Below, in pieces: positions 1-64,000 of a stretch of DNA of 64,000 nucleotides. Position 1 is the stretch's first letter; each line of letters begins with the position of its first letter. Made by a program: the position numbers and the translations under genes. The notes beneath the pieces are model-generated. The model saw only the letters and a program-made list of their open reading frames with translations, was not told the DNA's origin and did no database searches. This DNA comes from Hymenobacter monticola (GTDB lineage Bacteria > Bacteroidota > Bacteroidia > Cytophagales > Hymenobacteraceae), in NCBI RefSeq assembly GCF_022811645.1, contig NZ_CP094534.1, positions 3,658,001 through 3,722,000 of the forward strand, written 5' to 3'.

Positions 1-1407
1 TTCGCCACCAACATTGTGACGCCGCTGGAAGGCATTCGGGCCAAGGCGGGTAAGGGCACCGAAGTGGTGTATGTGCAAGGCGTGGACTACGCCAGCAACA
101 CGGTGTACGAGCCGCTCGACCTCAACAAAAACCTGACCTACAACGGGCAGCCGGGCTTCAAAGCCGAATACTTCAAGGGTACCAACCTGGAGGGCGCGGC
201 CGTGGTCACGCGCCAGGAAGCCGGCCTCGACCGCTACCTGGCCAACGTGAAGATGGAAGTGGCACCGGGCCTGCCCGCCGAGAACTTCTCGGCCCGCTAC
301 CAGGCCACCTTAACCCCGGCCGCCACCGAGGAGTTGGCCCTGCAAATCAGCGGCGACGACGCCTACCGCCTGTTTGTCGACGACAAGCTGGTGATTGACG
401 CCTGGAAGGGCCGCGGCTTCTCCACCAACCAGCACATCATCAACGTGACCGCCGGCCAGAAGCTGAACCTGCGCCTGGAGTACTACCAGGTTGACCGCCG
501 CACCATCCTCAAGTTCACGGGGGCCAAGGTGGTGCCCATGAATGCGGCCAACATCCTCGCTAAAGTGGGCGATGCCGACGCCATCGTATTTGTGGGCGGC
601 ATCTCGCCCAAGCTGGAAGGGGAGGAGATGAACGTGAAGGTGCCCGGCTTCAGCGGCGGCGACCGCACCACCATCGGCCTGCCCCAGGTGCAAACCGACC
701 TGCTGAAGGTGCTGCATGGCTCCGGCAAACCGGTAGTGTTGGCCCTGATGACGGGCAGCGCCCTGGCCACGCCCTGGGAAGCCCAGAACCTGCCGGCCAT
801 CCTCAACCTCTGGTACGGCGGCCAGGCCGCTGGCACCGCCTTGGCCGACGTGCTATTTGGCGACTACAACCCCGCCGGCCGCCTGCCCGTGACGTTCTAC
901 AAGTCGGAAACCCAGCTACCGGCCTTCGAAAACTACGACATGAAAGGCCGCACCTACCGCTACTTCACCGGCGAGCCGCTGTTCCCCTTCGGCCACGGCC
1001 TGAGTTACACAACCTTCAAATACAGCAACCTGAAAGTGCTGAGCAAGCCCGTGACCGGCCAAGCCATCCGGCTGAGCGTGGACGTGCAGAACACCGGTGC
1101 CCGCGCCGGCGACGAAGTGGTGCAGCTCTACGTGCGGCATGCCGGGGGCAACACCGGCCGCGTGGCACGCCACGCGCTCGAAGGCTTCCGCCGCATCAAC
1201 CTGGCGCCGGGCGCCAAGCAAACGGTGGCTTTCACGCTCACGCCGCGCCAGCTTTCGCGCCTCAATGCCCAGGCCAAGCGGGTAGAAATGCCCGGTACGG
1301 TACAGGTATTCGTGGGGGGCGGCCAGCCCCTGGCGCCCGCCGTGGCCGCCGGCCGCGTGCAGAAAGCCAACCTGGCCCTGACTGGCGCGCAGGTGGTGAT
1401 TAATTGA
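1..1407 (+). CDS. Glycoside hydrolase family 3, C-terminal part with PA14 insert (5' truncated by window)
   Basis: The frame is open from base 1, so the N-terminal (beta/alpha)8 catalytic domain lies outside the window. Visible in order are a PA14 domain (roughly residues 50-180, with a typical SGDDAYRLFVDDKLVIDAW stretch), the GH3 C-terminal alpha/beta sandwich (DADAIVFVGGISPKLEGEE, then NLWYGGQAAGTALADVLFGD), and a fibronectin III-like end (GHGLSYTTF to the C-terminus). GH3 enzymes with PA14 inserts are beta-glucosidases or beta-xylosidases that remove sugars from the non-reducing end of oligosaccharides. The acid/base glutamate probably lies in the KLEGEE segment, by position. Substrate specificity cannot be told because the nucleophile domain is missing. 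A long inverted repeat starts immediately after the stop codon. The pullulanase gene next door on the opposite strand fits a glycan-degrading context. Confidence 0.93.
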   Translation, partial: FATNIVTPLEGIRAKAGKGTEVVYVQGVDYASNTVYEPLDLNKNLTYNGQPGFKAEYFKGTNLEGAAVVTRQEAGLDRYLANVKMEVAPGLPAENFSARYQATLTPAATEELALQISGDDAYRLFVDDKLVIDAWKGRGFSTNQHIINVTAGQKLNLRLEYYQVDRRTILKFTGAKVVPMNAANILAKVGDADAIVFVGGISPKLEGEEMNVKVPGFSGGDRTTIGLPQVQTDLLKVLHGSGKPVVLALMTGSALATPWEAQNLPAILNLWYGGQAAGTALADVLFGDYNPAGRLPVTFYKSETQLPAFENYDMKGRTYRYFTGEPLFPFGHGLSYTTFKYSNLKVLSKPVTGQAIRLSVDVQNTGARAGDEVVQLYVRHAGGNTGRVARHALEGFRRINLAPGAKQTVAFTLTPRQLSRLNAQAKRVEMPGTVQVFVGGGQPLAPAVAAGRVQKANLALTGAQVVIN

Positions 1408-1508
1408 CCGGGGTAGAGACGCATATTTGCGTCTCATCGTTGAACGATGGTTAAAATGATTGTCGAACGGCGCGGACGACGAGACGCAAGTATGCGTCTC
1501 TACCCCGG
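1408..1508. repeat. Long inverted repeat between convergent genes
   Basis: The arms at 1408-1435 and 1481-1508 share the outer motif CCGGGGTAGAGACGCAT and its complement, with a spacer of about 45 bp. The left arm starts on the base after the GH3 stop codon. There is no T-tract, so it is not a textbook terminator. It belongs to the many intergenic palindromes in this window; I saw no second copy of this sequence here. Confidence 0.85.
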
Positions 1509-1531
1509 TTGGCGCCGCCAGGCTCTGCGGG

Positions 1532-3526
1532 CTACTGCCGAATCAGAATCATAGCCGAACTACCCGGTACTTGCACGCCGCTCATCACTTCGAGCACGTC
1601 GAATCCTTCCTGGTTGATTTGGTCGCCGCGTAGCACCACCGTGTAAGTGCCGCGGGGCAGGGCTACGCTGTCGGCCGAGGTGTTGCCGTTGAAAATGACG
1701 ACGATATTACCCCAGGCATCGCCACCAGCGTGGTCTTTCAGCTGGTAGGCGATGACGTTGGGGTGCGTGTTGGGGATGAATTCCAGGTGCCGCTGCACCA
1801 GCTCGGCGGTGGGCAGGCGGAAGGCGGGGTGGCCGCGGCGCAGGGCAATGAGCTGGCGGTAGAACTCGTACACCGGCCGGTACTTGGCCTTGCGGGCCCA
1901 GTCGAGCTGGTTCACGCTGTCGGGCAGGTTGTAGGAGTTGTGGGCGCGGCCCTTGGTGCGCAGAAACTCATCGCCCACCGGCAAAAATGGAATGCCCTGC
2001 GAGGTGAACACGATGGTGTTGCTGAGCAAATCCATCTTCAGGCGCTGGGCTTCCGGGGCGTTGGGGTTCGACACGGCCAGCTTGTCCCATAGCACCATAT
2101 CGTCGTGGCAGGCCACGTAGTTGATGGCTTGCGCGGGCGAATTGGCCCAGGGCGCTTTCGAGTAGTTGACCCTGTTGTAATCGAGCTGCGGGTGCTGGGT
2201 GGCGCCCACGATGCCAAATTTCACGCTCTCATCCAGGCCGGGCTGGCCGCTGGCAAAGCCGGGCTCGGTCTGGCGGGCGTAGTGGCCTTTCACGCCGTCG
2301 CGCAGCTCGTCGCCGAAGGCCGCAATGCGGTCGAGCTTGGGCATGTTGGCTTTCACGGCGCGGCGGGCTTCGGGCAGGGGCGAGGGGCCGGCGGTCCAGC
2401 CCTCGCCGTATAGCAGGATGCTGTGGTCCTGCTGGTCGAGGGCCACCCGTACGGCGCGCATCGTCTCAATATCGAGCACGCCCATGAGGTCGAAGCGGAA
2501 GCCGTCGGCGTGGTATTCGCGGGCCCAGTAGGCCACCGATTCCACGATGAGCTTGCGCACCATGGGCCGCTCCGAGGCCACTTCGTTGCCGCAGGCGGTG
2601 GCGTTGCTCAGGGTGCCGTCGGGGTTGTGGCGGTAGTAGTAGCCGGGCACCAGCTGCTCGAAGTTGCTGCGCTTGGCGTCGGCGGTGTGGTTGTACACTA
2701 CGTCGAGCACCACGCGCAGGCCCTGGCCGTGCAGGTTTTCCACCATCTGCTTAAATTCGCTGATACGCGTGCTGGGGTTGGCGGCGTTGGTCGAGTACGA
2801 GCCTTCGGGCACGGAGTAGTGCAGCGGGTCGTAGCCCCAGTTGTAGCGGTTGGCGCGGGCGGGTGCAGCTTCGTCGATGCTGGCGAAGTCGTTGGTGGGC
2901 AGCAGGTGCACATGGGTCAGGCCCAGTTCTACCAAATGCTCCAGACCGGTGGTCACGTTTTCAGGCCCGCGGGTGCCGAGCTGGGCCATTCCGAGGTACT
3001 TGCCCTTGCGGGTGATGCCCGACTGCGGGTGCATGCTGAGGTCGCGTACGTGTACTTCGCCGATAACGGCGTCGGTGGTTTGCTTCAGGGCCGGGCGCAG
3101 GTCGTCGGCCCAGCCGGGCGGGCTCACGGCGGCGGGGTTGAGCACGGCCCCGCGCTGGCCGTTGATACCCACGGCGTGGGCGTAGGGGTCGGCCACTTCG
3201 GCCATTTTCGTGCCGTCAATGGTGGCCTGCACGGTGTAGAAGCCGGCGGTGCCGGCGGGCAGGGCGTAGGTCCAGGTGCCGTTTTCGGCCTTGGTCATGG
3301 CGTAGTCGGCGGTGGGCTGCCCGCCGGTGCCTTCCTTATAAAGCCGCAGGTGCAGGGCCTCGGCGGTGGGGGCCCACACGCGCAGGGTGGCCTGCGTACC
3401 ACGCCAGGTCAGGCCCAGGTCGGGGCCGTGGTATACGGGGTAGCTGCCGAAATCGGGCAGGGGCGGGGCTGCGGGGGCGTTGAAGGTAGAAAGCAGCACG
3501 AGGGATAGGAGCAGCGGGCGAATCAT
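1532..3526 (-). CDS. pulA: Type I pullulanase, secreted
   Basis: A GH13 debranching enzyme that hydrolyses alpha-1,6 bonds in pullulan and branched starch or glycogen. The product is 664 residues. An N-terminal signal peptide (MIRPLLLSLVLLSTFNAPA) is followed by a CBM48-like beta domain (LGLTWRGTQATLRVWAPTA) and the GH13 barrel: DVVYNHTADAKRS (region I), DGFRFDLMGVLD with the nucleophile Asp (region II), LLYGEGWTAGP with the acid/base Glu (region III), and YVACHDDMVLWD (region IV). The YNWGYDPLHYSVPEGSY motif is characteristic of type I pullulanases. I chose the ATG at 3526 because it begins a clean signal peptide; the upstream extension to 3625 reads through an inverted repeat. A TTTG-like element sits just before this ATG. 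The exported protein would act in the periplasm or on the surface. Confidence 0.93.
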   Translation of the reverse strand: MIRPLLLSLVLLSTFNAPAAPPLPDFGSYPVYHGPDLGLTWRGTQATLRVWAPTAEALHLRLYKEGTGGQPTADYAMTKAENGTWTYALPAGTAGFYTVQATIDGTKMAEVADPYAHAVGINGQRGAVLNPAAVSPPGWADDLRPALKQTTDAVIGEVHVRDLSMHPQSGITRKGKYLGMAQLGTRGPENVTTGLEHLVELGLTHVHLLPTNDFASIDEAAPARANRYNWGYDPLHYSVPEGSYSTNAANPSTRISEFKQMVENLHGQGLRVVLDVVYNHTADAKRSNFEQLVPGYYYRHNPDGTLSNATACGNEVASERPMVRKLIVESVAYWAREYHADGFRFDLMGVLDIETMRAVRVALDQQDHSILLYGEGWTAGPSPLPEARRAVKANMPKLDRIAAFGDELRDGVKGHYARQTEPGFASGQPGLDESVKFGIVGATQHPQLDYNRVNYSKAPWANSPAQAINYVACHDDMVLWDKLAVSNPNAPEAQRLKMDLLSNTIVFTSQGIPFLPVGDEFLRTKGRAHNSYNLPDSVNQLDWARKAKYRPVYEFYRQLIALRRGHPAFRLPTAELVQRHLEFIPNTHPNVIAYQLKDHAGGDAWGNIVVIFNGNTSADSVALPRGTYTVVLRGDQINQEGFDVLEVMSGVQVPGSSAMILIRQ

Positions 3527-3575
3527 GGGCGCAAAGGTCGGAAGTATGGCCGTCATTACGCGGCACAGCGTGGTT

Positions 3576-3755
3576 GTCATTGCGAGGGCGAAGCCCGTGG
3601 CAATCCGTCCTCTCGATGCGACCAACCCTGAGTTGTGAAAAAGCTTCTTTACAATTGGAAAGCTGCGGTCCTATGAAGTAGCAGGGCTTTTTTGATAAAA
3701 GAACGGGTCTGGTTCTGAGAGGACGGATTGCCACGGGCTGCGCCCTCGCAATGAC
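3576..3755. repeat. Long inverted repeat upstream of pulA
   Basis: The 39-bp arms at 3576-3614 and 3717-3755 are complementary at 38 of 39 positions, with about 100 bp between them. The unit begins GTCATTGCGAGGGCG and ends CAATCCGTCCTCTC. It lies between the divergent pulA and histidine kinase genes and looks like a miniature, non-coding repeat with no open frame of its own. Confidence 0.88.
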
Positions 3756-3867
3756 AAAGCATACCTTTCCGTCGCAACGGCCTCCTTCCCGGCCGATGAA
3801 ACGCCCCCCGCCGTCGATACAATTCCGGTTACGGTCGGTTTGGCCGGGTTTTGGAAATCGGGCCGGG

Positions 3868-3875
3868 TATGTTTG
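3868..3875 (+). promoter_or_regulatory. Bacteroidota -7 promoter element for the histidine kinase gene
   Basis: TATGTTTG matches TAnnTTTG exactly and lies 20 bases before the ATG at 3896. I did not find a convincing -33 TTG at the usual spacing. The position argues against the alternative start at 3869, which would overlap the promoter. Confidence 0.55.
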
Positions 3876-3895
3876 TTTCGCTTTCCTCCTGTGCT

Positions 3896-5032
3896 ATGGC
3901 CGTTCTCACCCCCCGGCGCTACCTCACCCCGCTGATTCATGTGCTGGTGTGGGGTTTGTTCGGGCTCACCTTCCTGTTGTTTCAGCCGCTCACCGGCCGG
4001 CTCACCATGCCGCCGCAGTTCTGGCTGAAACAGGGGCTGATGTTTTGCGTGTGGGTGAGCACCTTCTACTTCACGGGCAAGGTGCTGGTGCCGCGGCTGC
4101 TGTTTCCGGGGCGCACGGGCTGGTTTATTCTGGCGCTTTTTGGCCTCACGGTGGCTATTCTGGGCTTCAGCAAGTTCCTCGAATCGGCCCTGAACCTGCC
4201 CGCGCTCATGGATAAAGCCTTCATTGCCGTGGCGGGCCGGCCGCGCCTCACCCCGCGCGGCCTGCGTTTCGACTCCATGGGCCTGCTCACCACCATGTTT
4301 GTGCTGGGCATCAGCACCTGCATTACGGTGGTGCAGAAGTGGCAGAAAGACGCCCAGCTGCGCCAGACGCTGGAGCAGCAGCGCGTGAGTTCGGAGCTCT
4401 CCATGCTCAAGGCCCAGATTAACCCGCACTTCTTCTTCAACACCCTCAACAACATCTACGCCCTCACCCTGCTCGACGGCGAGCAGGCCCGCACGGCCAT
4501 TCACCGCCTCTCGCGCATGATGCGCTACGTGCTGTATGACACGGCCGGCGGCATGACCCTGCTGAGCCAGGAAATCGCCTTCGTGCAGGACTACATCACC
4601 CTCATGCAGCTGCGGCTCGACGACCGGGTGACGGTGACATTTGAGCGGCCCGAGCCGGTGCGCGACGTGCCCGTGGCGCCCATGCTGCTGCTGCCCTTCC
4701 TCGAAAACGCCTTCAAGCACGGCGTAGCCGCCACCGAGGCCAGCCGCATCTACGTGGCCATCCGCCAGCCGCAGCCCGACGTGGTGGAGCTGGAAGTGCG
4801 CAACAGCCGCCTCGCCCTTCCTTCCACCGACCTGGCCGGCAGCAACGGCATTGGCCTGGCCAACACCCGGCGCCGCCTCGATTTGCTTTACCCCGGCCGC
4901 TTCCAGTTGGTGGTCGACGACCACACGCCGGCCAACGAGTTCCTGGTTCATCTCACCCTGCAGGTAGGGGAGGAGGGTCTGAGGGTAGGAGGGCAGGAGT
5001 TAAATCATGCCGCTTCGCCTCAATTGGCCTGA
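3896..5032 (+). CDS. LytS/YpdA-type sensor histidine kinase
   Basis: A membrane histidine kinase of the His_kinase (PF06580) type, 378 residues. Four hydrophobic segments at roughly residues 10-30, 42-60, 75-95 and 128-146 form the sensor. A short coiled stretch (QKDAQLRQTLEQQRVSSEL) leads to the phospho-acceptor motif KAQINPHFFFNTLNN, with His178. The ATPase part has an N box at LPFLENAFKHGV and a G box at NGIGLANTRRRLDLLY. This family pairs with LytTR response regulators, and the next gene encodes one. Its start overlaps the end of a small upstream extension of that gene, so the two are likely co-transcribed. No extracellular sensor domain is present, so the signal is probably perceived in the membrane. 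The start was chosen for its position after a TATGTTTG promoter element. Confidence 0.92.
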   Translation: MAVLTPRRYLTPLIHVLVWGLFGLTFLLFQPLTGRLTMPPQFWLKQGLMFCVWVSTFYFTGKVLVPRLLFPGRTGWFILALFGLTVAILGFSKFLESALNLPALMDKAFIAVAGRPRLTPRGLRFDSMGLLTTMFVLGISTCITVVQKWQKDAQLRQTLEQQRVSSELSMLKAQINPHFFFNTLNNIYALTLLDGEQARTAIHRLSRMMRYVLYDTAGGMTLLSQEIAFVQDYITLMQLRLDDRVTVTFERPEPVRDVPVAPMLLLPFLENAFKHGVAATEASRIYVAIRQPQPDVVELEVRNSRLALPSTDLAGSNGIGLANTRRRLDLLYPGRFQLVVDDHTPANEFLVHLTLQVGEEGLRVGGQELNHAASPQLA

Positions 5033-5084
5033 ATCCCTTAATAACCCATGCCCTCCTGCCCCCACACCCCCACACCCTAAACCG

Positions 5085-5819
5085 ATGACCCTGCGCACCA
5101 TTGCCGTCGACGACGAGCCCCTGGCCCTGGGCCTGGTGGCGTCTTTTATTCAGAAAACGCCTTTTCTGGAGCTGGTGGGCAAGTTCGGCAGTGCCGTGGA
5201 GGCCCTTAAGTACCTCCATGAGCACCCCGGCGCCGTCGATTTGGCCTTCCTCGACATCCAGATGCAGGAGCTCAACGGCCTGGAGCTGGCCCGGGTGCTG
5301 GGGCCCACCGGCCCGCGCGTCATCTTCACCACCGCTTTCAGCCAATACGCGTTGGAAGGCTACCGCGTCGATGCCCTCGACTACCTCGTGAAGCCCTTCA
5401 ACTACGAAGAGTTTCTGCGCGCCGCCGGCAAGGCCCGCGCCTACGCCGAGCTCACCTCCCAGCACGCCACCGCCCCCGCCGCCACGGGCCCTGAAGAGGA
5501 AGAATACCTTTTTCTGAAAGCCGAGTACCAGCTGGTGCGCGTGGCCCTGAACGACATCCTCTACGTGGAAGGCCTGAAGGACTACGTGAAAGTGCACCTC
5601 AAAAGCACGCCCCGCGCCCTGTTGAGCCTCATGAGCCTCAAGGCGATGGAGGAAAAGCTGCCCACCCGCCGCTTCATGCGCATCCACCGCTCATTCATCG
5701 TGGCGCTCGACAAGATTGAGGCCGTGCGCCGCCTCACCGTTCAGATTGGCGCCATCACCATCCCGGTGGGCGACCAGTACAAAGACGCCTTCCTGCAGTT
5801 CCTCAGCCGCTGGACTTAA
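5085..5819 (+). CDS. LytTR-family response regulator
   Basis: A two-component transcription factor of 244 residues. The receiver domain (residues 1-120) has the acidic pair VDDEP at the start, the phospho-acceptor Asp57 in LAFLDIQMQELNG, the conserved Thr in FTTAFSQYAL and the Lys in YLVKPF. The C-terminal LytTR DNA-binding domain (about 145-244) shows ILYVEGLKDYVKVHL and RRFMRIHRSFIVALDKI. It is the likely partner of the kinase just upstream. I chose the ATG at 5085 because the domain begins immediately after it; the longer frame from 5007 reads low-complexity proline-rich sequence overlapping the kinase gene. Target genes cannot be read from this sequence. Confidence 0.93.
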   Translation: MTLRTIAVDDEPLALGLVASFIQKTPFLELVGKFGSAVEALKYLHEHPGAVDLAFLDIQMQELNGLELARVLGPTGPRVIFTTAFSQYALEGYRVDALDYLVKPFNYEEFLRAAGKARAYAELTSQHATAPAATGPEEEEYLFLKAEYQLVRVALNDILYVEGLKDYVKVHLKSTPRALLSLMSLKAMEEKLPTRRFMRIHRSFIVALDKIEAVRRLTVQIGAITIPVGDQYKDAFLQFLSRWT

Positions 5820-5844
5820 ACCTCACTCATTTCATCCGCATTAC

Positions 5845-5976
5845 GTGGCGCCTCACCCCCGGCCCCTCTCCAAAGGGGAATGCGACAAAGCATTCTTCGG
5901 GGAGCCAGCCGTCTTCTAACAAGAGCATACTCGGCACCCCCTCTCAGGGAGAGGGGGCCGGGGGGTGAGGCGCCAC
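5845..5976. repeat. Inverted repeat, CCTCACCCCCGGCCCCTCTCC family, copy 1
   Basis: The arms at 5845-5871 and 5948-5976 are near-complementary (GTGGCGCCTCACCCCCGG and its reverse complement), enclosing about 75 bp. Related copies lie at 58663-58883 and 61387-61494. This one sits between the LytTR regulator and the glycosyltransferase. Confidence 0.82.
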
Positions 5977-6038
5977 GCTTGAACACTCCGCCGCCCTTCC
6001 GCTTTCTACCACCCACACCCTCCCTGTCTTTCTGAGCA

Positions 6039-7313
6039 ATGAAACCTCGTTACACCACCGGGAGCCCCGTTCCCGAACGGGACTCCCGTGCCCGGGAGGT
6101 GCAGCCGCAGCTTGCGGTGTTGTGCCTCTCGGGCAGCCTGGGCGGCCTGGAGCTGAACAGCCTGAAATTTGCGGGCTGGATGCAGGAGCGGGGCTGGCGG
6201 GTCACGTTTTTTGCCCCGCCGGCCACGCCGCTGGCGCACTGGGCTGAAGAGTGGTTTGTGCCCCTCGAAACCCTGGCCGTGCGCCGCGGCCTGGCCATGC
6301 CGCTGGCCGCCTGGGAGCTGAAGCAGCAGCTCGAGCGCCTGCGGGTGGAGGTGCTGGTGGTGACGCAAAATAAGGACCTGGCCCTCGCCACCCTGGCCAA
6401 AACCCTCATGGGCGGGCACTTGCGAATCATCTACCAGCAGCACATGCAGCTGGGGCGGCCCAAGCGCAGCCCGGTGCACACCCTGCGCTTTGGGCTGGTG
6501 GATGCCTGGCTGACGCCCCTGCCCGGCCTGGCCCGCGAGGTGGCCCGCCACACCCATTTCAATACCCAGAAGCTGCACGTGGTGCCGCTCGGCCTGCCGC
6601 TGGAGCAGTTTGCCCCGCCCACCCGCACCCGCACCCAGGCCCGCCAGGAGCTGGACCTGCCGCGCGAAGGCACCTTGCTGGGCATCCTGGGCCGGTTTGA
6701 TGCGGGCAAAGGGCAGGACTTCGTCATTCAGGCCCTGCACCACCTGCGCCGGGAGTTCGGCCGCGACGCCGGGCTGGTCATCATGGGCGAGCCCACCCGC
6801 AACGAAGGCGACGCCTACCTGCGCCAGCTGCAGGCGCTGGTGCAGGAGCTGGGGCTAGAGCAGCAGGTGCATTTCCGGGGCTTCCGGGCCAACCCGGCCG
6901 TGTTCTACCAGGCCATCGACGTGTTTGTGCTGGCTTCCGAAAACGAAACCTACGGCATGGTGACCCTCGAAGCCATGGCGGCCGGCGTGCCCGTAGTGGC
7001 TGCCGCCACCGGTGGCACCGTGGAGCTGGTGCAGCACAGCCGCACCGGCCTGCTCTACCTGCACCGCGACGTGGCCGCCTGCGCCCGCTCCATCCGCCGC
7101 ACCCTCGACGACCCCGCCGCCACCCAGCTGCGCGTGGAGCGGGCCCAGCTGGAACGCTGGCATTACTCGCACCACCGCCAGTGCGCCCTCACCGAAGACG
7201 TGATTTGGGGCCTGTGCTCCGCACCGGCCGCCCAGGCCCTGGCCATGCGCCCCGGGCGGGTGCTGGCCATCAATTCGGCGTTTGCAGCTGGGATGATGCC
7301 CCTGGCCAATTGA
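6039..7313 (+). CDS. Glycosyltransferase family 4 protein
   Basis: A GT-B fold, retaining glycosyltransferase of 424 residues. The N-terminal half has an LSGSLGGLELNSLKFAGWM start typical of GT4 acceptor domains. The C-terminal Glycos_transf_1 domain has LGILGRFDAGKGQDFVIQAL (nucleotide-sugar region), VHFRGFRANPAVFYQAIDVFV and the E-x7-E motif region in ASENETYGMVTLEAMAAGVPVVA. It would transfer a sugar from an NDP-sugar to a polysaccharide, lipid or protein acceptor on the cytoplasmic side. It stands alone here with no other polysaccharide genes, so the acceptor is unknown. The first 25 residues are poorly conserved in character, so the start could be slightly downstream. Confidence 0.88.
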   Translation: MKPRYTTGSPVPERDSRAREVQPQLAVLCLSGSLGGLELNSLKFAGWMQERGWRVTFFAPPATPLAHWAEEWFVPLETLAVRRGLAMPLAAWELKQQLERLRVEVLVVTQNKDLALATLAKTLMGGHLRIIYQQHMQLGRPKRSPVHTLRFGLVDAWLTPLPGLAREVARHTHFNTQKLHVVPLGLPLEQFAPPTRTRTQARQELDLPREGTLLGILGRFDAGKGQDFVIQALHHLRREFGRDAGLVIMGEPTRNEGDAYLRQLQALVQELGLEQQVHFRGFRANPAVFYQAIDVFVLASENETYGMVTLEAMAAGVPVVAAATGGTVELVQHSRTGLLYLHRDVAACARSIRRTLDDPAATQLRVERAQLERWHYSHHRQCALTEDVIWGLCSAPAAQALAMRPGRVLAINSAFAAGMMPLAN

Positions 7314-7387
7314 AGGGGAATGCCGGCACTTTATCGATACAGTTGGGGTATCGGTCGATGGGAGCGAGGCGGTAGCGGTAAGACCAA

Positions 7388-7395
7388 TACCTTTG
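7388..7395 (+). promoter_or_regulatory. TAnnTTTG promoter element for candidate RNA
   Basis: TACCTTTG matches the Bacteroidota -7 consensus. The only sizeable feature downstream before an intrinsic terminator is about 220 bp without a protein frame. No TTG was found at the usual -33 spacing. Confidence 0.45.
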
Positions 7396-7401
7396 CGTAT
7401 C

Positions 7402-7620
7402 GCTCAGCTTATAAAAAAGCGGGCTGCTACAGCAACCGCGCGCCTTCGGCTGAGCCACGATTTTAAGTCCTGTCATTCTTACCCGGAGAAGCGGCCTGCG
7501 CGTGGCCACCCACCCAGTAGTTTGCCGCTGCTGGCAGCAGCGCCCAGCCCCGCTTCCCGGCCCGGAATGGCAGGCACCATTCGCCCGAGAGGCCCGCTTG
7601 CTCAACAAGCGGGCCTTTTT
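7402..7620 (+). ncRNA. Candidate structured small RNA of about 220 nt
   Basis: The proposed transcript starts a few bases after TACCTTTG and ends in a strong intrinsic terminator. Possible helices are 7421-7428 (GGGCTGCT) with 7536-7545 (AGCAGCGCCC, two bases bulged), and 7436-7443 (CCGCGCGC) with 7498-7505 (GCGCGTGG, one G-U pair). In addition AAGCGGGC near 7418 could pair with GCCCGCTT at 7592-7599, which would compete with the terminator stem. Length and layout resemble 6S-like RNAs, but I recognise no family signature: the conserved motifs of RNase P RNA, SRP RNA and tmRNA are absent. In high-GC sequence some complementarity is expected by chance, so this is an inference. Confidence 0.35.
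7591..7620 (+). terminator. Intrinsic terminator
   Basis: A GGCCCGCTTG / CAAGCGGGCC stem with a four-base loop is followed by TTTTTG. It reads on the + strand and ends the candidate RNA at 7402, or the glycosyltransferase transcript if that extends so far. Confidence 0.85.
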
Positions 7621-7749
7621 GTGGACTGGGAAATAAAAGTTTCGCTGGGTAGCAACCTATCGGCGCAAAGCCCGGTCTGGCCGCGTAGGCGCGGCCTGCC
7701 AAAGCAGGAAGAACCCCTGGTTGGAACACAAAACGTCAGAATACGGCAA

Positions 7750-7769
7750 CCACAACGGGGGAGTTGTGG
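7750..7769. promoter_or_regulatory. Palindrome upstream of surface-protein gene
   Basis: CCACAAC and GTTGTGG are separated by 6 bp, just before a second promoter-like stretch (TATAGTTTTTG near 7781). It could be an operator, but no regulator is linked to it. Confidence 0.3.
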
Positions 7770-7865
7770 ACACATGCTGGTATAGTTTTTGCGAAAGAGA
7801 ACTTTTTTTATATTTAATAATCTATAATAAAGCTGAGGTTACGTCGTTGCCATGGCTTGATGTAG

Positions 7866-7873
7866 TACTTTTG
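7866..7873 (+). promoter_or_regulatory. TAnnTTTG promoter element of the 1193-residue T9SS protein
   Basis: TACTTTTG lies 56 bases before the ATG at 7930. A TTG occurs at 7847-7849, 16 bp upstream, slightly closer than the usual 19-21 bp. Confidence 0.55.
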
Positions 7874-7929
7874 TCATTAATTTTATTGAAAACGTTTCAG
7901 AAATCATAAATCTACCTCATTAACATGCT

Positions 7930-10900
7930 ATGAAACACCTTTTTACTGCACCCGCTGGCTTTGGCCACAATTTTCGGAACTGCGTTCTGCCCCTACTAAC
8001 ATTGCTGGCGCCTGCTCTGGCTTACGCGCAAGCCCCTACGCCCGTCATCAGTGAAATTTACGGTGGTGGGGGAGCCACTGGCGCACCCTATCTCAACGAT
8101 TTTGTTGAGCTGTACAACCCCGGCAATGTCGATATCAACCTGGGCAGCTACTCGCTGCAATACGCTGCTGCAGCCGGAACTTCGCCTTATTCCGTCATCC
8201 CGCTGGGCAACCTGAGCATTCCGGCGCACGGTTACTTTCTTATTCAATTAGGCTCGACGACTTCGCCGGGGGCCGGCGCCACTCTGACCGCGCCCGATGT
8301 CACGAACTCGCAGAATATTTCCGCCACGGCGGGCCGGCTGGCTTTGGTGAGCAACACCACGGCACTGGTCGCCACTGCGGCCGCCAACGCTCCAGGGGTT
8401 GTTGACTTTGTGGGCTATGGCTCCGGCGTTGCCACCTTCGAGGGCGCGAGCCGGGCCACTGCGCCCAGCAACACCACCAGCATCGAGCGCAAAGCCCGCG
8501 CCAGCTCAACCAGCACCGACATGGCGGCCGGCAACGTGGACGCCGACCAGGGCAACGGCTACGACAGCGACAACAACAACCTGGATTTCGTGACGCGCAG
8601 CGCCCCGGGCCCGCAGAATTCTGCTTCGCCGACGGAGGTGCTCACGCCCATCGTGTATTACAGCACCAAAGTCCCCGGTGGCTTCCTCAACGACCCGAAC
8701 ACGTTCAGCTCGACGCTGGACGGCACGGGCCCGGCCCCGACCAGCTTCAGCAGCAACTTCTTGACCTTCGTGGTGGTGGGCGCCAACCGCACCATTGATG
8801 GCGACTGGACGGTGAGCGGCACCAACGCCAAGGTGCTGGTGCAGTCCAACGCCACCTTCGTGGTGCCGGCTTCCTTCAACTACAGCGGCCCGCTCGACCT
8901 GAGCAGCGACGCCACCCTGGTGCAGCAGAACGCGGCCCCGGCCGTGACGTTCGGCACCGTGGACGTGGCCAGCACCGTGACCTACGCCCAGGCGTCGGGT
9001 TTCACAGTGCCCATTCTGGGCGGTGCGGGCTACGGCAACCTGACCCTGCGCAATGCCAGCAAGTCGCTGAGCACGGGCACCACCGTGGTGCGCGGCAACC
9101 TGTTGGTCGACAACGTGAGCACGGCCTTCGGCGGGGCGGCGGCTTCGGCCTCCGTGCTGAACCTGGGCGGCAACCTCACGCTGGCGGGCACGGTGGCTTT
9201 CGGCCCAGCCGCCGACAACCTCATCCAACTGAGCCTCACCAACACCACTACGGCCCAGGTGCTCGACGGCGGCGGCAGCCTCATCAAGCTGTTTAAGCTG
9301 AGCACGGCGGCCAACCAGGCCGGCTCGCGCCTGGCCGACGGCACCAGCAACTTGGAGCTAGGCAACGATGTAACGGCCGGTGGCGGCTACAACCTGGCCT
9401 CGGGCACCGTCCTGGCCGTGGGCAACAACACCCTGAGCTTCGCGAGCGGGGGCAAAGCCGTCATTGGCGGCAGTGTCGGCGTGCTGGCCCTGAGCCCCGG
9501 TTCCAACCTGATATTTAGCAAAAACAGCACGACGTCGCTGGGCACGTTGCGCCTGCTGGCCGGCAGCACCCAGCTCAACAACTTCACCCTCGACGCAGTG
9601 GGCAACAGCAATACCCTCGCGCTGGGAAACAACCTGACGGTGAACGGCACGCTGGCCGTGAGCAGCACCAGCACGCTCAGCATTGGCGCGGCCCACGTGC
9701 TCACGCTGAACGGGCCCGTGAGCATCGCCGGTATCCTGCGCGGCGCGGCCGATGCCGACCTGGTGATTGGCGGCGCGGGCGCCCTCGACCCGCTCGAGAT
9801 TAGTACCGGGCTCGGCAATTTCACCCTCAACCGAGCCGGCGCGACGGCCCTGCTACTGGAGGACCTGACCGTAAACAGTGCCCTCACTCTGACGGACGGC
9901 GTGCTGAGCATTGGTGCTAACGTACTGACGCTGAACGGTGCCGTCACGTCGTCGGCTACGGGCTTGCTCAACGGGACGGTGAGCCCTGCCAACTCGCCCA
10001 ATTCCAGCCTCACCATTGGCGGGAGCGGCGCTTTGGGCAATGTGAGCTTCACCTCGACGGGCGGCGTGCTCAATAACTTCAATCTCAATCGGCCCGGGGG
10101 CACGCTCACCATCACCGGCAACCCCCTGCAAATCGCGAAGCCGACCCTGACCAGCGGCATCCTGGGCCTGGGCGCGGGCGCGGCCCTCACCATCACGGGC
10201 GCGCTCGCGGTGGCCGACCCCACCGTGGCCCTGTTTGCGGGCACGCCTACTTCGGTGCTCAACTTCACGGGCAGCGGCGCCATTGGCTCGCTGGCCTTCG
10301 TGCCCGGCCAGGACCAGCTGCGGACCCTGAGCCTGGTGCGCCCTACGGGCACCATTCCCACGGTGCAGCTGCTCAGCAACCTCACGGTGAACACCCTGGC
10401 GCTGTCGGGCGGGCGCATCTTTGTGCAGGGCACGGCCAAGCTGCAGGTGCTGCCCGGCGGCAGCCTGGTGGGCGGCAGCGCCACCAGCTACACCAACACG
10501 CTCACGCTGGGGGCCGTCACCAACAGCACCACGCCCACCGTGTCGCTCTCCTTCCCGCTGGGCGTGAACGGCCAATACCGGCCCCTCGCCTTCACCGTGA
10601 CCGACCAGGCCATTGGCACCACCAGCTACACGGCCCACCAGTACGAAGCCCCCTCGCCGACTCGCACCCTGCCGGCCACCCTGGCCCGCGTGTCGCAAAT
10701 TCGCTACTACAACGTGGTGCAGGAAGCCGGCGGCACCAGCACGCTGGGCAGCGCCACCATCCGCCTGAACTACGCGCCCACCAACGACCTGGTGACGCCC
10801 GCCAACGTGAGCTTCCTGCGCGTGGCCATGACCGACCCTGCCGATGACACCAAATGGAAGGACATCGGCGGCGCGGGCACGGGCAACGACATCACCTCGG

Positions 10901-11511
10901 CCTCGTTTGCGCCCGGCCCGCTGGGCGATTTCACGCTGGCCACCGACATCACGACGCCTCCCAACACCAACCCGCTGCCCGTGGAGCTGACCCGCTTTGA
11001 GGCCACGCGCCAAACGGCCGGGGTGGCGCTGGCCTGGGCCACGGCCACTGAGCGCAACAGTGCCCGCTTTGAGGTGGAGCGCAGCCTCGACGGCAACACC
11101 TTTGCCGCGGTGCTGAGCCAGCCCGCCCAGGGCAACAGCACGCAGGCGCACGAGTACGCCGCCCTCGACGCCAAGGCCCCCGCCGGCCGCCTCTACTACC
11201 GCCTGCGCCAGGTAGACCAGGACGGCACCGTGGCCTACTCGAAAGTGGTGACCGTGGCCGGCCCCGAGGGCACCGCCCCGGAGTGGACCGTGTACCCCAA
11301 CCCGACCACCGACCGCCTCACGGCCTCGCTGGCCCCGGCTGAGGGCCGCACCTACCGCATCCTGAACACGCTGGGCCAAGTGGTGGGCCAGGGCAACGCT
11401 GCTACGGCCGACCCCACCGTGGAAGTGCGCCAGCTGCCGGCCGGCACCTATTTCCTGGAACTGCGCGGCGCCAGCGGCCCGCAAACGCGCCGCTTCGTGA
11501 AGAACGACTAG
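7930..11511 (+). CDS. T9SS type A sorted surface protein with lamin tail domain
   Basis: A large exported protein of 1193 residues. The N-terminus has a signal peptide ending near AYAQA, followed by a lamin tail domain (LTD; VISEIYGGGG, NDFVELYNPGNVDINLGSYSLQ). The middle is a long Ser/Thr/Gly-rich beta-helix-like region rich in LTLNG and LSIG segments, consistent with an extracellular adhesin or filament. The C-terminus has NPLPVELTRFEATRQ, which usually precedes T9SS sorting domains, then a type A domain (YPNPTTDRLTASL to the end, with LPAGTYFLEL). It should be moved across the outer membrane by the T9SS and trimmed by a sortase such as PorU. The middle and C-terminal parts are related to the next gene. 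No enzymatic motif was seen. Confidence 0.9.
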   Translation: MKHLFTAPAGFGHNFRNCVLPLLTLLAPALAYAQAPTPVISEIYGGGGATGAPYLNDFVELYNPGNVDINLGSYSLQYAAAAGTSPYSVIPLGNLSIPAHGYFLIQLGSTTSPGAGATLTAPDVTNSQNISATAGRLALVSNTTALVATAAANAPGVVDFVGYGSGVATFEGASRATAPSNTTSIERKARASSTSTDMAAGNVDADQGNGYDSDNNNLDFVTRSAPGPQNSASPTEVLTPIVYYSTKVPGGFLNDPNTFSSTLDGTGPAPTSFSSNFLTFVVVGANRTIDGDWTVSGTNAKVLVQSNATFVVPASFNYSGPLDLSSDATLVQQNAAPAVTFGTVDVASTVTYAQASGFTVPILGGAGYGNLTLRNASKSLSTGTTVVRGNLLVDNVSTAFGGAAASASVLNLGGNLTLAGTVAFGPAADNLIQLSLTNTTTAQVLDGGGSLIKLFKLSTAANQAGSRLADGTSNLELGNDVTAGGGYNLASGTVLAVGNNTLSFASGGKAVIGGSVGVLALSPGSNLIFSKNSTTSLGTLRLLAGSTQLNNFTLDAVGNSNTLALGNNLTVNGTLAVSSTSTLSIGAAHVLTLNGPVSIAGILRGAADADLVIGGAGALDPLEISTGLGNFTLNRAGATALLLEDLTVNSALTLTDGVLSIGANVLTLNGAVTSSATGLLNGTVSPANSPNSSLTIGGSGALGNVSFTSTGGVLNNFNLNRPGGTLTITGNPLQIAKPTLTSGILGLGAGAALTITGALAVADPTVALFAGTPTSVLNFTGSGAIGSLAFVPGQDQLRTLSLVRPTGTIPTVQLLSNLTVNTLALSGGRIFVQGTAKLQVLPGGSLVGGSATSYTNTLTLGAVTNSTTPTVSLSFPLGVNGQYRPLAFTVTDQAIGTTSYTAHQYEAPSPTRTLPATLARVSQIRYYNVVQEAGGTSTLGSATIRLNYAPTNDLVTPANVSFLRVAMTDPADDTKWKDIGGAGTGNDITSASFAPGPLGDFTLATDITTPPNTNPLPVELTRFEATRQTAGVALAWATATERNSARFEVERSLDGNTFAAVLSQPAQGNSTQAHEYAALDAKAPAGRLYYRLRQVDQDGTVAYSKVVTVAGPEGTAPEWTVYPNPTTDRLTASLAPAEGRTYRILNTLGQVVGQGNAATADPTVEVRQLPAGTYFLELRGASGPQTRRFVKND

Positions 11512-11538
11512 GCGTGGCAATAGCCGCCTCTAGCCACC

Positions 11539-11571
11539 AAAAAAGCCCCCGCCAACGCGGGGGCTTTTTTG
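11539..11571. terminator. Bidirectional intrinsic terminator
   Basis: AAGCCCCCGC and GCGGGGGCTT form a perfect stem flanked by A and T tracts, 28 bp after the preceding stop codon. Confidence 0.9.
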
Positions 11572-11780
11572 TGCGCTTCATTTTTCCTTCACTTTAAACT
11601 GGATTATGCCCTTATGATAGTTTGCTGCCAACGGCCAGCACGCAGGTGGGTTTGTACTGGGGGCTTTTATAACGTTTTAGTAACTCCAGACATGAAGTAA
11701 GTCCTATAAGGTCGTACTAATTTTACAATCCGTGCGCCTTACCACAGGCATTTTATTAACCCGCTTAACACTCGTTACTT

Positions 11781-14700
11781 ATGCACCCAACCCGTACAGT
11801 TTTACCCTCTTCATTGAGCCGCGCCGTGGCGCTGCTGATGATGCTCATGTTACCACTGGTAGGGTGGGGGCAGACTAATCCGACACCTTTTGATTTGAGT
11901 ACAGCGAATTATTCGTTTACTGGATTTCCTACTGGTACAGTTACTACCTATCAGGCAAGCATGCAAGGTCACCTGTTAAGTGCACTTGCAACAGCTACTA
12001 CGGTTGCTCCACCAACGGCTGATGCTGTCATTACCGTCAGTACGTCTACTGTTACATCGGGAAGCTTCCGCAACGAAGTTGCCTCTGGACTAAGCATGCT
12101 CTACTCAGGTAGCCTAAACGCTGGAGATATAACAGTTGGTTTGAATACTTCAAACCGTACCAATATTACATTGAGTTGGACAGCTCTGGTTGTTGGCTCA
12201 GTTGGACGCAATAACGGTTTGCAACTGCAATACCGCGTGGGAACTTCGGGCAATTTTACTACTGTTCCATCCACTGCTTTTACTACTCCCACCGGTGCAA
12301 CAAGCCAATCTTTTAGTAATGTAATATTGCCGGTAGCCGCTGAAAACGTTGCAAATCTGCAAGTGCGTTGGATTTATTATGAGGTTGGTGGTTCAGGCGG
12401 TCGGACACGCATTAGCTTGGATGATGTTACAGTTAGCAGTACTGCCGGCACAGCTACCCCAGCAGTAGTTCCCACCCTAAACACCGATGCTGTAACGGCC
12501 ATCACCCCTTCCACGGCAACAGCTGGCGGCAACGTAACCTCTGATGGCGGCGCAACACTCTCGGCTCGTGGCGTAGCGTATGCCACCACCGCCACGCCAA
12601 CTACGTCCAACTCTACTGCAGTGGCTACTGGTACCAGCACGGGGGCCTTCACTGTTTCCCTCACTGGCTTGGCCCCTGCCACTACGTACTACGTGCGGGC
12701 CTATGCTACTAACAGCGCAGGTACCGGCTACGGCTCCCAAGAAACGTTTACTACCGCCCCCAACCCTGCCCCGGCCATCAGCAGCATCTCGCCCAGTTCG
12801 GTAACGGCTGGCGCGGCTTCGCAAACCCTCACGGTAAACGGCAGCGACTTCCTCAGCAGCTCGGTGGTGAACTTCAACGGCACCCCCCGCACGACTGCTT
12901 TCGTTTCAGCCTCCCGGCTGACCATTTTGCTGACGGCAGCCGACCAGGCCACTGCCGGCACCTACGACGTGACCGTTACGAACCCCGCGCCCGGTGGAGG
13001 CACTAGCGCTGCTACCACGTTCACGGTAAATGCCCCGGCTCCCAACCCCGTTCCCACCATCAGCAGCCTAACGCCCAGCTCGGTATTTGTCGGCACGGCT
13101 TCGCAAACCCTGACGGTAGCGGGCACTAATTTTCTCAGCAGCTCGGTGGTAAGCCTCAACGGCATCACCCGGACCACCGCCTACGTTTCGCCCTCCCAGC
13201 TTACCATTACCTTGACGGCTGCCGACCAAGCCACCGTAGGCACCTACGACGTGACGGTAACCAACCCGGCACCGGGTGGGGGCACCTCGGGCACGGCCAC
13301 GTTCACGGTAGCGCCCAACCCCGTTCCCACCATCAGCGGCTTAGCCCCAAGCACTGCCGTAGCCGGTAGCGCCGGTTTCTCCCTCGTCGTAACGGGGAAC
13401 AACTTCGTGACGGGCTCGACGGCTACCTTCAACGGCACCACCCGCGCCGTCACCTACAATTCGCCCACGCAACTGACGGTGGCCGTGCTGGCCGGCGATA
13501 TTGCCACAGCCGGCAGCTACAACCTTGCCATTACCAACCCCGCACCCGGCGGCGGCACCACCACTTCGACGTTCACTGTAACGTCCGCTCCAGCCAATAG
13601 CACCCTGTTGCTGTATTCTTTTCCCAACCGTACAGTTGCCGCCGATGCACCGCCCGCTAGCAGCGCGAACGTCTCGGGAAGTAATTTCAGCGGCACCAAT
13701 GGGAGAACCACTGCCACTAACGTCTACGCCACAAGCAATTACAATAACAATGGCTCATCCACTCGAATATCAACTAATTATGTGAGCTTCAGCGTGACAC
13801 CCAACGCTAATTACCAAATGTCATTGAGCGAGCTAAGCTTCAAAGACCAGTCTGCTTTGACGTCTGGTGGCGGTTTGCCTCCTACCTCGGTGGACGTGCT
13901 ATACAGTTCATCGAGCAGTTTTAGTAATCCTCAAGTCGTTGGCACTTATAGCACCAGCACTACGCTCACCCCCCGAAGCTTTTCTTTTAGCAACGTCACT
14001 GCTTTGCAAAATGTGACCGGAACCGTCTATTTCCGCATTTTCCCCTACGGAGGTACAAACGGTTCTGCAGTCTATACGGTAGACGATGTTAAACTTGATG
14101 GAAATGTGGCGCCCATCCCCGCTCTCGTATTCTACTCTAAGGCCACTGGTAACCTAAACACACTAGCCACTTTCGGTACCAATACTGATGGCACTGGCAC
14201 CGCGCCTACCAGCTTCACGGCTGCTAACAGCACCTACAATATCACGGGCACTAACCGCACCATTGCCACCAACTGGGTGGTGTCGGGCACGAACTCGAAG
14301 GCAGTTCTGACGGCCGGCGCTTCGTTCATCGTGCCAGCGGGCTTCACTTACACTGGCAGACTCGACCAGGCAGCTAATAGCACACTCATCATCGCCAACC
14401 CCGCGGCGGCGGCTTACACCAACATCACGCAAACCATCGTGCAGGATGTTACCAGCACCATCGAGTTTGCCCAAGCTAGCGGCACTTACACTGTGCCTGC
14501 TTCACTCGCCTACCAGAACCTAAAGCTTACTGGCGGCACAAAGTTGTTTGCGGCCGGCGAAACCGACGTGTTTGGTACCCTAACGCTGGACAACATATCC
14601 AACGTGGCCGGGGCCGACAACAACATAGACGGCTCGCTGGTAGTAGTAGATGGCAACGTGACGCTGCTGAATACCGTTACGTTCGACCTCACTTCAGCCA

Positions 14701-16529
14701 CTCGCATCAACCTGTCGCTATCGGGCGGCACTACGCAAACCATTAGCGGCAACGGAAACACGCTACGCCTGCGTCAATTACGCACCATTAGCAGCGGCAC
14801 TAACGCTGTGCTGGCCGATGCCAATGGCGGCACACCGGTGGAAACCGGCACGGCCGGCCTGAGCGACAACGGCGGGGTAGAACTGACGGCGGGCAGCACG
14901 CTGGCCCTGAACAGTAACACACTCAGCTTTATGCCCGGCGGCGCGGCTATTATGAATAACCTCTTGGGGTCTGATGGTACGCTAACCCTGACGCCGGCCT
15001 CGTCGCTGAACCTGGAAACTACCGGCGACCCGGGCTACCTGCAATTGACCAACGGCGCCAGCACCCTCAACGACCTGCGCCTGATGAATGGCAGCAGCTA
15101 CCTGCTCTTTGTCTCGCCGACGGGGGCGGCCACCACGCTTACCGTCAATGGCACGCTTACGCTGGGCAGCAACACCAGCCAGTTCGGCCTGGGGGCCAGC
15201 CATACGCTGGTACTCAACGGCACCATTGCGGGCCCGGGTGCCCTGCGCGGGTCTTCTAACAGCAGCCTCAGCATTGGCGGTACAGGTGCACTGGGCACCG
15301 TAGCTTTTGCCTCGGGCGCCCAGATGCTACAAAGCTTCATCCTCAACCGTACTGGAAATGGCTCGGTTACGCTGGGTAGCCCGCTCACCTTGAGCACGGC
15401 TCTGACGCTGACCAACGGCGTGCTGCAAACCGCGGCCACCAACCTGCCACTATTGGGTAATTCCGTGGCCGTAACGGCTAGCGAAACCGGCTACGTCAAC
15501 GGGCCGTTGCGGCGGGCCATTGCTGCGGTTAACAGCAGCCGTTCGGTGCTATTCCCCATTGGTAAGGACGGAGCCTATCGCCCTGCTAAGCTCAATATTG
15601 CCACCCAATCAGGCAACGCTATTTACCAAGCCGAGCTAATCAACCAGAGCGGCGGTATTAATGTGACGGCTCCAGTGCAGCGCGTCAGCAATTTCCGCTA
15701 CGTAACTCTGACGTCCTACGATGCGACGGGTGCAGCAGTAATGCAGCCCGGCGGTTTTAGTGGCACTATCACGTTGCGCTTCGGAACCGACGACCAAGTG
15801 ACCGACTCGACTGCGGCCAGCATAGTGGTAGCCAAGCGTAGTGACAGCGCACAGCCATGGGTTTCCATCGGCCGCTTCACGACCGGTACTGCTACCCCTG
15901 CCAGTGGTTCTTTCCAAGCCGGTACACTCACCTCGGGCAACTTCACTAGCTTTTCCGACTTCGCCCTAGCTAGCACCGACGCAGACCGCACTATTAACCC
16001 GCTACCGGTGCAGCTGAGCAGCTTCGGCGCCCAGCGCCAGGCCGCCCAGGGCGTGGCCGTGAAGTGGACCACCGCCACCGAGAAAAACGCCGCTTACTTC
16101 GAAGTGCAACGCAGCCTCAACACCCGCGACTTCGTGACGGTGGCCACCGCCCAGGCCCAGGGCACCAGCAGCCGCGCCACCGCCTACGCCGTGCTCGATA
16201 AAGCGGCCCCCGCAGCCGCCCTCTACTACCGCCTGCGTCAAGTCGACGCCGACGGCACGGTGGCCTTCTCGCCCGTGGTAGCCGTGGCCGGCTCCGGCGA
16301 AGCGGCCAAGGTGCTCCTGTACCCCAACCCGACCAGCAGTGCCCTGCACTTCATCGCCGAGACTGCCACGCCCTACCGCGTGCTCAACCAGTTGGGCCAA
16401 GCCGTGCTGCAAGGCACCACCGAAATCGGCACCGCCACGGTAGAAATGGGCACGCTGCCCGCCGGCCTCTACTTCCTGGAGCTGCAAACGCCGAACGGCC
16501 GCAACGTCCAGAAGTTCGAGAAGCAGTAG
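11781..16529 (+). CDS. T9SS type A sorted protein with three IPT/TIG repeats
   Basis: A 1582-residue exported protein. A signal peptide (to about GWGQ) is followed by a jelly-roll-like domain ending in TRISLDDVTVSS, a fibronectin-like segment (TATAGGNVTSDGGATLSARGV and YYVRAYATNSAGTGYG), and three IPT/TIG repeats each ending in a VTNPAPGGGT-type motif. A second ISLDD-like domain (YTVDDVKLDG) and a beta-helix-like region related to the preceding gene come next; compare NRTIATNWVVSGTNSKAVL with its neighbour's NRTIDGDWTVSGTNAKVLV. It ends with NPLPVQLSSFGAQRQ and a type A sorting domain (LYPNPTSSALHF, LPAGLYFLEL). Likely a surface or secreted structural protein. The first 230 codons and about 13600-14150 are visibly more AT-rich than the rest, suggesting a mosaic. 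Confidence 0.9.
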   Translation: MHPTRTVLPSSLSRAVALLMMLMLPLVGWGQTNPTPFDLSTANYSFTGFPTGTVTTYQASMQGHLLSALATATTVAPPTADAVITVSTSTVTSGSFRNEVASGLSMLYSGSLNAGDITVGLNTSNRTNITLSWTALVVGSVGRNNGLQLQYRVGTSGNFTTVPSTAFTTPTGATSQSFSNVILPVAAENVANLQVRWIYYEVGGSGGRTRISLDDVTVSSTAGTATPAVVPTLNTDAVTAITPSTATAGGNVTSDGGATLSARGVAYATTATPTTSNSTAVATGTSTGAFTVSLTGLAPATTYYVRAYATNSAGTGYGSQETFTTAPNPAPAISSISPSSVTAGAASQTLTVNGSDFLSSSVVNFNGTPRTTAFVSASRLTILLTAADQATAGTYDVTVTNPAPGGGTSAATTFTVNAPAPNPVPTISSLTPSSVFVGTASQTLTVAGTNFLSSSVVSLNGITRTTAYVSPSQLTITLTAADQATVGTYDVTVTNPAPGGGTSGTATFTVAPNPVPTISGLAPSTAVAGSAGFSLVVTGNNFVTGSTATFNGTTRAVTYNSPTQLTVAVLAGDIATAGSYNLAITNPAPGGGTTTSTFTVTSAPANSTLLLYSFPNRTVAADAPPASSANVSGSNFSGTNGRTTATNVYATSNYNNNGSSTRISTNYVSFSVTPNANYQMSLSELSFKDQSALTSGGGLPPTSVDVLYSSSSSFSNPQVVGTYSTSTTLTPRSFSFSNVTALQNVTGTVYFRIFPYGGTNGSAVYTVDDVKLDGNVAPIPALVFYSKATGNLNTLATFGTNTDGTGTAPTSFTAANSTYNITGTNRTIATNWVVSGTNSKAVLTAGASFIVPAGFTYTGRLDQAANSTLIIANPAAAAYTNITQTIVQDVTSTIEFAQASGTYTVPASLAYQNLKLTGGTKLFAAGETDVFGTLTLDNISNVAGADNNIDGSLVVVDGNVTLLNTVTFDLTSATRINLSLSGGTTQTISGNGNTLRLRQLRTISSGTNAVLADANGGTPVETGTAGLSDNGGVELTAGSTLALNSNTLSFMPGGAAIMNNLLGSDGTLTLTPASSLNLETTGDPGYLQLTNGASTLNDLRLMNGSSYLLFVSPTGAATTLTVNGTLTLGSNTSQFGLGASHTLVLNGTIAGPGALRGSSNSSLSIGGTGALGTVAFASGAQMLQSFILNRTGNGSVTLGSPLTLSTALTLTNGVLQTAATNLPLLGNSVAVTASETGYVNGPLRRAIAAVNSSRSVLFPIGKDGAYRPAKLNIATQSGNAIYQAELINQSGGINVTAPVQRVSNFRYVTLTSYDATGAAVMQPGGFSGTITLRFGTDDQVTDSTAASIVVAKRSDSAQPWVSIGRFTTGTATPASGSFQAGTLTSGNFTSFSDFALASTDADRTINPLPVQLSSFGAQRQAAQGVAVKWTTATEKNAAYFEVQRSLNTRDFVTVATAQAQGTSSRATAYAVLDKAAPAAALYYRLRQVDADGTVAFSPVVAVAGSGEAAKVLLYPNPTSSALHFIAETATPYRVLNQLGQAVLQGTTEIGTATVEMGTLPAGLYFLELQTPNGRNVQKFEKQ

Positions 16530-16532
16530 CCA

Positions 16533-16860
16533 GAACCGCAGATTATGCAGATTTAGCGGATTTCACAGATTCTGCAACCTGTAATGTAGCAAAAAGGCCA
16601 CCTGATTGGGTGGCTTTTTTGTTTGGAATGGTTTGAGCTACTCAGGCTAAATAGCTGCTAAAGGATTAACGCTATTGCGCCCTGATGTGCTACCGGTGTG
16701 AGTGTAACCAACGCTGTGCATTAAGCAGGACAAGCCAGCGCCAGCCGTCGGCCAGACAACAAAAGAGGGCCGCCCACTTGGGCGGCCCTCTTTTGTTGTC
16801 TGGCCGACGGCCATCGAAGAAAATCTGTGAAATCCGTTAAATCTGCATAATCTGCGGTTC
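16533..16860. repeat. Nested inverted repeats between convergent genes
   Basis: The outer arms at 16533-16571 and 16822-16860 (39 bp, one mismatch, beginning GAACCGCAGATTATGCAG) enclose an intrinsic terminator (16591-16621) and a separate 66-bp near-perfect hairpin at 16745-16810 (arms starting CCGTCGGCCAGACAAC). This accounts for the whole gene-free 330 bp between the T9SS gene and iscA. No protein frame is evident. Confidence 0.88.
16591..16621 (+). terminator. Intrinsic terminator after the IPT/TIG protein gene
   Basis: A GGCCACC / GGTGGC(T) stem with an A-rich left side and TTTTTT on the right. It lies inside the larger inverted repeat 16533-16860. Confidence 0.8.
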
Positions 16861-17185
16861 AGACGGAGAAGCTCTCGCCGCAGCCGCACTCGCGCGAGGC
16901 GTTGGGGTTGTTGAACTGGAAGCCCTTGCCGTTGAGGCCGTCCGAGAAGTCCAGCTCGGTGCCGGCCAGGTACAGGAAGCTCTTCATATCAACCACCACG
17001 CGCACGCCCTTGTCCTCGAACTCCTGGTCCATGGGCCGCACCTCGTTGTCGAAGTCCAGCTTGTAGCTCAGGCCCGAGCAGCCGCCGCCGGCCACCGAGG
17101 CGCGCAGGCGGTAAGTATCATCCAAATGCGCGTCGTGCATCAGGCGCGAAACTTTCTCTTTGGCTTTATCCGAAACGGTAATCAT
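16859..17185 (-). CDS. iscA: Iron-sulfur cluster assembly A-type carrier
   Basis: A small HesB/IscA/ErpA-family protein of 108 residues that carries Fe-S clusters or iron to target proteins. The three conserved cysteines are Cys36 in AGGGCSGLSY and Cys100/Cys102 in the C-terminal ECGCGESF. Full length for the family. It is the last gene of the minus-strand isc group (iscS, iscU, an unknown gene, then this). Whether it is functionally IscA, ErpA or SufA cannot be settled by sequence alone; its position favours IscA. A 27-bp perfect inverted repeat lies between it and the upstream gene. Confidence 0.93.
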   Translation of the reverse strand: MITVSDKAKEKVSRLMHDAHLDDTYRLRASVAGGGCSGLSYKLDFDNEVRPMDQEFEDKGVRVVVDMKSFLYLAGTELDFSDGLNGKGFQFNNPNASRECGCGESFSV

Positions 17186-17312
17186 GGCAATAGGAGCGGA
17201 GCGGGTCCACTCAGCTAGTGGTTAAATGCGGGTGCAATTTAGATAGATTATAAACAAGCCAGCGAAAGCCTTTGTTCACTAGCGCGCTGAAATCTGTCTA
17301 AGCTATTAATTA

Positions 17313-17378
17313 GCAAGCAATAAGAGTCAGCCAGCAAGAAGTATTTATTTCTCTTGCTGGCTGACTCTTATTGCTTGC
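17313..17378. repeat. Perfect inverted repeat within the isc operon
   Basis: The 27-bp arms at 17313-17339 and 17352-17378 are fully complementary (GCAAGCAATAAGAGTCAGCC start) with a 12-base loop. It sits between the unknown isc-linked gene and iscA, so it could lower or protect part of the operon transcript. There is no T-tract. Confidence 0.88.
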
Positions 17379-17384
17379 CACTCA

Positions 17385-17777
17385 TTACGAGCTAGGGTTC
17401 AGCACCACGCTGAAAACCGTGATGGCGTTCAGGTCGCGGCCGAAGTAGAGCTTATCCAGCGCCTCGTAGGCGTTGTGGGCCCGGAAGTAAGATGTGTGGA
17501 GCTCCCGGTCGCCGGGGCTGCGCCATTGCACGGTGTAGGAGCTTTCGGTGTCGCGGAAGCGCTTCACGTAGTCCAGCATTTTTTGCAGGCATTCCACCTG
17601 GTCGCGCCCCGTTTCGTAGCGAAACAGGAAACTTTGCTGGTGCCGCGGATTCACCGTAATCAAGTCCAGCCGCGTCAGGCCATCCAGCTGCCGAAACTCA
17701 AACCGCACCTGCTCAGCCGTCAGGCCCAGGTACTGCTGAATCTCGCGCTGCAGCCGGTCAATTTCAAATTCGTCCAT
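17385..17777 (-). CDS. Conserved-looking hypothetical protein inside the isc operon
   Basis: 130 residues with no signal peptide and no membrane segment, charged and probably cytoplasmic. I do not recognise the family. The N-terminus (MDEFEIDRLQREIQQYLGL) looks helical, and the middle has several aromatic residues (QQSFLFRYETGRDQVECL). The single cysteine does not suggest a cluster-binding site. I chose the ATG at 17777 because the upstream extension to 17828 merely translates an inverted repeat. Its place between iscU and iscA suggests a link to Fe-S assembly, but this is inference from position only. Confidence 0.72.
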   Translation of the reverse strand: MDEFEIDRLQREIQQYLGLTAEQVRFEFRQLDGLTRLDLITVNPRHQQSFLFRYETGRDQVECLQKMLDYVKRFRDTESSYTVQWRSPGDRELHTSYFRAHNAYEALDKLYFGRDLNAITVFSVVLNPSS

Positions 17778-17796
17778 CGGGTGACAGAATAAAAAA

Positions 17797-17883
17797 GTCA
17801 TCCTGAGCGCAGCGAAGGACCTTATCAAGTTAGAACGGTTTTCGTTCGTCGGTGATAAGGTCCTTCGCTACGCTCAGGATGAC
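17797..17883. repeat. Inverted repeat, GTCAT(G/C)CTGAGCG family, copy 1
   Basis: The 31-bp arms at 17797-17827 and 17853-17883 are complementary apart from one base (GTCATCCTGAGCGCAGCGAA start). Related copies lie at 33262-33368 and 46467-46561. It lies just upstream of the unknown isc-linked gene. Confidence 0.87.
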
Positions 17884-17898
17884 AGGGATAAAACCAGA

Positions 17899-18309
17899 TT
17901 AGTGGTGCGACAGCTCCAGGGCGGGCAGGCCGTTTTTCACGCGGTAATCCGAGATGGCCGACTTGATGGCATCTTCGGCCAGCACCGAGCAGTGGATTTT
18001 CACGGGCGGCAAAGCCAGCTCTTCCACAATCTCCATGTTGTCGATGGCCAGGGCCTCGTCAACCGTCTTGCCCTTCAGCCACTCCGTCGCCAGCGACGAC
18101 GAGGCGATGGCCGAGCCGCAGCCAAAGGTTTTGAATTTGGCGTCGGTGATGGTGTTGGTGGCTTCGTCCACCTCAATTTGCAGGCGCATCACGTCGCCGC
18201 ACTCAGGGGCACCCACCAAGCCGGTGCCTACGTTCTTTTTGCTTTTATCCAGCGTGCCCACGTTGCGAGGGTTGCTGTAGTGGTCGATTACCTTATCGGA
18301 GTAAGCCAT
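17899..18309 (-). CDS. iscU: Fe-S cluster scaffold protein
   Basis: The scaffold on which IscS-derived sulfur and iron build [2Fe-2S] clusters, 136 residues. The three ligand cysteines are Cys37 in GAPECGD (with the adjacent Asp39), Cys64 in KTFGCGSA and Cys107 in KIHCSVLAEDAI. The LPPVK motif (residues 100-104), which is the HscA chaperone recognition site in known IscU proteins, is present although no hscA or hscB gene lies nearby. It follows iscS on the same strand about 115 bp later, and an imperfect inverted repeat lies between them. Confidence 0.96.
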   Translation of the reverse strand: MAYSDKVIDHYSNPRNVGTLDKSKKNVGTGLVGAPECGDVMRLQIEVDEATNTITDAKFKTFGCGSAIASSSLATEWLKGKTVDEALAIDNMEIVEELALPPVKIHCSVLAEDAIKSAISDYRVKNGLPALELSHH

Positions 18310-18317
18310 TATTGTAG

Positions 18318-18420
18318 TGTTGAGTTTTAAATGTTGAGTTTTGAATGTATCGGAACGCTGAGTTTAGAGAACGAATGAGGTGAGGCACATCACTCAAAAC
18401 TCAACCCTCAACATTCAAAA
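18318..18420. repeat. Imperfect inverted repeat between iscS and iscU
   Basis: Copies of TGTTGAGTTTTAAATGTTGAG on the left and ACTCAAAACTCAACCCTCAA on the right form an imperfect palindrome that fills the spacer between the two genes. Confidence 0.65.
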
Positions 18421-18423
18421 TTT

Positions 18424-19638
18424 CTAGTGTTCCGCCCACTCAATCTTGCTGAGGTCAACGCCTTCCTTGAACATCTCCCACAGGGGCGACATTTCGCGGA
18501 GTTTGGTCACAGCTTCTTTTACGTGGTTGATGGCGTAGTCGATTTGCTCGTCGGTGGTGAAGCGGCTCAGGCCGAAGCGCAGGCTGCTGTGAGCCAGGTC
18601 GTCGCTCAGGCCCAGGGCCTTGAGCACGTAGCTGGGCTCCAGGCTGGCGCTGGTGCAGGCCGAGCCGGAGGATACGGCCAGGTCTTTCACGCCCATCATC
18701 AGGCCTTCGCCTTCCACGTACTTGAAGCTGATGTTCGTGACATGGGGCAGGCGGTGCTCGCGCGAGCCGTTCACGTAGCTTTCTTCCAGGGTCAGCAGCT
18801 CGCGCTCCAGGCGGTCGCGCATGGCCGAGAGGCGGGCGGTGTCGGCTTCCATTTCGAGGCGGGCCAGCTCGCAAGCCTTGCCCAGACCCACGATGCCGGG
18901 CACGTTGAGGGTACCCGAGCGCATGCCGCGCTCGTGGCCGCCGCCGTCCATCTGGGCGGTCACTTTCACGCGCGGGTTCTTGCGGCGCACGTAGAGGGCG
19001 CCTACGCCTTTCGGACCGTACATTTTGTGGGCCGTGAAGGCCATGATGTCGATGCCATCGGCAATCACATCAACTGGAATTTTGCCTACGGCCTGGGTGG
19101 CGTCCGTCATGAACAGGGCGCCGTGGGCGTGGGCAATCCGGGCGATTTCGCGGATGGGCTGGATGGTGCCCGTCTCGTTGTTGCCGTACATGATGGTCAC
19201 CAGAATGGTCTGGGGCGTCATGGCGGCTTCCAGCTCTTCGAGGCTGATGAGGCCCTGCTCGTTCACGGGCAGGTAGGTCACGCGGCCGCCCAGCTTCTCG
19301 ATGTGCTTACAGGTGTCGAGCACGGCTTTGTGCTCGGTGGTGGCGGTGATGATGTGGTTGCCCTTCTGGCTGTACATCTCAAACACGCCCTTGATGCCGA
19401 GGTTGTCGGACTCGGTAGCGCCCGAGGTGAAGATGATTTCCTTCGAGTCGCAGTTGATGAGCTTGGCAATTTGGTCGCGGGAGTAGTCCACGGCCTCTTC
19501 CGCGGCCCAGCCAAAGGGGTGGTTGCGCGAAGCCGCGTTGCCGAATACTTCGGTCAGGTAAGGCATCATGGCCTCCAGCACCCGCGGGTCGAGGGGCGTG
19601 GTGGCGTTGTTGTCGAGGTAAATGGGGAGCTTGAGCAT
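18424..19638 (-). CDS. iscS: Cysteine desulfurase
   Basis: A PLP enzyme that converts cysteine to alanine and passes the persulfide to IscU, 404 residues. The N-terminus has the class V aminotransferase start [13 protein letters not shown]. The PLP lysine is Lys205 in [15 protein letters not shown]. The catalytic cysteine, Cys328, is in the loop [17 protein letters not shown], of IscS (group I) type rather than SufS. The alternative start at 19659 adds only seven residues. It is the first gene of the operon; a TACTTTTG promoter element lies about 93 bp upstream. No iscR repressor gene is present next to it. Confidence 0.95.
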
Positions 19639-19730
19639 GGAGCGCAGCAGTAGTGACAAATAGGAAACCAGCGAATAGCTGATGCCCCTCTAGAACATGG
19701 TTCGGGGGCAATCAGTTTTCTTTGGTCCCA

Positions 19731-19738
19731 CAAAAGTA
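19731..19738 (-). promoter_or_regulatory. TAnnTTTG promoter element of the isc operon
   Basis: Read on the minus strand this is TACTTTTG, placed about 93 bp before the iscS start. No -33 TTG was found at the usual spacing. Confidence 0.5.
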
Positions 19739-19852
19739 GATACAATCTAAATAAGGAAATGCGCTGACTTTCGGCGCGGGCCCGAATTACTCGGCGAAAC
19801 CGGGTTTTTTCGGCGTCAGCGGCATCAGCGCATCCCTTTTTCAACTCCCTGC

Positions 19853-20257
19853 ATGCTCACCAACCTCGAACACCTCGGCCTGGCCGTGCACGACCTCGAA
19901 GCCGCCACTGCCCTCTACACCTCGTTGCTGGGCGCCGCACCCTATAAGAAGGAGCACGTGGCCAGCGAAGCCGTCGATACCGTTTTCTTCCAGGTGGGCG
20001 GCTCCAAGATTGAGCTGCTGGCCGGCACCTCGCCCGATAGCGCCATCACGAAGTTTCTGGCCAAAAAGCCCGAGGGCATTCACCACGTAGCCTTTGAGGT
20101 GGATGACATCCGGGCCGAGATGGCACGGCTGCGCGCGGAGGGCTTCGTACTGCTGAATGAGGAGCCCAAGCGCGGGGCCGATAATAAGCTGGTGTGTTTC
20201 GTGCACCCGAAAAGCGCTGCCGGCGTATTGGTGGAGCTGTGCCAGACCATCAGGTAG
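19853..20257 (+). CDS. mce: Methylmalonyl-CoA epimerase
   Basis: A VOC-superfamily metalloenzyme of 134 residues that interconverts (S)- and (R)-methylmalonyl-CoA in propionate metabolism. Two glyoxalase-like beta-alpha-beta repeats are visible. Likely metal ligands are His7 (LEHLGLAV), the Gln in FFQVGGSKIELL, the His in GIHHVAFEV and the Glu near the end (GVLVELCQ). The length matches the family. No methylmalonyl-CoA mutase gene is nearby. Its stop codon lies in the left arm of a perfect inverted repeat. Confidence 0.92.
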   Translation: MLTNLEHLGLAVHDLEAATALYTSLLGAAPYKKEHVASEAVDTVFFQVGGSKIELLAGTSPDSAITKFLAKKPEGIHHVAFEVDDIRAEMARLRAEGFVLLNEEPKRGADNKLVCFVHPKSAAGVLVELCQTIR

Positions 20258-20341
20258 CGTGGACTCTGCGAGTCCGCGCCTCGTCCGGGCACTAGTTTGA
20301 TATTGGTATTTAACATGCGCGGACTCGCAGAGTCCACGCTA
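20255..20341. repeat. Perfect inverted repeat overlapping the mce stop codon
   Basis: The 25-bp arms at 20255-20279 and 20317-20341 are fully complementary (TAGCGTGGACTCTGCGAGTC start). The mce TAG is the first three bases of the left arm. The element fills the space to the next gene. Confidence 0.88.
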
Positions 20342-20352
20342 CATTTCGCCCC

Positions 20353-20925
20353 ATGAATCGTTTCCAACAAGAAGTAGAGGCCACCGTCGATGCCCTGCTG
20401 CTGCAGCAGGTCATTCTTTACCCCACCGATACCGTGTGGGGCCTGGGCTGCGACGCCGAAGCGCCAAAGGCCGTGAAGCAGCTCTACCAGCTCAAGGGCC
20501 GCGAGGCCGGCAAGCCCAGCATCGTGCTGGTGGCCGACTGGGCCATGCTGCAGCGCTACACCACCGACGTGCCCGATGAGTTGGAAGCCATGCTGGCGGC
20601 CGACACCCGGCCCACCACTTACATCCTGCCCGCCAGCCGCGCCCTTGCGCCCGACCTGGTAGGGCCCGACGGCACCGTAGGCCTGCGGCTGCCGAAAGAC
20701 GAGTTTTGCCACAAATTGGTGCGGCGGCTGGCCCACGGGCTGGTGTCCACCTCCGCCAATAAAGCCGGTGAACCCACGCCGGCCGTGTATTCGGAAGTAG
20801 ACCCGGCCATCGTGCGCGGGGTCGACCACGTGGTGACCTGGCGGCAGGACGACGACACGCGGGTGGCGCCCTCGCGGGTGGTGCGCCTGGGCGAAGGCGG
20901 CAAGCTGGAAGTGGTGCGGGAGTAG
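20353..20925 (+). CDS. tsaC: L-threonylcarbamoyladenylate synthase (TsaC/Sua5 family)
   Basis: Makes threonylcarbamoyl-AMP from threonine, bicarbonate and ATP for the t6A37 modification of tRNAs that read ANN codons. The product has 190 residues, matching the short TsaC/YwlC form without the extra Sua5 domain. The motifs YPTDTVWGLGCDAE, the lysine-containing KGREAGKPSIVLV and STSANKAGEPTP are the usual nucleotide- and threonine-binding signatures. It is followed by another tRNA-related gene, the CCA-adding enzyme, separated from it by an inverted repeat starting on the last base of its stop codon. Confidence 0.93.
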   Translation: MNRFQQEVEATVDALLLQQVILYPTDTVWGLGCDAEAPKAVKQLYQLKGREAGKPSIVLVADWAMLQRYTTDVPDELEAMLAADTRPTTYILPASRALAPDLVGPDGTVGLRLPKDEFCHKLVRRLAHGLVSTSANKAGEPTPAVYSEVDPAIVRGVDHVVTWRQDDDTRVAPSRVVRLGEGGKLEVVRE

Positions 20926-21006
20926 AACGTGTACCCCGAAGCTCCGCTTCGGCCCGGGCGAACGATTCAGGCGCGGGCCGAAGCGGAGCTTCGGGGTACA
21001 CGTTCT
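20925..21006. repeat. Inverted repeat flanking cca, copy 1
   Basis: The 32-bp arms at 20925-20956 and 20975-21006 are fully complementary (AGAACGTGTACCCCGAAGCT start). The loop contains CGAACGATTC. A second copy lies at 22565-22659, so the two bracket the cca gene. Confidence 0.92.
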
Positions 21007-21024
21007 TTTGCGACCTTTGCGCCC

Positions 21025-22464
21025 ATGAACACGCCCCAACTGCCCGAATTGCCTATTTTCCGAACCATCGCCGAAGCTGCGGCTGAGTTGAAGCAGCCCG
21101 CTTACGTCATCGGCGGCTACGTGCGTGATTTGGCGCTGGGGCGCGACAGCAAGGACATTGACGTGGTGACCGTGGGCGACGGCATTGCCTTGGCCCAGGC
21201 CGTGGGCGCCAAGCTAAAAGGCCGCGGCCGGGTGCAGGTGTTCAAGAACTTCGGCACCGCCATGCTGCCCACCCAGGAGGCCGGCGACATCGAGTTTGTG
21301 GGTGCCCGCAAGGAAAGCTACCGCGCCGAAAGCCGCAAGCCCGAGGTGGAAGCCGGCACGCTGGAAGAAGACCTAGCCCGCCGCGACTTCACCATCAACG
21401 CCCTCGGCCTCAGCCTCAACCCCGAAAACTTCGGTGAGCTGGTGGACCGCTACGAGGGCATGAAGGACCTGGCCAGCAAAACCATTCGCACGCCGCTGGG
21501 GCCCGACGTGACCTTCTCCGACGACCCCTTGCGCATGATGCGCGCCGTGCGCTTCGCCTCGCAGCTCAACTTCGACATCGAGCCCGATACCTTCGACGCC
21601 ATCATTCGGAACAAGGACCGAATCAAGATTGTGTCGCAGGAGCGCATCACCGTGGAGCTGAACAAGATAATTGAATCGCCCACGCCGAGCTACGGGTTCA
21701 AGCTGCTGTTTCAGACGGGGCTCTTGCAGCTCATCTTCCCGAAGATGGCGCTGCTGCACGGCGTGGAAAAAGTGGGCAACCACGCCCATAAAGACAATTT
21801 CTACCATACCCTGCAGGTGCTCGACAACGTGGCCAACGCCGGCGGCGACCTGTGGCTGCGCTGGGCCGCCGTGCTGCACGACATTGCCAAGCCCGCCACC
21901 AAGCGCTACTTCCCCAAAGTGGGCTGGACCTTCCACGGCCACGAAGACAAGGGCGCGCGCTGGGTGCCCGGCATCTTCACCGATTTGAAACTGCCGCTGG
22001 GCGAGGAGATGCGCATGGTGCAGAAGCTGGTGCGCCTGCACCTGCGCCCCATCGCGCTGGTGAAGGAAACCGTGACCGACTCGGCCGTGCGCCGCCTATT
22101 GTTTGAGGCCGGCGACGACATCGACCGGCTGATGCTGCTGTGCCGGGCCGACATCACCAGCAAGGACCACACAAAGAAGGAGCGGTACCTGCGCAACTTC
22201 ACGCAGGTGGAAGAAAAGCTGAAGGAGGTGGAAGAAAAAGACCACCTGCGCAACTTCAAGCCCGTCATCACCGGCGAAATCATCATGCAAACCTTTGGGC
22301 TGAAGCCCTCGCGCCAGGTGGGCGAGCTGAAGGAAGCCGTGATGGAAGCCATTCTCGAAGGCACCATTAAAAACGAAATGGAGCCAGCCTTGGCCTTCCT
22401 GTTGCAGCAGGGGGCGGCCAAAGGGCTGGCTCCGGAAGGAGGCGTCGTTCACTCACCAAACTAA
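21025..22464 (+). CDS. cca: CCA-adding/poly(A)-polymerase family tRNA nucleotidyltransferase with HD domain
   Basis: A class II nucleotidyltransferase of 479 residues. The head domain has YVIGGYVRDLALGR and the metal-binding DxD in SKDIDVVTVG, then RRDFTINALGL and the nucleotide-recognition stretch DPLRMMRAVRFASQL. A C-terminal HD domain (LRWAAVLHDIAKPATKRYF with the metal His-Asp) follows. The protein probably adds or repairs the 3' CCA end of tRNAs; some relatives add only part of the CCA or act as poly(A) polymerases. I chose the ATG at 21025 because the GTG extension from 20929 translates the upstream inverted repeat. The gene is bracketed by two copies of that repeat. Confidence 0.93.
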   Translation: MNTPQLPELPIFRTIAEAAAELKQPAYVIGGYVRDLALGRDSKDIDVVTVGDGIALAQAVGAKLKGRGRVQVFKNFGTAMLPTQEAGDIEFVGARKESYRAESRKPEVEAGTLEEDLARRDFTINALGLSLNPENFGELVDRYEGMKDLASKTIRTPLGPDVTFSDDPLRMMRAVRFASQLNFDIEPDTFDAIIRNKDRIKIVSQERITVELNKIIESPTPSYGFKLLFQTGLLQLIFPKMALLHGVEKVGNHAHKDNFYHTLQVLDNVANAGGDLWLRWAAVLHDIAKPATKRYFPKVGWTFHGHEDKGARWVPGIFTDLKLPLGEEMRMVQKLVRLHLRPIALVKETVTDSAVRRLLFEAGDDIDRLMLLCRADITSKDHTKKERYLRNFTQVEEKLKEVEEKDHLRNFKPVITGEIIMQTFGLKPSRQVGELKEAVMEAILEGTIKNEMEPALAFLLQQGAAKGLAPEGGVVHSPN

Positions 22465-22564
22465 GCCTGACTTCTTGGTTTCGGGGACATAGATGCAGTT
22501 TACGAAAAGAGCGTTGCCTGCGATTAATATATTAATCTAGAAAATTTTGGCTTAAAGCCTTTGC

Positions 22565-22659
22565 GCTGACAGAACGTGTACCCCGAAGCTCCGCTTCGGT
22601 TCAGCCGAACGATTCCGACGCGGGCCGAAGCGGAGCTTCGGGGTACACGTTCTGTCAGC
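22565..22659. repeat. Inverted repeat flanking cca, copy 2
   Basis: The 35-bp arms at 22565-22599 and 22625-22659 are fully complementary and include the same sequence as the copy at 20925-21006. The loop again contains CGAACGATTC. The 100 bp between the cca stop and this repeat is AT-rich with no other signal. Confidence 0.92.
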
Positions 22660-22671
22660 CCAGGCAGCTTT

Positions 22672-25413
22672 TTACAGCCGCTTCACGCTGGAAGGGCCAG
22701 TCGAGTCGAGGTCCACGTTCTTAGGCTTGCCGCTGTAGGCAATTTCGCTGGCGCCCACGGCTTCACCCTTGATGCGGTCCGACACGTTGAGGCGGGCCTT
22801 GCACACGCCGGCCACGTCCACGGTGGCGGTGCGGGTGGCGAGGTTGGCGGCGGCCAGCTCGCAGGCGCCGGCGGCGTCGAGGTCGAGCACATCGGCGCGG
22901 CCGGTGGCGGTGGTGCGGCAAGCACCGGCTTGCTGCACTTTCAGGGTACCATAGTCGCCGTTGAGGCGCAGGTGGCTGGCGCCGGCCTGCTCCACACGCA
23001 GCTCCTCCTGGCGCTCGAAGCCGCCGAGGTCGGCCTGCACCGAGCCGGCCAGCTCAATGCGCTCAATGCTGGGCAGCTCGATGACGATGAGTACCTTCTT
23101 GTCGCTGTTGTTCCACTTGCCGCCAAACAGCGACGTGTTATTGCGCGACTTGATTTGCAGCTCGTCGCCGTCGCGCTCCATGCGGATGTCGCTGAGCACG
23201 CCCTCGCTGCTGCCAGCGGCCTCCACCTTGTAGTTGTCGCCGCGGCGCACCACCACGCGGTAGCCGCCCACCACGCTCACGCGGTTGAAGCCGCTCTCCT
23301 CGAAGCTGCGGCGGCTGCTGCCATAGCTGTTCAGGTCGGTGTCGAAGGAAGGGGCACCGCCGTAGTTGAGCGAGATGCCTTCCTTGTTGTCGCCGTCTTC
23401 GTCGTTGCTATCGCCCTCGTCGGAGCTGCTGTCGTCGGTGTTGATGTCGACATTCACGTCGGAGTCAGAATCCTCCGTTTGCAGCTCCACGCCCATGTCT
23501 TCGTCGGTGCAGCCAATGCACTCCAGCTTGTTGCCGCGCAGGCGGTAGCGGTGCGTTTCGGGGTCTTCGGGGCGGTGGTTGTTGGCGAAGTCTTCATCGC
23601 GGAGCAGGTCGTAGGCGAAGTCGCGGCCCAGGCGGAAGGTGCGGTCGCGGGGCAGGCGCAGGGTCACGGTCAGCTCCTGACGGCGGTACTTGGCGTCGGG
23701 CAGGAAGGAGAAATGGTCGTCGAGCACCAGCGAAGAGTCGCCGCTGGTCCGGATGGTGTAGTCGATGGTGGTGAGGGCGTTGCGGCGGGCTGCTTCTTCG
23801 CTGGCGCCGTGGGCGCCCATGGTACGCAGCACTTCCACCGTCTTGCCGCTATCCACGCCCACAATGCGCAGTTCCACGTGCTGCTCCCACTGGCGGTCGA
23901 CGTGGCGGCGGTCCAGCATGATTACCGGCGTCGTGAGCTTGGGGTAGCGCTCCGACTGCTCCACCGTGGTTTCGTACTGAAATTCACGGCTTTGCTGGGC
24001 AATGGCGGCCACCAGGCCCACAATGCTCAGCAGCCACAGGCCCAGCAGCGACAGGCTCACCGTGCGCGGCATGAGGGAGCGGCGGAACAGCAGGTTCAGC
24101 CCGCCCAGCAGCAGCGACAACGAGGGAATGCCAAGGGCCAGGAATCCGGCCAGAATTCCCCAGGAGGGCACGCCATTCAGCATCACGTGCGCCGGTGCAT
24201 CGCCCAACACAATGTTTTGCGAATGGGGCAGTAGGCCAATGCCCACGCCCAGTGCGATGGCCAAGCCCACCAGCAGGCTAAATCCGGTAATAGTCAAAAC
24301 AATGCCGGCAAAAATTCGAATGGCCGAGCCCACGAAGTTCACGGCCGGGCGCAGGTTGCGGGCCGCATCTTCCACGAAGGCGCCCACGGGCCGGTTTGTC
24401 GTCACGGGTCCCTCGGCAAACGCGTTGTTGCGGGCGCTGCTGTCGAAGCTTTCCAGCGTGATGTCGTCGCCGCGCATGCGCAGCTTGTCCGAGACCGTTT
24501 TGGCCTCGGGCAAGACTATCCAGAGAATGATGTAGAGCATGAGCGTGAAGCCCCCGGCAAACAAGCCGGCCAGCAGTAGCACCCGCACCAGCGTCACGTC
24601 GATGTTGAAGTAGGCGCCCAGGCCTGCGGCCACGCCGGCGATTTTAGCCGTGCCGGTGTCGCGGAAGAGCTTGCGGCCGGCCAGCGGGCCTTGGTTCAGC
24701 ATGGCATCGGTGGGGGCGGGGGCGTCGTAGCGCTTGGGCAGCAAAATCCAGAGGATGACGTAGGCCAGGAACGCCCAGCCGCCGAACTGGAAGTGGAAGT
24801 CGCCGTCGTGGAAATTGAGGGCCCCAAACAAGCCGGGCAAGATGAACACCAGGGCCAGCCAGCCCAGGCGCACCCACACCGGGTTCACGGCGAAGTACTG
24901 GGCCATGCCCGCGGCCACGCCGGCTATTTTGCGGTGGGCCATGTCGCGGTACAGGCGCTTGGGCTCGGCAGGGGCGGCGTCGGCAGACGTGGCGCCGGGG
25001 CCGAAAGCACCTTCGGGGCCAAAAGGACCCTTGCGGCCAAACGTACCCTCGGGGCCGAAGGGCCCTTTGGTGCCAAACGCACCCTCGGGACCAAACGCGC
25101 TGGCGCTGCTGGCGGTGGCGGTTTCTTCCACGTCCTCGGCGTCGAGGTCGTCGGTGGCGAAGTCGCTCACGCGGCCCATCTTGGCCACCATGGCGTTCAC
25201 GTCGTCGAGGGTGATGACCTGCTGCATGGGCGAGAGGCGCACCGAAAACAGCTCGGCAATGCGGCCCTCGATGTCGGTCACGATGTCTTCGTGGCCGCGG
25301 TAGTTGGCGAAGTGCGCCTTCACCTCGGCCAGGTAGCGGCTGAGCACCTCAAAACCGTCTTCCTCGATGTGGAAGATGATGCCTTGCAGGTTGATGCTGA
25401 TGTTCTTTTTCAT
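22672..25413 (-). CDS. PspC-domain membrane protein with C-terminal GIN (DUF2807) domain
   Basis: 913 residues. The N-terminal 100 residues (MKKNISINLQGIIFHIEEDG) resemble the usual start of Bacteroidota PspC proteins. Residues 107-140 are a tandem FGPEG/FGTKG-type repeat. Two PspC domains follow (about 152-210 and 246-305; LYRDMAHRKIAGVAAGMAQY and LFRDTGTAKIAGVAAGLGAY), then further transmembrane segments (about 360-470), a predicted periplasmic region with an acidic stretch rich in Asp/Ser, and a GIN domain rich in GAS-type beta-turns (ELAGSVQADLGG, VQQAGACRTTATG). PspC proteins are linked to envelope stress in other bacteria. It follows a PadR regulator by about 60 bp, so the regulator probably controls it. 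No catalytic motif was seen. Confidence 0.87.
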   Translation of the reverse strand: MKKNISINLQGIIFHIEEDGFEVLSRYLAEVKAHFANYRGHEDIVTDIEGRIAELFSVRLSPMQQVITLDDVNAMVAKMGRVSDFATDDLDAEDVEETATASSASAFGPEGAFGTKGPFGPEGTFGRKGPFGPEGAFGPGATSADAAPAEPKRLYRDMAHRKIAGVAAGMAQYFAVNPVWVRLGWLALVFILPGLFGALNFHDGDFHFQFGGWAFLAYVILWILLPKRYDAPAPTDAMLNQGPLAGRKLFRDTGTAKIAGVAAGLGAYFNIDVTLVRVLLLAGLFAGGFTLMLYIILWIVLPEAKTVSDKLRMRGDDITLESFDSSARNNAFAEGPVTTNRPVGAFVEDAARNLRPAVNFVGSAIRIFAGIVLTITGFSLLVGLAIALGVGIGLLPHSQNIVLGDAPAHVMLNGVPSWGILAGFLALGIPSLSLLLGGLNLLFRRSLMPRTVSLSLLGLWLLSIVGLVAAIAQQSREFQYETTVEQSERYPKLTTPVIMLDRRHVDRQWEQHVELRIVGVDSGKTVEVLRTMGAHGASEEAARRNALTTIDYTIRTSGDSSLVLDDHFSFLPDAKYRRQELTVTLRLPRDRTFRLGRDFAYDLLRDEDFANNHRPEDPETHRYRLRGNKLECIGCTDEDMGVELQTEDSDSDVNVDINTDDSSSDEGDSNDEDGDNKEGISLNYGGAPSFDTDLNSYGSSRRSFEESGFNRVSVVGGYRVVVRRGDNYKVEAAGSSEGVLSDIRMERDGDELQIKSRNNTSLFGGKWNNSDKKVLIVIELPSIERIELAGSVQADLGGFERQEELRVEQAGASHLRLNGDYGTLKVQQAGACRTTATGRADVLDLDAAGACELAAANLATRTATVDVAGVCKARLNVSDRIKGEAVGASEIAYSGKPKNVDLDSTGPSSVKRL
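24994..25095 (-). repeat. In-frame FGPEG-type tandem repeat
   Basis: About six units of five or six residues (FGPEGA, FGTKGP, FGPEGT, FGRKGP, FGPEGA, FGPG) are encoded by 18-bp repeats within the PspC/GIN gene. This is a flexible linker between the N-terminal domain and the first PspC domain and could vary in copy number between strains. Confidence 0.85.
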
Positions 25414-25475
25414 GATAAATGGCTGAAAAACGGCCGTTTAATGCGGTGAGTGGGGAAGGAAAAAGAAGGTTGAAA

Positions 25476-25823
25476 TCAGGCGGCGGGCTTGGAGGGGGCG
25501 CTGTGCCGGATGATGCCGACCGAGGTGGCCATTTCCTCCCAGGTGTCGCGCAGCTCGTCGAGGAACTGGCGGCCGGTGTCGGTTAGGGTGTAGTATTTGC
25601 GGGGCGGGCCGCTGGTGCTTTCCTTCCACACATAGTCCAGAAGGGCGGCGTTTTTGAGGCGGGTGAGCAGCGGGTAGAGCGTGCCCTCCACCACTATCAT
25701 GCGGGCCGAAGTCAGCTCCTCCAGCATGTCGGAGGCGTAGGCTTCGCCGCGGGCGATGATTTCCAGGATGCAGAACTCAAGGATGCCCTTGCGCATCTGA
25801 ACCTGGGTGTTCTCGAGTTTCAT
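25476..25823 (-). CDS. PadR-family transcriptional regulator
   Basis: A winged-helix regulator of 115 residues. The PadR signature runs from LEFCILEIIARGEAYASDML through VEGTLYPLLTRLKNAALLDY to PPRKYYTLTDTGRQFLDEL, which is the DNA-recognition and wing region. Short PadR proteins of this type (subfamily 2) usually repress their own operon. The next gene is the PspC/GIN membrane protein 62 bp downstream, a pairing I know to be common in Bacteroidota. The promoter upstream overlaps a palindrome that is a good operator candidate. Confidence 0.93.
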   Translation of the reverse strand: MKLENTQVQMRKGILEFCILEIIARGEAYASDMLEELTSARMIVVEGTLYPLLTRLKNAALLDYVWKESTSGPPRKYYTLTDTGRQFLDELRDTWEEMATSVGIIRHSAPSKPAA

Positions 25824-25856
25824 GGGCGTTGCGAATTACTAGTGGGTGAGAAACAG

Positions 25857-25888
25857 TACAAATGTATGGTAGGTACTTTGTAACGCAA
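25857..25888 (-). promoter_or_regulatory. padR-pspC promoter with overlapping palindromic operator candidate
   Basis: On the minus strand, TTG (25886-25888), 19 bp, and TACATTTG (25859-25866) match the full Bacteroidota promoter exactly. A palindrome, TACAAATGTA (25857-25866) and TACTTTGTA (25874-25882), overlaps the -7 element. A repressor bound there would block RNA polymerase, so self-repression by PadR is the simplest reading. Binding is inferred. Confidence 0.7.
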
Positions 25889-26199
25889 GGTACTGGATGA
25901 ATAATTCACTACTTGCCCGAATAATATTTTATTAGTGACTGATTGTCAGCAATAAAATTTTTGTTAAATTTTGATGTCGCCATGTTTGCGGCGCTGCCAA
26001 TAAGCCAAAGTCTTGGGCAAAACCAGCAGGGGAGAAGCCGGGCACCGGCGCTGCGCGGGGGCCAGCCATGGCCTGCGGCGCGCCTTATAGCGGCCCGGCC
26101 GGCGCGAACGGCGTATTGGCCCGAAATTCGCGGGCCCTGACGCACTATAATGGAGTAACTTGCGTTGCCACGGCGCCAAACCTTCACTTACCTTCTTAT
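25889..26199. other. Gene-free stretch between divergent padR and porV
   Basis: Apart from the padR promoter on the left, I see an AT-rich part (about 25895-25985), then a GC-rich part with short palindromes (26050-26110). A TATAAT at about 26146 and a TAACTTGC at about 26155 lie before porV, but neither matches the Bacteroidota consensus well. No small gene or RNA was recognised. Confidence 0.5.
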
Positions 26200-27330
26200 A
26201 TGTCCCAACTTTCCTCTGCCGCCCGCGGGCTGCTGGCACTCGGAGCTTCGGTGGCGCTGGCGCTGCCCGCCGCCGCCCAAACCAAAACGCCCAAGTACAG
26301 CAACGAATTTCTCAACCTGGGCGTGGGGGCCCGCGCCCTGGGCATGGGCAAAGTGCAGGTGAGCCTGGCCAACGACGCCACTGCCGGCTACTGGAACCCC
26401 GCCGGCCTCACCAACCAAACCCACAAGTACGACGGCGTGCTGATGCACTCCGAGCTGTTTTCGGGCATCGTGAAGAACGATTACGCGGCCTTCTCCATGC
26501 CGCTCGACAGCAAAAGCGCCATCGGCGTGAGCGTGATGCGCCTGGGCGTCGACAACATTGCCGATACCCGCGCCCTGCTTGACGAGTACGGCGGCATCAA
26601 CTACGACAGAATCACCTATTTCTCGGTGGCCGACTACGCCCTGCTGCTTTCCTACGCCCGCAAGATTGAGAAGGTGGAGGGTTTGAGCGTGGGAGCCAAT
26701 GCTAAAGTCATTTACCGCAACATCGGCAGCTTTGCCAACGGCTACGGCTTCGGCATCGATGCCGGCGTGCAGTACAACCACAAGGGCTGGAACCTGGGTT
26801 TGATGGCGCGCGACATCACCACTACCTTCACGCAGTGGAGCATCAACGCCGCCGAGTACCAGAAGGGCATCAACAACACAACGGCCAACGGCGTGGATGC
26901 CATTCCGACCAATAGCGCCGAAATCACGCTGCCGCGCTTCGTGCTGGGCGTGGGCCGCCGCGTAGAACTGCCCAAGCAGTTTTCGGCCCTGCTGGCCGCT
27001 GATTTGGAAACCACCACCGACGGCAACCGCGGCACCCTGATTTCGAGTAGCACCGTGAGCGTGGACCCGCGCGCGGGCCTGGAGCTGGGTTACAAAAACC
27101 TGGTGTATTTGCGCGGCGGCGTGGGCAACTACCAGAAAATCCAAAGCTTCACCAAAAACGCGGGCGGCGGCTACGACAGCGACTGGAAAGGCCAGTACAG
27201 CCTTGGGGCGGGGGCGGCCATCAGCGGCCTGCGCGTCGATTTGGCGCTCTCGCGCCTCGCCGTGGAGAAGCTGGGCAGCACGTCGCAAACCAACTCGCTG
27301 ATTGTATCGCTGGGCTACGGCTTCAAATAA
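26200..27330 (+). CDS. porV: PorV/PorQ-family outer membrane protein of the type IX secretion system
   Basis: A 376-residue exported beta-barrel (signal peptide to about LPAAAQ). The start of the mature protein, NEFLNLGVGARALGMGKVQVSLANDATAGYWNPAGL, is typical of PorV/PorQ and FadL-like proteins. PorV shuttles T9SS cargo from the translocon to the sortase on the cell surface in characterised systems. The next gene encodes a PorU-like sortase 78 bp downstream, the same order as porV/porU neighbours in other species. PorV versus PorQ cannot be separated with certainty by eye; context favours PorV. I chose the ATG at 26200 because it starts a signal peptide, while the longer frame has none. Confidence 0.85.
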   Translation: MSQLSSAARGLLALGASVALALPAAAQTKTPKYSNEFLNLGVGARALGMGKVQVSLANDATAGYWNPAGLTNQTHKYDGVLMHSELFSGIVKNDYAAFSMPLDSKSAIGVSVMRLGVDNIADTRALLDEYGGINYDRITYFSVADYALLLSYARKIEKVEGLSVGANAKVIYRNIGSFANGYGFGIDAGVQYNHKGWNLGLMARDITTTFTQWSINAAEYQKGINNTTANGVDAIPTNSAEITLPRFVLGVGRRVELPKQFSALLAADLETTTDGNRGTLISSSTVSVDPRAGLELGYKNLVYLRGGVGNYQKIQSFTKNAGGGYDSDWKGQYSLGAGAAISGLRVDLALSRLAVEKLGSTSQTNSLIVSLGYGFK

Positions 27331-27408
27331 GCCGGCCCGGGGCTACCAACGCACGGGTTTCGCGTACACGCGCCGTAACTATAAATTCTCTGTCAATTGA
27401 ATATTATT

Positions 27409-30400
27409 ATGAGTAAAAATTACTTGCAGTCGTTGCAGCAGCTAGCTTTGGCGCTGCTGGTGCTGTGCCTGGGGCTGGGCTGGGGCCCGGCGCGGGCCCA
27501 GTCGGGGCCGGTGGGCAATGAATGGATTGTGCGGGGCCAGACCTACTACAAAATCAAAATTGTCAAGGACGGCCTCTACAAGCTCGATTACCAGTACCTG
27601 ACGCAGGCCGGCATTTCGGGTGTGGCCCCCAACCAGCTGCAAATCTGGCGGCGCGGCAAAGAGGTGGCCACCTACGTGGGCGGCAACCCGACCACCCTGG
27701 ACCCCACCTCGTTCATTGAGTTCTACGCCCTGCGCAACGACGGCCGCCTCGACACCGAGCTGTATAAGCAGGCCGCGGACCAAACCCACCCTTACTACAG
27801 CTTCTACACCGACACGGCCAGCTACTTCCTTACTTGGACGCCCGGCACCACGGCCCGGCACATGGCGCAGCCCGTGGCTGCCGGCGGCACGGTGCACCCG
27901 CACCGCTTGCACACCCAGCTGAATGTTAAAACGGAGCGCTACATTGAAACGCCTAAGAATCCGGGGGATTATTTGCCCTGGATAGAGTCAGGCGAAGGCT
28001 TTTTCGGGACCGGAACTCAGAGGCCCAACGCCGATTCGCTGGTGCGGGCGGTGGCTACCACCGGGCCCAATCCGACGGTAGAGGTGTGCTTATTCGCCCC
28101 GGGCGATGTGACCAATGGTGGAATCCCCTTCCCCCATGCGGTTGAAATCTTGGTGAAGGTGGGGGGAGGTGCCGAACGGACCTTGGGCGTGATGCGCTGG
28201 TCCGGGCGCCGCCGGTACCGGCAGACCTTCACCCTGCAACGCTCCGATGTCGTCAACGGAATTGTGGGGATATACCACCACTTGGATGCGTCGGCCGTGG
28301 CCGGCGACAACTATTACATGGGCTATATCCGCTACGTGGTGCCCCAGGCCAACCGGTGGTTTCGCAACCGGCACAGCGTGACCTTCCAAAACGATTCGAC
28401 CCTGGCCGGACCGGCCACTTATGAGTTTGAAACGGATTCGATTCCGGCCACGGCGGTGGGCTTCGACGTGCACGACCTCTACAACGTGCAGCGGGTGGTG
28501 AGCACCACCACTGGCACCCGGCGGCGCTTCGTGTTTCCCAACGCCAACACCAGCGCCACGCATACCCTGCTGCTGGCCGAGGAAAGCGCGGCTGCGCGGC
28601 CCCCGCTGCCGCCCCAGCGGATAAACTTCCGCGTCATCGACGCGGCCCAGCCCAACTTCATCATCATCACCCACCGGCAATTGATGCGGCCGGGCCCGGG
28701 CACGCAGAACGCGGCCCTGTCCTACGCCTCTTACCGCGCCAACCCCCGCACGGCCGGCCTGACGCGCTACGACACGCTCATGGTGACCTCGCACCAGCTC
28801 TACGACCAGTTCACCTACGGCGACCGGTCGTGGCTGGCCCTGCGCCACTTCGCGCGCTGGATTTCGGCGGCCAACACCCCAGGCCGCTCCCGTTACCTGT
28901 TGTTGCTGGGCAAAGGCCTGCAGCCCTCCGCGGGCGGAACGTCGGGTACCATCCACAACCCGGCGCTGCTGCCGCGGGTGCTGGGCGAGCAAGGGCTGGA
29001 TTTGGTGCCCACTTCTTCCCGGTCGGTGTCGGACAACATGCTGACGGCCGACTACGCCAACAACAATTTCACGGCCCAGCTCATCACGGGCCGCCTCACG
29101 GCCACCACCCCGACCCAGGTCATGAACTATCTGGAAAAGCTGGGGGATTACGAGCGGGCCGGCGACCAACCCTGGCGCAAAAACGTGTTGCACCTGGCAG
29201 GCGGAACTCAGCCGCGAGAGTTTACGGATTTCCGTGACTACTTGAACAAATACAAGACGTACGTGGAGCAGCCTTTGTTTGGCGGCAGAGTGGTAGACCT
29301 AATTGAGCGGACCACTGTGAACGTTGTGGGCAGCCCTTCGCTGCTGGTGCCGGCTGACATTTCCTCCTATCTCACCACGGGGCTGGGACTGATTAGCTAC
29401 TTTGGGCACGGCTCGCCCACCGCGTTCAGCCTGGAGTTCGGCACGCCCGATTCGAACCCCAACTACAACAACCCGGGCAAGTACCCGGTCATCATGATTG
29501 ATGGCTGCGCCTCGGCTAATTTGTTTCAGGGAAATTTCCCCACGTATTTCGAAAGCTGGCTTTTTTCGGCCCGCAAAGGCGCAATCGGGTGCATGGGCAC
29601 TACGGGTGAAGGGTACGATGGCTACCTCGACATTTCCAAAGACCAGCTCACCCGTCTGCTTTTCAACGACCCTGCTTGGTACGGGAAAGCCGTTCCGGCT
29701 GTGTACAACGAAACTGTGCGCCGCCTGCAAGGCCCCGGCGGAACATTCTTAGCCAGCGACCCTATAGCGGTGGAGCAGATGCTGAGCACCATGTGGCACG
29801 GCGACCCGGCCGTGTCGCTGTACGCGCCGCCGTTGCCGGACTTGCAGGTGAGCAACGCCACGCTGTCCATCCGGCCGGTGGCGCCGGCCCTCACCGTCAC
29901 GGCGGCGTCCCCCGCTTTTTCATTGATGATTGGGGTGAGCAACCCGCTCAAAGTCACGACGGACTCGGTCGAAATCCGGGTGACGCGGAAGATAAGCGGT
30001 AATACCATCAGCACCACCACCCGCACCTTCCCGCAAGCGCCGCAGGGCAGTGCTACTTACGACTTCCGCCTGACCAACCCCACGGCGACCAACGTATTCG
30101 GTGTGAATACTTTCGAGGTAGAAATCGACTACCGCAACCGCGTGACGGAGACGAGCGAGACCAACAACACCGCCCAAATCAGCTACACGTTCCTGCGCGG
30201 CGGCGTCACCACCCTCAACCCGGTGGAATTCGCTATTGTGGGCAACAACCGGCCCCGCCTGGTGGCCCAAACCAACGACCCGCTGGGCGCCTCCCGCGGC
30301 TACGAGTTCGAAGCCGACACCAGTGCTTCCTTCAACAGCGGCCCCGGCACCAAGCAAGTATCGGGTACGGTGACGGCCACGCTCACGCCCAGCTGGCGCC

Positions 30401-32646
30401 CCACGCTGCCCAACGTAGCCGGGCGCGACAGCGTGGTGTGGTACTGGCGCGTGCGTTTCCAGACGCCGGCCGGCGACGAAGACGCTAACTGGGTGGTAAG
30501 CTCCTTCCGCATCATTCAGGGCCGCACGGCGGGCGGATGGTCGCAAAGTCACTTTGCCCAGTTCCGGCGCGACCAGCGCCAGGGAGTGGAAGTGGCCCCC
30601 TCCGGCCGTTGGGATTTCAGCACGCAAAACCAGCCGTTGGTGCTGCGCACGCGTGGCGGCGGCCTGCCAGGCGCGGCGCCCACTTTCTCGAACACCGGCT
30701 TCGGCATTCTGACCAACGTGCTCACCCCGCCGCTGGTGTCCAACTGCGGCATTGCCGCCCCCAACCTGCTCATTGCCGTGTACGACCAGCGCACGCTGCA
30801 GCCCGTGAGCGGACTGCCGGCACCGGCCACCTGCGGCCAGTCGCCGCAAGGGTTCTACACGTTCGGGGCCAACCCGGTGACCAGCGCGGCCGACACGCTC
30901 AACACCTTGAACAGCAGCACTGCCCGCCAGGCACAGCTGGCCACCTTCCTGGCCGCTGTGCCCGATGGGGCCTATGTGGCCGTGGTGAGCATGAACCGCC
31001 TGCGCTGGCCCAGCCTGACCACCGTGCGCACGGCGTTCAGCACCCTGCTGGGCTCGCAGCTAGTGAACCAGCTGCAGAACGGCGACCCCTTTGCCCTGCT
31101 GGCGCAGAAGCGCACCAACGGCGGCCGCCTCATCCGTGAAACGGGCCCCAGCACCGCCACCGGCGCCGCGCCGCGCTACAGCCAGGCCATCAGCCTCACC
31201 GATACGCTGCGCACGCCCACCACGCGGGGCACCATCACGTCGGTGCGCATCGGCCCGGCCCAAAGCTGGCAAAACCTCTACCATTGGATTCAGCGCGGGC
31301 CGAATGCCACGAGCAGCTACACGCTCAAAGTGATTGGCATCGACACGCTCAACCGCAGCACTGTGCTGGAAAGCAACGTGCCGGCCGGTTCGCCCAGCCG
31401 GGGTGGTCTTTCGCTAAGCCGGTACTCAGCCGCCCAGTATCCCTACATGCAGCTGGAGCTGACCATGCAGGACAGCGTGAACCGCAATGCGCCGCAGCTT
31501 AAGGAGTGGTTCATTACGTACCAGGGCGTCCCGGAAGGCGTGGTGCGCCGCGATTTGGCGACGCCCAGCAATGCATATGACCCTGCCACGCTCACCGCGC
31601 AGGCCGGCGGCAATGGCGCGCTGACCTTCCCGGTGGTGTTTGAGAACGTGAGCCCCTTCGATTTTGGCACGCCGCTGCGGGCCAAAGTAGAGCTGCGAAA
31701 CCAGGATACCGGCGTCTCACTGCCGCCCGTGTACGTGACGGCGCCGCGCCAACTCAAGGGCGACTCGACCATTCGCATTCCGGTGACTTTTCCCATGACG
31801 GGCCGGTTTGGCAACTTCGTTACCAAGGTGACCGTGAACCCCACGCCGCGCCCCCTGCCCGAGGTCAACCTGTTCAACAACGAACTGAACCTGGCGGCCT
31901 TTGGGGTGATTGACAACAACGTGCCGCCCACGCTGGACGTGGCCATCGACGGCCGCCACATCCTCAACGGCGAGTTGGTGTCGTCGCGGCCGGTCATCCA
32001 GATTCAACTGAACGACGAAGACAAGCTGCGCCACATCACCGACCGCTCGGCCTTCACGGTCTCGTTGCTGCGCCCCGGGCAGGTGGGCCTGCCCACCCCC
32101 GTTGACCTGAACGGCAGCAATGTGGATTTTTCGGTAGATGCAACCAAGGGCAGCGTGGCCAAGCTCACCTTCGAGCCCGGCAAGGCCGCCCCGCTCACCG
32201 ATGGCATGTACACGCTGCGCGTGCAGGGCCGCGACCCCAGCAACTCCGCCGCGGGCTCGCAGGATTTCCAAGTGAAGTTCGAGGTGGTGAGTACTTCGCA
32301 GATTTCCAACGTGTACCCGTATCCGAACCCTGTGGTGGGCAAGGCGCGCTTTATCTTCACGCTGACCGGCGACCAGTTGCCCAACAACATGAAAATCCAG
32401 ATTATGAGCCTCACCGGCCGGGTGGTGCGCGAGATTTTCATGAGCGAGCTGGGCCCGCTGCACATCGGCAACAACATCTCGGAGTACGCCTGGGACGGCA
32501 CCGATACCTACGGCGACCGCCTCGCCAACGGTACCTATCTCTATCGCGTGGCCCTCGACGACCCGAATGGCCAGTTCAAGCACCGCGCCACCACCGGCGA
32601 TAAAGCCTTTAAAAACGACTGGGGCAAGCTGGTGCTCATGCGGTAA
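27409..32646 (+). CDS. porU2: PorU2-like type IX secretion sortase (C25 gingipain family)
   Basis: A 1745-residue exported protein. The signal peptide ends near ARAQ, followed by an N-terminal beta domain and then a gingipain-like C25 peptidase domain. The catalytic pair is His667 in SYFGHGSPT and Cys700 in MIDGCASANLF. Long beta-sandwich repeats follow (FFE.. EIDYRNRVTETSETNN, CARDB-like), and the C-terminus has VYPYPNPVVGKARFIFTLTG and a FlgD-like end (YAWDGTDTYGDRLANGTYLY). PorU-type sortases remove the sorting domain of T9SS cargo and attach it to lipopolysaccharide. The length is well beyond PorU of Porphyromonas (about 1150 residues), matching the variant called PorU2. The start is the ATG at 27409, not the upstream TTG at 27397. 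The stop codon lies inside a 40-bp inverted repeat. Confidence 0.88.
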   Translation: MSKNYLQSLQQLALALLVLCLGLGWGPARAQSGPVGNEWIVRGQTYYKIKIVKDGLYKLDYQYLTQAGISGVAPNQLQIWRRGKEVATYVGGNPTTLDPTSFIEFYALRNDGRLDTELYKQAADQTHPYYSFYTDTASYFLTWTPGTTARHMAQPVAAGGTVHPHRLHTQLNVKTERYIETPKNPGDYLPWIESGEGFFGTGTQRPNADSLVRAVATTGPNPTVEVCLFAPGDVTNGGIPFPHAVEILVKVGGGAERTLGVMRWSGRRRYRQTFTLQRSDVVNGIVGIYHHLDASAVAGDNYYMGYIRYVVPQANRWFRNRHSVTFQNDSTLAGPATYEFETDSIPATAVGFDVHDLYNVQRVVSTTTGTRRRFVFPNANTSATHTLLLAEESAAARPPLPPQRINFRVIDAAQPNFIIITHRQLMRPGPGTQNAALSYASYRANPRTAGLTRYDTLMVTSHQLYDQFTYGDRSWLALRHFARWISAANTPGRSRYLLLLGKGLQPSAGGTSGTIHNPALLPRVLGEQGLDLVPTSSRSVSDNMLTADYANNNFTAQLITGRLTATTPTQVMNYLEKLGDYERAGDQPWRKNVLHLAGGTQPREFTDFRDYLNKYKTYVEQPLFGGRVVDLIERTTVNVVGSPSLLVPADISSYLTTGLGLISYFGHGSPTAFSLEFGTPDSNPNYNNPGKYPVIMIDGCASANLFQGNFPTYFESWLFSARKGAIGCMGTTGEGYDGYLDISKDQLTRLLFNDPAWYGKAVPAVYNETVRRLQGPGGTFLASDPIAVEQMLSTMWHGDPAVSLYAPPLPDLQVSNATLSIRPVAPALTVTAASPAFSLMIGVSNPLKVTTDSVEIRVTRKISGNTISTTTRTFPQAPQGSATYDFRLTNPTATNVFGVNTFEVEIDYRNRVTETSETNNTAQISYTFLRGGVTTLNPVEFAIVGNNRPRLVAQTNDPLGASRGYEFEADTSASFNSGPGTKQVSGTVTATLTPSWRPTLPNVAGRDSVVWYWRVRFQTPAGDEDANWVVSSFRIIQGRTAGGWSQSHFAQFRRDQRQGVEVAPSGRWDFSTQNQPLVLRTRGGGLPGAAPTFSNTGFGILTNVLTPPLVSNCGIAAPNLLIAVYDQRTLQPVSGLPAPATCGQSPQGFYTFGANPVTSAADTLNTLNSSTARQAQLATFLAAVPDGAYVAVVSMNRLRWPSLTTVRTAFSTLLGSQLVNQLQNGDPFALLAQKRTNGGRLIRETGPSTATGAAPRYSQAISLTDTLRTPTTRGTITSVRIGPAQSWQNLYHWIQRGPNATSSYTLKVIGIDTLNRSTVLESNVPAGSPSRGGLSLSRYSAAQYPYMQLELTMQDSVNRNAPQLKEWFITYQGVPEGVVRRDLATPSNAYDPATLTAQAGGNGALTFPVVFENVSPFDFGTPLRAKVELRNQDTGVSLPPVYVTAPRQLKGDSTIRIPVTFPMTGRFGNFVTKVTVNPTPRPLPEVNLFNNELNLAAFGVIDNNVPPTLDVAIDGRHILNGELVSSRPVIQIQLNDEDKLRHITDRSAFTVSLLRPGQVGLPTPVDLNGSNVDFSVDATKGSVAKLTFEPGKAAPLTDGMYTLRVQGRDPSNSAAGSQDFQVKFEVVSTSQISNVYPYPNPVVGKARFIFTLTGDQLPNNMKIQIMSLTGRVVREIFMSELGPLHIGNNISEYAWDGTDTYGDRLANGTYLYRVALDDPNGQFKHRATTGDKAFKNDWGKLVLMR

Positions 32647-32739
32647 AATGGTAAATGAATAAATGAGTAAGGGGGACGTTCGACGGCAAGCAGCCATTGA
32701 ACGTCCCCCTTACTCATTTATTCATTTACCATTTTACCG
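32641..32739. repeat. Perfect 40-bp inverted repeat spanning both convergent stop codons
   Basis: The arms at 32641-32680 and 32700-32739 are fully complementary (CGGTAAAATGGTAAATGAAT start). The left arm contains the last codon and stop of porU2, and the right arm those of folA, so both genes end with CGG TAA inside the palindrome. Confidence 0.93.
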
Positions 32740-33222
32740 CCGCCGCAGCGTTACGAAGCTGAAGGCGTAGGCGTGTTGCTCGTCGGGTTCGTGGCGCTCG
32801 CGGGTCTCTTCGCGCCACTCGGTGGGGCTGAGCGTGGGAAAAAAGGCGTCTCCCTCAAAGCTATGGTGCACTTCGGTGAGGTAGATGACGTCGGCGGCGG
32901 GCATGGCCTCTTTGTAGATTTCGCCGCCGCCAATGACGCACACTTCCTCGTCCAGCTCGCGGGCCCGGTCTAGGGCGGCCAGTACCGAGGCCGCGGTTTC
33001 GCAGCCGGGGGCCGACCAGCCGGCCTGGCGCGTTATCACGATGTTGGGCCGCTTGGGCAGGGCCTTACCCAGGCTATCGAAGGTGCGCCGGCCCATCACC
33101 ACCGGGTGGCCCAGAGTAAGGCGTTTGAAATGCTGCAAATCGGCAGGCAAGCGGCCCCAGGGCAGTTCGCCCTTCGCGCCAATCACGCCGTTTTCAGCCA
33201 CGGCGACAACGAATGAAACCAT
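32734..33222 (-). CDS. folA: Dihydrofolate reductase
   Basis: Reduces dihydrofolate to tetrahydrofolate with NADPH, 162 residues, the usual length. The motifs VVAVAENGVIGAKGELPWG (substrate and cofactor loop with the PW pair), LPADLQHFKRLTLGHPVVMGRRTF and CVIGGGEIYKEAM are standard for bacterial DHFR. I chose the ATG at 33222; the longer frame to 33318 translates an inverted repeat. The neighbour fmt also depends on folate (10-formyl-THF), so the pairing makes metabolic sense, though the two are separated by a palindrome of about 100 bp. No thymidylate synthase gene is in view. Confidence 0.96.
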   Translation of the reverse strand: MVSFVVAVAENGVIGAKGELPWGRLPADLQHFKRLTLGHPVVMGRRTFDSLGKALPKRPNIVITRQAGWSAPGCETAASVLAALDRARELDEEVCVIGGGEIYKEAMPAADVIYLTEVHHSFEGDAFFPTLSPTEWREETRERHEPDEQHAYAFSFVTLRRR

Positions 33223-33261
33223 TGGGTTTTCTACGTAAAAATTGAGAAGTACACTGTTAAA

Positions 33262-33368
33262 AAGAACGGTCATGCTGAGCGCAGCCGAAGGTCTCTCTAC
33301 TCTGCATGAGTAAGTCAATTGCTATTGCGGTAGAGAGACCTTCGGCTGCGCTCAGCATGACCGTTCTT
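33262..33368. repeat. Inverted repeat, GTCATGCTGAGCG family, copy 2
   Basis: The 39-bp arms at 33262-33300 and 33330-33368 are fully complementary and start AAGAACGGTCATGCTGAGCG. This is the best preserved copy of the family in the window. It fills most of the space between fmt and folA. Confidence 0.92.
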
Positions 33369-33383
33369 ATATGATTATGCTAC

Positions 33384-34319
33384 TTACGCCGGTAGCTTGA
33401 AGCCGCGCAGCAACTCGGCCACCGGCATCCGCTTTTTGCCTTCCAACTGCACGTCCAGCAAGTCCAGCCACGCGTCGGCGGCGGCCACGCGCAGGTAGTG
33501 GCGGCCGTCTGAAGCCCAGGTGCCCGGCGCACCAAGTGGCTGCCCGGCCGCGTCGGCAGTAAGGGCCTGGGCACGGAAAATTTTCAACAGGCGGCCGTCG
33601 GGCAGCGCAGCGAAGGCCGTGGGAATGGGGGAGAGGCCCCGCACCCAGTTCACCAACTCAGCGGCGGGCTTGCTGAAATCGAGCCGGCCGGTTTCCTTTT
33701 GCAGCTTGGGGGCCGGGCGGAGGTCGGGGCGCTGCTCCTGCGGGGTGCTGGGCGCGGTGCCGGCCGCAATGGCTTCGACGGAGCGGCGGGCCAAGCCGGC
33801 GCCCACGGTTTTGAGCTTGTCGTAGAGGCTGCCGAAATCGTCGTCGGGCGCGATGGGCACACGCTGCTGCAAAATCAGGTCGCCGGTGTCGATTTCGTGG
33901 CGCAGGAAAAACGAGGTAACACCCGTTTCCTGGTCGCCGTGCATCAGAGCCCAGTTGATGGGGGCCGCGCCGCGGTACTGCGGCAGCAGCGAGGCGTGGA
34001 TGTTGATGGAGCCCAGGCGCGGCATGTTCCAAACGGCCTCGGGCAACATGCGGAAGGCCACCACTACCTGCAAATCGGCCCCGTAGCGTTGAAGCTCGGC
34101 CTGAAACTCGGGCGATTTCAGGTTGGTGGGCTGGAGCACGGGCAGGCCGTGGGCTTCGGCGGCCTGCTTCACGGCCGAAGCCTGCAGCTGGCGGCCGCGC
34201 CCGGCGGGCCGGTCGGGCGCCGTGACGACGGCTACCACTTGGCCGCCGGGCCAGGCCAGCAGGCTTTCGAGGGTGGGCACGGCAAAATCGGGCGTGCCCA
34301 TGAAGATGATGTTCAGCAT
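33384..34319 (-). CDS. fmt: Methionyl-tRNA formyltransferase
   Basis: Transfers the formyl group from 10-formyl-THF to initiator Met-tRNA. 311 residues, normal for the family. The N-terminus is IIFMGTPDFAVPTLESL, followed by VTAPDRPAGRGRQL, the formyl-THF site SINIHASLLPQYRGAAPINWALMHGD (catalytic Asn, His and Asp region) and the C-terminal OB-like domain. The ATG at 34319 is the natural start; the extension to 34400 reads an inverted repeat. It is followed by folA in the same direction. Confidence 0.96.
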   Translation of the reverse strand: MLNIIFMGTPDFAVPTLESLLAWPGGQVVAVVTAPDRPAGRGRQLQASAVKQAAEAHGLPVLQPTNLKSPEFQAELQRYGADLQVVVAFRMLPEAVWNMPRLGSINIHASLLPQYRGAAPINWALMHGDQETGVTSFFLRHEIDTGDLILQQRVPIAPDDDFGSLYDKLKTVGAGLARRSVEAIAAGTAPSTPQEQRPDLRPAPKLQKETGRLDFSKPAAELVNWVRGLSPIPTAFAALPDGRLLKIFRAQALTADAAGQPLGAPGTWASDGRHYLRVAAADAWLDLLDVQLEGKKRMPVAELLRGFKLPA

Positions 34320-34325
34320 GAAATA

Positions 34326-34404
34326 GTGCTTGGTTGTTGGTGCATGGTGCTTGGTAGTATTATATGCGCTTAGTGCCAGGCACCATGCACCAACAACCAA
34401 GCAC
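34326..34404. repeat. Inverted repeat between the DUF1343 gene and fmt
   Basis: The 29-bp arms at 34326-34354 and 34376-34404 are complementary with about one mismatch (GTGCTTGGTTGTTGGTGCAT start). The arm is itself built of short GTGCTTGG-type repeats. Confidence 0.85.
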
Positions 34405-34411
34405 CAAAAAA

Positions 34412-35638
34412 TTACCGCTCCGGATACAGCAAATACTTCTTGCGCAGCGCCTTGAACTTCAGGAGACCGGGCTGCCAGGAGGCGCGAATTTCGGCCTCCG
34501 ACTTCCCTGCCATAACCTGCTCGCGCAAGGTCTTGGTACCAGACAGCTCTTCGAAGTACTTGCCGAAGAAGTGCGCCTTGTCGGTGCTCTGCTGGTAGAA
34601 GTCGAGCAGGTATTTTAGCACCAGGCCGCCGCCTTCGCGGGTGGGTGCGTCGGCTAAGTTCAGGCCGTAGCAGAGCTGCCCCTTCATGGGCGGCGTGGGC
34701 GAACCCGCATTGGGCGCGGGCGTGAAGGAGTAGGGCCGCGTGGCGGGCTGCGCGGGGCTGCCAATCACCTCAAAGGGCGTGGCCGTACCGCGGCCTACGC
34801 TCACGTTGGTGCCTTCAAACAGGCAGATGCTGGGGTACAGCGCCACGGCGTGGTCGGTGGGCAGGTTGGGGGAGGGGCGCACGGGCAGGTGGTAGGCCGT
34901 GGCGTGGGTGTAGCCACGGGCCACGGGCACCACCGTGAGCTGGCAGCGCAGGCCGCCGGTCAGCCATTTTTCGCCGTTTATCATCTGGGCCAGCTCGCCT
35001 ACGGTGAGGCCGTGGGCAATGGGCAGCGGGTCGAGGCCGACGAAGGATTTGTGCGCGGGCTCCAGCATGGGGCCGTCCACGAGGTCGCCGTTGGGGTTGG
35101 GGCGGTCGAGCACGACGACGGGCTTTTTCAGCTCGGCGGCGGCCTCCATCACGTAGTGTAGGGTGCTGATGAACGTGTAGAAGCGTGCGCCCACGTCCTG
35201 AATATCAAACACCAGCACATCGACATCGGCCAGCATCTCGGGCGTGGGCTTTTTGGTTTTGCCGTACACCGAGCGCACCGGGGCGCCGCTGCGGGCGTCG
35301 CGCCCGTCCTTGATGGTAGCCCCGTCGGCCTCCTCGCCCCGGAAGCCGTGCTCGGGCGCGAAAATGGCCGTGATGTTTACCCCGCGCGCTTTCAGGGTAT
35401 CAACCAGGTAGGTGGCGCCCACGCGGGACGTTTGGTTCACCACCAGGCCCACGCGCTTGCCTTTGAGCTGCGGCAGGTATTTTTCCAGCTGCTCGGCCCC
35501 GACGACGGTGCCCGTGGGGGCGGTAGCGGCTGGGGGCGCGGCGGCTGGCGGCGTACCACTCGTGGCCGGGGGCGTGGTGGCGCAGGCCGGCAGGGCCAGC
35601 AGGCACGAGAGAACAAATTTTGCGGGTAAGCCTACCAT
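34412..35638 (-). CDS. DUF1343 lipoprotein (NamZ-like exo-N-acetylmuramidase family)
   Basis: 408 residues with a lipoprotein signal peptide; the lipobox is LPAC, with the modified Cys about residue 19. A Pro/Ala/Thr-rich spacer follows, then the DUF1343 domain: GKRVGLVVNQTSRVGATYLVD, IFAPEHGFRGEEADGATI, DVLVFDIQDVGARFYTF, LDRPNPNGDLVDGP and SICLFEGTNVSVGRGT. Members of this family include NamZ, which removes terminal N-acetylmuramic acid from peptidoglycan fragments. The motif-level match is good, but enzymatic activity is assigned from the family only. I took the ATG at 35638 because it begins the lipoprotein signal; the frame extends upstream to 35725 without one. Confidence 0.9.
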   Translation of the reverse strand: MVGLPAKFVLSCLLALPACATTPPATSGTPPAAAPPAATAPTGTVVGAEQLEKYLPQLKGKRVGLVVNQTSRVGATYLVDTLKARGVNITAIFAPEHGFRGEEADGATIKDGRDARSGAPVRSVYGKTKKPTPEMLADVDVLVFDIQDVGARFYTFISTLHYVMEAAAELKKPVVVLDRPNPNGDLVDGPMLEPAHKSFVGLDPLPIAHGLTVGELAQMINGEKWLTGGLRCQLTVVPVARGYTHATAYHLPVRPSPNLPTDHAVALYPSICLFEGTNVSVGRGTATPFEVIGSPAQPATRPYSFTPAPNAGSPTPPMKGQLCYGLNLADAPTREGGGLVLKYLLDFYQQSTDKAHFFGKYFEELSGTKTLREQVMAGKSEAEIRASWQPGLLKFKALRKKYLLYPER

Positions 35639-35747
35639 AAAGTCAGCGAAAAAGACTGGGAAAAAGAAGCGTAAAACGACCAGGCTCCGTAATGCGAACG
35701 AGAAACGTGGCCGGTACCCGTTCAAAACGTAGCTTTACGGTCGAATA

Positions 35748-36971
35748 ATGAATGTCGCCCGCTACATTTCGCACAAGATTGACGGGGGAGCCGATTCCGG
35801 CTCCTTCACTTCGTCGGTCACAAAAATAGCCATCATCAGCATTGCCATGGGCTTGGCGGTGATGGTAGTGTCGTTTGCCATTCTGCAGGGCTTCCGCAAC
35901 GAGATTCAAAATAAAATATTCTCGTTTGGCGCGCACATGCAGATTTCGCGCTACGACACCAACAACTCGCTCGAAGTGGCACCCATTGCCGGGCCGCGGC
36001 TGGTGCAGGAGCTGCACCAGTTTCCGGAGGTGAAATCGACGCAGCCCTACGCCGTGAAAACGGCCATCATCAAAACCAAGGAAGAGGTGCTGGGCGTGGT
36101 GCTCAAAGGCATTGCCGAAACCGACGGCCTCTCGCCCATGCGCCAAAACCTGGTGGCCGGTAAGTTCCTCAGCTTCCCCGACACGACGGCCAGCGAAGAC
36201 GTGCTGATTTCGCGCAAGGTGGCGGACAAGCTGCGCCTAGCCGTGGGCGACAAAGCCCTGTTCTACTTCATTCAGAATCCGCCTCGCATCCGTCAGTTTC
36301 GCGTCAGCGGCATCTATTCCACGGGCCTGGATGAGTTTGACGAAGTGTACGTCATCGGCGACATTCGCCAGATTCGCGCGCTGAACTCGCCGGCCTGGCC
36401 CGACTCGCTGGTGGGCGGCATGGAGGTAGTGCTCAAGGACTTCAACACCCTGGATAAGACCGAGGAAAAGTTTCTGGAGAGCCTGCCCTACGACCTGAAA
36501 ATCGACAAAATCACCGACCAGTACGCCCAGCTGTTCGACTGGTTGCAGCTGCTCAACCGCAACGTCATCATCTTTCTGCTGCTCATCATCTTCGTGGCCA
36601 CGTTCAACATGGTGGCCACGATATTTATCATGATTCTGGAGCGAACCAACATGATTGGCGTCCTCAAAGCCCTGGGAGCAACCGACACCCAGATTCGGCG
36701 CATGTTTTTCTTCCGGGGTCTTTCGCTCACGGTGCGGGGCATGCTCATCGGCAACATCATTGCCGTAGGTTTTTGCGCCATCCAGTATTTCTTCCACGTC
36801 ATCCCGCTCGACCCCGAAAACTACTACATGGACCGGGTGCCCATTTCCTGGGACCCCCGGATGTTGATTATTCTCAACGTGGCCACCTTCGTCGCCTCGC
36901 TGCTCGCCGTGCTCATTCCCACGTATCTGATTTCGCGGATTAAGCCGGTGGTGGCCATTAAATTCGACTGA
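35748..36971 (+). CDS. FtsX/LolE-like ABC transporter permease
   Basis: A 407-residue membrane protein with one N-terminal transmembrane helix (VTKIAIISIAMGLAVMVVSF), a large periplasmic MacB-like domain (about 50-270) and three C-terminal helices (NVIIFLLLIIFVATFNMVATIF and later). The cytoplasmic segment RTNMIGVLKALGATDTQIRRMFF is the FtsX-like region that contacts the ATPase. LolC/LolE proteins extract lipoproteins from the inner membrane; other relatives export peptides or drugs. No ATPase gene is next to it, so the partner is encoded elsewhere. A TAGCTTTA, one base off the -7 consensus, lies 20 bp before the start. Confidence 0.88.
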   Translation: MNVARYISHKIDGGADSGSFTSSVTKIAIISIAMGLAVMVVSFAILQGFRNEIQNKIFSFGAHMQISRYDTNNSLEVAPIAGPRLVQELHQFPEVKSTQPYAVKTAIIKTKEEVLGVVLKGIAETDGLSPMRQNLVAGKFLSFPDTTASEDVLISRKVADKLRLAVGDKALFYFIQNPPRIRQFRVSGIYSTGLDEFDEVYVIGDIRQIRALNSPAWPDSLVGGMEVVLKDFNTLDKTEEKFLESLPYDLKIDKITDQYAQLFDWLQLLNRNVIIFLLLIIFVATFNMVATIFIMILERTNMIGVLKALGATDTQIRRMFFFRGLSLTVRGMLIGNIIAVGFCAIQYFFHVIPLDPENYYMDRVPISWDPRMLIILNVATFVASLLAVLIPTYLISRIKPVVAIKFD

Positions 36972-37153
36972 CCACGGATTCGCTCGGATTTTTCAGATTC
37001 CACGGATTTTGTGGACGGCGTGAACCGCACAGAGATGGTAATTAATCGAACGCAAAAAGGCCGCTCATCGAGCGGCCTTTTCTGTTAAGAATAGCGGCAG
37101 ATAATCGTCCACAAAATCCGTGGAATCCGAAAAATCCGAGCGAATCCGTGGTC
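36970..37153. repeat. Terminator-bearing inverted repeat, GAATCCGTGGT family, copy 1
   Basis: The 46-bp arms at 36970-37015 and 37108-37153 have one mismatch (GACCACGGATTCGCTCGGAT start). The left arm begins inside the stop codon of the permease gene. An intrinsic terminator lies between the arms. A second copy of the same arms is at 48951-49155. Confidence 0.92.
37054..37082. terminator. Bidirectional intrinsic terminator
   Basis: An AAAAAGGCCGCT / AGCGGCCTTTT stem with a loop of about 4-5 bases, A-rich on the left and T-rich on the right, suits both of the convergent genes around it. Confidence 0.88.
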
Positions 37154-37157
37154 AGGT

Positions 37158-37880
37158 TTAGACATACCGGCACTGCAGCACCAGATTTGGGTCGGGGCAC
37201 AGGGCTGCCCACGTTTCCCGCTCGCTGGGGCGGGCCACGCCGGGGAAGTCACCCACGTGGCCCCGCAGGTCGGCCATGAGCTGAAAGTGAAGGTGAGGTG
37301 GCCAGTCGCCGTTTTCGGGGAAGGGGCCCACGGTGGCGAAGGCTTCGCCTTGGGCGATGGCCTGACCCGTGCGCAACACCCGCCACTCGGCGCGGCTCAG
37401 GTGACCGTAGAGGCTGTAGAAAACGGTTCCTTCCAGTTCGTGCTGCAGGATGACGGTGGGGCCGTAGTCGCCGAAGTTGTCGTTATCGGCCAGGCTGTGC
37501 ACGGTGGCGGGCAGGGGCGCCAGCACGGGCGTGCCGGCGGGCAGCCACACGTCCACGCCCAGGTGCAGGGAGCGGGGCTCGTCGGCGGCGATGAGGCCGA
37601 AATGGGGGCTGCGGCGGTAGATGACGCGGTTTTCGAGGTAGCCGCCAATGCCAATGCTGGCGTTTTGCAGGGCCAGCTCGGCTTCGACCAACTGCTCGAA
37701 AGCGGCGGTGTCGCGCAGGTCGGCGGAAGCCAGGCGCGGGTTGTGGGCGGTGAAGTCGAGGCGGGCCACGTGGGGGCCGTTGAGGTCGACGGGCAGGACG
37801 GGACCGAAGGTGGCCTGATGACGCAGCAGGAGGGAGGAAAGCACCGGAAAAGCGAGAAGAAGAGGTGAAGTAGCAGCCAA
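37158..37880 (-). CDS. M23-family (LytM) peptidase
   Basis: About 240 residues. The LytM domain has the zinc ligands in RSLHLGVDVWLPAGTPV (His and Asp) and in PPHLHFQLMAD (HxH), with the turn YGHLSR between. Such enzymes cut peptide cross-links of peptidoglycan, or act as metallochaperone-like regulators if inactive; all ligands look intact here. The start is uncertain: there is no ATG in the N-terminal region. TTG at 37880 is the first candidate (a stop codon lies three codons further upstream); GTG at codon 13 is another. The TTG start overlaps the promoter region of the divergent reductase gene. There is no clear export signal beyond a short hydrophobic N-terminus. Confidence 0.83.
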   Translation of the reverse strand: MAATSPLLLAFPVLSSLLLRHQATFGPVLPVDLNGPHVARLDFTAHNPRLASADLRDTAAFEQLVEAELALQNASIGIGGYLENRVIYRRSPHFGLIAADEPRSLHLGVDVWLPAGTPVLAPLPATVHSLADNDNFGDYGPTVILQHELEGTVFYSLYGHLSRAEWRVLRTGQAIAQGEAFATVGPFPENGDWPPHLHFQLMADLRGHVGDFPGVARPSERETWAALCPDPNLVLQCRYV

Positions 37881-37890
37881 AGCCGCAAGT

Positions 37891-37898
37891 TACCTTTG
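37891..37898 (+). promoter_or_regulatory. TAnnTTTG promoter element of the reductase gene
   Basis: TACCTTTG lies about 120 bp before the ATG at 38021, leaving a leader of around 115 bases that contains the hairpin at 37910-37941. Confidence 0.55.
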
Positions 37899-37909
37899 CG
37901 GCACAAGCT

Positions 37910-37941
37910 ACGGCCGGCTTGTTACCCGACGGCCGTTTTTT
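37910..37941 (+). promoter_or_regulatory. Leader hairpin followed by a T-tract (attenuator candidate)
   Basis: ACGGCCG and CGGCCGT form a 7-bp stem with a 13-base loop, followed by TTTTTT. It begins only a few bases after the predicted transcription start, so it resembles an early terminator in the leader of the reductase gene. The stem is short and GC-rich sequence makes such stems common. Confidence 0.35.
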
Positions 37942-38020
37942 CGTACCATCCGAGACCATGCCGGGAAGAGGGAACACCCTGTTTCCGGCGGCCTCGTTTT
38001 TTATATCAGTTGCGCCCCGC

Positions 38021-39121
38021 ATGTACCAAACCCTCACCGTTGTTGCCCTCACCCAGGAAACCGCTGATTCCGTCACCATTCACCTGGAGCGGCCCGACCG
38101 CCAGCCCATTGCCAGCCGCCCCGGCCAGTTCCTCACCCTCATTTTACCCTGCGGCCCCGGCGGCAAAAAAGAGCGCCGCGCCTACTCGCTCAGCAGCACG
38201 CCGCAGGAAGCGCCGCGCTTGTCCGTGACGGTGAAGCGCGTGCCGGGCGGGCTGGTCAGCAATTACCTGCTTGATACCGTGCGTGTGGGCCAGCAGATGG
38301 AGGTGATGGAGCCGCTGGGCAACTTCACCCTCAGCCCCAGCCCCAAGGCCGCGCGGTCGTTGGTGCTCATTGGGGCGGGCTCGGGCATCACACCGCTCAT
38401 GTCCATGCTCAAAGCCGTAGTGCAAGCCGAGCCTCAGAGCCACGTGCTACTGATTTACGGCAACCGCAACGAGGAATCGGTGATATTCCAGAAGCAGCTG
38501 GCCGAGCTGGAAGCCCGCTCGAACGGCCACCTGCAGGTGGAGCACGTGTACAGCCAGCCCCTGCAGCCCGGCGGCCCGCACCGCCACACCGGCCGCCTGA
38601 ATCGCACCATGCTGCTGCGCATTCTGGAGCAGCGCCACCAGTTTCCGGCCGAGCAGGCCGAGTACTTCCTGTGCGGGCCCGAGGGCCTGATGACCGAAGC
38701 CCAGGCCGCCCTGGCTTTGCTGGGCGTGCCCGAGGCCCGCGTGCGCCGCGAAAGCTTCGCCGCCAGCGCCGACAACGCCGAACTAATGGCCGCCCAGCCC
38801 AGTGGCCACGGAGATGTGTCGACCAACCCGGGCGACGACACCAAGTCTACCCGTACCGTGACGCTGCAATACGAAGGCAGCGAGTACGTTATTGAAGTGC
38901 CGGCCGGCAAAACCATTCTCGATACCGCCCTCGACGAAGACATCGACCTGCCGTATTCCTGCCAGGCGGGCGTGTGCACCGCCTGCCGCGGCAAGTGCCT
39001 GAGCGGCAAGGTGCATCTGGATGAGCGCGAAGGCTTGTCGGACTCGGAATTGAAGCAAGGCTACATCCTGACCTGCGTGGGCCACCCCATGACCGACGGC
39101 GTGGTGATTGAGATTGGCTAG
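38021..39121 (+). CDS. PaaE-like FAD/NAD(P) and 2Fe-2S ferredoxin reductase
   Basis: A three-domain electron-transfer protein of 366 residues. The FAD domain has RPGQFLTL and RAYSLSSTP. The NAD(P) domain has LVLIGAGSGITPLMSML and YFLCGPEGLM. The C-terminal plant-type ferredoxin domain has four Cys ligands in YSCQAGVCTACRGKC (three of them) and ILTCVG. The layout matches PaaE of the phenylacetyl-CoA oxygenase, and reductases of alkane or fatty acid oxygenases, but no oxygenase gene is nearby, so the partner is unknown. The start ATG at 38021 begins the FAD domain directly; the in-frame TTG at 37919 would add a segment without homology. Confidence 0.9.
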   Translation: MYQTLTVVALTQETADSVTIHLERPDRQPIASRPGQFLTLILPCGPGGKKERRAYSLSSTPQEAPRLSVTVKRVPGGLVSNYLLDTVRVGQQMEVMEPLGNFTLSPSPKAARSLVLIGAGSGITPLMSMLKAVVQAEPQSHVLLIYGNRNEESVIFQKQLAELEARSNGHLQVEHVYSQPLQPGGPHRHTGRLNRTMLLRILEQRHQFPAEQAEYFLCGPEGLMTEAQAALALLGVPEARVRRESFAASADNAELMAAQPSGHGDVSTNPGDDTKSTRTVTLQYEGSEYVIEVPAGKTILDTALDEDIDLPYSCQAGVCTACRGKCLSGKVHLDEREGLSDSELKQGYILTCVGHPMTDGVVIEIG

Positions 39122-39285
39122 AAAAGGCTGGCTGCCAGACTGGCCGCAGCCAGCGCTGCGGAGGTTGCCGGCTTTATCTTACGAAAACCGGGAAAAACAT
39201 TCGACCTGCCGGGAGTTTGTTCCGTAAATCGTAGGTTGCGAGTCCGAGCCGTTGACGCCGCTCGCCCTATTAAAAAATATCCCAG

Positions 39286-41025
39286 ATGCTACTAGTTGAA
39301 CCTACCGCCGAGTCGGCCACCGACACCAGCCGGCCGCCGCGGCACTATTTGCCCGAAGACTTTCTGGTGACCGATTGGGCCACCATTGAGCCTTTTTTTC
39401 AGGAGCTGCAAAGCCGGCCGGTGCATACGTCCGCCGAGCTGGAACGCTGGCTCCTCGACCGCTCCGAGCTGGAAGCCGTGCTGAGCGAGGACCTCGCCTG
39501 GCGCTACATCCACATGACCTGCGACACGCAGGACCCGGCCCGGGCCGAGGCGTTTCAGTACTTCGTGAACGAGGTGGAGCCGCTGGTGGCCCCCTACGAC
39601 CACGCCCTGAACGAAAAGATGCTGGCCTCGGAATACCTGGCCGGCCTCGACGAGCGCCGCTACGGCGTGTTTCTGCGCTCGGTGCGCCGGGCCTCGGAAA
39701 TTTACCGGGCCGAAAACATCCCGCTCAAAACCGACATCAGCACCAAGCAGCAGCAGTATGCCGCCACGGTGGGCGCCATGAACGTGACCCTCGACGGCCA
39801 GGAGCTGACCCTGCCCCAGGCCGCCGACCGCCTCAAAAACCCTGACCGCGCAGTGCGCGAAACGGCCTGGCGCGCCATTCAGGCCCGCCGCCTGCAGGAC
39901 GCCAAGCCGCTCGACGCGCTGTTCACCGAACTCATCGGCCTGCGCCACGAGGTGGCCTTGAACGCTGGTTTTGCCAATTTCCGCGATTACATGTTTGCCG
40001 CCCTGGGCCGGTTCGACTACACGCCGCAGGACTGCTTCGACTTCCACGCCGCCATCCGCGAAACGGTGGTGCCGCTGATTGACAACTTCGACCTGGAGCG
40101 CCGCCAGGACCTGAACCTGCCCGCCCTGCGCCCCTGGGACCTCGACGTGGACCCCAGCGGCCAGCCGCCTTTGCGCCCCTTCGGCACCGGCGAGGAATTG
40201 CTGGAAAAAACCATCACTGTTTTCCAGAACCTTGATTCTTACCTGGGCGACTGCCTGCGCACCATGCGCCAGATGGGCCACCTCGACCTGGAAAGCCGGA
40301 AAGGCAAAGCCCCCGGCGGCTACAACTACCCGCTGGACGAAACAGGCGTACCCTTCATCTTCATGAACGCCACCAGCAGCCTGCGCGACGTGGTGACCAT
40401 GCTGCACGAAGGCGGCCACGCCGTGCACAGCTTCCTCACCCGCGGCCTGCCGCTGGGCGCCGACAAGCACCCGCCGTCCGAAGTGGCCGAGCTGGCCTCG
40501 ATGAGCATGGAGTTGATGAGCATGGACCAATGGCACGTCTTCTTTCCCGACGCCGACGACCTGCGCCGCGCCAAGAAAACCCACCTCGAAAGCGTGCTCG
40601 AAACCTTCCCCTGGGTGGCCACCATCGATAAGTTTCAGCACTGGGTGTACGAGCACCCCACCCACACCGAGGCCGAACGCCACGCCCGCTGGGTTCAGCT
40701 GTTCGACGAGTTCAACCAACGCACGGTGGACTGGACGGGCCTCGAAACCTTTAAGCCCTACCTCTGGCAGAAGCAGCTGCACCTCTACGAAGTGCCCTTC
40801 TACTACATCGAGTACGCCATGGCCCAGCTCGGCGCCATTGCCGTATGGCGCAACTTCCGCCAGAACCCCACGGAGGGCCTGGCCGCTTACAAGCGTGCCC
40901 TGGCCCTGGGCTACACCGCGCCCATCGGCCAGATTTACGCCGCCGCCGGCATCCGCTTCGACTTCAGCACCGAGTACCTGCGCACCCTGGCCGACTTCGT
41001 GCGCGAAGAGATGGAGGCGCTTTAG
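39286..41025 (+). CDS. M3-family oligoendopeptidase
   Basis: A cytoplasmic zinc metallopeptidase of 579 residues that degrades small peptides, of the PepF/oligoendopeptidase type. The zinc motif is His374-E-G-G-H378 in TMLHEGGHAVHSFLT, with a third ligand expected in the SEVAELASMSMELM stretch about 25 residues later. The C-terminus has the substrate-binding YYIEYAMAQLGAIAVW. No signal peptide. The length and motif arrangement match the Bacteroidota M3 oligoendopeptidases of 560-580 residues. It ends at a bidirectional terminator. Confidence 0.93.
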   Translation: MLLVEPTAESATDTSRPPRHYLPEDFLVTDWATIEPFFQELQSRPVHTSAELERWLLDRSELEAVLSEDLAWRYIHMTCDTQDPARAEAFQYFVNEVEPLVAPYDHALNEKMLASEYLAGLDERRYGVFLRSVRRASEIYRAENIPLKTDISTKQQQYAATVGAMNVTLDGQELTLPQAADRLKNPDRAVRETAWRAIQARRLQDAKPLDALFTELIGLRHEVALNAGFANFRDYMFAALGRFDYTPQDCFDFHAAIRETVVPLIDNFDLERRQDLNLPALRPWDLDVDPSGQPPLRPFGTGEELLEKTITVFQNLDSYLGDCLRTMRQMGHLDLESRKGKAPGGYNYPLDETGVPFIFMNATSSLRDVVTMLHEGGHAVHSFLTRGLPLGADKHPPSEVAELASMSMELMSMDQWHVFFPDADDLRRAKKTHLESVLETFPWVATIDKFQHWVYEHPTHTEAERHARWVQLFDEFNQRTVDWTGLETFKPYLWQKQLHLYEVPFYYIEYAMAQLGAIAVWRNFRQNPTEGLAAYKRALALGYTAPIGQIYAAAGIRFDFSTEYLRTLADFVREEMEAL

Positions 41026-41041
41026 CAGTTCATTGGCACCC

Positions 41042-41083
41042 AATAAAAAGGCGGCTGGCAAATTTGCCAGCCGCCTTTTTATT
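41042..41083. terminator. Bidirectional intrinsic terminator
   Basis: AAAAAGGCGGCTGGCAAA and TTTGCCAGCCGCCTTTTT form a near-perfect long stem, serving the M3 gene on one side and the small lipoprotein gene on the other. Confidence 0.93.
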
Positions 41084-41098
41084 GGCTTTCGGTTTCGT

Positions 41099-41272
41099 TT
41101 AGGAAGCGCCGCCGGGCTTGGTGGTCGACGTTGTAGTATTGGTGTCTTTGTCGCACTCTTTCTTGTGCTTGGGACGCGGGTCGCAGTCTTTGCGGCCGCA
41201 GGAAGACAAGGCGAGGCCGGTGAGCAGCAGGGCCGGCAGAAAGCGCCGGAAAAGCGTAGCGGTGGTGTGCAT
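41099..41272 (-). CDS. Small lipoprotein of unknown function
   Basis: 57 residues. A signal peptide (FRRFLPALLLTGLALSSC) ends in a lipobox with Cys at about residue 25. The short mature part is charged and Lys/Thr-rich (KDCDPRPKHKKECDKDTNTT) with two further cysteines. I do not recognise the family. I chose the ATG at 41272 because the longer frame from 41314 adds a segment without signal-peptide character. Confidence 0.72.
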   Translation of the reverse strand: MHTTATLFRRFLPALLLTGLALSSCGRKDCDPRPKHKKECDKDTNTTTSTTKPGGAS

Positions 41273-41361
41273 GGCGAAAGCGTTAGTGGTGTTAAGTGGC
41301 TGAAATATACGCAATAGTTGCGTCGTCTGGCTACTTTAAACCAATTGGCTTTTACGCCGGC

Positions 41362-41982
41362 TTACTGCGCGCCGATGGTGAAAAAAGACAGCGGCTTGAG
41401 CGTGGCGTATTTGCCGCCCAGCGACTGCAGCTCGGCCTGGTGCAGCTTGAGGTAGTCGTTGTATTGGTGCACGGCGTGGTCGTACTGCACGCGCAGGCCC
41501 ACCACGTTGGCGTCGAGCTGCTGAATGCCTTCCACGAAGTTGCGGGCGTTTTCGGTGGGGGCCGCGCCGTTGGGGGCAGCCACGGGGTACACCGCTTTTA
41601 GCAGCGAATCCTGGGCCGCGTCGTATCGGTCAATCAGGTCGGAGCTGGCCATGGTTTCCTGGGTGTAGCGGCGGGCCTTCAGGCGGGTATTGGCCTGGTC
41701 GAGGGCCTGCAGCTGGGCGGTGTTGGCGCCGGGCTGGGCTTTCAGCTCGCGCAGCAGCAGGCGTGTCACCCCAATTTTCTGGTCGTCGCTTTCGGTCATG
41801 TTGCGCCATTTTGCATTCACCGAATCCTGCAGAATGTTGAACTGGGCCTTCACCTCGGCCACCGCCGCGGGGTTGAGGGAGGCACTTTTGGAGCCGTCGC
41901 GCTTGCAGGATGCCGCACAGGCTGCGAGCAGCAGGAGGGCTATAGCCAAGGATTTGACGGGAGAAACGAGAATTTTTGCCAT
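41362..41982 (-). CDS. Lipoprotein of unknown function, LemA-like C-terminus
   Basis: 206 residues with a lipoprotein signal (SLAIALLLLAACAASC, lipid Cys around residue 26). The mature protein is almost all helical with heptad-like spacing (LLLRELKAQPGANTAQLQALDQANTRLKAR). The end (YDHAVHQYNDYLKLHQAELQSLGGKYATLKPLSFF) resembles the end of LemA proteins (YN-x-AV-x-x-YN, FF), but there is no LemA N-terminal signature, so I assign no function. Probably attached to a membrane facing the periplasm. Confidence 0.78.
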   Translation of the reverse strand: MAKILVSPVKSLAIALLLLAACAASCKRDGSKSASLNPAAVAEVKAQFNILQDSVNAKWRNMTESDDQKIGVTRLLLRELKAQPGANTAQLQALDQANTRLKARRYTQETMASSDLIDRYDAAQDSLLKAVYPVAAPNGAAPTENARNFVEGIQQLDANVVGLRVQYDHAVHQYNDYLKLHQAELQSLGGKYATLKPLSFFTIGAQ

Positions 41983-42113
41983 GAGCGAAAAAGGGGTGAG
42001 CAAAGCGCGACAACGAACAAAACTACATGGTGCCGCCTGCCGGTGCTCAGAAAAGATTGGGAAGAAAACGACACGGCGTCAACGGCAAGTTCCGCTTCCT
42101 ATTGTAAAGGAGG

Positions 42114-42725
42114 CTACCGGGCCGGCTCGCCACTGCCGCGCTGGGGCCAGAGGCCGCTGAGCAGTTGCTCGGCCAGGCGGTGGGCTATTTCGTCGGGTGT
42201 GAGCTTACCCTCGGGGCGGTACCAGCTGGGCAGCCAGTTGAGGCTGGCCAGCAGGGTGAGGGCGGCAAAGGCTGGGTCGGGGGTGTGCAGCTCGCCAGCG
42301 GCCACGCCCCGCGCAATCAGTTCCCGGAAAGCGCCTTCGTACCGGTCGCGCAAAGCCAGAAACTCGCTGCGGGCCGGCTCGCTCAAGTGCCGCCACTCGT
42401 GCAGAAACACGGCCGAGGCGGCGCTGTCATCCGTCAGCACCCGCACGTGGGCCACAATGGCCTGGCGCAGCTGCTCGGCCACGGGTGCCGCCTCCTGGGT
42501 AGCGGCCGCAAAGCCGGCAAAGAAGCTGTCGGCCAGCCCGAAGCACACCCGGTGCAGAATTTCTTCCTTCGACTTGATGTGCGAATACAGGCTGCCGGCT
42601 TCCAGGCCCAGCGCCGTGGCCAGCTCGCGCATGCTGGTGGCGGCAAAGCCCCGGGCCCGGAACAAGGCCGTGGCGGTGCGGTCAATCTGGGCTTTGCGGG
42701 GGCGAAGGGGGGCGGTGGCAGACAT
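42114..42725 (-). CDS. TetR-family transcriptional regulator
   Basis: 203 residues. The N-terminal helix-turn-helix is typical: DRTATALFRARGFAATSMRELATALGLEAGSLYSHIKSKEEIL. The C-terminal ligand-binding domain (VRVLTDDSAASAVFLHEWRHL, RYEGAFRELIARGVAAGEL) resembles the TetR_C_33 type found in regulators of acyl-CoA or fatty acid metabolism. No target operon is next to it. The intergenic region upstream has two overlapping palindromes between candidate -33 and -7 elements, so self-repression is likely. Confidence 0.92.
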   Translation of the reverse strand: MSATAPLRPRKAQIDRTATALFRARGFAATSMRELATALGLEAGSLYSHIKSKEEILHRVCFGLADSFFAGFAAATQEAAPVAEQLRQAIVAHVRVLTDDSAASAVFLHEWRHLSEPARSEFLALRDRYEGAFRELIARGVAAGELHTPDPAFAALTLLASLNWLPSWYRPEGKLTPDEIAHRLAEQLLSGLWPQRGSGEPAR

Positions 42726-42737
42726 AGGCGGGAAAGG

Positions 42738-42773
42738 TAAAGATAGGGCCTACGAACGCCCGTTAGCAAACGG
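42738..42773 (-). promoter_or_regulatory. TetR gene promoter with overlapping palindromes
   Basis: On the minus strand, TATCTTTA (42738-42745) is one base off TAnnTTTG, with a TTG 21 bp further upstream. AACGCCCGTT (42755-42764) and CCGTTAGCAAACGG (42760-42773) are overlapping palindromes lying between or on these elements, a typical TetR operator position. Binding is inferred. Confidence 0.5.
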
Positions 42774-42876
42774 TTGATGAGACGCGCCTGCTGCCAGGGG
42801 CGCTGCTAAGGCATCGACAGGAATTAAGAGAAAGTTAAATCGGGACGCTTCCGTCAACTATCCTGGCGCCGGGACG

Positions 42877-42884
42877 TATCTTTG
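42877..42884 (+). promoter_or_regulatory. TAnnTTTG promoter element of the LTD surface-protein gene
   Basis: TATCTTTG matches the consensus and lies about 33 bp before the ATG at 42918. Confidence 0.6.
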
Positions 42885-42917
42885 CCGTTGCACTGACCTT
42901 TTTAACTCTCATTTATT

Positions 42918-44030
42918 ATGAACAAGCATTACTTACTGCTGTCAGCGGGCTTGCTGCTATCGGGCGCTGCCCACGCCCAGGGTACCGAACTCTTTTTCTC
43001 TGAATACGACGAGGGAGCGCACCAGTCGGGTGTTAGCTACGGCGGTGCCACCACCTCGACGGGCAACGAGCGGGCCATTGAGATTTACAACCCCACCACC
43101 AGCACCGTCAGCCTGAACCCCTACTCGGTGCGCCGCTATTCCAACGGCAGCGCCACCCCCACCGAGGAAGAGCGCCTGGTGAAAAATGTCAGCGCGGGCC
43201 AACCCACCACGGGCCTACCCAACACCATGGCCACGCGCAGCACGTTTGTGCTCGTCAACGGTGAGGCCTCGCTGCCGGTACTTCGCAGCCGGGCCAACCA
43301 GTTCAGCGCCGGCTACCAGCAGGCTTCCGCATCCACGGTAATCACGGGGGGCGGCATCACCTACTTCAACGGCGACGATGCCGTGGCACTGGTGCGCTAC
43401 CCCAGCGGCACGGCCGGTTCGGGCACGGGCGTTATCATCGACATCATTGGCGTAATTGGTTCGCAGCCCCCCGCCAGCGGCAGCGGCGGCACCGGCAACT
43501 GGAGCGGCACCAACCCGCTCGACGGCACCCCGGCCGTGTACGTATCTTCGGCCAACCAGTCGATTGTGCGCCGCGCCAGCGTGAGCACGGGCGTCCGCAA
43601 CAACCCCACCCAGGCGACTTATAACATTGCCAACGAGTGGATGATGTACTCCACCGCCTTCAACGGCGCGGGCGGCACTTCTAACCCCGGTGGCCAGCTC
43701 TACGACCAGCTGGGCCAGCACAACGACTACGCCGGTCCTTACGGCGCCTACCAAACCACGCTGTCGAACAAGCTGAGCAAGTTCGACGCCAACATCAGTG
43801 TGTACCCCAACCCGGCTCACGGCACCGCCACGGTCGAAATCAAGGACGCCAAAGTGGGTAGCGTGACGGTGATGAACAACCTGGGCCAGCGCATTGGCGC
43901 TCAGGCCAAAGGCACCGGCCAGGAAAAGCTCACGCTCGACGTGTCGGCCCTGAAGCCCGGCCTGTACTTCGTGCAGGTTTGGAGCGTCGACGGCCAAACC
44001 AAAATCTACAAAGAGCTGGTGGTGCAATAA
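42918..44030 (+). CDS. T9SS type A sorted protein with lamin tail-like domain
   Basis: 370 residues. The signal peptide ends at AAHAQG, followed by an LTD-like domain (TELFFSEYDEGAHQSG, NERAIEIYNPTTSTVSLNPYSVRRY). The mature part is rich in Ser, Thr and Gly. The type A sorting domain (ISVYPNPAHGTATVEI to LKPGLYFVQVWSVDG) ends the protein. A secreted or surface-anchored protein; I see no enzyme motif. It resembles the N-terminal LTD part of the 1193-residue protein at 7930 in architecture. Confidence 0.9.
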   Translation: MNKHYLLLSAGLLLSGAAHAQGTELFFSEYDEGAHQSGVSYGGATTSTGNERAIEIYNPTTSTVSLNPYSVRRYSNGSATPTEEERLVKNVSAGQPTTGLPNTMATRSTFVLVNGEASLPVLRSRANQFSAGYQQASASTVITGGGITYFNGDDAVALVRYPSGTAGSGTGVIIDIIGVIGSQPPASGSGGTGNWSGTNPLDGTPAVYVSSANQSIVRRASVSTGVRNNPTQATYNIANEWMMYSTAFNGAGGTSNPGGQLYDQLGQHNDYAGPYGAYQTTLSNKLSKFDANISVYPNPAHGTATVEIKDAKVGSVTVMNNLGQRIGAQAKGTGQEKLTLDVSALKPGLYFVQVWSVDGQTKIYKELVVQ

Positions 44031-44050
44031 GCGCCCCGGTTTTAAGCTGG

Positions 44051-44081
44051 AAAAGGAGGGAAGCAATTCCCTCCTTTTTTT
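44051..44081 (+). terminator. Intrinsic terminator
   Basis: AAAAGGAGGGAA pairs with TTCCCTCCTTTT, followed by more T, 20 bp after the LTD protein gene. Confidence 0.92.
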
Positions 44082-44088
44082 ATGGGCG

Positions 44089-44096
44089 TATTTTTG
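44089..44096 (+). promoter_or_regulatory. TAnnTTTG promoter element of thiL
   Basis: TATTTTTG matches the consensus, immediately after a terminator and about 75 bp before thiL. No TPP riboswitch motif was found in the leader. Confidence 0.55.
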
Positions 44097-44171
44097 CGGC
44101 CCGGCTGCCAGGGTCATCACGTCCTCTTTTCTGAGTTCTGGCTACTCAATACTTAATACTTGCTTTAACAC

Positions 44172-45203
44172 ATGCCCGACAACCTCACGCCCCTCAACGC
44201 CATCGGCGAATTCGCTTTGATTAACCGTCTGCAAGCCGGCCTCACGCTGCGCCAGCCCGGCTCGGTGCTGGGCATCGGCGACGACGCGGCCATCATCCGG
44301 CCCACCGCCGGCATGGAGCAGGTGATGACCACCGACTTGCTGGTGGAGGGCATTCATTTCGACCTCTCGTTCTGTCCCTTGCGGCACCTGGGCTACAAGG
44401 CCGTGGCCGTGAACGTGTCGGACGTGGCGGCCATGAACGCCCTGCCCACGCAGCTGGTGGTGGCCCTTTCGGTGGGCCCGCGCTTCACCGTGGAAGCCGT
44501 GGAAGAGCTGTATGCCGGCATGCGCCTGGCCTGCGAGGCCTACCACGTGGACCTGGTGGGCGGCGACACCACCGCCAGCCGCGGCGGCCTCACCCTGGCC
44601 GTGACGGTGCTGGGCGAAGTGCCCGCCGGCCAGGCGGCGCGCCGCAGCGGCGGCCAGCCCACCGACCTGCTGTGCGTGAGCGGCGACCTGGGCGGCGCCT
44701 TCCTGGGCCTGCAGGTGCTGGAGCGCGAAAAGCAAGCCTTCCTGGCCGACCCCGAAACCCAGCCCGAGCTGGCCAACTACGAGTACGTGGTGCAGCGCCA
44801 GCTCCGCCCCGAGGCCCGGCTCGACATCGTGCACGAGCTGCGCGAGCTGGGCATCCAACCCACCAGCATGATAGACGTTTCCGACGGGCTGGCCTCGGAG
44901 GTGTTGCACTTGTGCGCGGCCAGCGGCACGGGCGCCCGGGTGTTCAGCGAGTTTGTGCCCCTGGCCAACCCCACGCTGGAGGCCGCCGCCGAGTTCAACC
45001 TCGACCCCATCACCTGCGCCCTCAACGGCGGCGAGGACTACGAGCTGCTGTTCACGGTGCCCGTTACGGACCACGAGAAAATCAAAAACCACCCCGATAT
45101 CACCATTCTCGGCCACCTCACCGACAAGGCCGACGGAGCCAATCTGATAACTAAAACCGGCCAGCCCATTCCGCTGAAAGCACAGGGCTGGACCAGCTTC
45201 TAG
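44172..45203 (+). CDS. thiL: Thiamine-monophosphate kinase
   Basis: Phosphorylates thiamine phosphate to thiamine pyrophosphate, 343 residues, the usual length. Motifs: GEFALINRLQ at the start, LGIGDDAAII with the metal Asp pair, MTTDLLVEGIHFDLSF, GYKAVAVNVSDVAAMNA, VDLVGGDTT, SMIDVSDGLASEVLHLC and NGGEDYELLFTV. All are standard for ThiL of the AIR synthase-like fold. No other thiamine gene is nearby. Confidence 0.96.
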   Translation: MPDNLTPLNAIGEFALINRLQAGLTLRQPGSVLGIGDDAAIIRPTAGMEQVMTTDLLVEGIHFDLSFCPLRHLGYKAVAVNVSDVAAMNALPTQLVVALSVGPRFTVEAVEELYAGMRLACEAYHVDLVGGDTTASRGGLTLAVTVLGEVPAGQAARRSGGQPTDLLCVSGDLGGAFLGLQVLEREKQAFLADPETQPELANYEYVVQRQLRPEARLDIVHELRELGIQPTSMIDVSDGLASEVLHLCAASGTGARVFSEFVPLANPTLEAAAEFNLDPITCALNGGEDYELLFTVPVTDHEKIKNHPDITILGHLTDKADGANLITKTGQPIPLKAQGWTSF

Positions 45204-45355
45204 GCTGCTTCCAGGCGGTTTTTGGGGTTTGGGATTAACCTTCTTAAAGCGCTGCCGTTAGGAGGGCAATCAAAAATATTCAGCCGGCTGGCACGCTAAT
45301 TGTCTTCCAGCTTTCATACCTGGAAATTTTTGCTTCCATTTTACCTTCTTCAGCC

Positions 45356-45871
45356 ATGAAAAAGCTCCCTTATTTCCTCGCTCTGATTATCCTGCTGAGC
45401 ACCGTATTCGGCTCAGCGCCCGCTAAAGCCCAGTGGAGCCCGCAAGCCAAGGGCGCCGTGATTGGCGGCCTGGGCGGTGCCGCTGCCGGTGCCATCATCA
45501 ACAAGCGCAACCGGGCCGTGGGCGGCGTGGTGGGCGGCGTGGCCGGCGGTGCCATTGGCTACGGTGTGGGCAAGCACATCGACAATAAAAAGAAGCAGCG
45601 CGCTGCTGCCGCTGCCCAGCAACGTGCCGTAGCGGCCCGCGAAGCTGAGTATCGTCGCGAGCTGGCCCTGGCCCGCAACCGCAAAACGACCGTGACCACG
45701 ACCAGCACCCAGCCTTCGGCCGTGCCGGTGAACAGCCTCACGGCTTCGGCAGCTCCCATGCCGGGCGCTGTGGCTCCGGCAGCGGTATCGAACACCTATC
45801 TGCCCAACCCGCACTACGGCGACGCTTCGAAGCCGTACTCAACCGAAGAAATTCGTCGGAAAAGCTGGTAA
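45356..45871 (+). CDS. Exported glycine-zipper protein of unknown function
   Basis: 171 residues. A signal peptide (ALIILLSTVFGSAPAKA) is followed by a glycine-zipper segment (AKGAVIGGLGGAAAGAII and VGGVVGGVAGGAIGYGVG), like YMGG/Rick_17kDa_Anti-type domains that insert in or span the outer membrane. A basic, Ala-rich helix comes next (KKKQRAAAAAQQRAVAAREAEYRRELALAR), and a Pro/Ser/Thr-rich tail ends in NPHYGDASKPYSTEE. Function unknown. Possibly envelope-associated. Confidence 0.85.
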   Translation: MKKLPYFLALIILLSTVFGSAPAKAQWSPQAKGAVIGGLGGAAAGAIINKRNRAVGGVVGGVAGGAIGYGVGKHIDNKKKQRAAAAAQQRAVAAREAEYRRELALARNRKTTVTTTSTQPSAVPVNSLTASAAPMPGAVAPAAVSNTYLPNPHYGDASKPYSTEEIRRKSW

Positions 45872-45885
45872 CCCCGGAATCTTAT

Positions 45886-45925
45886 AAAAAACAAACCCCG
45901 GGCGCCTGCGCCTGGGGTTTGTTAC
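45886..45925. terminator. Intrinsic terminator
   Basis: AACAAACCCC and GGGGTTTGTT pair around a GC-rich internal part. A TACTTTTA, one base off the -7 consensus, begins in its right edge and may be the promoter of the next gene. Confidence 0.8.
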
Positions 45926-45981
45926 TTTTAGCCCGTGGGTGATGAGGCCCACTACCTTTTCTTCACCAACACCTTGGACTT

Positions 45982-46437
45982 ATGAAATCCCTCCTTTGCA
46001 GCTTGTTTGTGGCCGTCGCGCTGAGCTCTTGTTCGAAAGCCGGCGACGCCGTGAATGTGCAAACCCTCGACCAGGACTTTATCAGCGCCTGGAACAGCCG
46101 CGACTCCGGCAAAATCACCGGCATGATGGCCGACGACGTGGCCTTTGTGCAGGGCAACGCCCACTGGAAGGGCAAAGACGAAGTGAGCCAGAAGTGGGTG
46201 AGCGCCACCATTGCCACCATCAGCAACCTGAAAACCAGCGTGAGCAGCAGCGGCACCGACGCCAACACAGCCTACGAGGCCGGCACCTTCTCGGTAGACG
46301 TGGCCCCCGCCGCACCCGGCGAGCCCGCCGGCTTTGGCGAAGGCAACTACATTTTCCTCTGGAAAAAAGCCGCCGACAATACCTGGAAGCTGAGCTACGC
46401 ACAACTGGAAGACCTGCCGGTGCAGCGCCGGAATTAG
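45982..46437 (+). CDS. NTF2-like lipoprotein (DUF4440/SnoaL-like)
   Basis: 151 residues. A lipoprotein signal (LCSLFVAVALSSC) has the lipid Cys at about residue 17. The mature domain (LDQDFISAWNSRDSGKITGMMADDVAFVQGNAHWKGKDEV, ending NTWKLSYAQLEDLP) has the length and pattern of a cone-shaped NTF2 fold. Such proteins bind small ligands or act as isomerases and many have no known activity. No catalytic residues are evident. Alone between palindromes. Confidence 0.85.
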   Translation: MKSLLCSLFVAVALSSCSKAGDAVNVQTLDQDFISAWNSRDSGKITGMMADDVAFVQGNAHWKGKDEVSQKWVSATIATISNLKTSVSSSGTDANTAYEAGTFSVDVAPAAPGEPAGFGEGNYIFLWKKAADNTWKLSYAQLEDLPVQRRN

Positions 46438-46466
46438 ATGGAGTGATGGCGCCAAGCGCCAAAGCA

Positions 46467-46561
46467 AACGTCATGCTGAGCGAAGCCGAAGCATCTCTAC
46501 TGCGGATAGTAAATAATTACTTGCGCGGTAGAGATGCTTCGGCTTCGCTCAGCATGACGTT
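46467..46561. repeat. Inverted repeat, GTCATGCTGAGCG family, copy 3
   Basis: The 34-bp arms at 46467-46500 and 46528-46561 are fully complementary (AACGTCATGCTGAGCGAAGC start). It sits between the convergent NTF2-like and unknown genes. Confidence 0.92.
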
Positions 46562-46591
46562 CTTTTTTATTAGGCTCCTACGTGGACTTTC

Positions 46592-46966
46592 TTAATCCTC
46601 TGGGTAGGGCACGAACACAAAGTTGGTGAACTCCTCATCCAGCACAAAGAGGCAGCAGAACTCATTGGGGTCTTTGTAGGTAGCCTGAAACGCCTCGACG
46701 CCCTCGGCACTGACGATGCCTTGCTGCACGAACAACTCCAGGTAGCTGGCGAAAACGTGCCACTCCAGCTGCATCTCGTCGGCGTTCACAAGCAGGCCGC
46801 CGAGGGGCACTTCCTGCTTGGCAAACACGAAAATGGGGTATTGGCTGATGTCGCGCTTGCGAATCTGGGCCGAGGCTTCGCCCAGCGTGTCGGACACCGT
46901 GGCGAAATCCTTGGTGATGGTGCCGAGGTATTTGCCGTTGAGTTCGGGGTCGTTGAAGTAGTCCAT
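46592..46966 (-). CDS. Hypothetical cytoplasmic protein
   Basis: 124 residues, acidic, with no signal peptide or membrane helix. I do not recognise the family. The start MDYFNDPELNGKYLGTITKDF and many aromatic residues (NFVFVPYPED at the end) suggest a compact alpha/beta fold. Codon usage agrees with neighbouring genes. It lies 12 bp after the following membrane-protein gene in the same direction, so it may be co-transcribed with it and with rlmD. Confidence 0.75.
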   Translation of the reverse strand: MDYFNDPELNGKYLGTITKDFATVSDTLGEASAQIRKRDISQYPIFVFAKQEVPLGGLLVNADEMQLEWHVFASYLELFVQQGIVSAEGVEAFQATYKDPNEFCCLFVLDEEFTNFVFVPYPED

Positions 46967-46978
46967 TTTATTATAGTG

Positions 46979-47515
46979 TCAAGCTAGGTTTAATCTTTCG
47001 ACGGTACGGATGAATAGGGCCGTTTTCTCTCTACTGTCGCTCAAAAAGAAAGGTAGCCGTCCTTTCCCAGTGCTTTGATTCATGGTGTTTATATGTAACT
47101 CACCATCTTTTATCAGCACAACGACAACCTGACCAGTTCCTAGCCATTGGCTTGGAATCATAGCTTGAATTACGTGCTTATTATTCTGCTGAATGCTCCA
47201 ACCCAGATGATTGAAAGCGGACTCGGCTAATTTTCTATTGCTGGCAAGATTCAAACCGGTTTCAAGTGGAGTTACCTCCCGTTCCTTAAGCAGGCAATAG
47301 ATGCCATAGCCACAGAGTAGGCCGAATATGATAAACGCTGGAATGGCTTGCAGTCGGTTGCTGTCACTTGTCTCGATAAAAACAAACACAGCGCTGACAG
47401 CCCATATGGCAATACAGGGAAAAAGTCCGACAAAACCGCCGTACCAGTCAACATTTTTGGGCATTTTCCCCACGCGCATGGCGGTGCGGGCTTCTGCGGG
47501 CGTTAGCCAGACCAT
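46979..47515 (-). CDS. Hypothetical membrane protein, low-GC
   Basis: 178 residues. Two hydrophobic helices (GGFVGLFPCIAIWAVSAVFVF and IPAFIIFGLLCGYGIYCLL) are followed by a soluble C-terminal part (AFNHLGWSIQQNNKHVIQAMI to the end). Family unknown. The start codon is directly adjacent to the stop codon of rlmD (no gap), so translation is probably coupled. Its base composition is clearly more AT-rich than that of its neighbours, which hints at recent acquisition. Confidence 0.78.
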   Translation of the reverse strand: MVWLTPAEARTAMRVGKMPKNVDWYGGFVGLFPCIAIWAVSAVFVFIETSDSNRLQAIPAFIIFGLLCGYGIYCLLKEREVTPLETGLNLASNRKLAESAFNHLGWSIQQNNKHVIQAMIPSQWLGTGQVVVVLIKDGELHINTMNQSTGKGRLPFFLSDSREKTALFIRTVERLNLA

Positions 47516-48928
47516 CTACTTCAACTCCAGCGCCACCACATTCTCCACGTGGTGGGTGTGCGGGAACATGTCCACCGGCTGCACGCGGGTCACTTTGTAG
47601 GCGGCATCCAGCAGCTCCAGGTCGCGGGCTTGGGTGGCGGGGTTGCAGCTGATGTACACGATGCGGGGGGCGCGCAGCTCCAGCAGGCGCTTCACCACGT
47701 CTTCGTGCATGCCGGCGCGTGGCGGGTCGGTAATGAGGACGTCGGGGCGGCCGTGGTGGGCGGTGAACTCGGCCGTGAGCACGTCCTTCATGTCGCCCGC
47801 AAAGAACTCCATGTTGGTGATGTTGTTGATTTCGGCGTTCACGTGGGCGTCGGCCACGGCCTGCTCCACGTACTCGACGCCGATGACCTTGCGGGCCTGC
47901 CGGGCCACGAAGCTGGCGATGGTGCCGGCGCCGGTGTAGAGGTCGTACACCAGCTCGTCGCCCTTGAGGTCGGCAAACTCGCGGGCCACTTTGTAGAGCT
48001 GGTGGGCGCCTTCGGAGTTGGTTTGGTAGAAGGACTTGGGGCCGATGCGGAAGCGCAGGCCTTCCATTTCCTCCTCGATGTAGGGCTTGCCCTTGTAGTT
48101 CACCACCTCCAGGTCGTGGAAGGTTTCGTTGCCCTTGTTGTTGAGGACGTAGTTGAGCGAGGTAATCTGCGGGAATTTCTCGTACACGGCATCCAGCAGC
48201 GGCTCGATGCTGTGGTGGGGCAGGTAGCACTGCAAAATCACCATGATTTCGCCGGTGGTCTGGGCCGTGCGGATGATGAGGTTGCGCAGGTTGCCGGTCT
48301 GGCGCACGATGTTGCCGAAACGCAGGTCCCGCTCCCGCGCGTAGTCGCGGATGAAGAGGCGGATTTCGTTGCTCGGCTCGGGCTGCAGGTGGCAGTGCTG
48401 CACGTCGATTATCTTGTCGAAGCGGGCCGGGGTGTGGAAGCCCAGCACCCGGCGGTCGTAGTGCTGGGTATCGTCGTTGATTTGCTCGTTCGTCAGCCAG
48501 CCCATGAAGCTGAAGGTGTACTCCAGCTTGTTGCGGTAGTAGGTGCGCTGGGGCGAGGGCAGAATCTGCTGGATTTCGGGCAGCGCCACTTTGCCGATGC
48601 GCTGCAAGGTGTCTTCCACCTGCTGCTGCTTGAAGCGCAGCTGCGAGTCGTAGCCCAGGTGCTGCCACTTGCAGCCCCCGCAGGTGCCGAAGTGCTGGCA
48701 AAACGGCGTGGTGCGCAGCTCGGAGTAGGCGTGGAAGTGCGTGGGCACGGCTTCCAGGAAATTCTTCTTGGCTTTGGTGACGCGCAAATCGACCACGTCG
48801 CCGGGGGCGACCTGCGACACGAAGATGACCAGATTTTCGATGCGCACCAGGCACTTGCCTTCGGCCACCATGTCCTGGATGGTGACGTTGCGGAGCAGCT
48901 CCGCGGGAATGTTTTTCATTCGGCTCAT
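47516..48928 (-). CDS. rlmD: 23S rRNA (uracil-5)-methyltransferase, RumA/RlmD family
   Basis: An SAM-dependent enzyme that makes 5-methyluridine in 23S rRNA (U1939 in E. coli numbering). 470 residues. An N-terminal TRAM-like domain is followed by the Fe-S cysteines Cys77, Cys83 and Cys86 in CQHFGTCGGCKWQHLGYD, with a fourth in the QHCHLQPEP stretch. The methyltransferase part has LYTGAGTIASFVA, the catalytic-type DPPRAGMHEDVV and ISCNPATQARDL with the nucleophile Cys. The start may also be Met4 (MKNIPAELLR). RlmCD versus RlmD specificity is not settled by sequence. Confidence 0.93.
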   Translation of the reverse strand: MSRMKNIPAELLRNVTIQDMVAEGKCLVRIENLVIFVSQVAPGDVVDLRVTKAKKNFLEAVPTHFHAYSELRTTPFCQHFGTCGGCKWQHLGYDSQLRFKQQQVEDTLQRIGKVALPEIQQILPSPQRTYYRNKLEYTFSFMGWLTNEQINDDTQHYDRRVLGFHTPARFDKIIDVQHCHLQPEPSNEIRLFIRDYARERDLRFGNIVRQTGNLRNLIIRTAQTTGEIMVILQCYLPHHSIEPLLDAVYEKFPQITSLNYVLNNKGNETFHDLEVVNYKGKPYIEEEMEGLRFRIGPKSFYQTNSEGAHQLYKVAREFADLKGDELVYDLYTGAGTIASFVARQARKVIGVEYVEQAVADAHVNAEINNITNMEFFAGDMKDVLTAEFTAHHGRPDVLITDPPRAGMHEDVVKRLLELRAPRIVYISCNPATQARDLELLDAAYKVTRVQPVDMFPHTHHVENVVALELK

Positions 48929-48950
48929 AAGGGTGCAAAACTACTCTCTG

Positions 48951-49155
48951 AACCACGGATTCGCTCGGATTTTTCGGATGCCACGGATTTTGTGGGCAAT
49001 TGCAGGTGCCAGAGTTGCCATCGGGCAAACTCAACTTGCTACGCAGATTCCCAACAAAAAAGGCCACCCAAGCGGGTGGCCTTTTTGCTACTTAATTGCT
49101 CAGAAGACGTCTACGAAATCCGTGGCATCCGAAAAATCCGAGCGAATCCGTGGTT
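48951..49155. repeat. Terminator-bearing inverted repeat, GAATCCGTGGT family, copy 2
   Basis: Arms at 48951-48994 and 49116-49155 match in about 40 bp (AACCACGGATTCGCTCGGAT start), the same arm sequence as the copy at 36970-37153. An intrinsic terminator lies between. The right arm ends on the first base of the stop codon of the T9SS type B gene. Confidence 0.9.
49055..49087. terminator. Bidirectional intrinsic terminator
   Basis: AAAAAAGGCCACCC and GGGTGGCCTTTTT form the stem with a short loop. On the minus strand it would end the transcript of the 2014-residue protein gene. Confidence 0.9.
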
Positions 49156-52100
49156 TATTTCACTACCTCGAACCAGTTTTTGATGCTGGTGCCGTTGGGC
49201 AGTTTCAGTAGGTAGAAGTACTGGCCGGCGGCAATGCTTGGGTCGTCGCCCCAGTTGTTCTGGTAGTTGGTGGTGCTGTACACCTCGCGGCCCCAGCGGT
49301 TGAACACAGTGAAGGTGTTGCCGGGGTAGAGGGCGATGTTGTCAATCACCAGCACGTCGTTCTGCCCGTCGCGGTTCGGCGTGATGATGTTGTACACCTT
49401 GGTGTCGCCGGAGAACTGCACAGTGGTTTCGTTCGAGTTGGAGGTGAAGTTCAGCGGGGTGCCGTTGATGAAGGCAATGACCCGGAATTTCTGCTCAAAC
49501 CCGAAGCCCGAAGCCGTGGCATTGCCATCGGTATTTGAGATGGTGGCTTGCAGAACATTGCCCGGCACGCGGAGCACTTCGGTCCCGGCGTTGGCATCCA
49601 AGCGGCGAACGATGATGTATTCGCTAACCGTGGCTCCTGCATAAGCATTCCAGCTCAGGGCCACGCTGCCTTGGTTGCGGCCGCCCGTGCCGGGCGAGGC
49701 CACGGCCACCAGGCGCACCGTCTGCACCACCGAGCTCGAAATGAGGTTGCCGCAGCCGTTGGTCAGGTCGAGGCGGTACTCGTAGGTGTTGGCGTTGGCA
49801 TCCACGTTGGTGGCATCGGTGTAAGTAATCGACGATACCGGCGTTTGGCCCACGGCCACGAATGCCCCGCTGCCCGCCACGCGGCGCATGATTTGCACCT
49901 GGTTGGGGGTGTTGGTGGCGCCCGTAGTGCGCAGCGTCAGCACAATGCGGTTGTTGCTGGCAATGTCGACCGAGCCCAGCGTGAGCGCAATGCCGGGGCT
50001 GTCGAACAGCACCGTGCGGGTGGCGGCAGCGCTGGGGCAGGAGGCCGGGCTGGCACTCACTTCCTGCACGCTCACCGAGTACGGGCCCGTGGCATTGAAG
50101 CGCACCGTGACGGTGCTGGCCGTGAGCGGCGTGGAGGTGATGGTGCCGCCCACGATGGTCCACTGATAGCTGGCGCCCGGGGTGGGGTTAGCCACGGCGT
50201 ACTGCTGGGTCTGGGCCACGTTGCACACAAAGCCCGAGCCCGAGATGACGGGCGTGGCCGGCGTGGGGTTCACGGTGAAGGGAGCCGTGTAGAGCGGGCC
50301 TGCGCAGCCGGCCGAAGTGGTTTCCTGCACCGTGAGGGTGTAGTTGCCGGGGGCGGGCAGCGTGTTCAGGGTGCGGGTGCTGCCGGTACCGACCAGCGTG
50401 GTGCCGCTCAGGATGAAGCTATAGGTCGAGCCCGTGAAGCCGCCCGGCAGGGCAAACGTGACGGGGCCGCTGCCCTGGCACACCCGTGCCGGAGCGGTGA
50501 TGGTCAGGTTGGTGCGCGGCGAGGGGTTGATGAGCACGCGCAGCGTATCGGACGTGCCCAGGCAGCGCACGCCGCTTGCGGGGTTGCTGGTTTCCGTCAC
50601 CACAATCTTGCCGATGGTGGGCGTCGTCACCGGGGCCCAGTTCACCGTCACCGTGTTCTGGAAAGTGCTCACCTGCGTGCCGCCGATGATGGTCCAGCCA
50701 TACGTCGAGCCGTTGGCAAACGAGCCACTGGTGTAGGTGTAGGGGCCATCGGCCTGGCACACCGAGCGGGGCAGCGGCGCCACGGCCACCACGTCGCCGG
50801 GGCCGGTGGGGCGCACCGTTTGCAGGCGCGGGTTAATGACGATGGGCAGCGTGGTCGTGTCCGAAGAGCAGCCCTGGGCGTTCAGGCGGAACACCTTCAC
50901 GTAGCCGCCCGTTTGGGCCGGGCCCCAGTTCACGGTGATGGCCGCTGTGCCCTGACCGGTGGCAATGGTGCCGCCGTTAACCAGCCAGGTATAAGCAGTG
51001 CCGGCCGGCGTGGGCACCGAGTAGGCAATGCCCGTCACGGTGGGGCATACCGAAGCCGGGCCCACGATGGACTCCGGTGCCGGGCGCGGGTTGATGGTCA
51101 CGACCACCGTGCTGGTGCTTACGCAGCCGCTGGCGGTGGTGGCCGTCAGGGTGTAGGTGCGGGTGATGGGGGTGGTTCCGGTGTTCACGCCCAGCAGCAC
51201 GGGCTGGGCCACGGTGGCACTGCTCAGGTTGGTGGCCGGGCTCCAGCTGTAGGTGTAGCCAGCTACCGGGACCGTACCCAGGGTTACCCGCTTGCCGTCG
51301 CACACGGCCACGGCCGGGCCGGCGTTGGCGGTCGAGGCCGGGTTCACGGTCACGGTCACGGTGCCGGTGGCCACGCAGCCATTGGCGGTGGTGGCCGTCA
51401 GGGTGAAGGTCGTGACGATGGGCGTGTTGGTCGTGTTGGCCAGCGTGAAGGTAGGGTTGGCAACCGATGCGCTGCTCAGGCCGGTGGCCGGGCTCCAGCT
51501 ATAGGTGTAGCCAGCCACCGGGGCGGCGCCCAGCGTAACGGCGTTGTTCGAGCAGGTCGTCTGGTTGGCGCCGGTCACGGCCACTGCGGCGGGGTTAACA
51601 GTTACAATCACCGTATCGCGCTGGAAGCAGCCGTTGCTCGTCGTCGCCAGCAGAATGTATTGCTGGGTGATGTTGGCGCCCGTCGTGTTGGGCAGGGTCA
51701 CCGTCGGGTTCAGCACCGAGGCACTGCTCAGGCCCGTGGCGGGGCTCCAGGTGTAAGTCGTGCCCGTCACAGCGGTGCCGGCACCAATGGTCGTGGCCAC
51801 GTTCGAGCAGGTTGCCTTGTCTGGGCCAGCCTGGGCCACAGCGGCGGGGTTCACCGTCACTACTACCGTGCTAGTGGCCGTGCAGCCGTTGGCCGTGGTG
51901 GCCGTCAGGGTATAAGTCTGGGTGATGTTGGCGCCGGTCAGGTTGGGCAACGTCACGGTGGGGTTCAGTACCGAAGCGCTGCTTAGGCCCGTAGTGGGCG
52001 TCCAAGCATAGGTGGTGCCGGCCACAGCCGTGCCGGTGCCGATGGCGACGGGCACGTTTGAGCAAGTCGATTTCGCTACGCCGGCTTGGGCCACGGCGGC

Positions 52101-55100
52101 TGGGTTGACGGTCACGGCTATGGTGCTGGTGGCGATGCAGCCGTTAGGCGTCGTAACTGTCAGGGTGTAGGTGGTGGTGATGGGCGCGCCGGTGGTGTTG
52201 GTCAGGGTAACGGTTGGATGCGGGCCCGAAGTATTATTCAAACCCGTAGAGGGACTCCAGGTGTAAGTATTACCGGTTAGGGCTACGCCGCCGCCCAGTA
52301 TCCGGCTTTCGCCCGAGCAGAAAGCTAACGCTGGTCCCCCCGCATTGGCTACGGCAGCGGGGACTATAGTCACAACCACGGTGCTGGTAGCGGTGCATCC
52401 CTGGGCTGTGGTAGCCGTCAGGGTGTAGGTCTGGGTGATATCGCCGCCAGTCAGGTTGGGTAGGGTCACGGTTGGGGTCAACACCGAGGCGCTACTCAAG
52501 CCCGTGGTGGGGCTCCAAGCGTAGGTGGTGCCGGCCACAGCCGTGCCGCTGCCGATTGTCACGGGCACATTCGGACAGGTCGACTTAGCCAAGCCAGCGT
52601 CGGCCACAGCGGCGGGGTTGATGGTCACTACCACCGTGCCCGTGGCCACGCAGCCGTTGGCCGTGGTGGCCGTCAGCGTGTAGGTGGTGGTGATGGGCGC
52701 GCCGGTGGTGTTGGTGCCGGTTGCGGTCGGGTTCAGGATGTTGGGGTTGCTGAGGCCCGTAGTCGGGCTCCAGCTATAAGTAGTGCCCGCTACTGGGGTG
52801 GCCGAGCCACCGAGGGGTGCCGAGGTCGTGCCCGAGCAGAAGCTGATGGCCGGGCCGGGCGTGGCCACGGCAGCCGGGTTCACCGTCACCACCACCGAAG
52901 ACGTGGCCGAGCAGCCCGTCGCATCGGTGGCCGTCACGGTATAAGTCTGGGTGATGGGGGCGCCCGTCGTGTTGGGCAGCGTTACCGTCGGTTGCGCAGC
53001 GGTCGCGCTGCTCAGGCCGGTGGCCGGGCTCCAGCTATAGGTGTAGCCAGTGAGGGCCGTCGTGCCAATGGAGGCCGAAGCCACACCCGAGCAGGTGCTC
53101 AGGGCCGGGCCGGCGTTGGCGGTGGCGGCGGGGTTCACCGTCACGCGCACCGTGCCCACGCTGGAGCAGTTGCTGCCCACCGTTACGGTCAGGGTATAAA
53201 TCTGGACGATGGGGGCGTTGGTGGTGTTGGGCAGGGTCACGGTGGGGTTGGCCACGGTGGTGCTGCTCAGGCCAGTGGCCGGGCTCCAGGCATAGGTAGC
53301 GCCCGCAATGGGCGTGCCGCCGAGCGGCGTCGAGGCCACACCGGGGCAGATGGTACGGTCGGCGCCGGCGTTGGCCGTGGGCGGAGGCGTCACGGTCACG
53401 GTCACGGTGTTCGAGATGTTGCAGGTGCCGTCGGTACCCGTCACGGTGTAGGTCGTCGTGGCCGTGGGGGTCACGGTCACGGTGGTGCTGGTCGAGTTCA
53501 AGCCCCCGCCGGTCCACACGTAGGTGAGGCCGGCCTGGCCCGCCACGGTGAGGGTGGTGCTGCCGCCCAGGCAGATGGTGGGCGCGGCGGCCGTCACCGT
53601 GAGGGCGGGCAGCGGGCGGATGTCTACCGTTTTCACCACCGAGTCGGTGGGGCAGCCGCGCGAGGAAATGCCCCTCAGCACCAGCGTGCCGGTGGTGTTG
53701 GCACTGTTCCAGGTCACGTTCACCGCGTTGGTGCCCTGGCCGCTGCTGATGGTGCCGTTCCGCACGGTCCAGTTGTAGGAGGTGGGCACCGGGCCGGCGG
53801 CGGTGTAGGTGCGCACCGTGGCGGGGTCACACACCGTGGCCGGACCGTTGATGGCGTTGGGGCCCGCCGCGCGCGTCACCGTAATGCGGAACACATCGGC
53901 GGCAATCTTGCCGCCGCAGCCGTTGTCCTTCACCGTCACGGCAATGTCGTAGGGCGTGGCGCGGGCGTTGCCGCAGGCCGAGTTGAACACGAACGTGCCC
54001 GTTACCGTGCCGGTGCCGGAGGCCGTGGCCGTGCCGGTTCCGGTGCCGGCCTGTACCGTGCCCGTGTTGTTGTTGAAAGTGGTGTTAAAGGGCCCGCTCC
54101 CGTCCAGCAGCACGCTGTTGGCCGTGAGCACCAGGGGGTGGCCCGGGGTGCTGGCCTGGGTGGCCGTGATGGGGATGCTCAGCGACTGCCCTTCTTCAAT
54201 GGTGTAGCTGCGGGGGGTGCTGATGGTAGAGGGCAATACGGGCGGCGGCGTGGTCGGGCAGGTCGACACCACGAGTTGCAGGTCGCGTCGGGTGGTGCCA
54301 ATCAGTACCTCACGGCCGTTGATGTTGCGGTATTCCTGCACGTCCACGGCCACCACGTAGAGGCCGTTGGTGGTGGCGCCGTACTTGGCTACCCCGGTGC
54401 TGGCGTTGAGCAACGCAAAGTTGCCCGGGCCTGTGCCGAAAGGCGTGGCCGAACTGTAGCTGGAATTAAAATAGGGGGTGGTAGCAAACGTAGGCGGCGT
54501 GGTCGTGATGTTGGTTACGTTGCTGTACGGGGTGCCGAAAGAGTACGCCAGCCGGTCGCCGTCGGCATCCACCGCGTTGTTGAGCGAAATGGTGGTGTCG
54601 TTCTGGCAAACAATGGCCACGGCCGTGTCGGAAAAAACCGGCGAGCGGTTCGAGATGAGCGGCGGGGCCATGCTCACGTACAGCGTCATGTTCTGGTTGC
54701 CCGAATTGGACAGGTTGGCGATGCCGGCGTTGCGCGCCCCCAACGTGAAGGTGGCGTAGTAGCCATCAAACGACACCGGCAGGTTCACCACCTGGATGTA
54801 CTTGCACAGGTAGAAGGGCTGGCTGGGGCCCTGCACAGTGCAGCCCGCCGGCACCGCCGGCGAGATGGGCGGCGGCAGGGCGCCTGATGTCGACGGCGTC
54901 GTCCTGTTAATATTAAACGGGGGGAGACTAGCGCCGGTGGTCCGGTTGTAAATGGTAACGGTGGCGTTGGGCGGCGGCGGCGCTATACTGCCGGGGTTGG
55001 TGCTGTAGAGGCCGTTGCTGTAAACGGTGACCGTGATTTCGTAGCGAAACGGAGCGGTCGTGGGGCCGTTGGCGTCCAGGTAACGGTAGCTCATTTCACC

Positions 55101-55199
55101 GCCCAGCAAGTGGGTAGCCCGCGCCGGGCCCACGCCCAGCACCAGAAGCGCCAGCAGCAGTATCGACCCGAAAAAACGCCGTGGTAAGGTTTTAAACAT
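49155..55199 (-). CDS. Giant T9SS type B (CHU_C) surface protein with nine Ig-like repeats
   Basis: 2014 residues, exported (signal peptide ends at about ARATHLLGG). The N-terminal region (MSYRYLDANGPTTAPFRYEI and PVFSDTAVAIVCQNDTTISL) is typical of large gliding-type adhesins. PKD/Ig-like segments follow, then nine tandem repeats of about 85 residues (see repeat entry), further Ig-like domains, a fibronectin-like segment (SVALSWNAYAGATVSEYIIVRR) and the type B sorting domain (NIITPNRDGQNDVLVIDN and VFNRWGREVYST). Likely an adhesin or filament on the surface, with cysteine pairs in each repeat. The type B domain means secretion through the T9SS without PorU-type cleavage as seen for SprB-like proteins. 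Confidence 0.93.
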   Translation of the reverse strand: MFKTLPRRFFGSILLLALLVLGVGPARATHLLGGEMSYRYLDANGPTTAPFRYEITVTVYSNGLYSTNPGSIAPPPPNATVTIYNRTTGASLPPFNINRTTPSTSGALPPPISPAVPAGCTVQGPSQPFYLCKYIQVVNLPVSFDGYYATFTLGARNAGIANLSNSGNQNMTLYVSMAPPLISNRSPVFSDTAVAIVCQNDTTISLNNAVDADGDRLAYSFGTPYSNVTNITTTPPTFATTPYFNSSYSSATPFGTGPGNFALLNASTGVAKYGATTNGLYVVAVDVQEYRNINGREVLIGTTRRDLQLVVSTCPTTPPPVLPSTISTPRSYTIEEGQSLSIPITATQASTPGHPLVLTANSVLLDGSGPFNTTFNNNTGTVQAGTGTGTATASGTGTVTGTFVFNSACGNARATPYDIAVTVKDNGCGGKIAADVFRITVTRAAGPNAINGPATVCDPATVRTYTAAGPVPTSYNWTVRNGTISSGQGTNAVNVTWNSANTTGTLVLRGISSRGCPTDSVVKTVDIRPLPALTVTAAAPTICLGGSTTLTVAGQAGLTYVWTGGGLNSTSTTVTVTPTATTTYTVTGTDGTCNISNTVTVTVTPPPTANAGADRTICPGVASTPLGGTPIAGATYAWSPATGLSSTTVANPTVTLPNTTNAPIVQIYTLTVTVGSNCSSVGTVRVTVNPAATANAGPALSTCSGVASASIGTTALTGYTYSWSPATGLSSATAAQPTVTLPNTTGAPITQTYTVTATDATGCSATSSVVVTVNPAAVATPGPAISFCSGTTSAPLGGSATPVAGTTYSWSPTTGLSNPNILNPTATGTNTTGAPITTTYTLTATTANGCVATGTVVVTINPAAVADAGLAKSTCPNVPVTIGSGTAVAGTTYAWSPTTGLSSASVLTPTVTLPNLTGGDITQTYTLTATTAQGCTATSTVVVTIVPAAVANAGGPALAFCSGESRILGGGVALTGNTYTWSPSTGLNNTSGPHPTVTLTNTTGAPITTTYTLTVTTPNGCIATSTIAVTVNPAAVAQAGVAKSTCSNVPVAIGTGTAVAGTTYAWTPTTGLSSASVLNPTVTLPNLTGANITQTYTLTATTANGCTATSTVVVTVNPAAVAQAGPDKATCSNVATTIGAGTAVTGTTYTWSPATGLSSASVLNPTVTLPNTTGANITQQYILLATTSNGCFQRDTVIVTVNPAAVAVTGANQTTCSNNAVTLGAAPVAGYTYSWSPATGLSSASVANPTFTLANTTNTPIVTTFTLTATTANGCVATGTVTVTVNPASTANAGPAVAVCDGKRVTLGTVPVAGYTYSWSPATNLSSATVAQPVLLGVNTGTTPITRTYTLTATTASGCVSTSTVVVTINPRPAPESIVGPASVCPTVTGIAYSVPTPAGTAYTWLVNGGTIATGQGTAAITVNWGPAQTGGYVKVFRLNAQGCSSDTTTLPIVINPRLQTVRPTGPGDVVAVAPLPRSVCQADGPYTYTSGSFANGSTYGWTIIGGTQVSTFQNTVTVNWAPVTTPTIGKIVVTETSNPASGVRCLGTSDTLRVLINPSPRTNLTITAPARVCQGSGPVTFALPGGFTGSTYSFILSGTTLVGTGSTRTLNTLPAPGNYTLTVQETTSAGCAGPLYTAPFTVNPTPATPVISGSGFVCNVAQTQQYAVANPTPGASYQWTIVGGTITSTPLTASTVTVRFNATGPYSVSVQEVSASPASCPSAAATRTVLFDSPGIALTLGSVDIASNNRIVLTLRTTGATNTPNQVQIMRRVAGSGAFVAVGQTPVSSITYTDATNVDANANTYEYRLDLTNGCGNLISSSVVQTVRLVAVASPGTGGRNQGSVALSWNAYAGATVSEYIIVRRLDANAGTEVLRVPGNVLQATISNTDGNATASGFGFEQKFRVIAFINGTPLNFTSNSNETTVQFSGDTKVYNIITPNRDGQNDVLVIDNIALYPGNTFTVFNRWGREVYSTTNYQNNWGDDPSIAAGQYFYLLKLPNGTSIKNWFEVVK
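51090..53385 (-). repeat. Nine tandem protein repeats of about 85 residues
   Basis: Units begin with a motif like TANAGPALSTCSG or VAQAGVAKSTCSN and share YTYSWSPATGLSS, PTVTLPNTTGAPI and TTANGC(V/T)ATSTVVVT. Each has two conserved cysteines, probably a disulfide. DNA identity between some adjacent units is high (for example around 51860-52090 and 52430-52640), so copy number may change by recombination. Confidence 0.9.
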
Positions 55200-55230
55200 A
55201 TAAAAAAGTAAAGGGAGGGAATGCAGACCA

Positions 55231-55262
55231 CCAATCCGACGGCCCTTGGGCCGTCAGATTGG
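55231..55262. repeat. Short hairpin between two T9SS protein genes
   Basis: CCAATCCGACGGCCC and GGGCCGTCAGATTGG are complementary with one mismatch. It separates the GEVED/PKD gene from the giant repeat-protein gene and lacks a strong T-tract. Confidence 0.75.
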
Positions 55263-55297
55263 TTAATGCCGGAAAATCATAAATTGGGAGAGTGGGG

Positions 55298-57559
55298 CTA
55301 CTCGCGTACCACGCGGCGCACGGCGGTTTGGCCCTGGGCATCGCGCAGCTGGAGCAGGTACACACCGGGTGCCAGGCGGCTCAGGTCCAACTCGGCATCG
55401 GCGTCAGGGCCTAGGCGCAGGGTCGTGCTCAGCAGCGTGGCGCCCAGCAGGTTTTGCACCGCGGCGGTGTAGGTGCCGGCCGCACTCGCGTCAGGCAGGC
55501 GCAGGTGCACCCGGCCGTCGGGCGTGGGGGTGGGGTAGAGGCTGAGGCTGGGCAGAGCCTGCTCCTGGCGGCTTGCCAAAGGACCGAACAACAGCTGATA
55601 GTCTTCATACTCCGCGTTGAGCAGGTTGACGGTGCACGCAAAGGGCGTGTTGGCATTAGCTACCGTCATCACCCGCATGCGCATATTCGAACCGGCCGCC
55701 GGGCTGTTCACCGTGAAGGTGGTGGTGTAGTTTAGCGTAGAAGGTACCGCGCTGGACAGCAGCTCGTTGTTGTCGAATACCCCATTTTGGTTCTGGTCGA
55801 CCCACACGGCCACGCGGTGGGCCGTGGTCAGGTTCACGCCCACCGACAGGTTCACGGTGCGGCCGGCGCCCATGGTGATGGGGTTGCTGGTAAAGTTGCC
55901 GTAGCCGCCCGTCGAGTTGCCGGTGGTGTTGTTGTAGCCGGGCTGGGCATTGGCCACCGCCACCGACGTAATGTAGAACGGGCTGCCCAGCACCGTGCCG
56001 TTCGGGCCGGCGCCGCCGGTGCCATTGGCGGCGCAGTAGGTGAAGCACGGAATCTGAATGGTGATGTAGTTGAGGCGTGTGCCGGTGGCCGCGCCGTTGG
56101 CGTTGGTGGCCGTCAGGCTCACGGTGAAAGTGCCGGCCGTGGTGTACTGGTGCGTGGGGTTTTGCAGGGTGCTGGTGGTGCCGTCGCCAAAGTTCCAGAG
56201 CCAGGAGGTGGGCGCGTTCTGGCTGGCGTCGATGAATTGCACCGGGTTCACGCAGCCGCCCGCCACGTAGTTGCTCGTGAAGAAGCCCACGTTGGTGGGC
56301 GGCGAGGTGTTGGGGCGGGCAATGATGGTGTAGTCTTCGGCCTGGCCGCTCACCTGGTTGGAGCAGGGCGAGGTGCTGTTGCCCACGGCATCGGCCACCA
56401 CGCGCAGGCGCAGGGGCCGGTTCAGCGTCACGGTGCCGGGCAGGGTGATGTTGGTGGTGGCGCCAGGGCTCAGGGTGTTCAGGCTCTGGTAAATCTGCTC
56501 GGCGCTGGTGAGCGTGCCGTCGTTGTTGGCGTCGAGGTACACCCGGATGTCGTGCGCATTGGTGCCGCCCGTGGTGATAATCATTTGGGTGCTGAGGCCC
56601 ACCATCAGCTCGGCGCGCTGCGTGCAGGTGAAGTTCTCGTAGCCCGCGCTGCCGTTGGCCGAGGTATTGTCGATGGTGCCCAGCCGGAAGCGGGTGATGC
56701 CGTAGTTGCCGAAGTAGTTGACGGTGGTGGGCGTGCAGGCGGCGGCCACGGGCACCTGCGTATTGTAGGTGATGCTGGTGGCGGCCGTGGTGCTGTTGCC
56801 GGCGGCGTTGGTGGCGCGCAGCGTCACGGCGTAGGTGCCGGCCGCGGTGTAGCACTTGTTGGGGTTTTGCACGGTGCTGGTGGTGCCGTCGCCAAACGTC
56901 CACAGCCAGGAGGTGGGCACGTTCTGGCTGGCGTCGGTGAACTGCACGCAGCCGGTGCAGGTGGTGGTGGCGCTGGTGGTGAAGGCGGCCACGGGCGGGC
57001 TGGCGTTGGCCGAGAGCGTCACGCTGTAGTCCTCGTCCTGCGAGTACACCGGCGTCGAGCAGGAGGTGGGAATCGGACTGTTGGCGTAGTCGGTGGCCAC
57101 GCGCATGCGCAGACGGGTGCCCAGCGTGGCCGTGGCCGGCACCGTGAAGCTGCCCGAGTGCGTGGTGGCGTTGTCGGAGCTGAACACCAGCTCGTTGTTG
57201 CCGGTGAAGGCCCCGTCGTTGTTGTAGTCTATCCACGCGCGCACGTTTTGGGCCGCCGTGGCGGTGGTGCGCACGCTGATGGAGTAGGGCTGGCCCACCA
57301 CCAGCGCCGCGTTCTGCGTGCAGCTGTAGTCGTGGTAGCCGGCCAGGTAAGCCGTGCGGTTGGCCAGCACGTTGCTGCCCACCGTCACGTTCAGAATCGC
57401 CATGCCGTAGAGCGAGGGATTGGTGACGCTTGCCGAACCCGGCGTACAGGCCGCGGCGATGGGGCACTGGGCCTCAGCGGTTGAGGATATTCCCAGCGTC
57501 AGCAGGACGGCAGCTACGCCGGAAGCAACGCGGGACCAAGAGCGTAGGAGTGGAAGCAT
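55298..57559 (-). CDS. T9SS type A protein with alternating GEVED and PKD domains
   Basis: 753 residues. A signal peptide (VASGVAAVLLTLGISSTAEA) is followed by three GEVED domains alternating with two PKD domains, in the order GEVED-PKD-GEVED-PKD-GEVED, then a type A sorting domain (SLYPTPTPDGRVHLRL, LAPGVYLLQL). GEVED motifs include RAWIDYNNDGAF with SQDEDYSVTL, RVYLDANNDGTL with GQAEDYTII, and AVWVDQNQNGVF with AEYEDYQLLF. PKD motifs are PTSWLWTFGDGTTST and PTSWLWNFGDGTTST, nearly identical to each other. GEVED/PKD proteins are often secreted glycan- or surface-binding proteins. I chose the ATG at 57559 because it starts the signal peptide; the upstream ATG adds residues without signal character. 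Confidence 0.92.
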   Translation of the reverse strand: MLPLLRSWSRVASGVAAVLLTLGISSTAEAQCPIAAACTPGSASVTNPSLYGMAILNVTVGSNVLANRTAYLAGYHDYSCTQNAALVVGQPYSISVRTTATAAQNVRAWIDYNNDGAFTGNNELVFSSDNATTHSGSFTVPATATLGTRLRMRVATDYANSPIPTSCSTPVYSQDEDYSVTLSANASPPVAAFTTSATTTCTGCVQFTDASQNVPTSWLWTFGDGTTSTVQNPNKCYTAAGTYAVTLRATNAAGNSTTAATSITYNTQVPVAAACTPTTVNYFGNYGITRFRLGTIDNTSANGSAGYENFTCTQRAELMVGLSTQMIITTGGTNAHDIRVYLDANNDGTLTSAEQIYQSLNTLSPGATTNITLPGTVTLNRPLRLRVVADAVGNSTSPCSNQVSGQAEDYTIIARPNTSPPTNVGFFTSNYVAGGCVNPVQFIDASQNAPTSWLWNFGDGTTSTLQNPTHQYTTAGTFTVSLTATNANGAATGTRLNYITIQIPCFTYCAANGTGGAGPNGTVLGSPFYITSVAVANAQPGYNNTTGNSTGGYGNFTSNPITMGAGRTVNLSVGVNLTTAHRVAVWVDQNQNGVFDNNELLSSAVPSTLNYTTTFTVNSPAAGSNMRMRVMTVANANTPFACTVNLLNAEYEDYQLLFGPLASRQEQALPSLSLYPTPTPDGRVHLRLPDASAAGTYTAAVQNLLGATLLSTTLRLGPDADAELDLSRLAPGVYLLQLRDAQGQTAVRRVVRE

Positions 57560-57782
57560 ACGGTATGTTGAGAGAAAACAATAGAATTCAATGGATAAAT
57601 GTAAGGACAAAATGCGGACGGGAAATCCCCAATCGGTTGTTCCCGGGTTTTATTCGCCCGTGCCTCCGGCGAGGCCGCCCAAAGTCCCTTTTTATCCCCC
57701 TGGCAAGCGCCGGTTCATTGCCTGACCGCCGCCCCTGCACAGGGTTTAAAGTGCAGCTGGCAAAAATCGCACCATGCGGGCG

Positions 57783-57790
57783 TAAATTTG
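57783..57790 (+). promoter_or_regulatory. TAnnTTTG promoter element of the SDR gene
   Basis: TAAATTTG lies 57 bp before the ATG at 57848. A small palindrome, CTGCAC(N10)GTGCAG (57735-57756), lies upstream of it. Confidence 0.5.
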
Positions 57791-57847
57791 GCCGCAACCC
57801 TGTTCTTTCGTTCTTCTCGGCCTTTCGCGCCATCCATCTTCATCCCC

Positions 57848-58657
57848 ATGCCTTCTCCTATTGTTCTCATCACCGGCGGCACTTCGGGCATCGGCCGGGC
57901 CTGCGCGCTGGCCTTTGGCCGGGCCGGCTACCAGGTGGCCATCACGGGCCGCGACGAAAAAAAACTCGCTGAAACCGCCCAGGTCCTGGCCGCGGCCGGC
58001 GTGGCCCACCTCACCGTGCGCGCCGACGTGGGCGATGAGGCCGCCGCCGAGCGCGCCGTGCAGGAAACCGTGGCCCGCTTCGGCGGCCTCGACGTGCTGC
58101 TCAACAACGCCGGCATCAGCATGCGCGCCCGCTTTCAGGACGCCGACCTCGACGTCATCAAGCAGCTCATGCAAACCAATTTCTTCGGCACCGTTTTCAG
58201 CACCAAGTTCGCCCTGCCACACCTGCTCAGGAGCAAGGGCACGGTGGTGGGCATCAGCAGCATTGCGGGCTACCGGGGCCTTCCCGGCCGCACCGGCTAC
58301 TCGGCTTCTAAGTTTGCCATGAATGGCTTTCTGGAAGCCCTGCGCACCGAATTGCTCGACCAAGGCGTGAACGTGCTCACGGCCGCGCCCGGTTTCACGG
58401 CCTCCAACATCCGCAACACCGCCCTCGCCGCCGACGGCTCGGCCCAAGGCGAGAGCCCGCGCGACGAAGGCGCCATGATGAGCAGCGAAGCCGTGGCCGA
58501 TGAAATCCTGCGCGCCGTGCAGCAGCGCAAGCGTACGCTGGTACTCACCGGTCAGGGCAAGCTGGTGGTGTTTCTCAATAAATGGTTGCCGGGCCTGAGC
58601 GACAAGCTGGTGCTAAACCACTTCCGTAAGGAGGAAAAGGGCGTGGACGTGGGTTAA
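57848..58657 (+). CDS. Short-chain dehydrogenase/reductase
   Basis: 269 residues with a Rossmann fold. The cofactor motif is ITGGTSGIGRACALAF (TGxxxGIG), a basic residue after the second strand (ITGRDEKKLAET) suggests NADP(H), and NNAGISMRARF precedes the catalytic SSIAGYRGLPGRTGYSASKFA (Ser, YxxxK). The C-terminal stretch (LVLTGQGKLVVFLNKWLPGL) resembles DHRS7-like SDRs that act on lipophilic substrates near the membrane. The substrate cannot be told. I chose the ATG at 57848 because the Rossmann strand follows directly; the frame extends upstream without homology. Confidence 0.92.
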   Translation: MPSPIVLITGGTSGIGRACALAFGRAGYQVAITGRDEKKLAETAQVLAAAGVAHLTVRADVGDEAAAERAVQETVARFGGLDVLLNNAGISMRARFQDADLDVIKQLMQTNFFGTVFSTKFALPHLLRSKGTVVGISSIAGYRGLPGRTGYSASKFAMNGFLEALRTELLDQGVNVLTAAPGFTASNIRNTALAADGSAQGESPRDEGAMMSSEAVADEILRAVQQRKRTLVLTGQGKLVVFLNKWLPGLSDKLVLNHFRKEEKGVDVG

Positions 58658-58662
58658 GGGCT

Positions 58663-58883
58663 CGTTCGGGCGGGGCGCCTCACCCCCCGGCTCCTTCTCC
58701 TAAAGGAGAGGGGGAGACACGCGACGTCTTGCTAATTGTTCGGGTTTGCCTAATAAAAAAGCCTCTGCAATTGCAGAGGCTTTTTGCTGGGAATATTTTA
58801 CGATTAAATAGCCGCAAGCAGTCGTTTGGCACCCCCCTCTCTTTTGGGAGAAGGGGCCGGGGGTGAGGACCCCCGCCCGAACG
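58663..58883. repeat. Terminator-bearing inverted repeat, CCTCACCCCC family, copy 2
   Basis: The outer arms, about 58663-58691 and 58857-58883, are near-complementary (CGTTCGGGCGGGGCGCCTCA start, one gap). Inner parts resemble the copies at 5845-5976 and 61387-61494. An intrinsic terminator lies inside. Confidence 0.83.
58755..58786. terminator. Bidirectional intrinsic terminator
   Basis: GCCTCTGCAA and TTGCAGAGGC form a perfect stem with A and T tracts, between the convergent SDR and protease genes. Confidence 0.93.
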
Positions 58884-58884
58884 A

Positions 58885-60612
58885 CTACATCGCGGCCTTC
58901 TGGGCCAGCTTCACGGCTTCGTACATGTCCACCACGCCGCCGGTCACTGACAGCGTGCTGAAATCGGTTTGCTTGTCGGTGCCGGGCACGCGCACCTGGG
59001 TGTGGTGCACCTGAGCCGACTGCATGATGATGCGCTTCAAGTCAGCAGCCGTGAGCTTGGGGAAGTACGACTTGAGCACCGCCGCCACGCCGGCCGTGAC
59101 GGGTGAGGCCATGCTGGTGCCGCTTTCGTTGCCGAAGGTGCTGCCGGGCAGGGTGCTGAAAATGCCCACGCCGGGCGCAAACACGTCGACCGCCTTCTTG
59201 CTGTAGTTGGAGAAATCGGCGGGCAGGGCGGCGTTGTCTTTCGGGCCCGAGGCGCCCACGGTGAGCAGGTTGGGCACCGTGGCCTTGTTCATATAGAAGG
59301 AGGCTGGGTAGTTGTCGCTCACATCGAGGTTCTGGTTCTCGTTGCCGGCGGCGTGCACCAGCAGCACGTTTTTGGCGGCGGCGTACTTGAAGGCGGCCTC
59401 CACGGCGGCGCGCTGGGGCGAGAACTCCTTGCCGAAGCTCATGTTGATGATGCTGGCGCCGTTGTCGACGGCGTAGCGAATGGCGTTGGCAATGTCCTTG
59501 TCGCGCTCGTCGCCGTCGGGCACGGCGCGTACCGTCATGATGCGCACCGGGGCGGGGGCCAGGCCCTGCACGCCGAGGTTGTTGTCGCGCACAGCCGCGA
59601 TGATGCCCGACACGTGGGTGCCGTGCATGGGGTCGGGGCCGTGCAGGTCGTTGTTGCCGTAGTAGCGCTCGGTCACGTCCTCGGGGTTGTCCTTCACGAT
59701 GTCGGCCCGTGGGTTGAATTTCAGATTCAGCGAGTTGTCGAGCATGTTGCGTTCCTGCTTCACGCCCTCGTTGAGCTGAGCGAGCAACGCGTCGGCGTCG
59801 GCGGCGCCGGTCTGGCGCATCATTTCCAGCATGCCCCCGATGGCGCGCTTCAGGTTGGGGTCGTCGGGGTTGGCGTTTTTCAGGGCCACGGTGTCGAGTT
59901 TCTCGGTGCCGAGGGCCTGCTTCATGGCCGCCACCATCTGGGTGAGGGGGCCGGCCATGCTTTCCACCTCCTTGTTGCGCTCGGTTTCCTCGGCCAGGCG
60001 GTTTTTGTAGGCCTTTTCGGCTTTCTGATACAGGGCGTAGTCGGCCTTTTCGGTGGGCTTCACCGTGGCAGCGGTTTTGCCCTTGAAGCGCACCCGGCCG
60101 GCGGCCACAATGCGCGTCATTTCCAGGGTTTCGGCGTTCACATTGCGGCCGTCGGGGCCGCCGAGGAAGTTCCAGCCGTGCACGTCGTCGATGTAGCCGT
60201 TCTTGTCGTCGTCGATGCCATTGCCCGGGATTTCCTTGGTATTGGTCCACAAAACCGGCTTCAAATCAACGTGGGCCGTGTCAATGCCCGAGTCGATGAC
60301 GGCCACCACGATGGGCGTGGGCGTCAGCGTTTTCAGCAGTTCGGCATAGGTGCGGGTGGCGCCCACGCCGGGCACTTTGTCCAGCTCGGGGTCTTTGAGG
60401 TACCATTGGGCGGCGCTTTGGTCGCCGATGGGGGCGGGCTTGGCCGGGGCCGGCGTTTCGGGGGCCACGGGGGCGGCCGGCGCCGCGGTGGGCACGCTCA
60501 CGGCAGCCGAAGCAGCGGTGCTGGCCTGGGGCCGGCGGGCGCACGAAGAAAACAGCGTGGCGGCCAGCAGCAGCGGCACCGATACGCGGGGGAAATTCAA
60601 GCTTGGCGTCAT
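58885..60612 (-). CDS. S8-family (subtilisin) protease, lipoprotein
   Basis: 575 residues. A lipoprotein signal (LLLAATLFSSC) has the lipid Cys at residue 24, followed by an Ala/Pro/Thr-rich linker. The catalytic triad is Asp107 in VVAVIDSGIDTAH, His333 in DPMHGTHVSGIIAA and a Ser in GTSMASPVTAG near residue 510. An insertion of about 170 residues, mostly helical and charged (KADYALYQKAEKAYKNRLAE and onward), lies between the Asp and His blocks, placing this in the long-insert S8 group common in Bacteroidota. It would be anchored in a membrane and cleave proteins in the envelope. The start at 60612 begins the signal peptide. Confidence 0.93.
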   Translation of the reverse strand: MTPSLNFPRVSVPLLLAATLFSSCARRPQASTAASAAVSVPTAAPAAPVAPETPAPAKPAPIGDQSAAQWYLKDPELDKVPGVGATRTYAELLKTLTPTPIVVAVIDSGIDTAHVDLKPVLWTNTKEIPGNGIDDDKNGYIDDVHGWNFLGGPDGRNVNAETLEMTRIVAAGRVRFKGKTAATVKPTEKADYALYQKAEKAYKNRLAEETERNKEVESMAGPLTQMVAAMKQALGTEKLDTVALKNANPDDPNLKRAIGGMLEMMRQTGAADADALLAQLNEGVKQERNMLDNSLNLKFNPRADIVKDNPEDVTERYYGNNDLHGPDPMHGTHVSGIIAAVRDNNLGVQGLAPAPVRIMTVRAVPDGDERDKDIANAIRYAVDNGASIINMSFGKEFSPQRAAVEAAFKYAAAKNVLLVHAAGNENQNLDVSDNYPASFYMNKATVPNLLTVGASGPKDNAALPADFSNYSKKAVDVFAPGVGIFSTLPGSTFGNESGTSMASPVTAGVAAVLKSYFPKLTAADLKRIIMQSAQVHHTQVRVPGTDKQTDFSTLSVTGGVVDMYEAVKLAQKAAM

Positions 60613-60730
60613 ACGAAAGGAAAAAGGCCACGCAACCGGGCGGCCGGGAGTTGAAGAACGAAGATATAAGGGACTGAACACGTAATCGGGCTAAAGACGT
60701 GCCCACGGGTCCAATGTTGCGCCCAGCAGC

Positions 60731-61123
60731 TCAACCAACGGCCCCTTGCGGCCCGGCCACCACCAGCAGCAGGGCGTCTTCGGCGGCGGGGGTGAGGCGC
60801 CAGTAACGGTACAGGCTGCGGTATTCCCAGGTTGTCAGGTCAAGTTCGCCGAGGCGCACGGCCACGCGGGCGGCGGCCCGGGCGGGCAGGCTGGCCGCCT
60901 CGGCTAGTTCGGCGGTGGTGCGCTCGGGATACTGCATCAGAGCCAGCAGCATGAGCCGCAAGCGCAGGCGCCCGCGCTTGTCACGCACCTTATAGGTCTT
61001 CAACAGCCAGTCCTCGATGCGGGCCTGCACGGCGGCGGGCTCCATGCTGAGCGGGGGAGGGGGCGGCGGGTTGTCGCGCTCGGCCACGCGGCGAGCAAAG
61101 GCGGTGGGGAGGTTGTCGGGCAT
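60731..61123 (-). CDS. Hypothetical protein, possibly winged-helix
   Basis: 130 residues. A proline run follows the N-terminus (RDNPPPPPPLSMEPAAVQ). The remainder (LLALMQYPERTTAELAEAASLPARAAARVAVRLGELDLTT) has the spacing of a helix-turn-helix of winged-helix type, and the next part (YRSLYRYWRLTPAAEDAL) could be a wing. I do not recognise the family. If it binds DNA, the array of 21-bp repeats just upstream is an obvious candidate target, but this is speculation. Confidence 0.68.
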   Translation of the reverse strand: MPDNLPTAFARRVAERDNPPPPPPLSMEPAAVQARIEDWLLKTYKVRDKRGRLRLRLMLLALMQYPERTTAELAEAASLPARAAARVAVRLGELDLTTWEYRSLYRYWRLTPAAEDALLLVVAGPQGAVG

Positions 61124-61158
61124 GTGGTAGGGCCGGGGATGAGTAAGCCGGTAAAATA

Positions 61159-61368
61159 GCTGGCTAATTTAATGTATCATCAGGCTAATTTATCTAATTA
61201 TCTGGCTAATTAACTGCAAATCCTGGCTAATTAACCGAAAAATCTGGCTGATTGATAGCAACGTCTGACTAATTAACCGGAAACGCTGACTAACTAATTT
61301 CAATACCCGGCTAACTAGTCGCAATATCTGGCTAATTAAGCGGAAGGGCTGGCTAACTTGCCTCTTGC
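61159..61368. repeat. Ten tandem 21-bp AT-rich repeats
   Basis: Ten units of exactly 21 bp start at 61159 and continue every 21 bp. Each begins with a CTGGCTAATTAA-like core; the remaining nine bases vary. Units 3, 4 and 9 have the full core; others differ by one to five bases, and unit 10 (61348-61368) is the most degenerate. The array is far more AT-rich than its surroundings. Read on the minus strand, units 3-10 give a heptad pattern (for example IFRLISQ), and units 1 and 2 carry stop codons in that frame. No gene can be assigned. Confidence 0.92.
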
Positions 61369-61386
61369 GTGGTGTGGCGCGACCGG

Positions 61387-61494
61387 GCGCCTCACCCCCC
61401 CGGCCCCCTCTCCGAAAAGGAGAGGGGGTGCGTTCTGGCAAAGCAGACGTCTGGCACCCTTCTCCTTTTCGGAGAGGGACCGGGGGTGAGGCGC
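61387..61494. repeat. Inverted repeat, CCTCACCCCC family, copy 3
   Basis: The arms at 61387-61421 and 61462-61494 are near-complementary (GCGCCTCACCCCC start). It lies between the tandem array and the PIG-L gene start. Confidence 0.83.
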
Positions 61495-61538
61495 GCCGTT
61501 GAACGGTAACTTCACGCCTCAATTCTGGTTTCCCGCGC

Positions 61539-64000
61539 ATGATTCGTTCCTTACGCCCGCTGCTCGCGGCCCTGCTGCTGCCCCTCACGGCCCTGGCCCA
61601 AACGCCCAAAACCTACACCTCCTCCGAAATCCTGCTGGGCCTCAAGAAGCTCAACGTGCTGGGCTCGGTGATGTACCTGGCCGCCCACCCCGACGACGAA
61701 AACACCCGCCTCATCGCCTACCTGGCCAACGAGCGCCTGCTCGAAACCAGCTACCTGAGCTGCACCCGCGGCGACGGCGGCCAGAACCTCATCGGCCCCG
61801 AGCTGCGCGAAGGCCTCGGCGTGATTCGCACGCAGGAGCTGCTGGCGGCGCGGCGGCTCGATGGCGGCCGGCAGTTCTTCACCCGCGCCAACGACTTCGG
61901 CTTCTCGAAAACCTCCGACGAAACCTTCCGCATCTGGGACAAGGAGCAGGTGCTCGCCGACATGGTGTGGGTCATCCGCCAGCGCCGGCCCGACGTGCTC
62001 ATCACCCGCTTCCCGCCCGATGCCCGCGCCGGCCACGGCCACCACCAAGCCAGCGCCATCCTCGCCGCCGAAGCCTTCGACGCCGCCGGCGACCCCAAGC
62101 GCTTCCCCGAACAGCTCCAGTACGTGCAAGCCTGGCAGCCCAAGCGCCTGCTCTGGAACACCGGCAGCTTCTTCGTGAAGCCCGGCGAAAACATGGACGG
62201 CTACCTCAAGCTCGACGCCGGCGGCTACAACCCCCTGCTGGGCCAGAGCTACGGCGAAATCGCGGCCCGCAGCCGCAGCAACCACCGCAGCCAGGGCTTC
62301 GGCTCGGCCGCCCAGCGGGGCGAGGCGCTGGAGTATTTCCAGCCCGTGAAAGGCGACAAGGCCACCAAAGACCTGTTCGAAGGCGTGGACCAGACCTGGA
62401 ACCGCGTGCCCGGCGGCGCGGCCGTGGGCAAGCTCATCGAGGAGGTGATTCGCAAGTACGACCCAAGCAACCCCAGCGCCAGCGTGGCGGGGCTGCTGAA
62501 GGTGCGGGAAGCGGTAGAAAAGATGGTTTCTTCTTCTTACAACAGCCAAGCAACTCGTGATTCAAATGCGACATTCTGGGCCTTGGAAAAAGAAGCAGAA
62601 GTGCAAACACTAATTCAGGCAGCCTCGGGTATTTATGTTGATGCTGTTGCAGATGTTCCCACTGCAGTGGCAGGGCAGAAGCTGATTATTAATCTGGAAG
62701 TCGCAAACAGAGCAACAGCACCACTAAAAATCAATTCCATCAGTAGTTTCGGTTTGGTATCTATTGACACAGCCTTTGAAAAACCAATTGTCGTTGATGC
62801 CGGCAAAGCTTTACGGATGCCATTGCATGGTACTGTAAGCACATTCTTGTCAAGCGACGGTTTCGCGAAGGGAGCGAAGAAACGTGACATCAAAGAGAAA
62901 CAATATCCTGCTTTTTCCCAGCCGTATTGGTTGTTAGAAAAAGGCTCAGTTGGAATGTATGCCATCCCCAACCAGTATGTTGTTGGTCGCACAACCTTGT
63001 ACCCGCCGTTGAGCGCAATTTCATCATCTGGTTCCGGTGGAATGCAAAACGTTGTTACACCAGGTCAACACTTGATTGGAAACGCAGAGAATGGACCAAT
63101 TGCCAGTATCGCAGTATTTACATCAGCAGGTAATGCATCAATTCTGGGTTCTGCTATTCAATACAAACACACCGACCCGGTGCTGGGCGAATTATACCAG
63201 CCGCTGGCCGTGGTGCCGCCCGTGCTGGTGAACCTGCCGCCCGCCCGTTCCTACGTCTTCGCCGATGCCCAGCCCAAGACCGTGCCCGTCACGCTGCGGG
63301 CCGGGCGCGCCGGGGTGAGCGGCCGCCTGGCCCTGGCCCTGCCCGCCGGCTGGAAGTGCGAGCCCGCCACCGCCGACTTCGCCCTCGCCGCCAAAGACGA
63401 GGAGTTGACCGTGAACTTCCAGGTGCAGCCCCTGGCCGGCGCCGCGCCCGGCCGCGCCGAGCTGCGCGCCACCGCCACCGTGGCCGGCCAGGCCTACGCC
63501 CGCGGCATCCAGAAGATTGAGTACCCGCACATCCCCACGCAGTTCCTCTTCCCCGAGGCCGTGGCCCCGCTGGTGAAGCTCGACCTGAAGCGGCGCGGCC
63601 AGAACGTGGCCTACCTCATGGGCGCCGGCGACGAAGTGCCCGATGCCCTGCGCCAAATTGGCTACAACGTGACGCTACTGAAACCTGAGGAGCTGAACGC
63701 CGCCAACCTGAAAAAATATGATGCCCTGGTGCTGGGCGTCCGCGCCTACAACACCGTGGACCGGCTCAAAACCCAGCAGCCCGAAATCCTCAAATACATC
63801 GAGCAGGGCGGCAACGTGGTGGTGCAATACGTGGTGAACCGCGGCACCGTGATGCCCGAAATCGGCCCCTACCCGATGAGCCTCAGCACCGACCGCGTGA
63901 CCGTGGAAGATGCCCCCGTGACCCTGAAGAAGCACCAACTGCTGGCCGCCCCCAACAAAATCACCGAGCAGGATTTCCGCGGTTGGGTGCAGGAGCAGGG
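61539..64000 (+). CDS. PIG-L/LmbE-type deacetylase, exported (3' end outside window)
   Basis: The frame is open from the ATG at 61539 to the window edge (more than 820 residues). A signal peptide (LAALLLPLTALAQ) is followed by the PIG-L domain with metal motif AAHPDDENTR (His50, Asp52, Asp53), SCTRGDGGQN and the second ligand region ARAGHGHHQASA. The long C-terminal part after residue 330 resembles the extended PIG-L proteins of Bacteroidota, with GATase-like and beta-sandwich regions (ALVLGVRAYNTVDRL). PIG-L enzymes remove acetyl groups from GlcNAc-like sugars; here the substrate is unknown. A low-GC block at 62525-63170 within the gene stands out. Confidence 0.88.
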   Translation, partial: MIRSLRPLLAALLLPLTALAQTPKTYTSSEILLGLKKLNVLGSVMYLAAHPDDENTRLIAYLANERLLETSYLSCTRGDGGQNLIGPELREGLGVIRTQELLAARRLDGGRQFFTRANDFGFSKTSDETFRIWDKEQVLADMVWVIRQRRPDVLITRFPPDARAGHGHHQASAILAAEAFDAAGDPKRFPEQLQYVQAWQPKRLLWNTGSFFVKPGENMDGYLKLDAGGYNPLLGQSYGEIAARSRSNHRSQGFGSAAQRGEALEYFQPVKGDKATKDLFEGVDQTWNRVPGGAAVGKLIEEVIRKYDPSNPSASVAGLLKVREAVEKMVSSSYNSQATRDSNATFWALEKEAEVQTLIQAASGIYVDAVADVPTAVAGQKLIINLEVANRATAPLKINSISSFGLVSIDTAFEKPIVVDAGKALRMPLHGTVSTFLSSDGFAKGAKKRDIKEKQYPAFSQPYWLLEKGSVGMYAIPNQYVVGRTTLYPPLSAISSSGSGGMQNVVTPGQHLIGNAENGPIASIAVFTSAGNASILGSAIQYKHTDPVLGELYQPLAVVPPVLVNLPPARSYVFADAQPKTVPVTLRAGRAGVSGRLALALPAGWKCEPATADFALAAKDEELTVNFQVQPLAGAAPGRAELRATATVAGQAYARGIQKIEYPHIPTQFLFPEAVAPLVKLDLKRRGQNVAYLMGAGDEVPDALRQIGYNVTLLKPEELNAANLKKYDALVLGVRAYNTVDRLKTQQPEILKYIEQGGNVVVQYVVNRGTVMPEIGPYPMSLSTDRVTVEDAPVTLKKHQLLAAPNKITEQDFRGWVQEQ

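Follow-up and report, generated by a model that had tools for sequence, protein, structure and literature searches.

Bacterial regulators mostly read one or two palindromes, and the operators of the MarR and ArsR families usually conform to this rule, a single MarR-type dimer spanning about one unit of 21 bp. Plasmid iterons consist of direct repeats, each about 20 bp long and arranged in tandem, and their Rep initiators are winged-helix proteins. Direct repeats are also read by BldC of Streptomyces, a small MerR-like winged-helix protein that assembles head to tail on 9-bp repeats of variable number, which occupy about the same DNA face at one turn per subunit (PMC5859096). AspA, the winged-helix protein of the pNOB8 partition system, has its site upstream of its own gene, where it nucleates on a single 23-bp palindrome and then spreads to cover more than 200 bp (PMC5120986). 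Winged-helix filaments have likewise been described for RdfS (PMC11963761). Here we report a family of small winged-helix proteins in the Hymenobacteraceae whose genes are almost always accompanied by long arrays of 21-bp direct repeats, each array being probably read by the protein encoded next to it. In the literature searched (full text, with few subscription papers), no description was found of such arrays in Hymenobacter or of the protein family itself.

The new family resembles each of these systems in part. With BldC it has in common a small winged-helix protein and direct repeats, head-to-tail assembly being known for BldC; unlike in BldC, successive cores are two helical turns apart instead of one (356 of 361 spacings measure 21 bp), the 21-bp step is strict, the arrays hold 8–18 units and lie upstream of the protein's own gene, and the fold is of the MarR/ArsR type. 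The resemblance to AspA comprises the winged helix, the position of the array upstream of its own gene and a structural match (4rs8), but here a core is present in every unit, the units are non-palindromic, and a ParA/ParB partner is absent from the flanks examined. Autoregulated regulators of the MarR/ArsR families are similar in fold, in size and in the position of the operator at their own promoter, although they differ in that the putative operator here is a long array, built from direct repeats without palindromic symmetry. Unlike iteron–Rep modules, finally, the arrays occupy chromosomal sites, and the protein is a single winged helix of 130 amino acids, not of Rep type and without a match among 72,556 plasmid records.

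The first member of this class was noticed in Hymenobacter monticola, in a stretch of 64,000 nucleotides that was analysed as a whole (the window). Positions 61159 to 61368, on the minus strand, are wholly occupied by ten units of 21 bp with zero indels. Identity at lag 21 reaches 0.64, compared with a mean of 0.26 and a maximum of 0.37 in 5000 mononucleotide shuffles, and among all lags from 10 to 63 only 21, 42 and 63 exceed 0.42; the output of TRF splits the array into two rows. Its GC content is 0.40, versus 0.63 for the window. The original prediction had described ten AT-rich units of exact 21-bp period in a high-GC region, lying between a possible winged-helix gene (60731 to 61123, minus strand) and a gene for an exported PIG-L protein (plus strand, from 61539), and all of this holds. 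Its core had to be shortened: a conserved core does exist, TGGCTAA, which reads TTAGCCA(G) in the direction of the winged-helix gene, but the exact 12-mer CTGGCTAATTAA is found in only three units of the array and nowhere else in the 6.1-Mb genome.

The array begins 35 bp upstream of the start codon of the winged-helix gene, and a weak candidate for a Bacteroidota −7 promoter element (TATTTTAC, 61151 to 61158, minus strand) would fit in between. Two neighbours are placed outside the module: a subtilisin-like protease gene (58885 to 60681, minus strand), named from its sequence and from a related flank, and the divergent, exported PIG-L-type gene (61539 to 63998, plus strand), which is still open at the window end. 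Some 170 bp separate the array from the latter, and they contain an inverted repeat of a kind present at nine places of the genome. This large inverted repeat, at 61387 to 61500, is centred on CCTCTCC-N5-GGAGAGGG, and the centre occurs at those nine places versus 0 for a reversed control, with a REP-type look. Other tandem repeats of the window lie at 24996 to 25098 (period 18, 103 bp) and at 51336 to 53400 (period 255).

The putative array-binding protein of 130 amino acids retrieved 111 relatives in a search of 5.8 billion proteins, the named ones being from Hymenobacter; H. ruricola and H. siberiensis are the named relatives of this locus. No solved structure related by sequence was found. 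Its AlphaFold model (pLDDT 89.3, from an alignment of 59 rows) has the winged helix-turn-helix fold of MarR and ArsR regulators, with a recognition helix at residues 81–93 and a wing at residues 97–110, and the structural matches returned by Foldseek and VIA are MarR and ArsR regulators together with AspA (4rs8) and TrmBL2. Among family profiles, the window protein has no match at E≤0.01, while MarR_2 matches 17 of 59 members at that threshold (best 7.4e-7). Within the Hymenobacteraceae, 70 matches are spread over 35 of 204 genomes, a single genome carrying as many as eight family genes, and over 390 genomes of the order the strong ones (E<1e-30) are confined, among the matches listed, to two genera; the weaker ones listed begin at 6e-9 and resemble general winged helices. 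No relatives appeared in the plasmid, phage or IMG/VR collections.

From the 70 matches, 62 distinct loci were scored, leaving out G118 (identical to G029 in array sequence and protein), the weak hits G159 and G065, and the fragments or unmatched pieces L089, L092, L093, L094 and L095. An array was called when the upstream DNA gave more than 20 bits after a penalty for model size, and each array was delimited using one constant period and narrow margins, so that out-of-register units further away would escape. By this measure 57 of the 62 loci have an upstream array of 168–378 bp (median 231) and 8–18 units, with a period of 21 bp in 41 arrays, 42 in 13, 43 in two and 41 in one. The five remaining loci comprise one cut by a contig edge, one gene relic, one with short upstream DNA and two weak cases (L051, L052). 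No array was seen at the relic (L091) or at those fragments that have enough upstream DNA (L092, L093, L095); L089 starts at a contig edge, and L090, a frameshifted family gene, retains its array. The fragments L091 (G089), L092 (G083) and L093 (G074) look as if gene and array had decayed jointly.

Autocorrelation gave the same picture, with a top period of 20–22 or 41–43 upstream of all 59 family genes with enough DNA, the corresponding counts being 5 of 59 for the DNA downstream of these genes and 33 of 242 for tiles of the window; values of at least 0.46 were reached in 53 of 59, 4 of 59 and 16 of 242, respectively. No array was seen at fifteen unrelated winged-helix genes that the profile also picked up, their values at periods 21 and 42 staying at or below 0.41. 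The spacing is exact: of 361 core-to-core distances between 17 and 25 bp, 356 are 21, and the other five are 22 and belong to two 43-bp arrays, whereas the remaining distances between successive cores fall at 41–43 (91 cases), at 63 (one) or at odd values (12). A search of the genome itself for cores at this spacing had been proposed together with the original prediction; paired cores 21 bp apart with at most one mismatch gave nine hits there, all inside the array. With at most two mismatches there were 28 hits, ten of them in the array, against nine for a reversed control, and single sites elsewhere are possible. A palindromic operator was considered and rejected, since the units of the 57 arrays match their own reverse complement no better (0.36) than a reversed control (0.37), in contrast to the sites that most MarR dimers bind.

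The gene and the array occur together at six or more chromosomal sites, with no claim as to the number of moves. Seventeen loci lie between PIG-L and protease genes, 13 at mutS2/DUF2400, seven at purM, six at a FUSC-like gene, four at thyA and one at aroC, while 14 of the 62 are without a site label; mutS2, DUF2400, aroC and thyA were named through NCBIfam or Pfam, and purM was read from the sequence. A search of 120 Hymenobacter genomes found the PIG-L gene in 117, most of which miss the module. In genomes without the winged-helix gene the protease and PIG-L genes are adjacent and no array lies between them, the gaps in six such genomes measuring 61, 116, 157, 171, 181 and 213 bp. Gene and array are, in short, inherited together at several sites, and a role for the PIG-L gene finds no support, the array accompanying the winged-helix gene at several other sites. 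The gap between the protease and PIG-L genes is also an insertion hot spot for other genes (L102, L108, L111, L112, L113, L122, L124); judged by eye, it contains a gene of about 270 amino acids whose start resembles a zinc ribbon, a transposase of RAYT type (L113, L122) or another gene.

Repeated relocation was suggested by a first tree, which hinted at many changes of site, and was not upheld, a single origin of the mutS2-site members not being rejected (p-AU 0.449). Nor is a single clade rejected for the seven proteins with the recognition helix R-A-A-A-R-V (p-AU 0.298), so that the number of independent changes is small. Since gene and array are linked, shared history alone would suffice for cores to follow the lineage of the protein.

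The cores differ among paralogues and follow the recognition helix rather than the site. The seven RAAARV proteins, five of them at the PIG-L/protease site and two at mutS2/DUF2400, all have TTAGCC in their arrays (weakest in L037, AGcC), while proteins at the PIG-L site with other helices have other cores, such as CCTGAcAAG for RGAxRT. Arrays of proteins with the same helix at different sites have a mean similarity of 0.69 (10 pairs, all inside the RAAARV group), compared with 0.36 for different helices at the same site (103 pairs), a contrast reached in 0 of 5000 site-stratified permutations. When identity outside the helix is matched (0.55–0.70), same-helix pairs still score 0.62–0.71 and different-helix pairs 0.35–0.41. 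These helix labels were assigned after inspection of the table, and for this reason a label-free scan of the whole protein was added. Over 173 pairs that are 55–80% identical, 124 windows of six residues were ranked by how well they predict array similarity: the top eleven all start at residues 79–89, in the recognition helix, and the twelfth at residue 101, in the wing. When identity elsewhere is partialled out, over 333 pairs, ranks 1–4 of 125 go to windows 85–89, followed by 64–68, which lead into helix 2. Protein pairs in these scans are not independent of one another, and once the RAAARV group is removed the best windows are those of the wing (101) and of the helix end (89), residues 41–46, outside the helix-turn-helix, being equally high. 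The signal of array similarity sits mainly in the recognition helix, helix 2 and the wing, which links the cores to the DNA-reading residues.

In 42 of the 57 arrays, conservation varies more from column to column than it would under uniform decay. Three loci (L026, L046 and L068) whose proteins are 2–4% apart, and whose four-fold sites differ by 17–21%, have cores that are 0.69–0.81 identical and spacers of only 0.37–0.47, with the register kept over 252 bp; in L022/L040 the contrast between core and spacer is absent (0.67, 0.64). The spacers change fast, whereas the core and the 21-bp ruler stay. The outcome that had been set as refuting the original prediction, a neutral satellite without conservation, does not match the data, and a neutral satellite or a dead coding repeat is an unlikely description of the window array. 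A multi-site array with two turns per unit on one face of the helix, near a winged-helix gene, had been proposed from the window itself, and the 57 of 62 loci and the tracking of the recognition helix lend it support, with the product of that gene as the probable binder.

In Bacteroidota the consensus of the −7 promoter element is TAnnTTTG, to which the hexamer TA[TC]CTT is similar. This hexamer occurs between −60 and −12 in 20 of 57 family loci, compared with 0–3 in each of six control windows, and the locus of the window, which has only its weak element, lacks it. In the 21 loci with TA[TC][CT]TT the median position is −38, and in 18 of them the element lies at or downstream of the array end. 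An element of this type is detected in only about a third of the loci, in which its position mostly downstream of the array places the array mostly upstream of the start site.

We consider the array to be, with good probability, the private, cognate multi-site operator of the adjacent winged-helix gene, which is the best explanation of the data. Each 21-bp unit, corresponding to two helical turns, would be one binding site for the protein, and one site per two turns would bring all sites to one side of the DNA, where adjacent subunits or dimers could touch each other and bind cooperatively as a row. The units being non-palindromic, an asymmetric assembly is as likely as one MarR-type dimer per unit. 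Because the array immediately precedes the promoter region of this gene, its occupancy would most likely set the gene's own transcription, probably as a steep autorepression; binding, subunits per unit, the row or filament and the sign of control are what we infer from these patterns. Several findings weigh against this explanation: the linkage of gene and array, the lack of palindromy, the five loci below the threshold, the pair L022/L040, the −7-like element in only about a third of the loci, and the existence of arrays that have no family gene beside them.

A wider version of the operator explanation can be put forward only tentatively. Here the gene and its private array would form a self-contained module whose parts travel together between intergenic sites, with many pairs in one genus, all distinct from one another and each adjusted by changes in the recognition helix under a constant 21-bp ruler; the product would be a phased nucleoprotein filament, and arrays without a family gene would be other filament sites of a genus-wide 21-bp system. 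We regard this as possible, though doubtful.

Less probable, and in our opinion unlikely, is a mainly structural module, in which the protein would coat the array as a filament for chromosome organisation, anchoring or self-maintenance, in the manner of AspA on plasmid pNOB8, autoregulation being secondary. Against it, parA or parB was not found beside family genes in the annotated flanks examined (in the window the subtilisin-like and PIG-L neighbours, elsewhere about 1.5–2 kb), and the protein lacks plasmid or phage relatives in the collections searched. The module also appears to be dispensable, because it is matched in only 35 of the 204 Hymenobacteraceae genomes.

Such arrays accompany nearly every member of the family without being confined to it, and the array class is wider. 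A scan of 1.664 Mb of the H. monticola genome (27%, window included) found 14 arrays with low codon-phase GC, eight of them with periods of 20, 21 or 42; the other six (periods 14, 15, 18, 18, 24 and 33) looked coding or simple, a judgement made by eye on composition only. Two of the eight are the window array and that of a paralogue, and the remaining six, which are degenerate and not beside family genes (G000: L173:1132-1426, L174:15780-15950, L175:5108-5330, L183:8040-8500, L197:11990-12240 and L240:11850-12075), include arrays ahead of serC, of a permease gene of APC type and of a gene for transketolase, all named by eye from their translations, and one between gene ends. Several of these lie just 5′ of housekeeping genes and some have 20-bp steps. 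Similar arrays occur at serC in 5 of 30 genomes and at transketolase in 6 of 30, their cores being alike in some genomes and unlike in others, and G024 has a transketolase array while the family gene is absent. The 42-bp arrays upstream of transketolase (L279, L281, L285, L286, L287) have cores that look palindromic by eye and vary among genomes, of GTACGCGCGTAC type in G000, G011 and G025 and of TTGCAA..TTGCAA type in G114 and G024. Some gene-less arrays are traversed by open frames, and single ones may have a coding origin.

These arrays lend themselves to the view that 21-bp arrays form at numerous intergenic positions of these genomes, as features of the DNA that generate repeats or have a structural role independently of the protein, and that winged-helix genes happen to lie behind some of them. 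Six arrays of eight in the genome away from the family, the serC and transketolase cases and the example of G024 speak for it. The bias towards the family is nevertheless very strong (57 of 62 loci, against about one array per 200 kb), core similarity follows the DNA-reading residues, and within a genome the gene-less and the family arrays have no cores in common, their mean similarity of 0.26 equalling that of the control (44 pairs, five of them void, the G011 serC array having been cut from the wrong side). We hold this view to be improbable, even more so than the structural module.

A decayed coding repeat, in which seven codons of a coiled-coil gene with heptads would yield the 21 bp, is very improbable. 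True coding heptads of this period do exist in the genus: both 21-bp arrays in a 400-kb sample of G020, a genome without the family, are of this kind (L318:7886 and L314:8213, coiled-coil genes with near-perfect heptads such as KLADVDI, which confound 21-bp scans). At least one of six frames is open in 26 of 57 family arrays, against 6.6 expected from mononucleotide shuffles, a null that is too strict because a seven-codon repeat makes open frames correlated. For the once-coding origin advanced in the original prediction, with the suggestion of a dN/dS-like comparison between units, the proposed minus frame has the highest synonymous share (0.33), against 0.15–0.29 in the other five frames. 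The frame has stops in 2 of the 10 window units, as had been reported, and the family arrays do not show frame and codon-phase conservation through their units: codon-phase contrast is absent over 54 arrays (information 0.209 observed versus 0.251 permuted), conserved columns cluster (lag-1 correlation 0.23 versus 0.03 at lag 3), and three arrays have periods of 41 or 43, which break any frame. On codon phase, synonymous share and frame-breaking periods, the coding origin is not supported. Weakest of all is a leader RNA, in which the transcribed array would act as a row of RNA elements, a reading with next to no credit and rejected since folding and Rfam give no general signal: folding of the window array is slightly more favourable than that of shuffled sequences (z −2.8), and on the gene strand z falls below −2 in 9 of the 57 arrays, but the mean z is only −0.74, Rfam has zero matches for the array, and the −7-like element, mostly downstream of the array in loci that have one, would leave the array outside the transcript.

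A whole family in which each protein is paired with its own long, strictly phased array would provide dozens of natural protein–operator pairs of differing specificity in one genus. If this is true, the recognition code of a MarR-type helix could be tested directly, as could the way in which new specificities evolve, and the family would be a source of orthogonal cooperative switches. With its fixed 21-bp ruler amid fast spacer change, the array is also a stringent test of assembly on one DNA face, and the gene-less arrays of equal period hint at a wider class of intergenic elements, which we did not find described in the literature searched.
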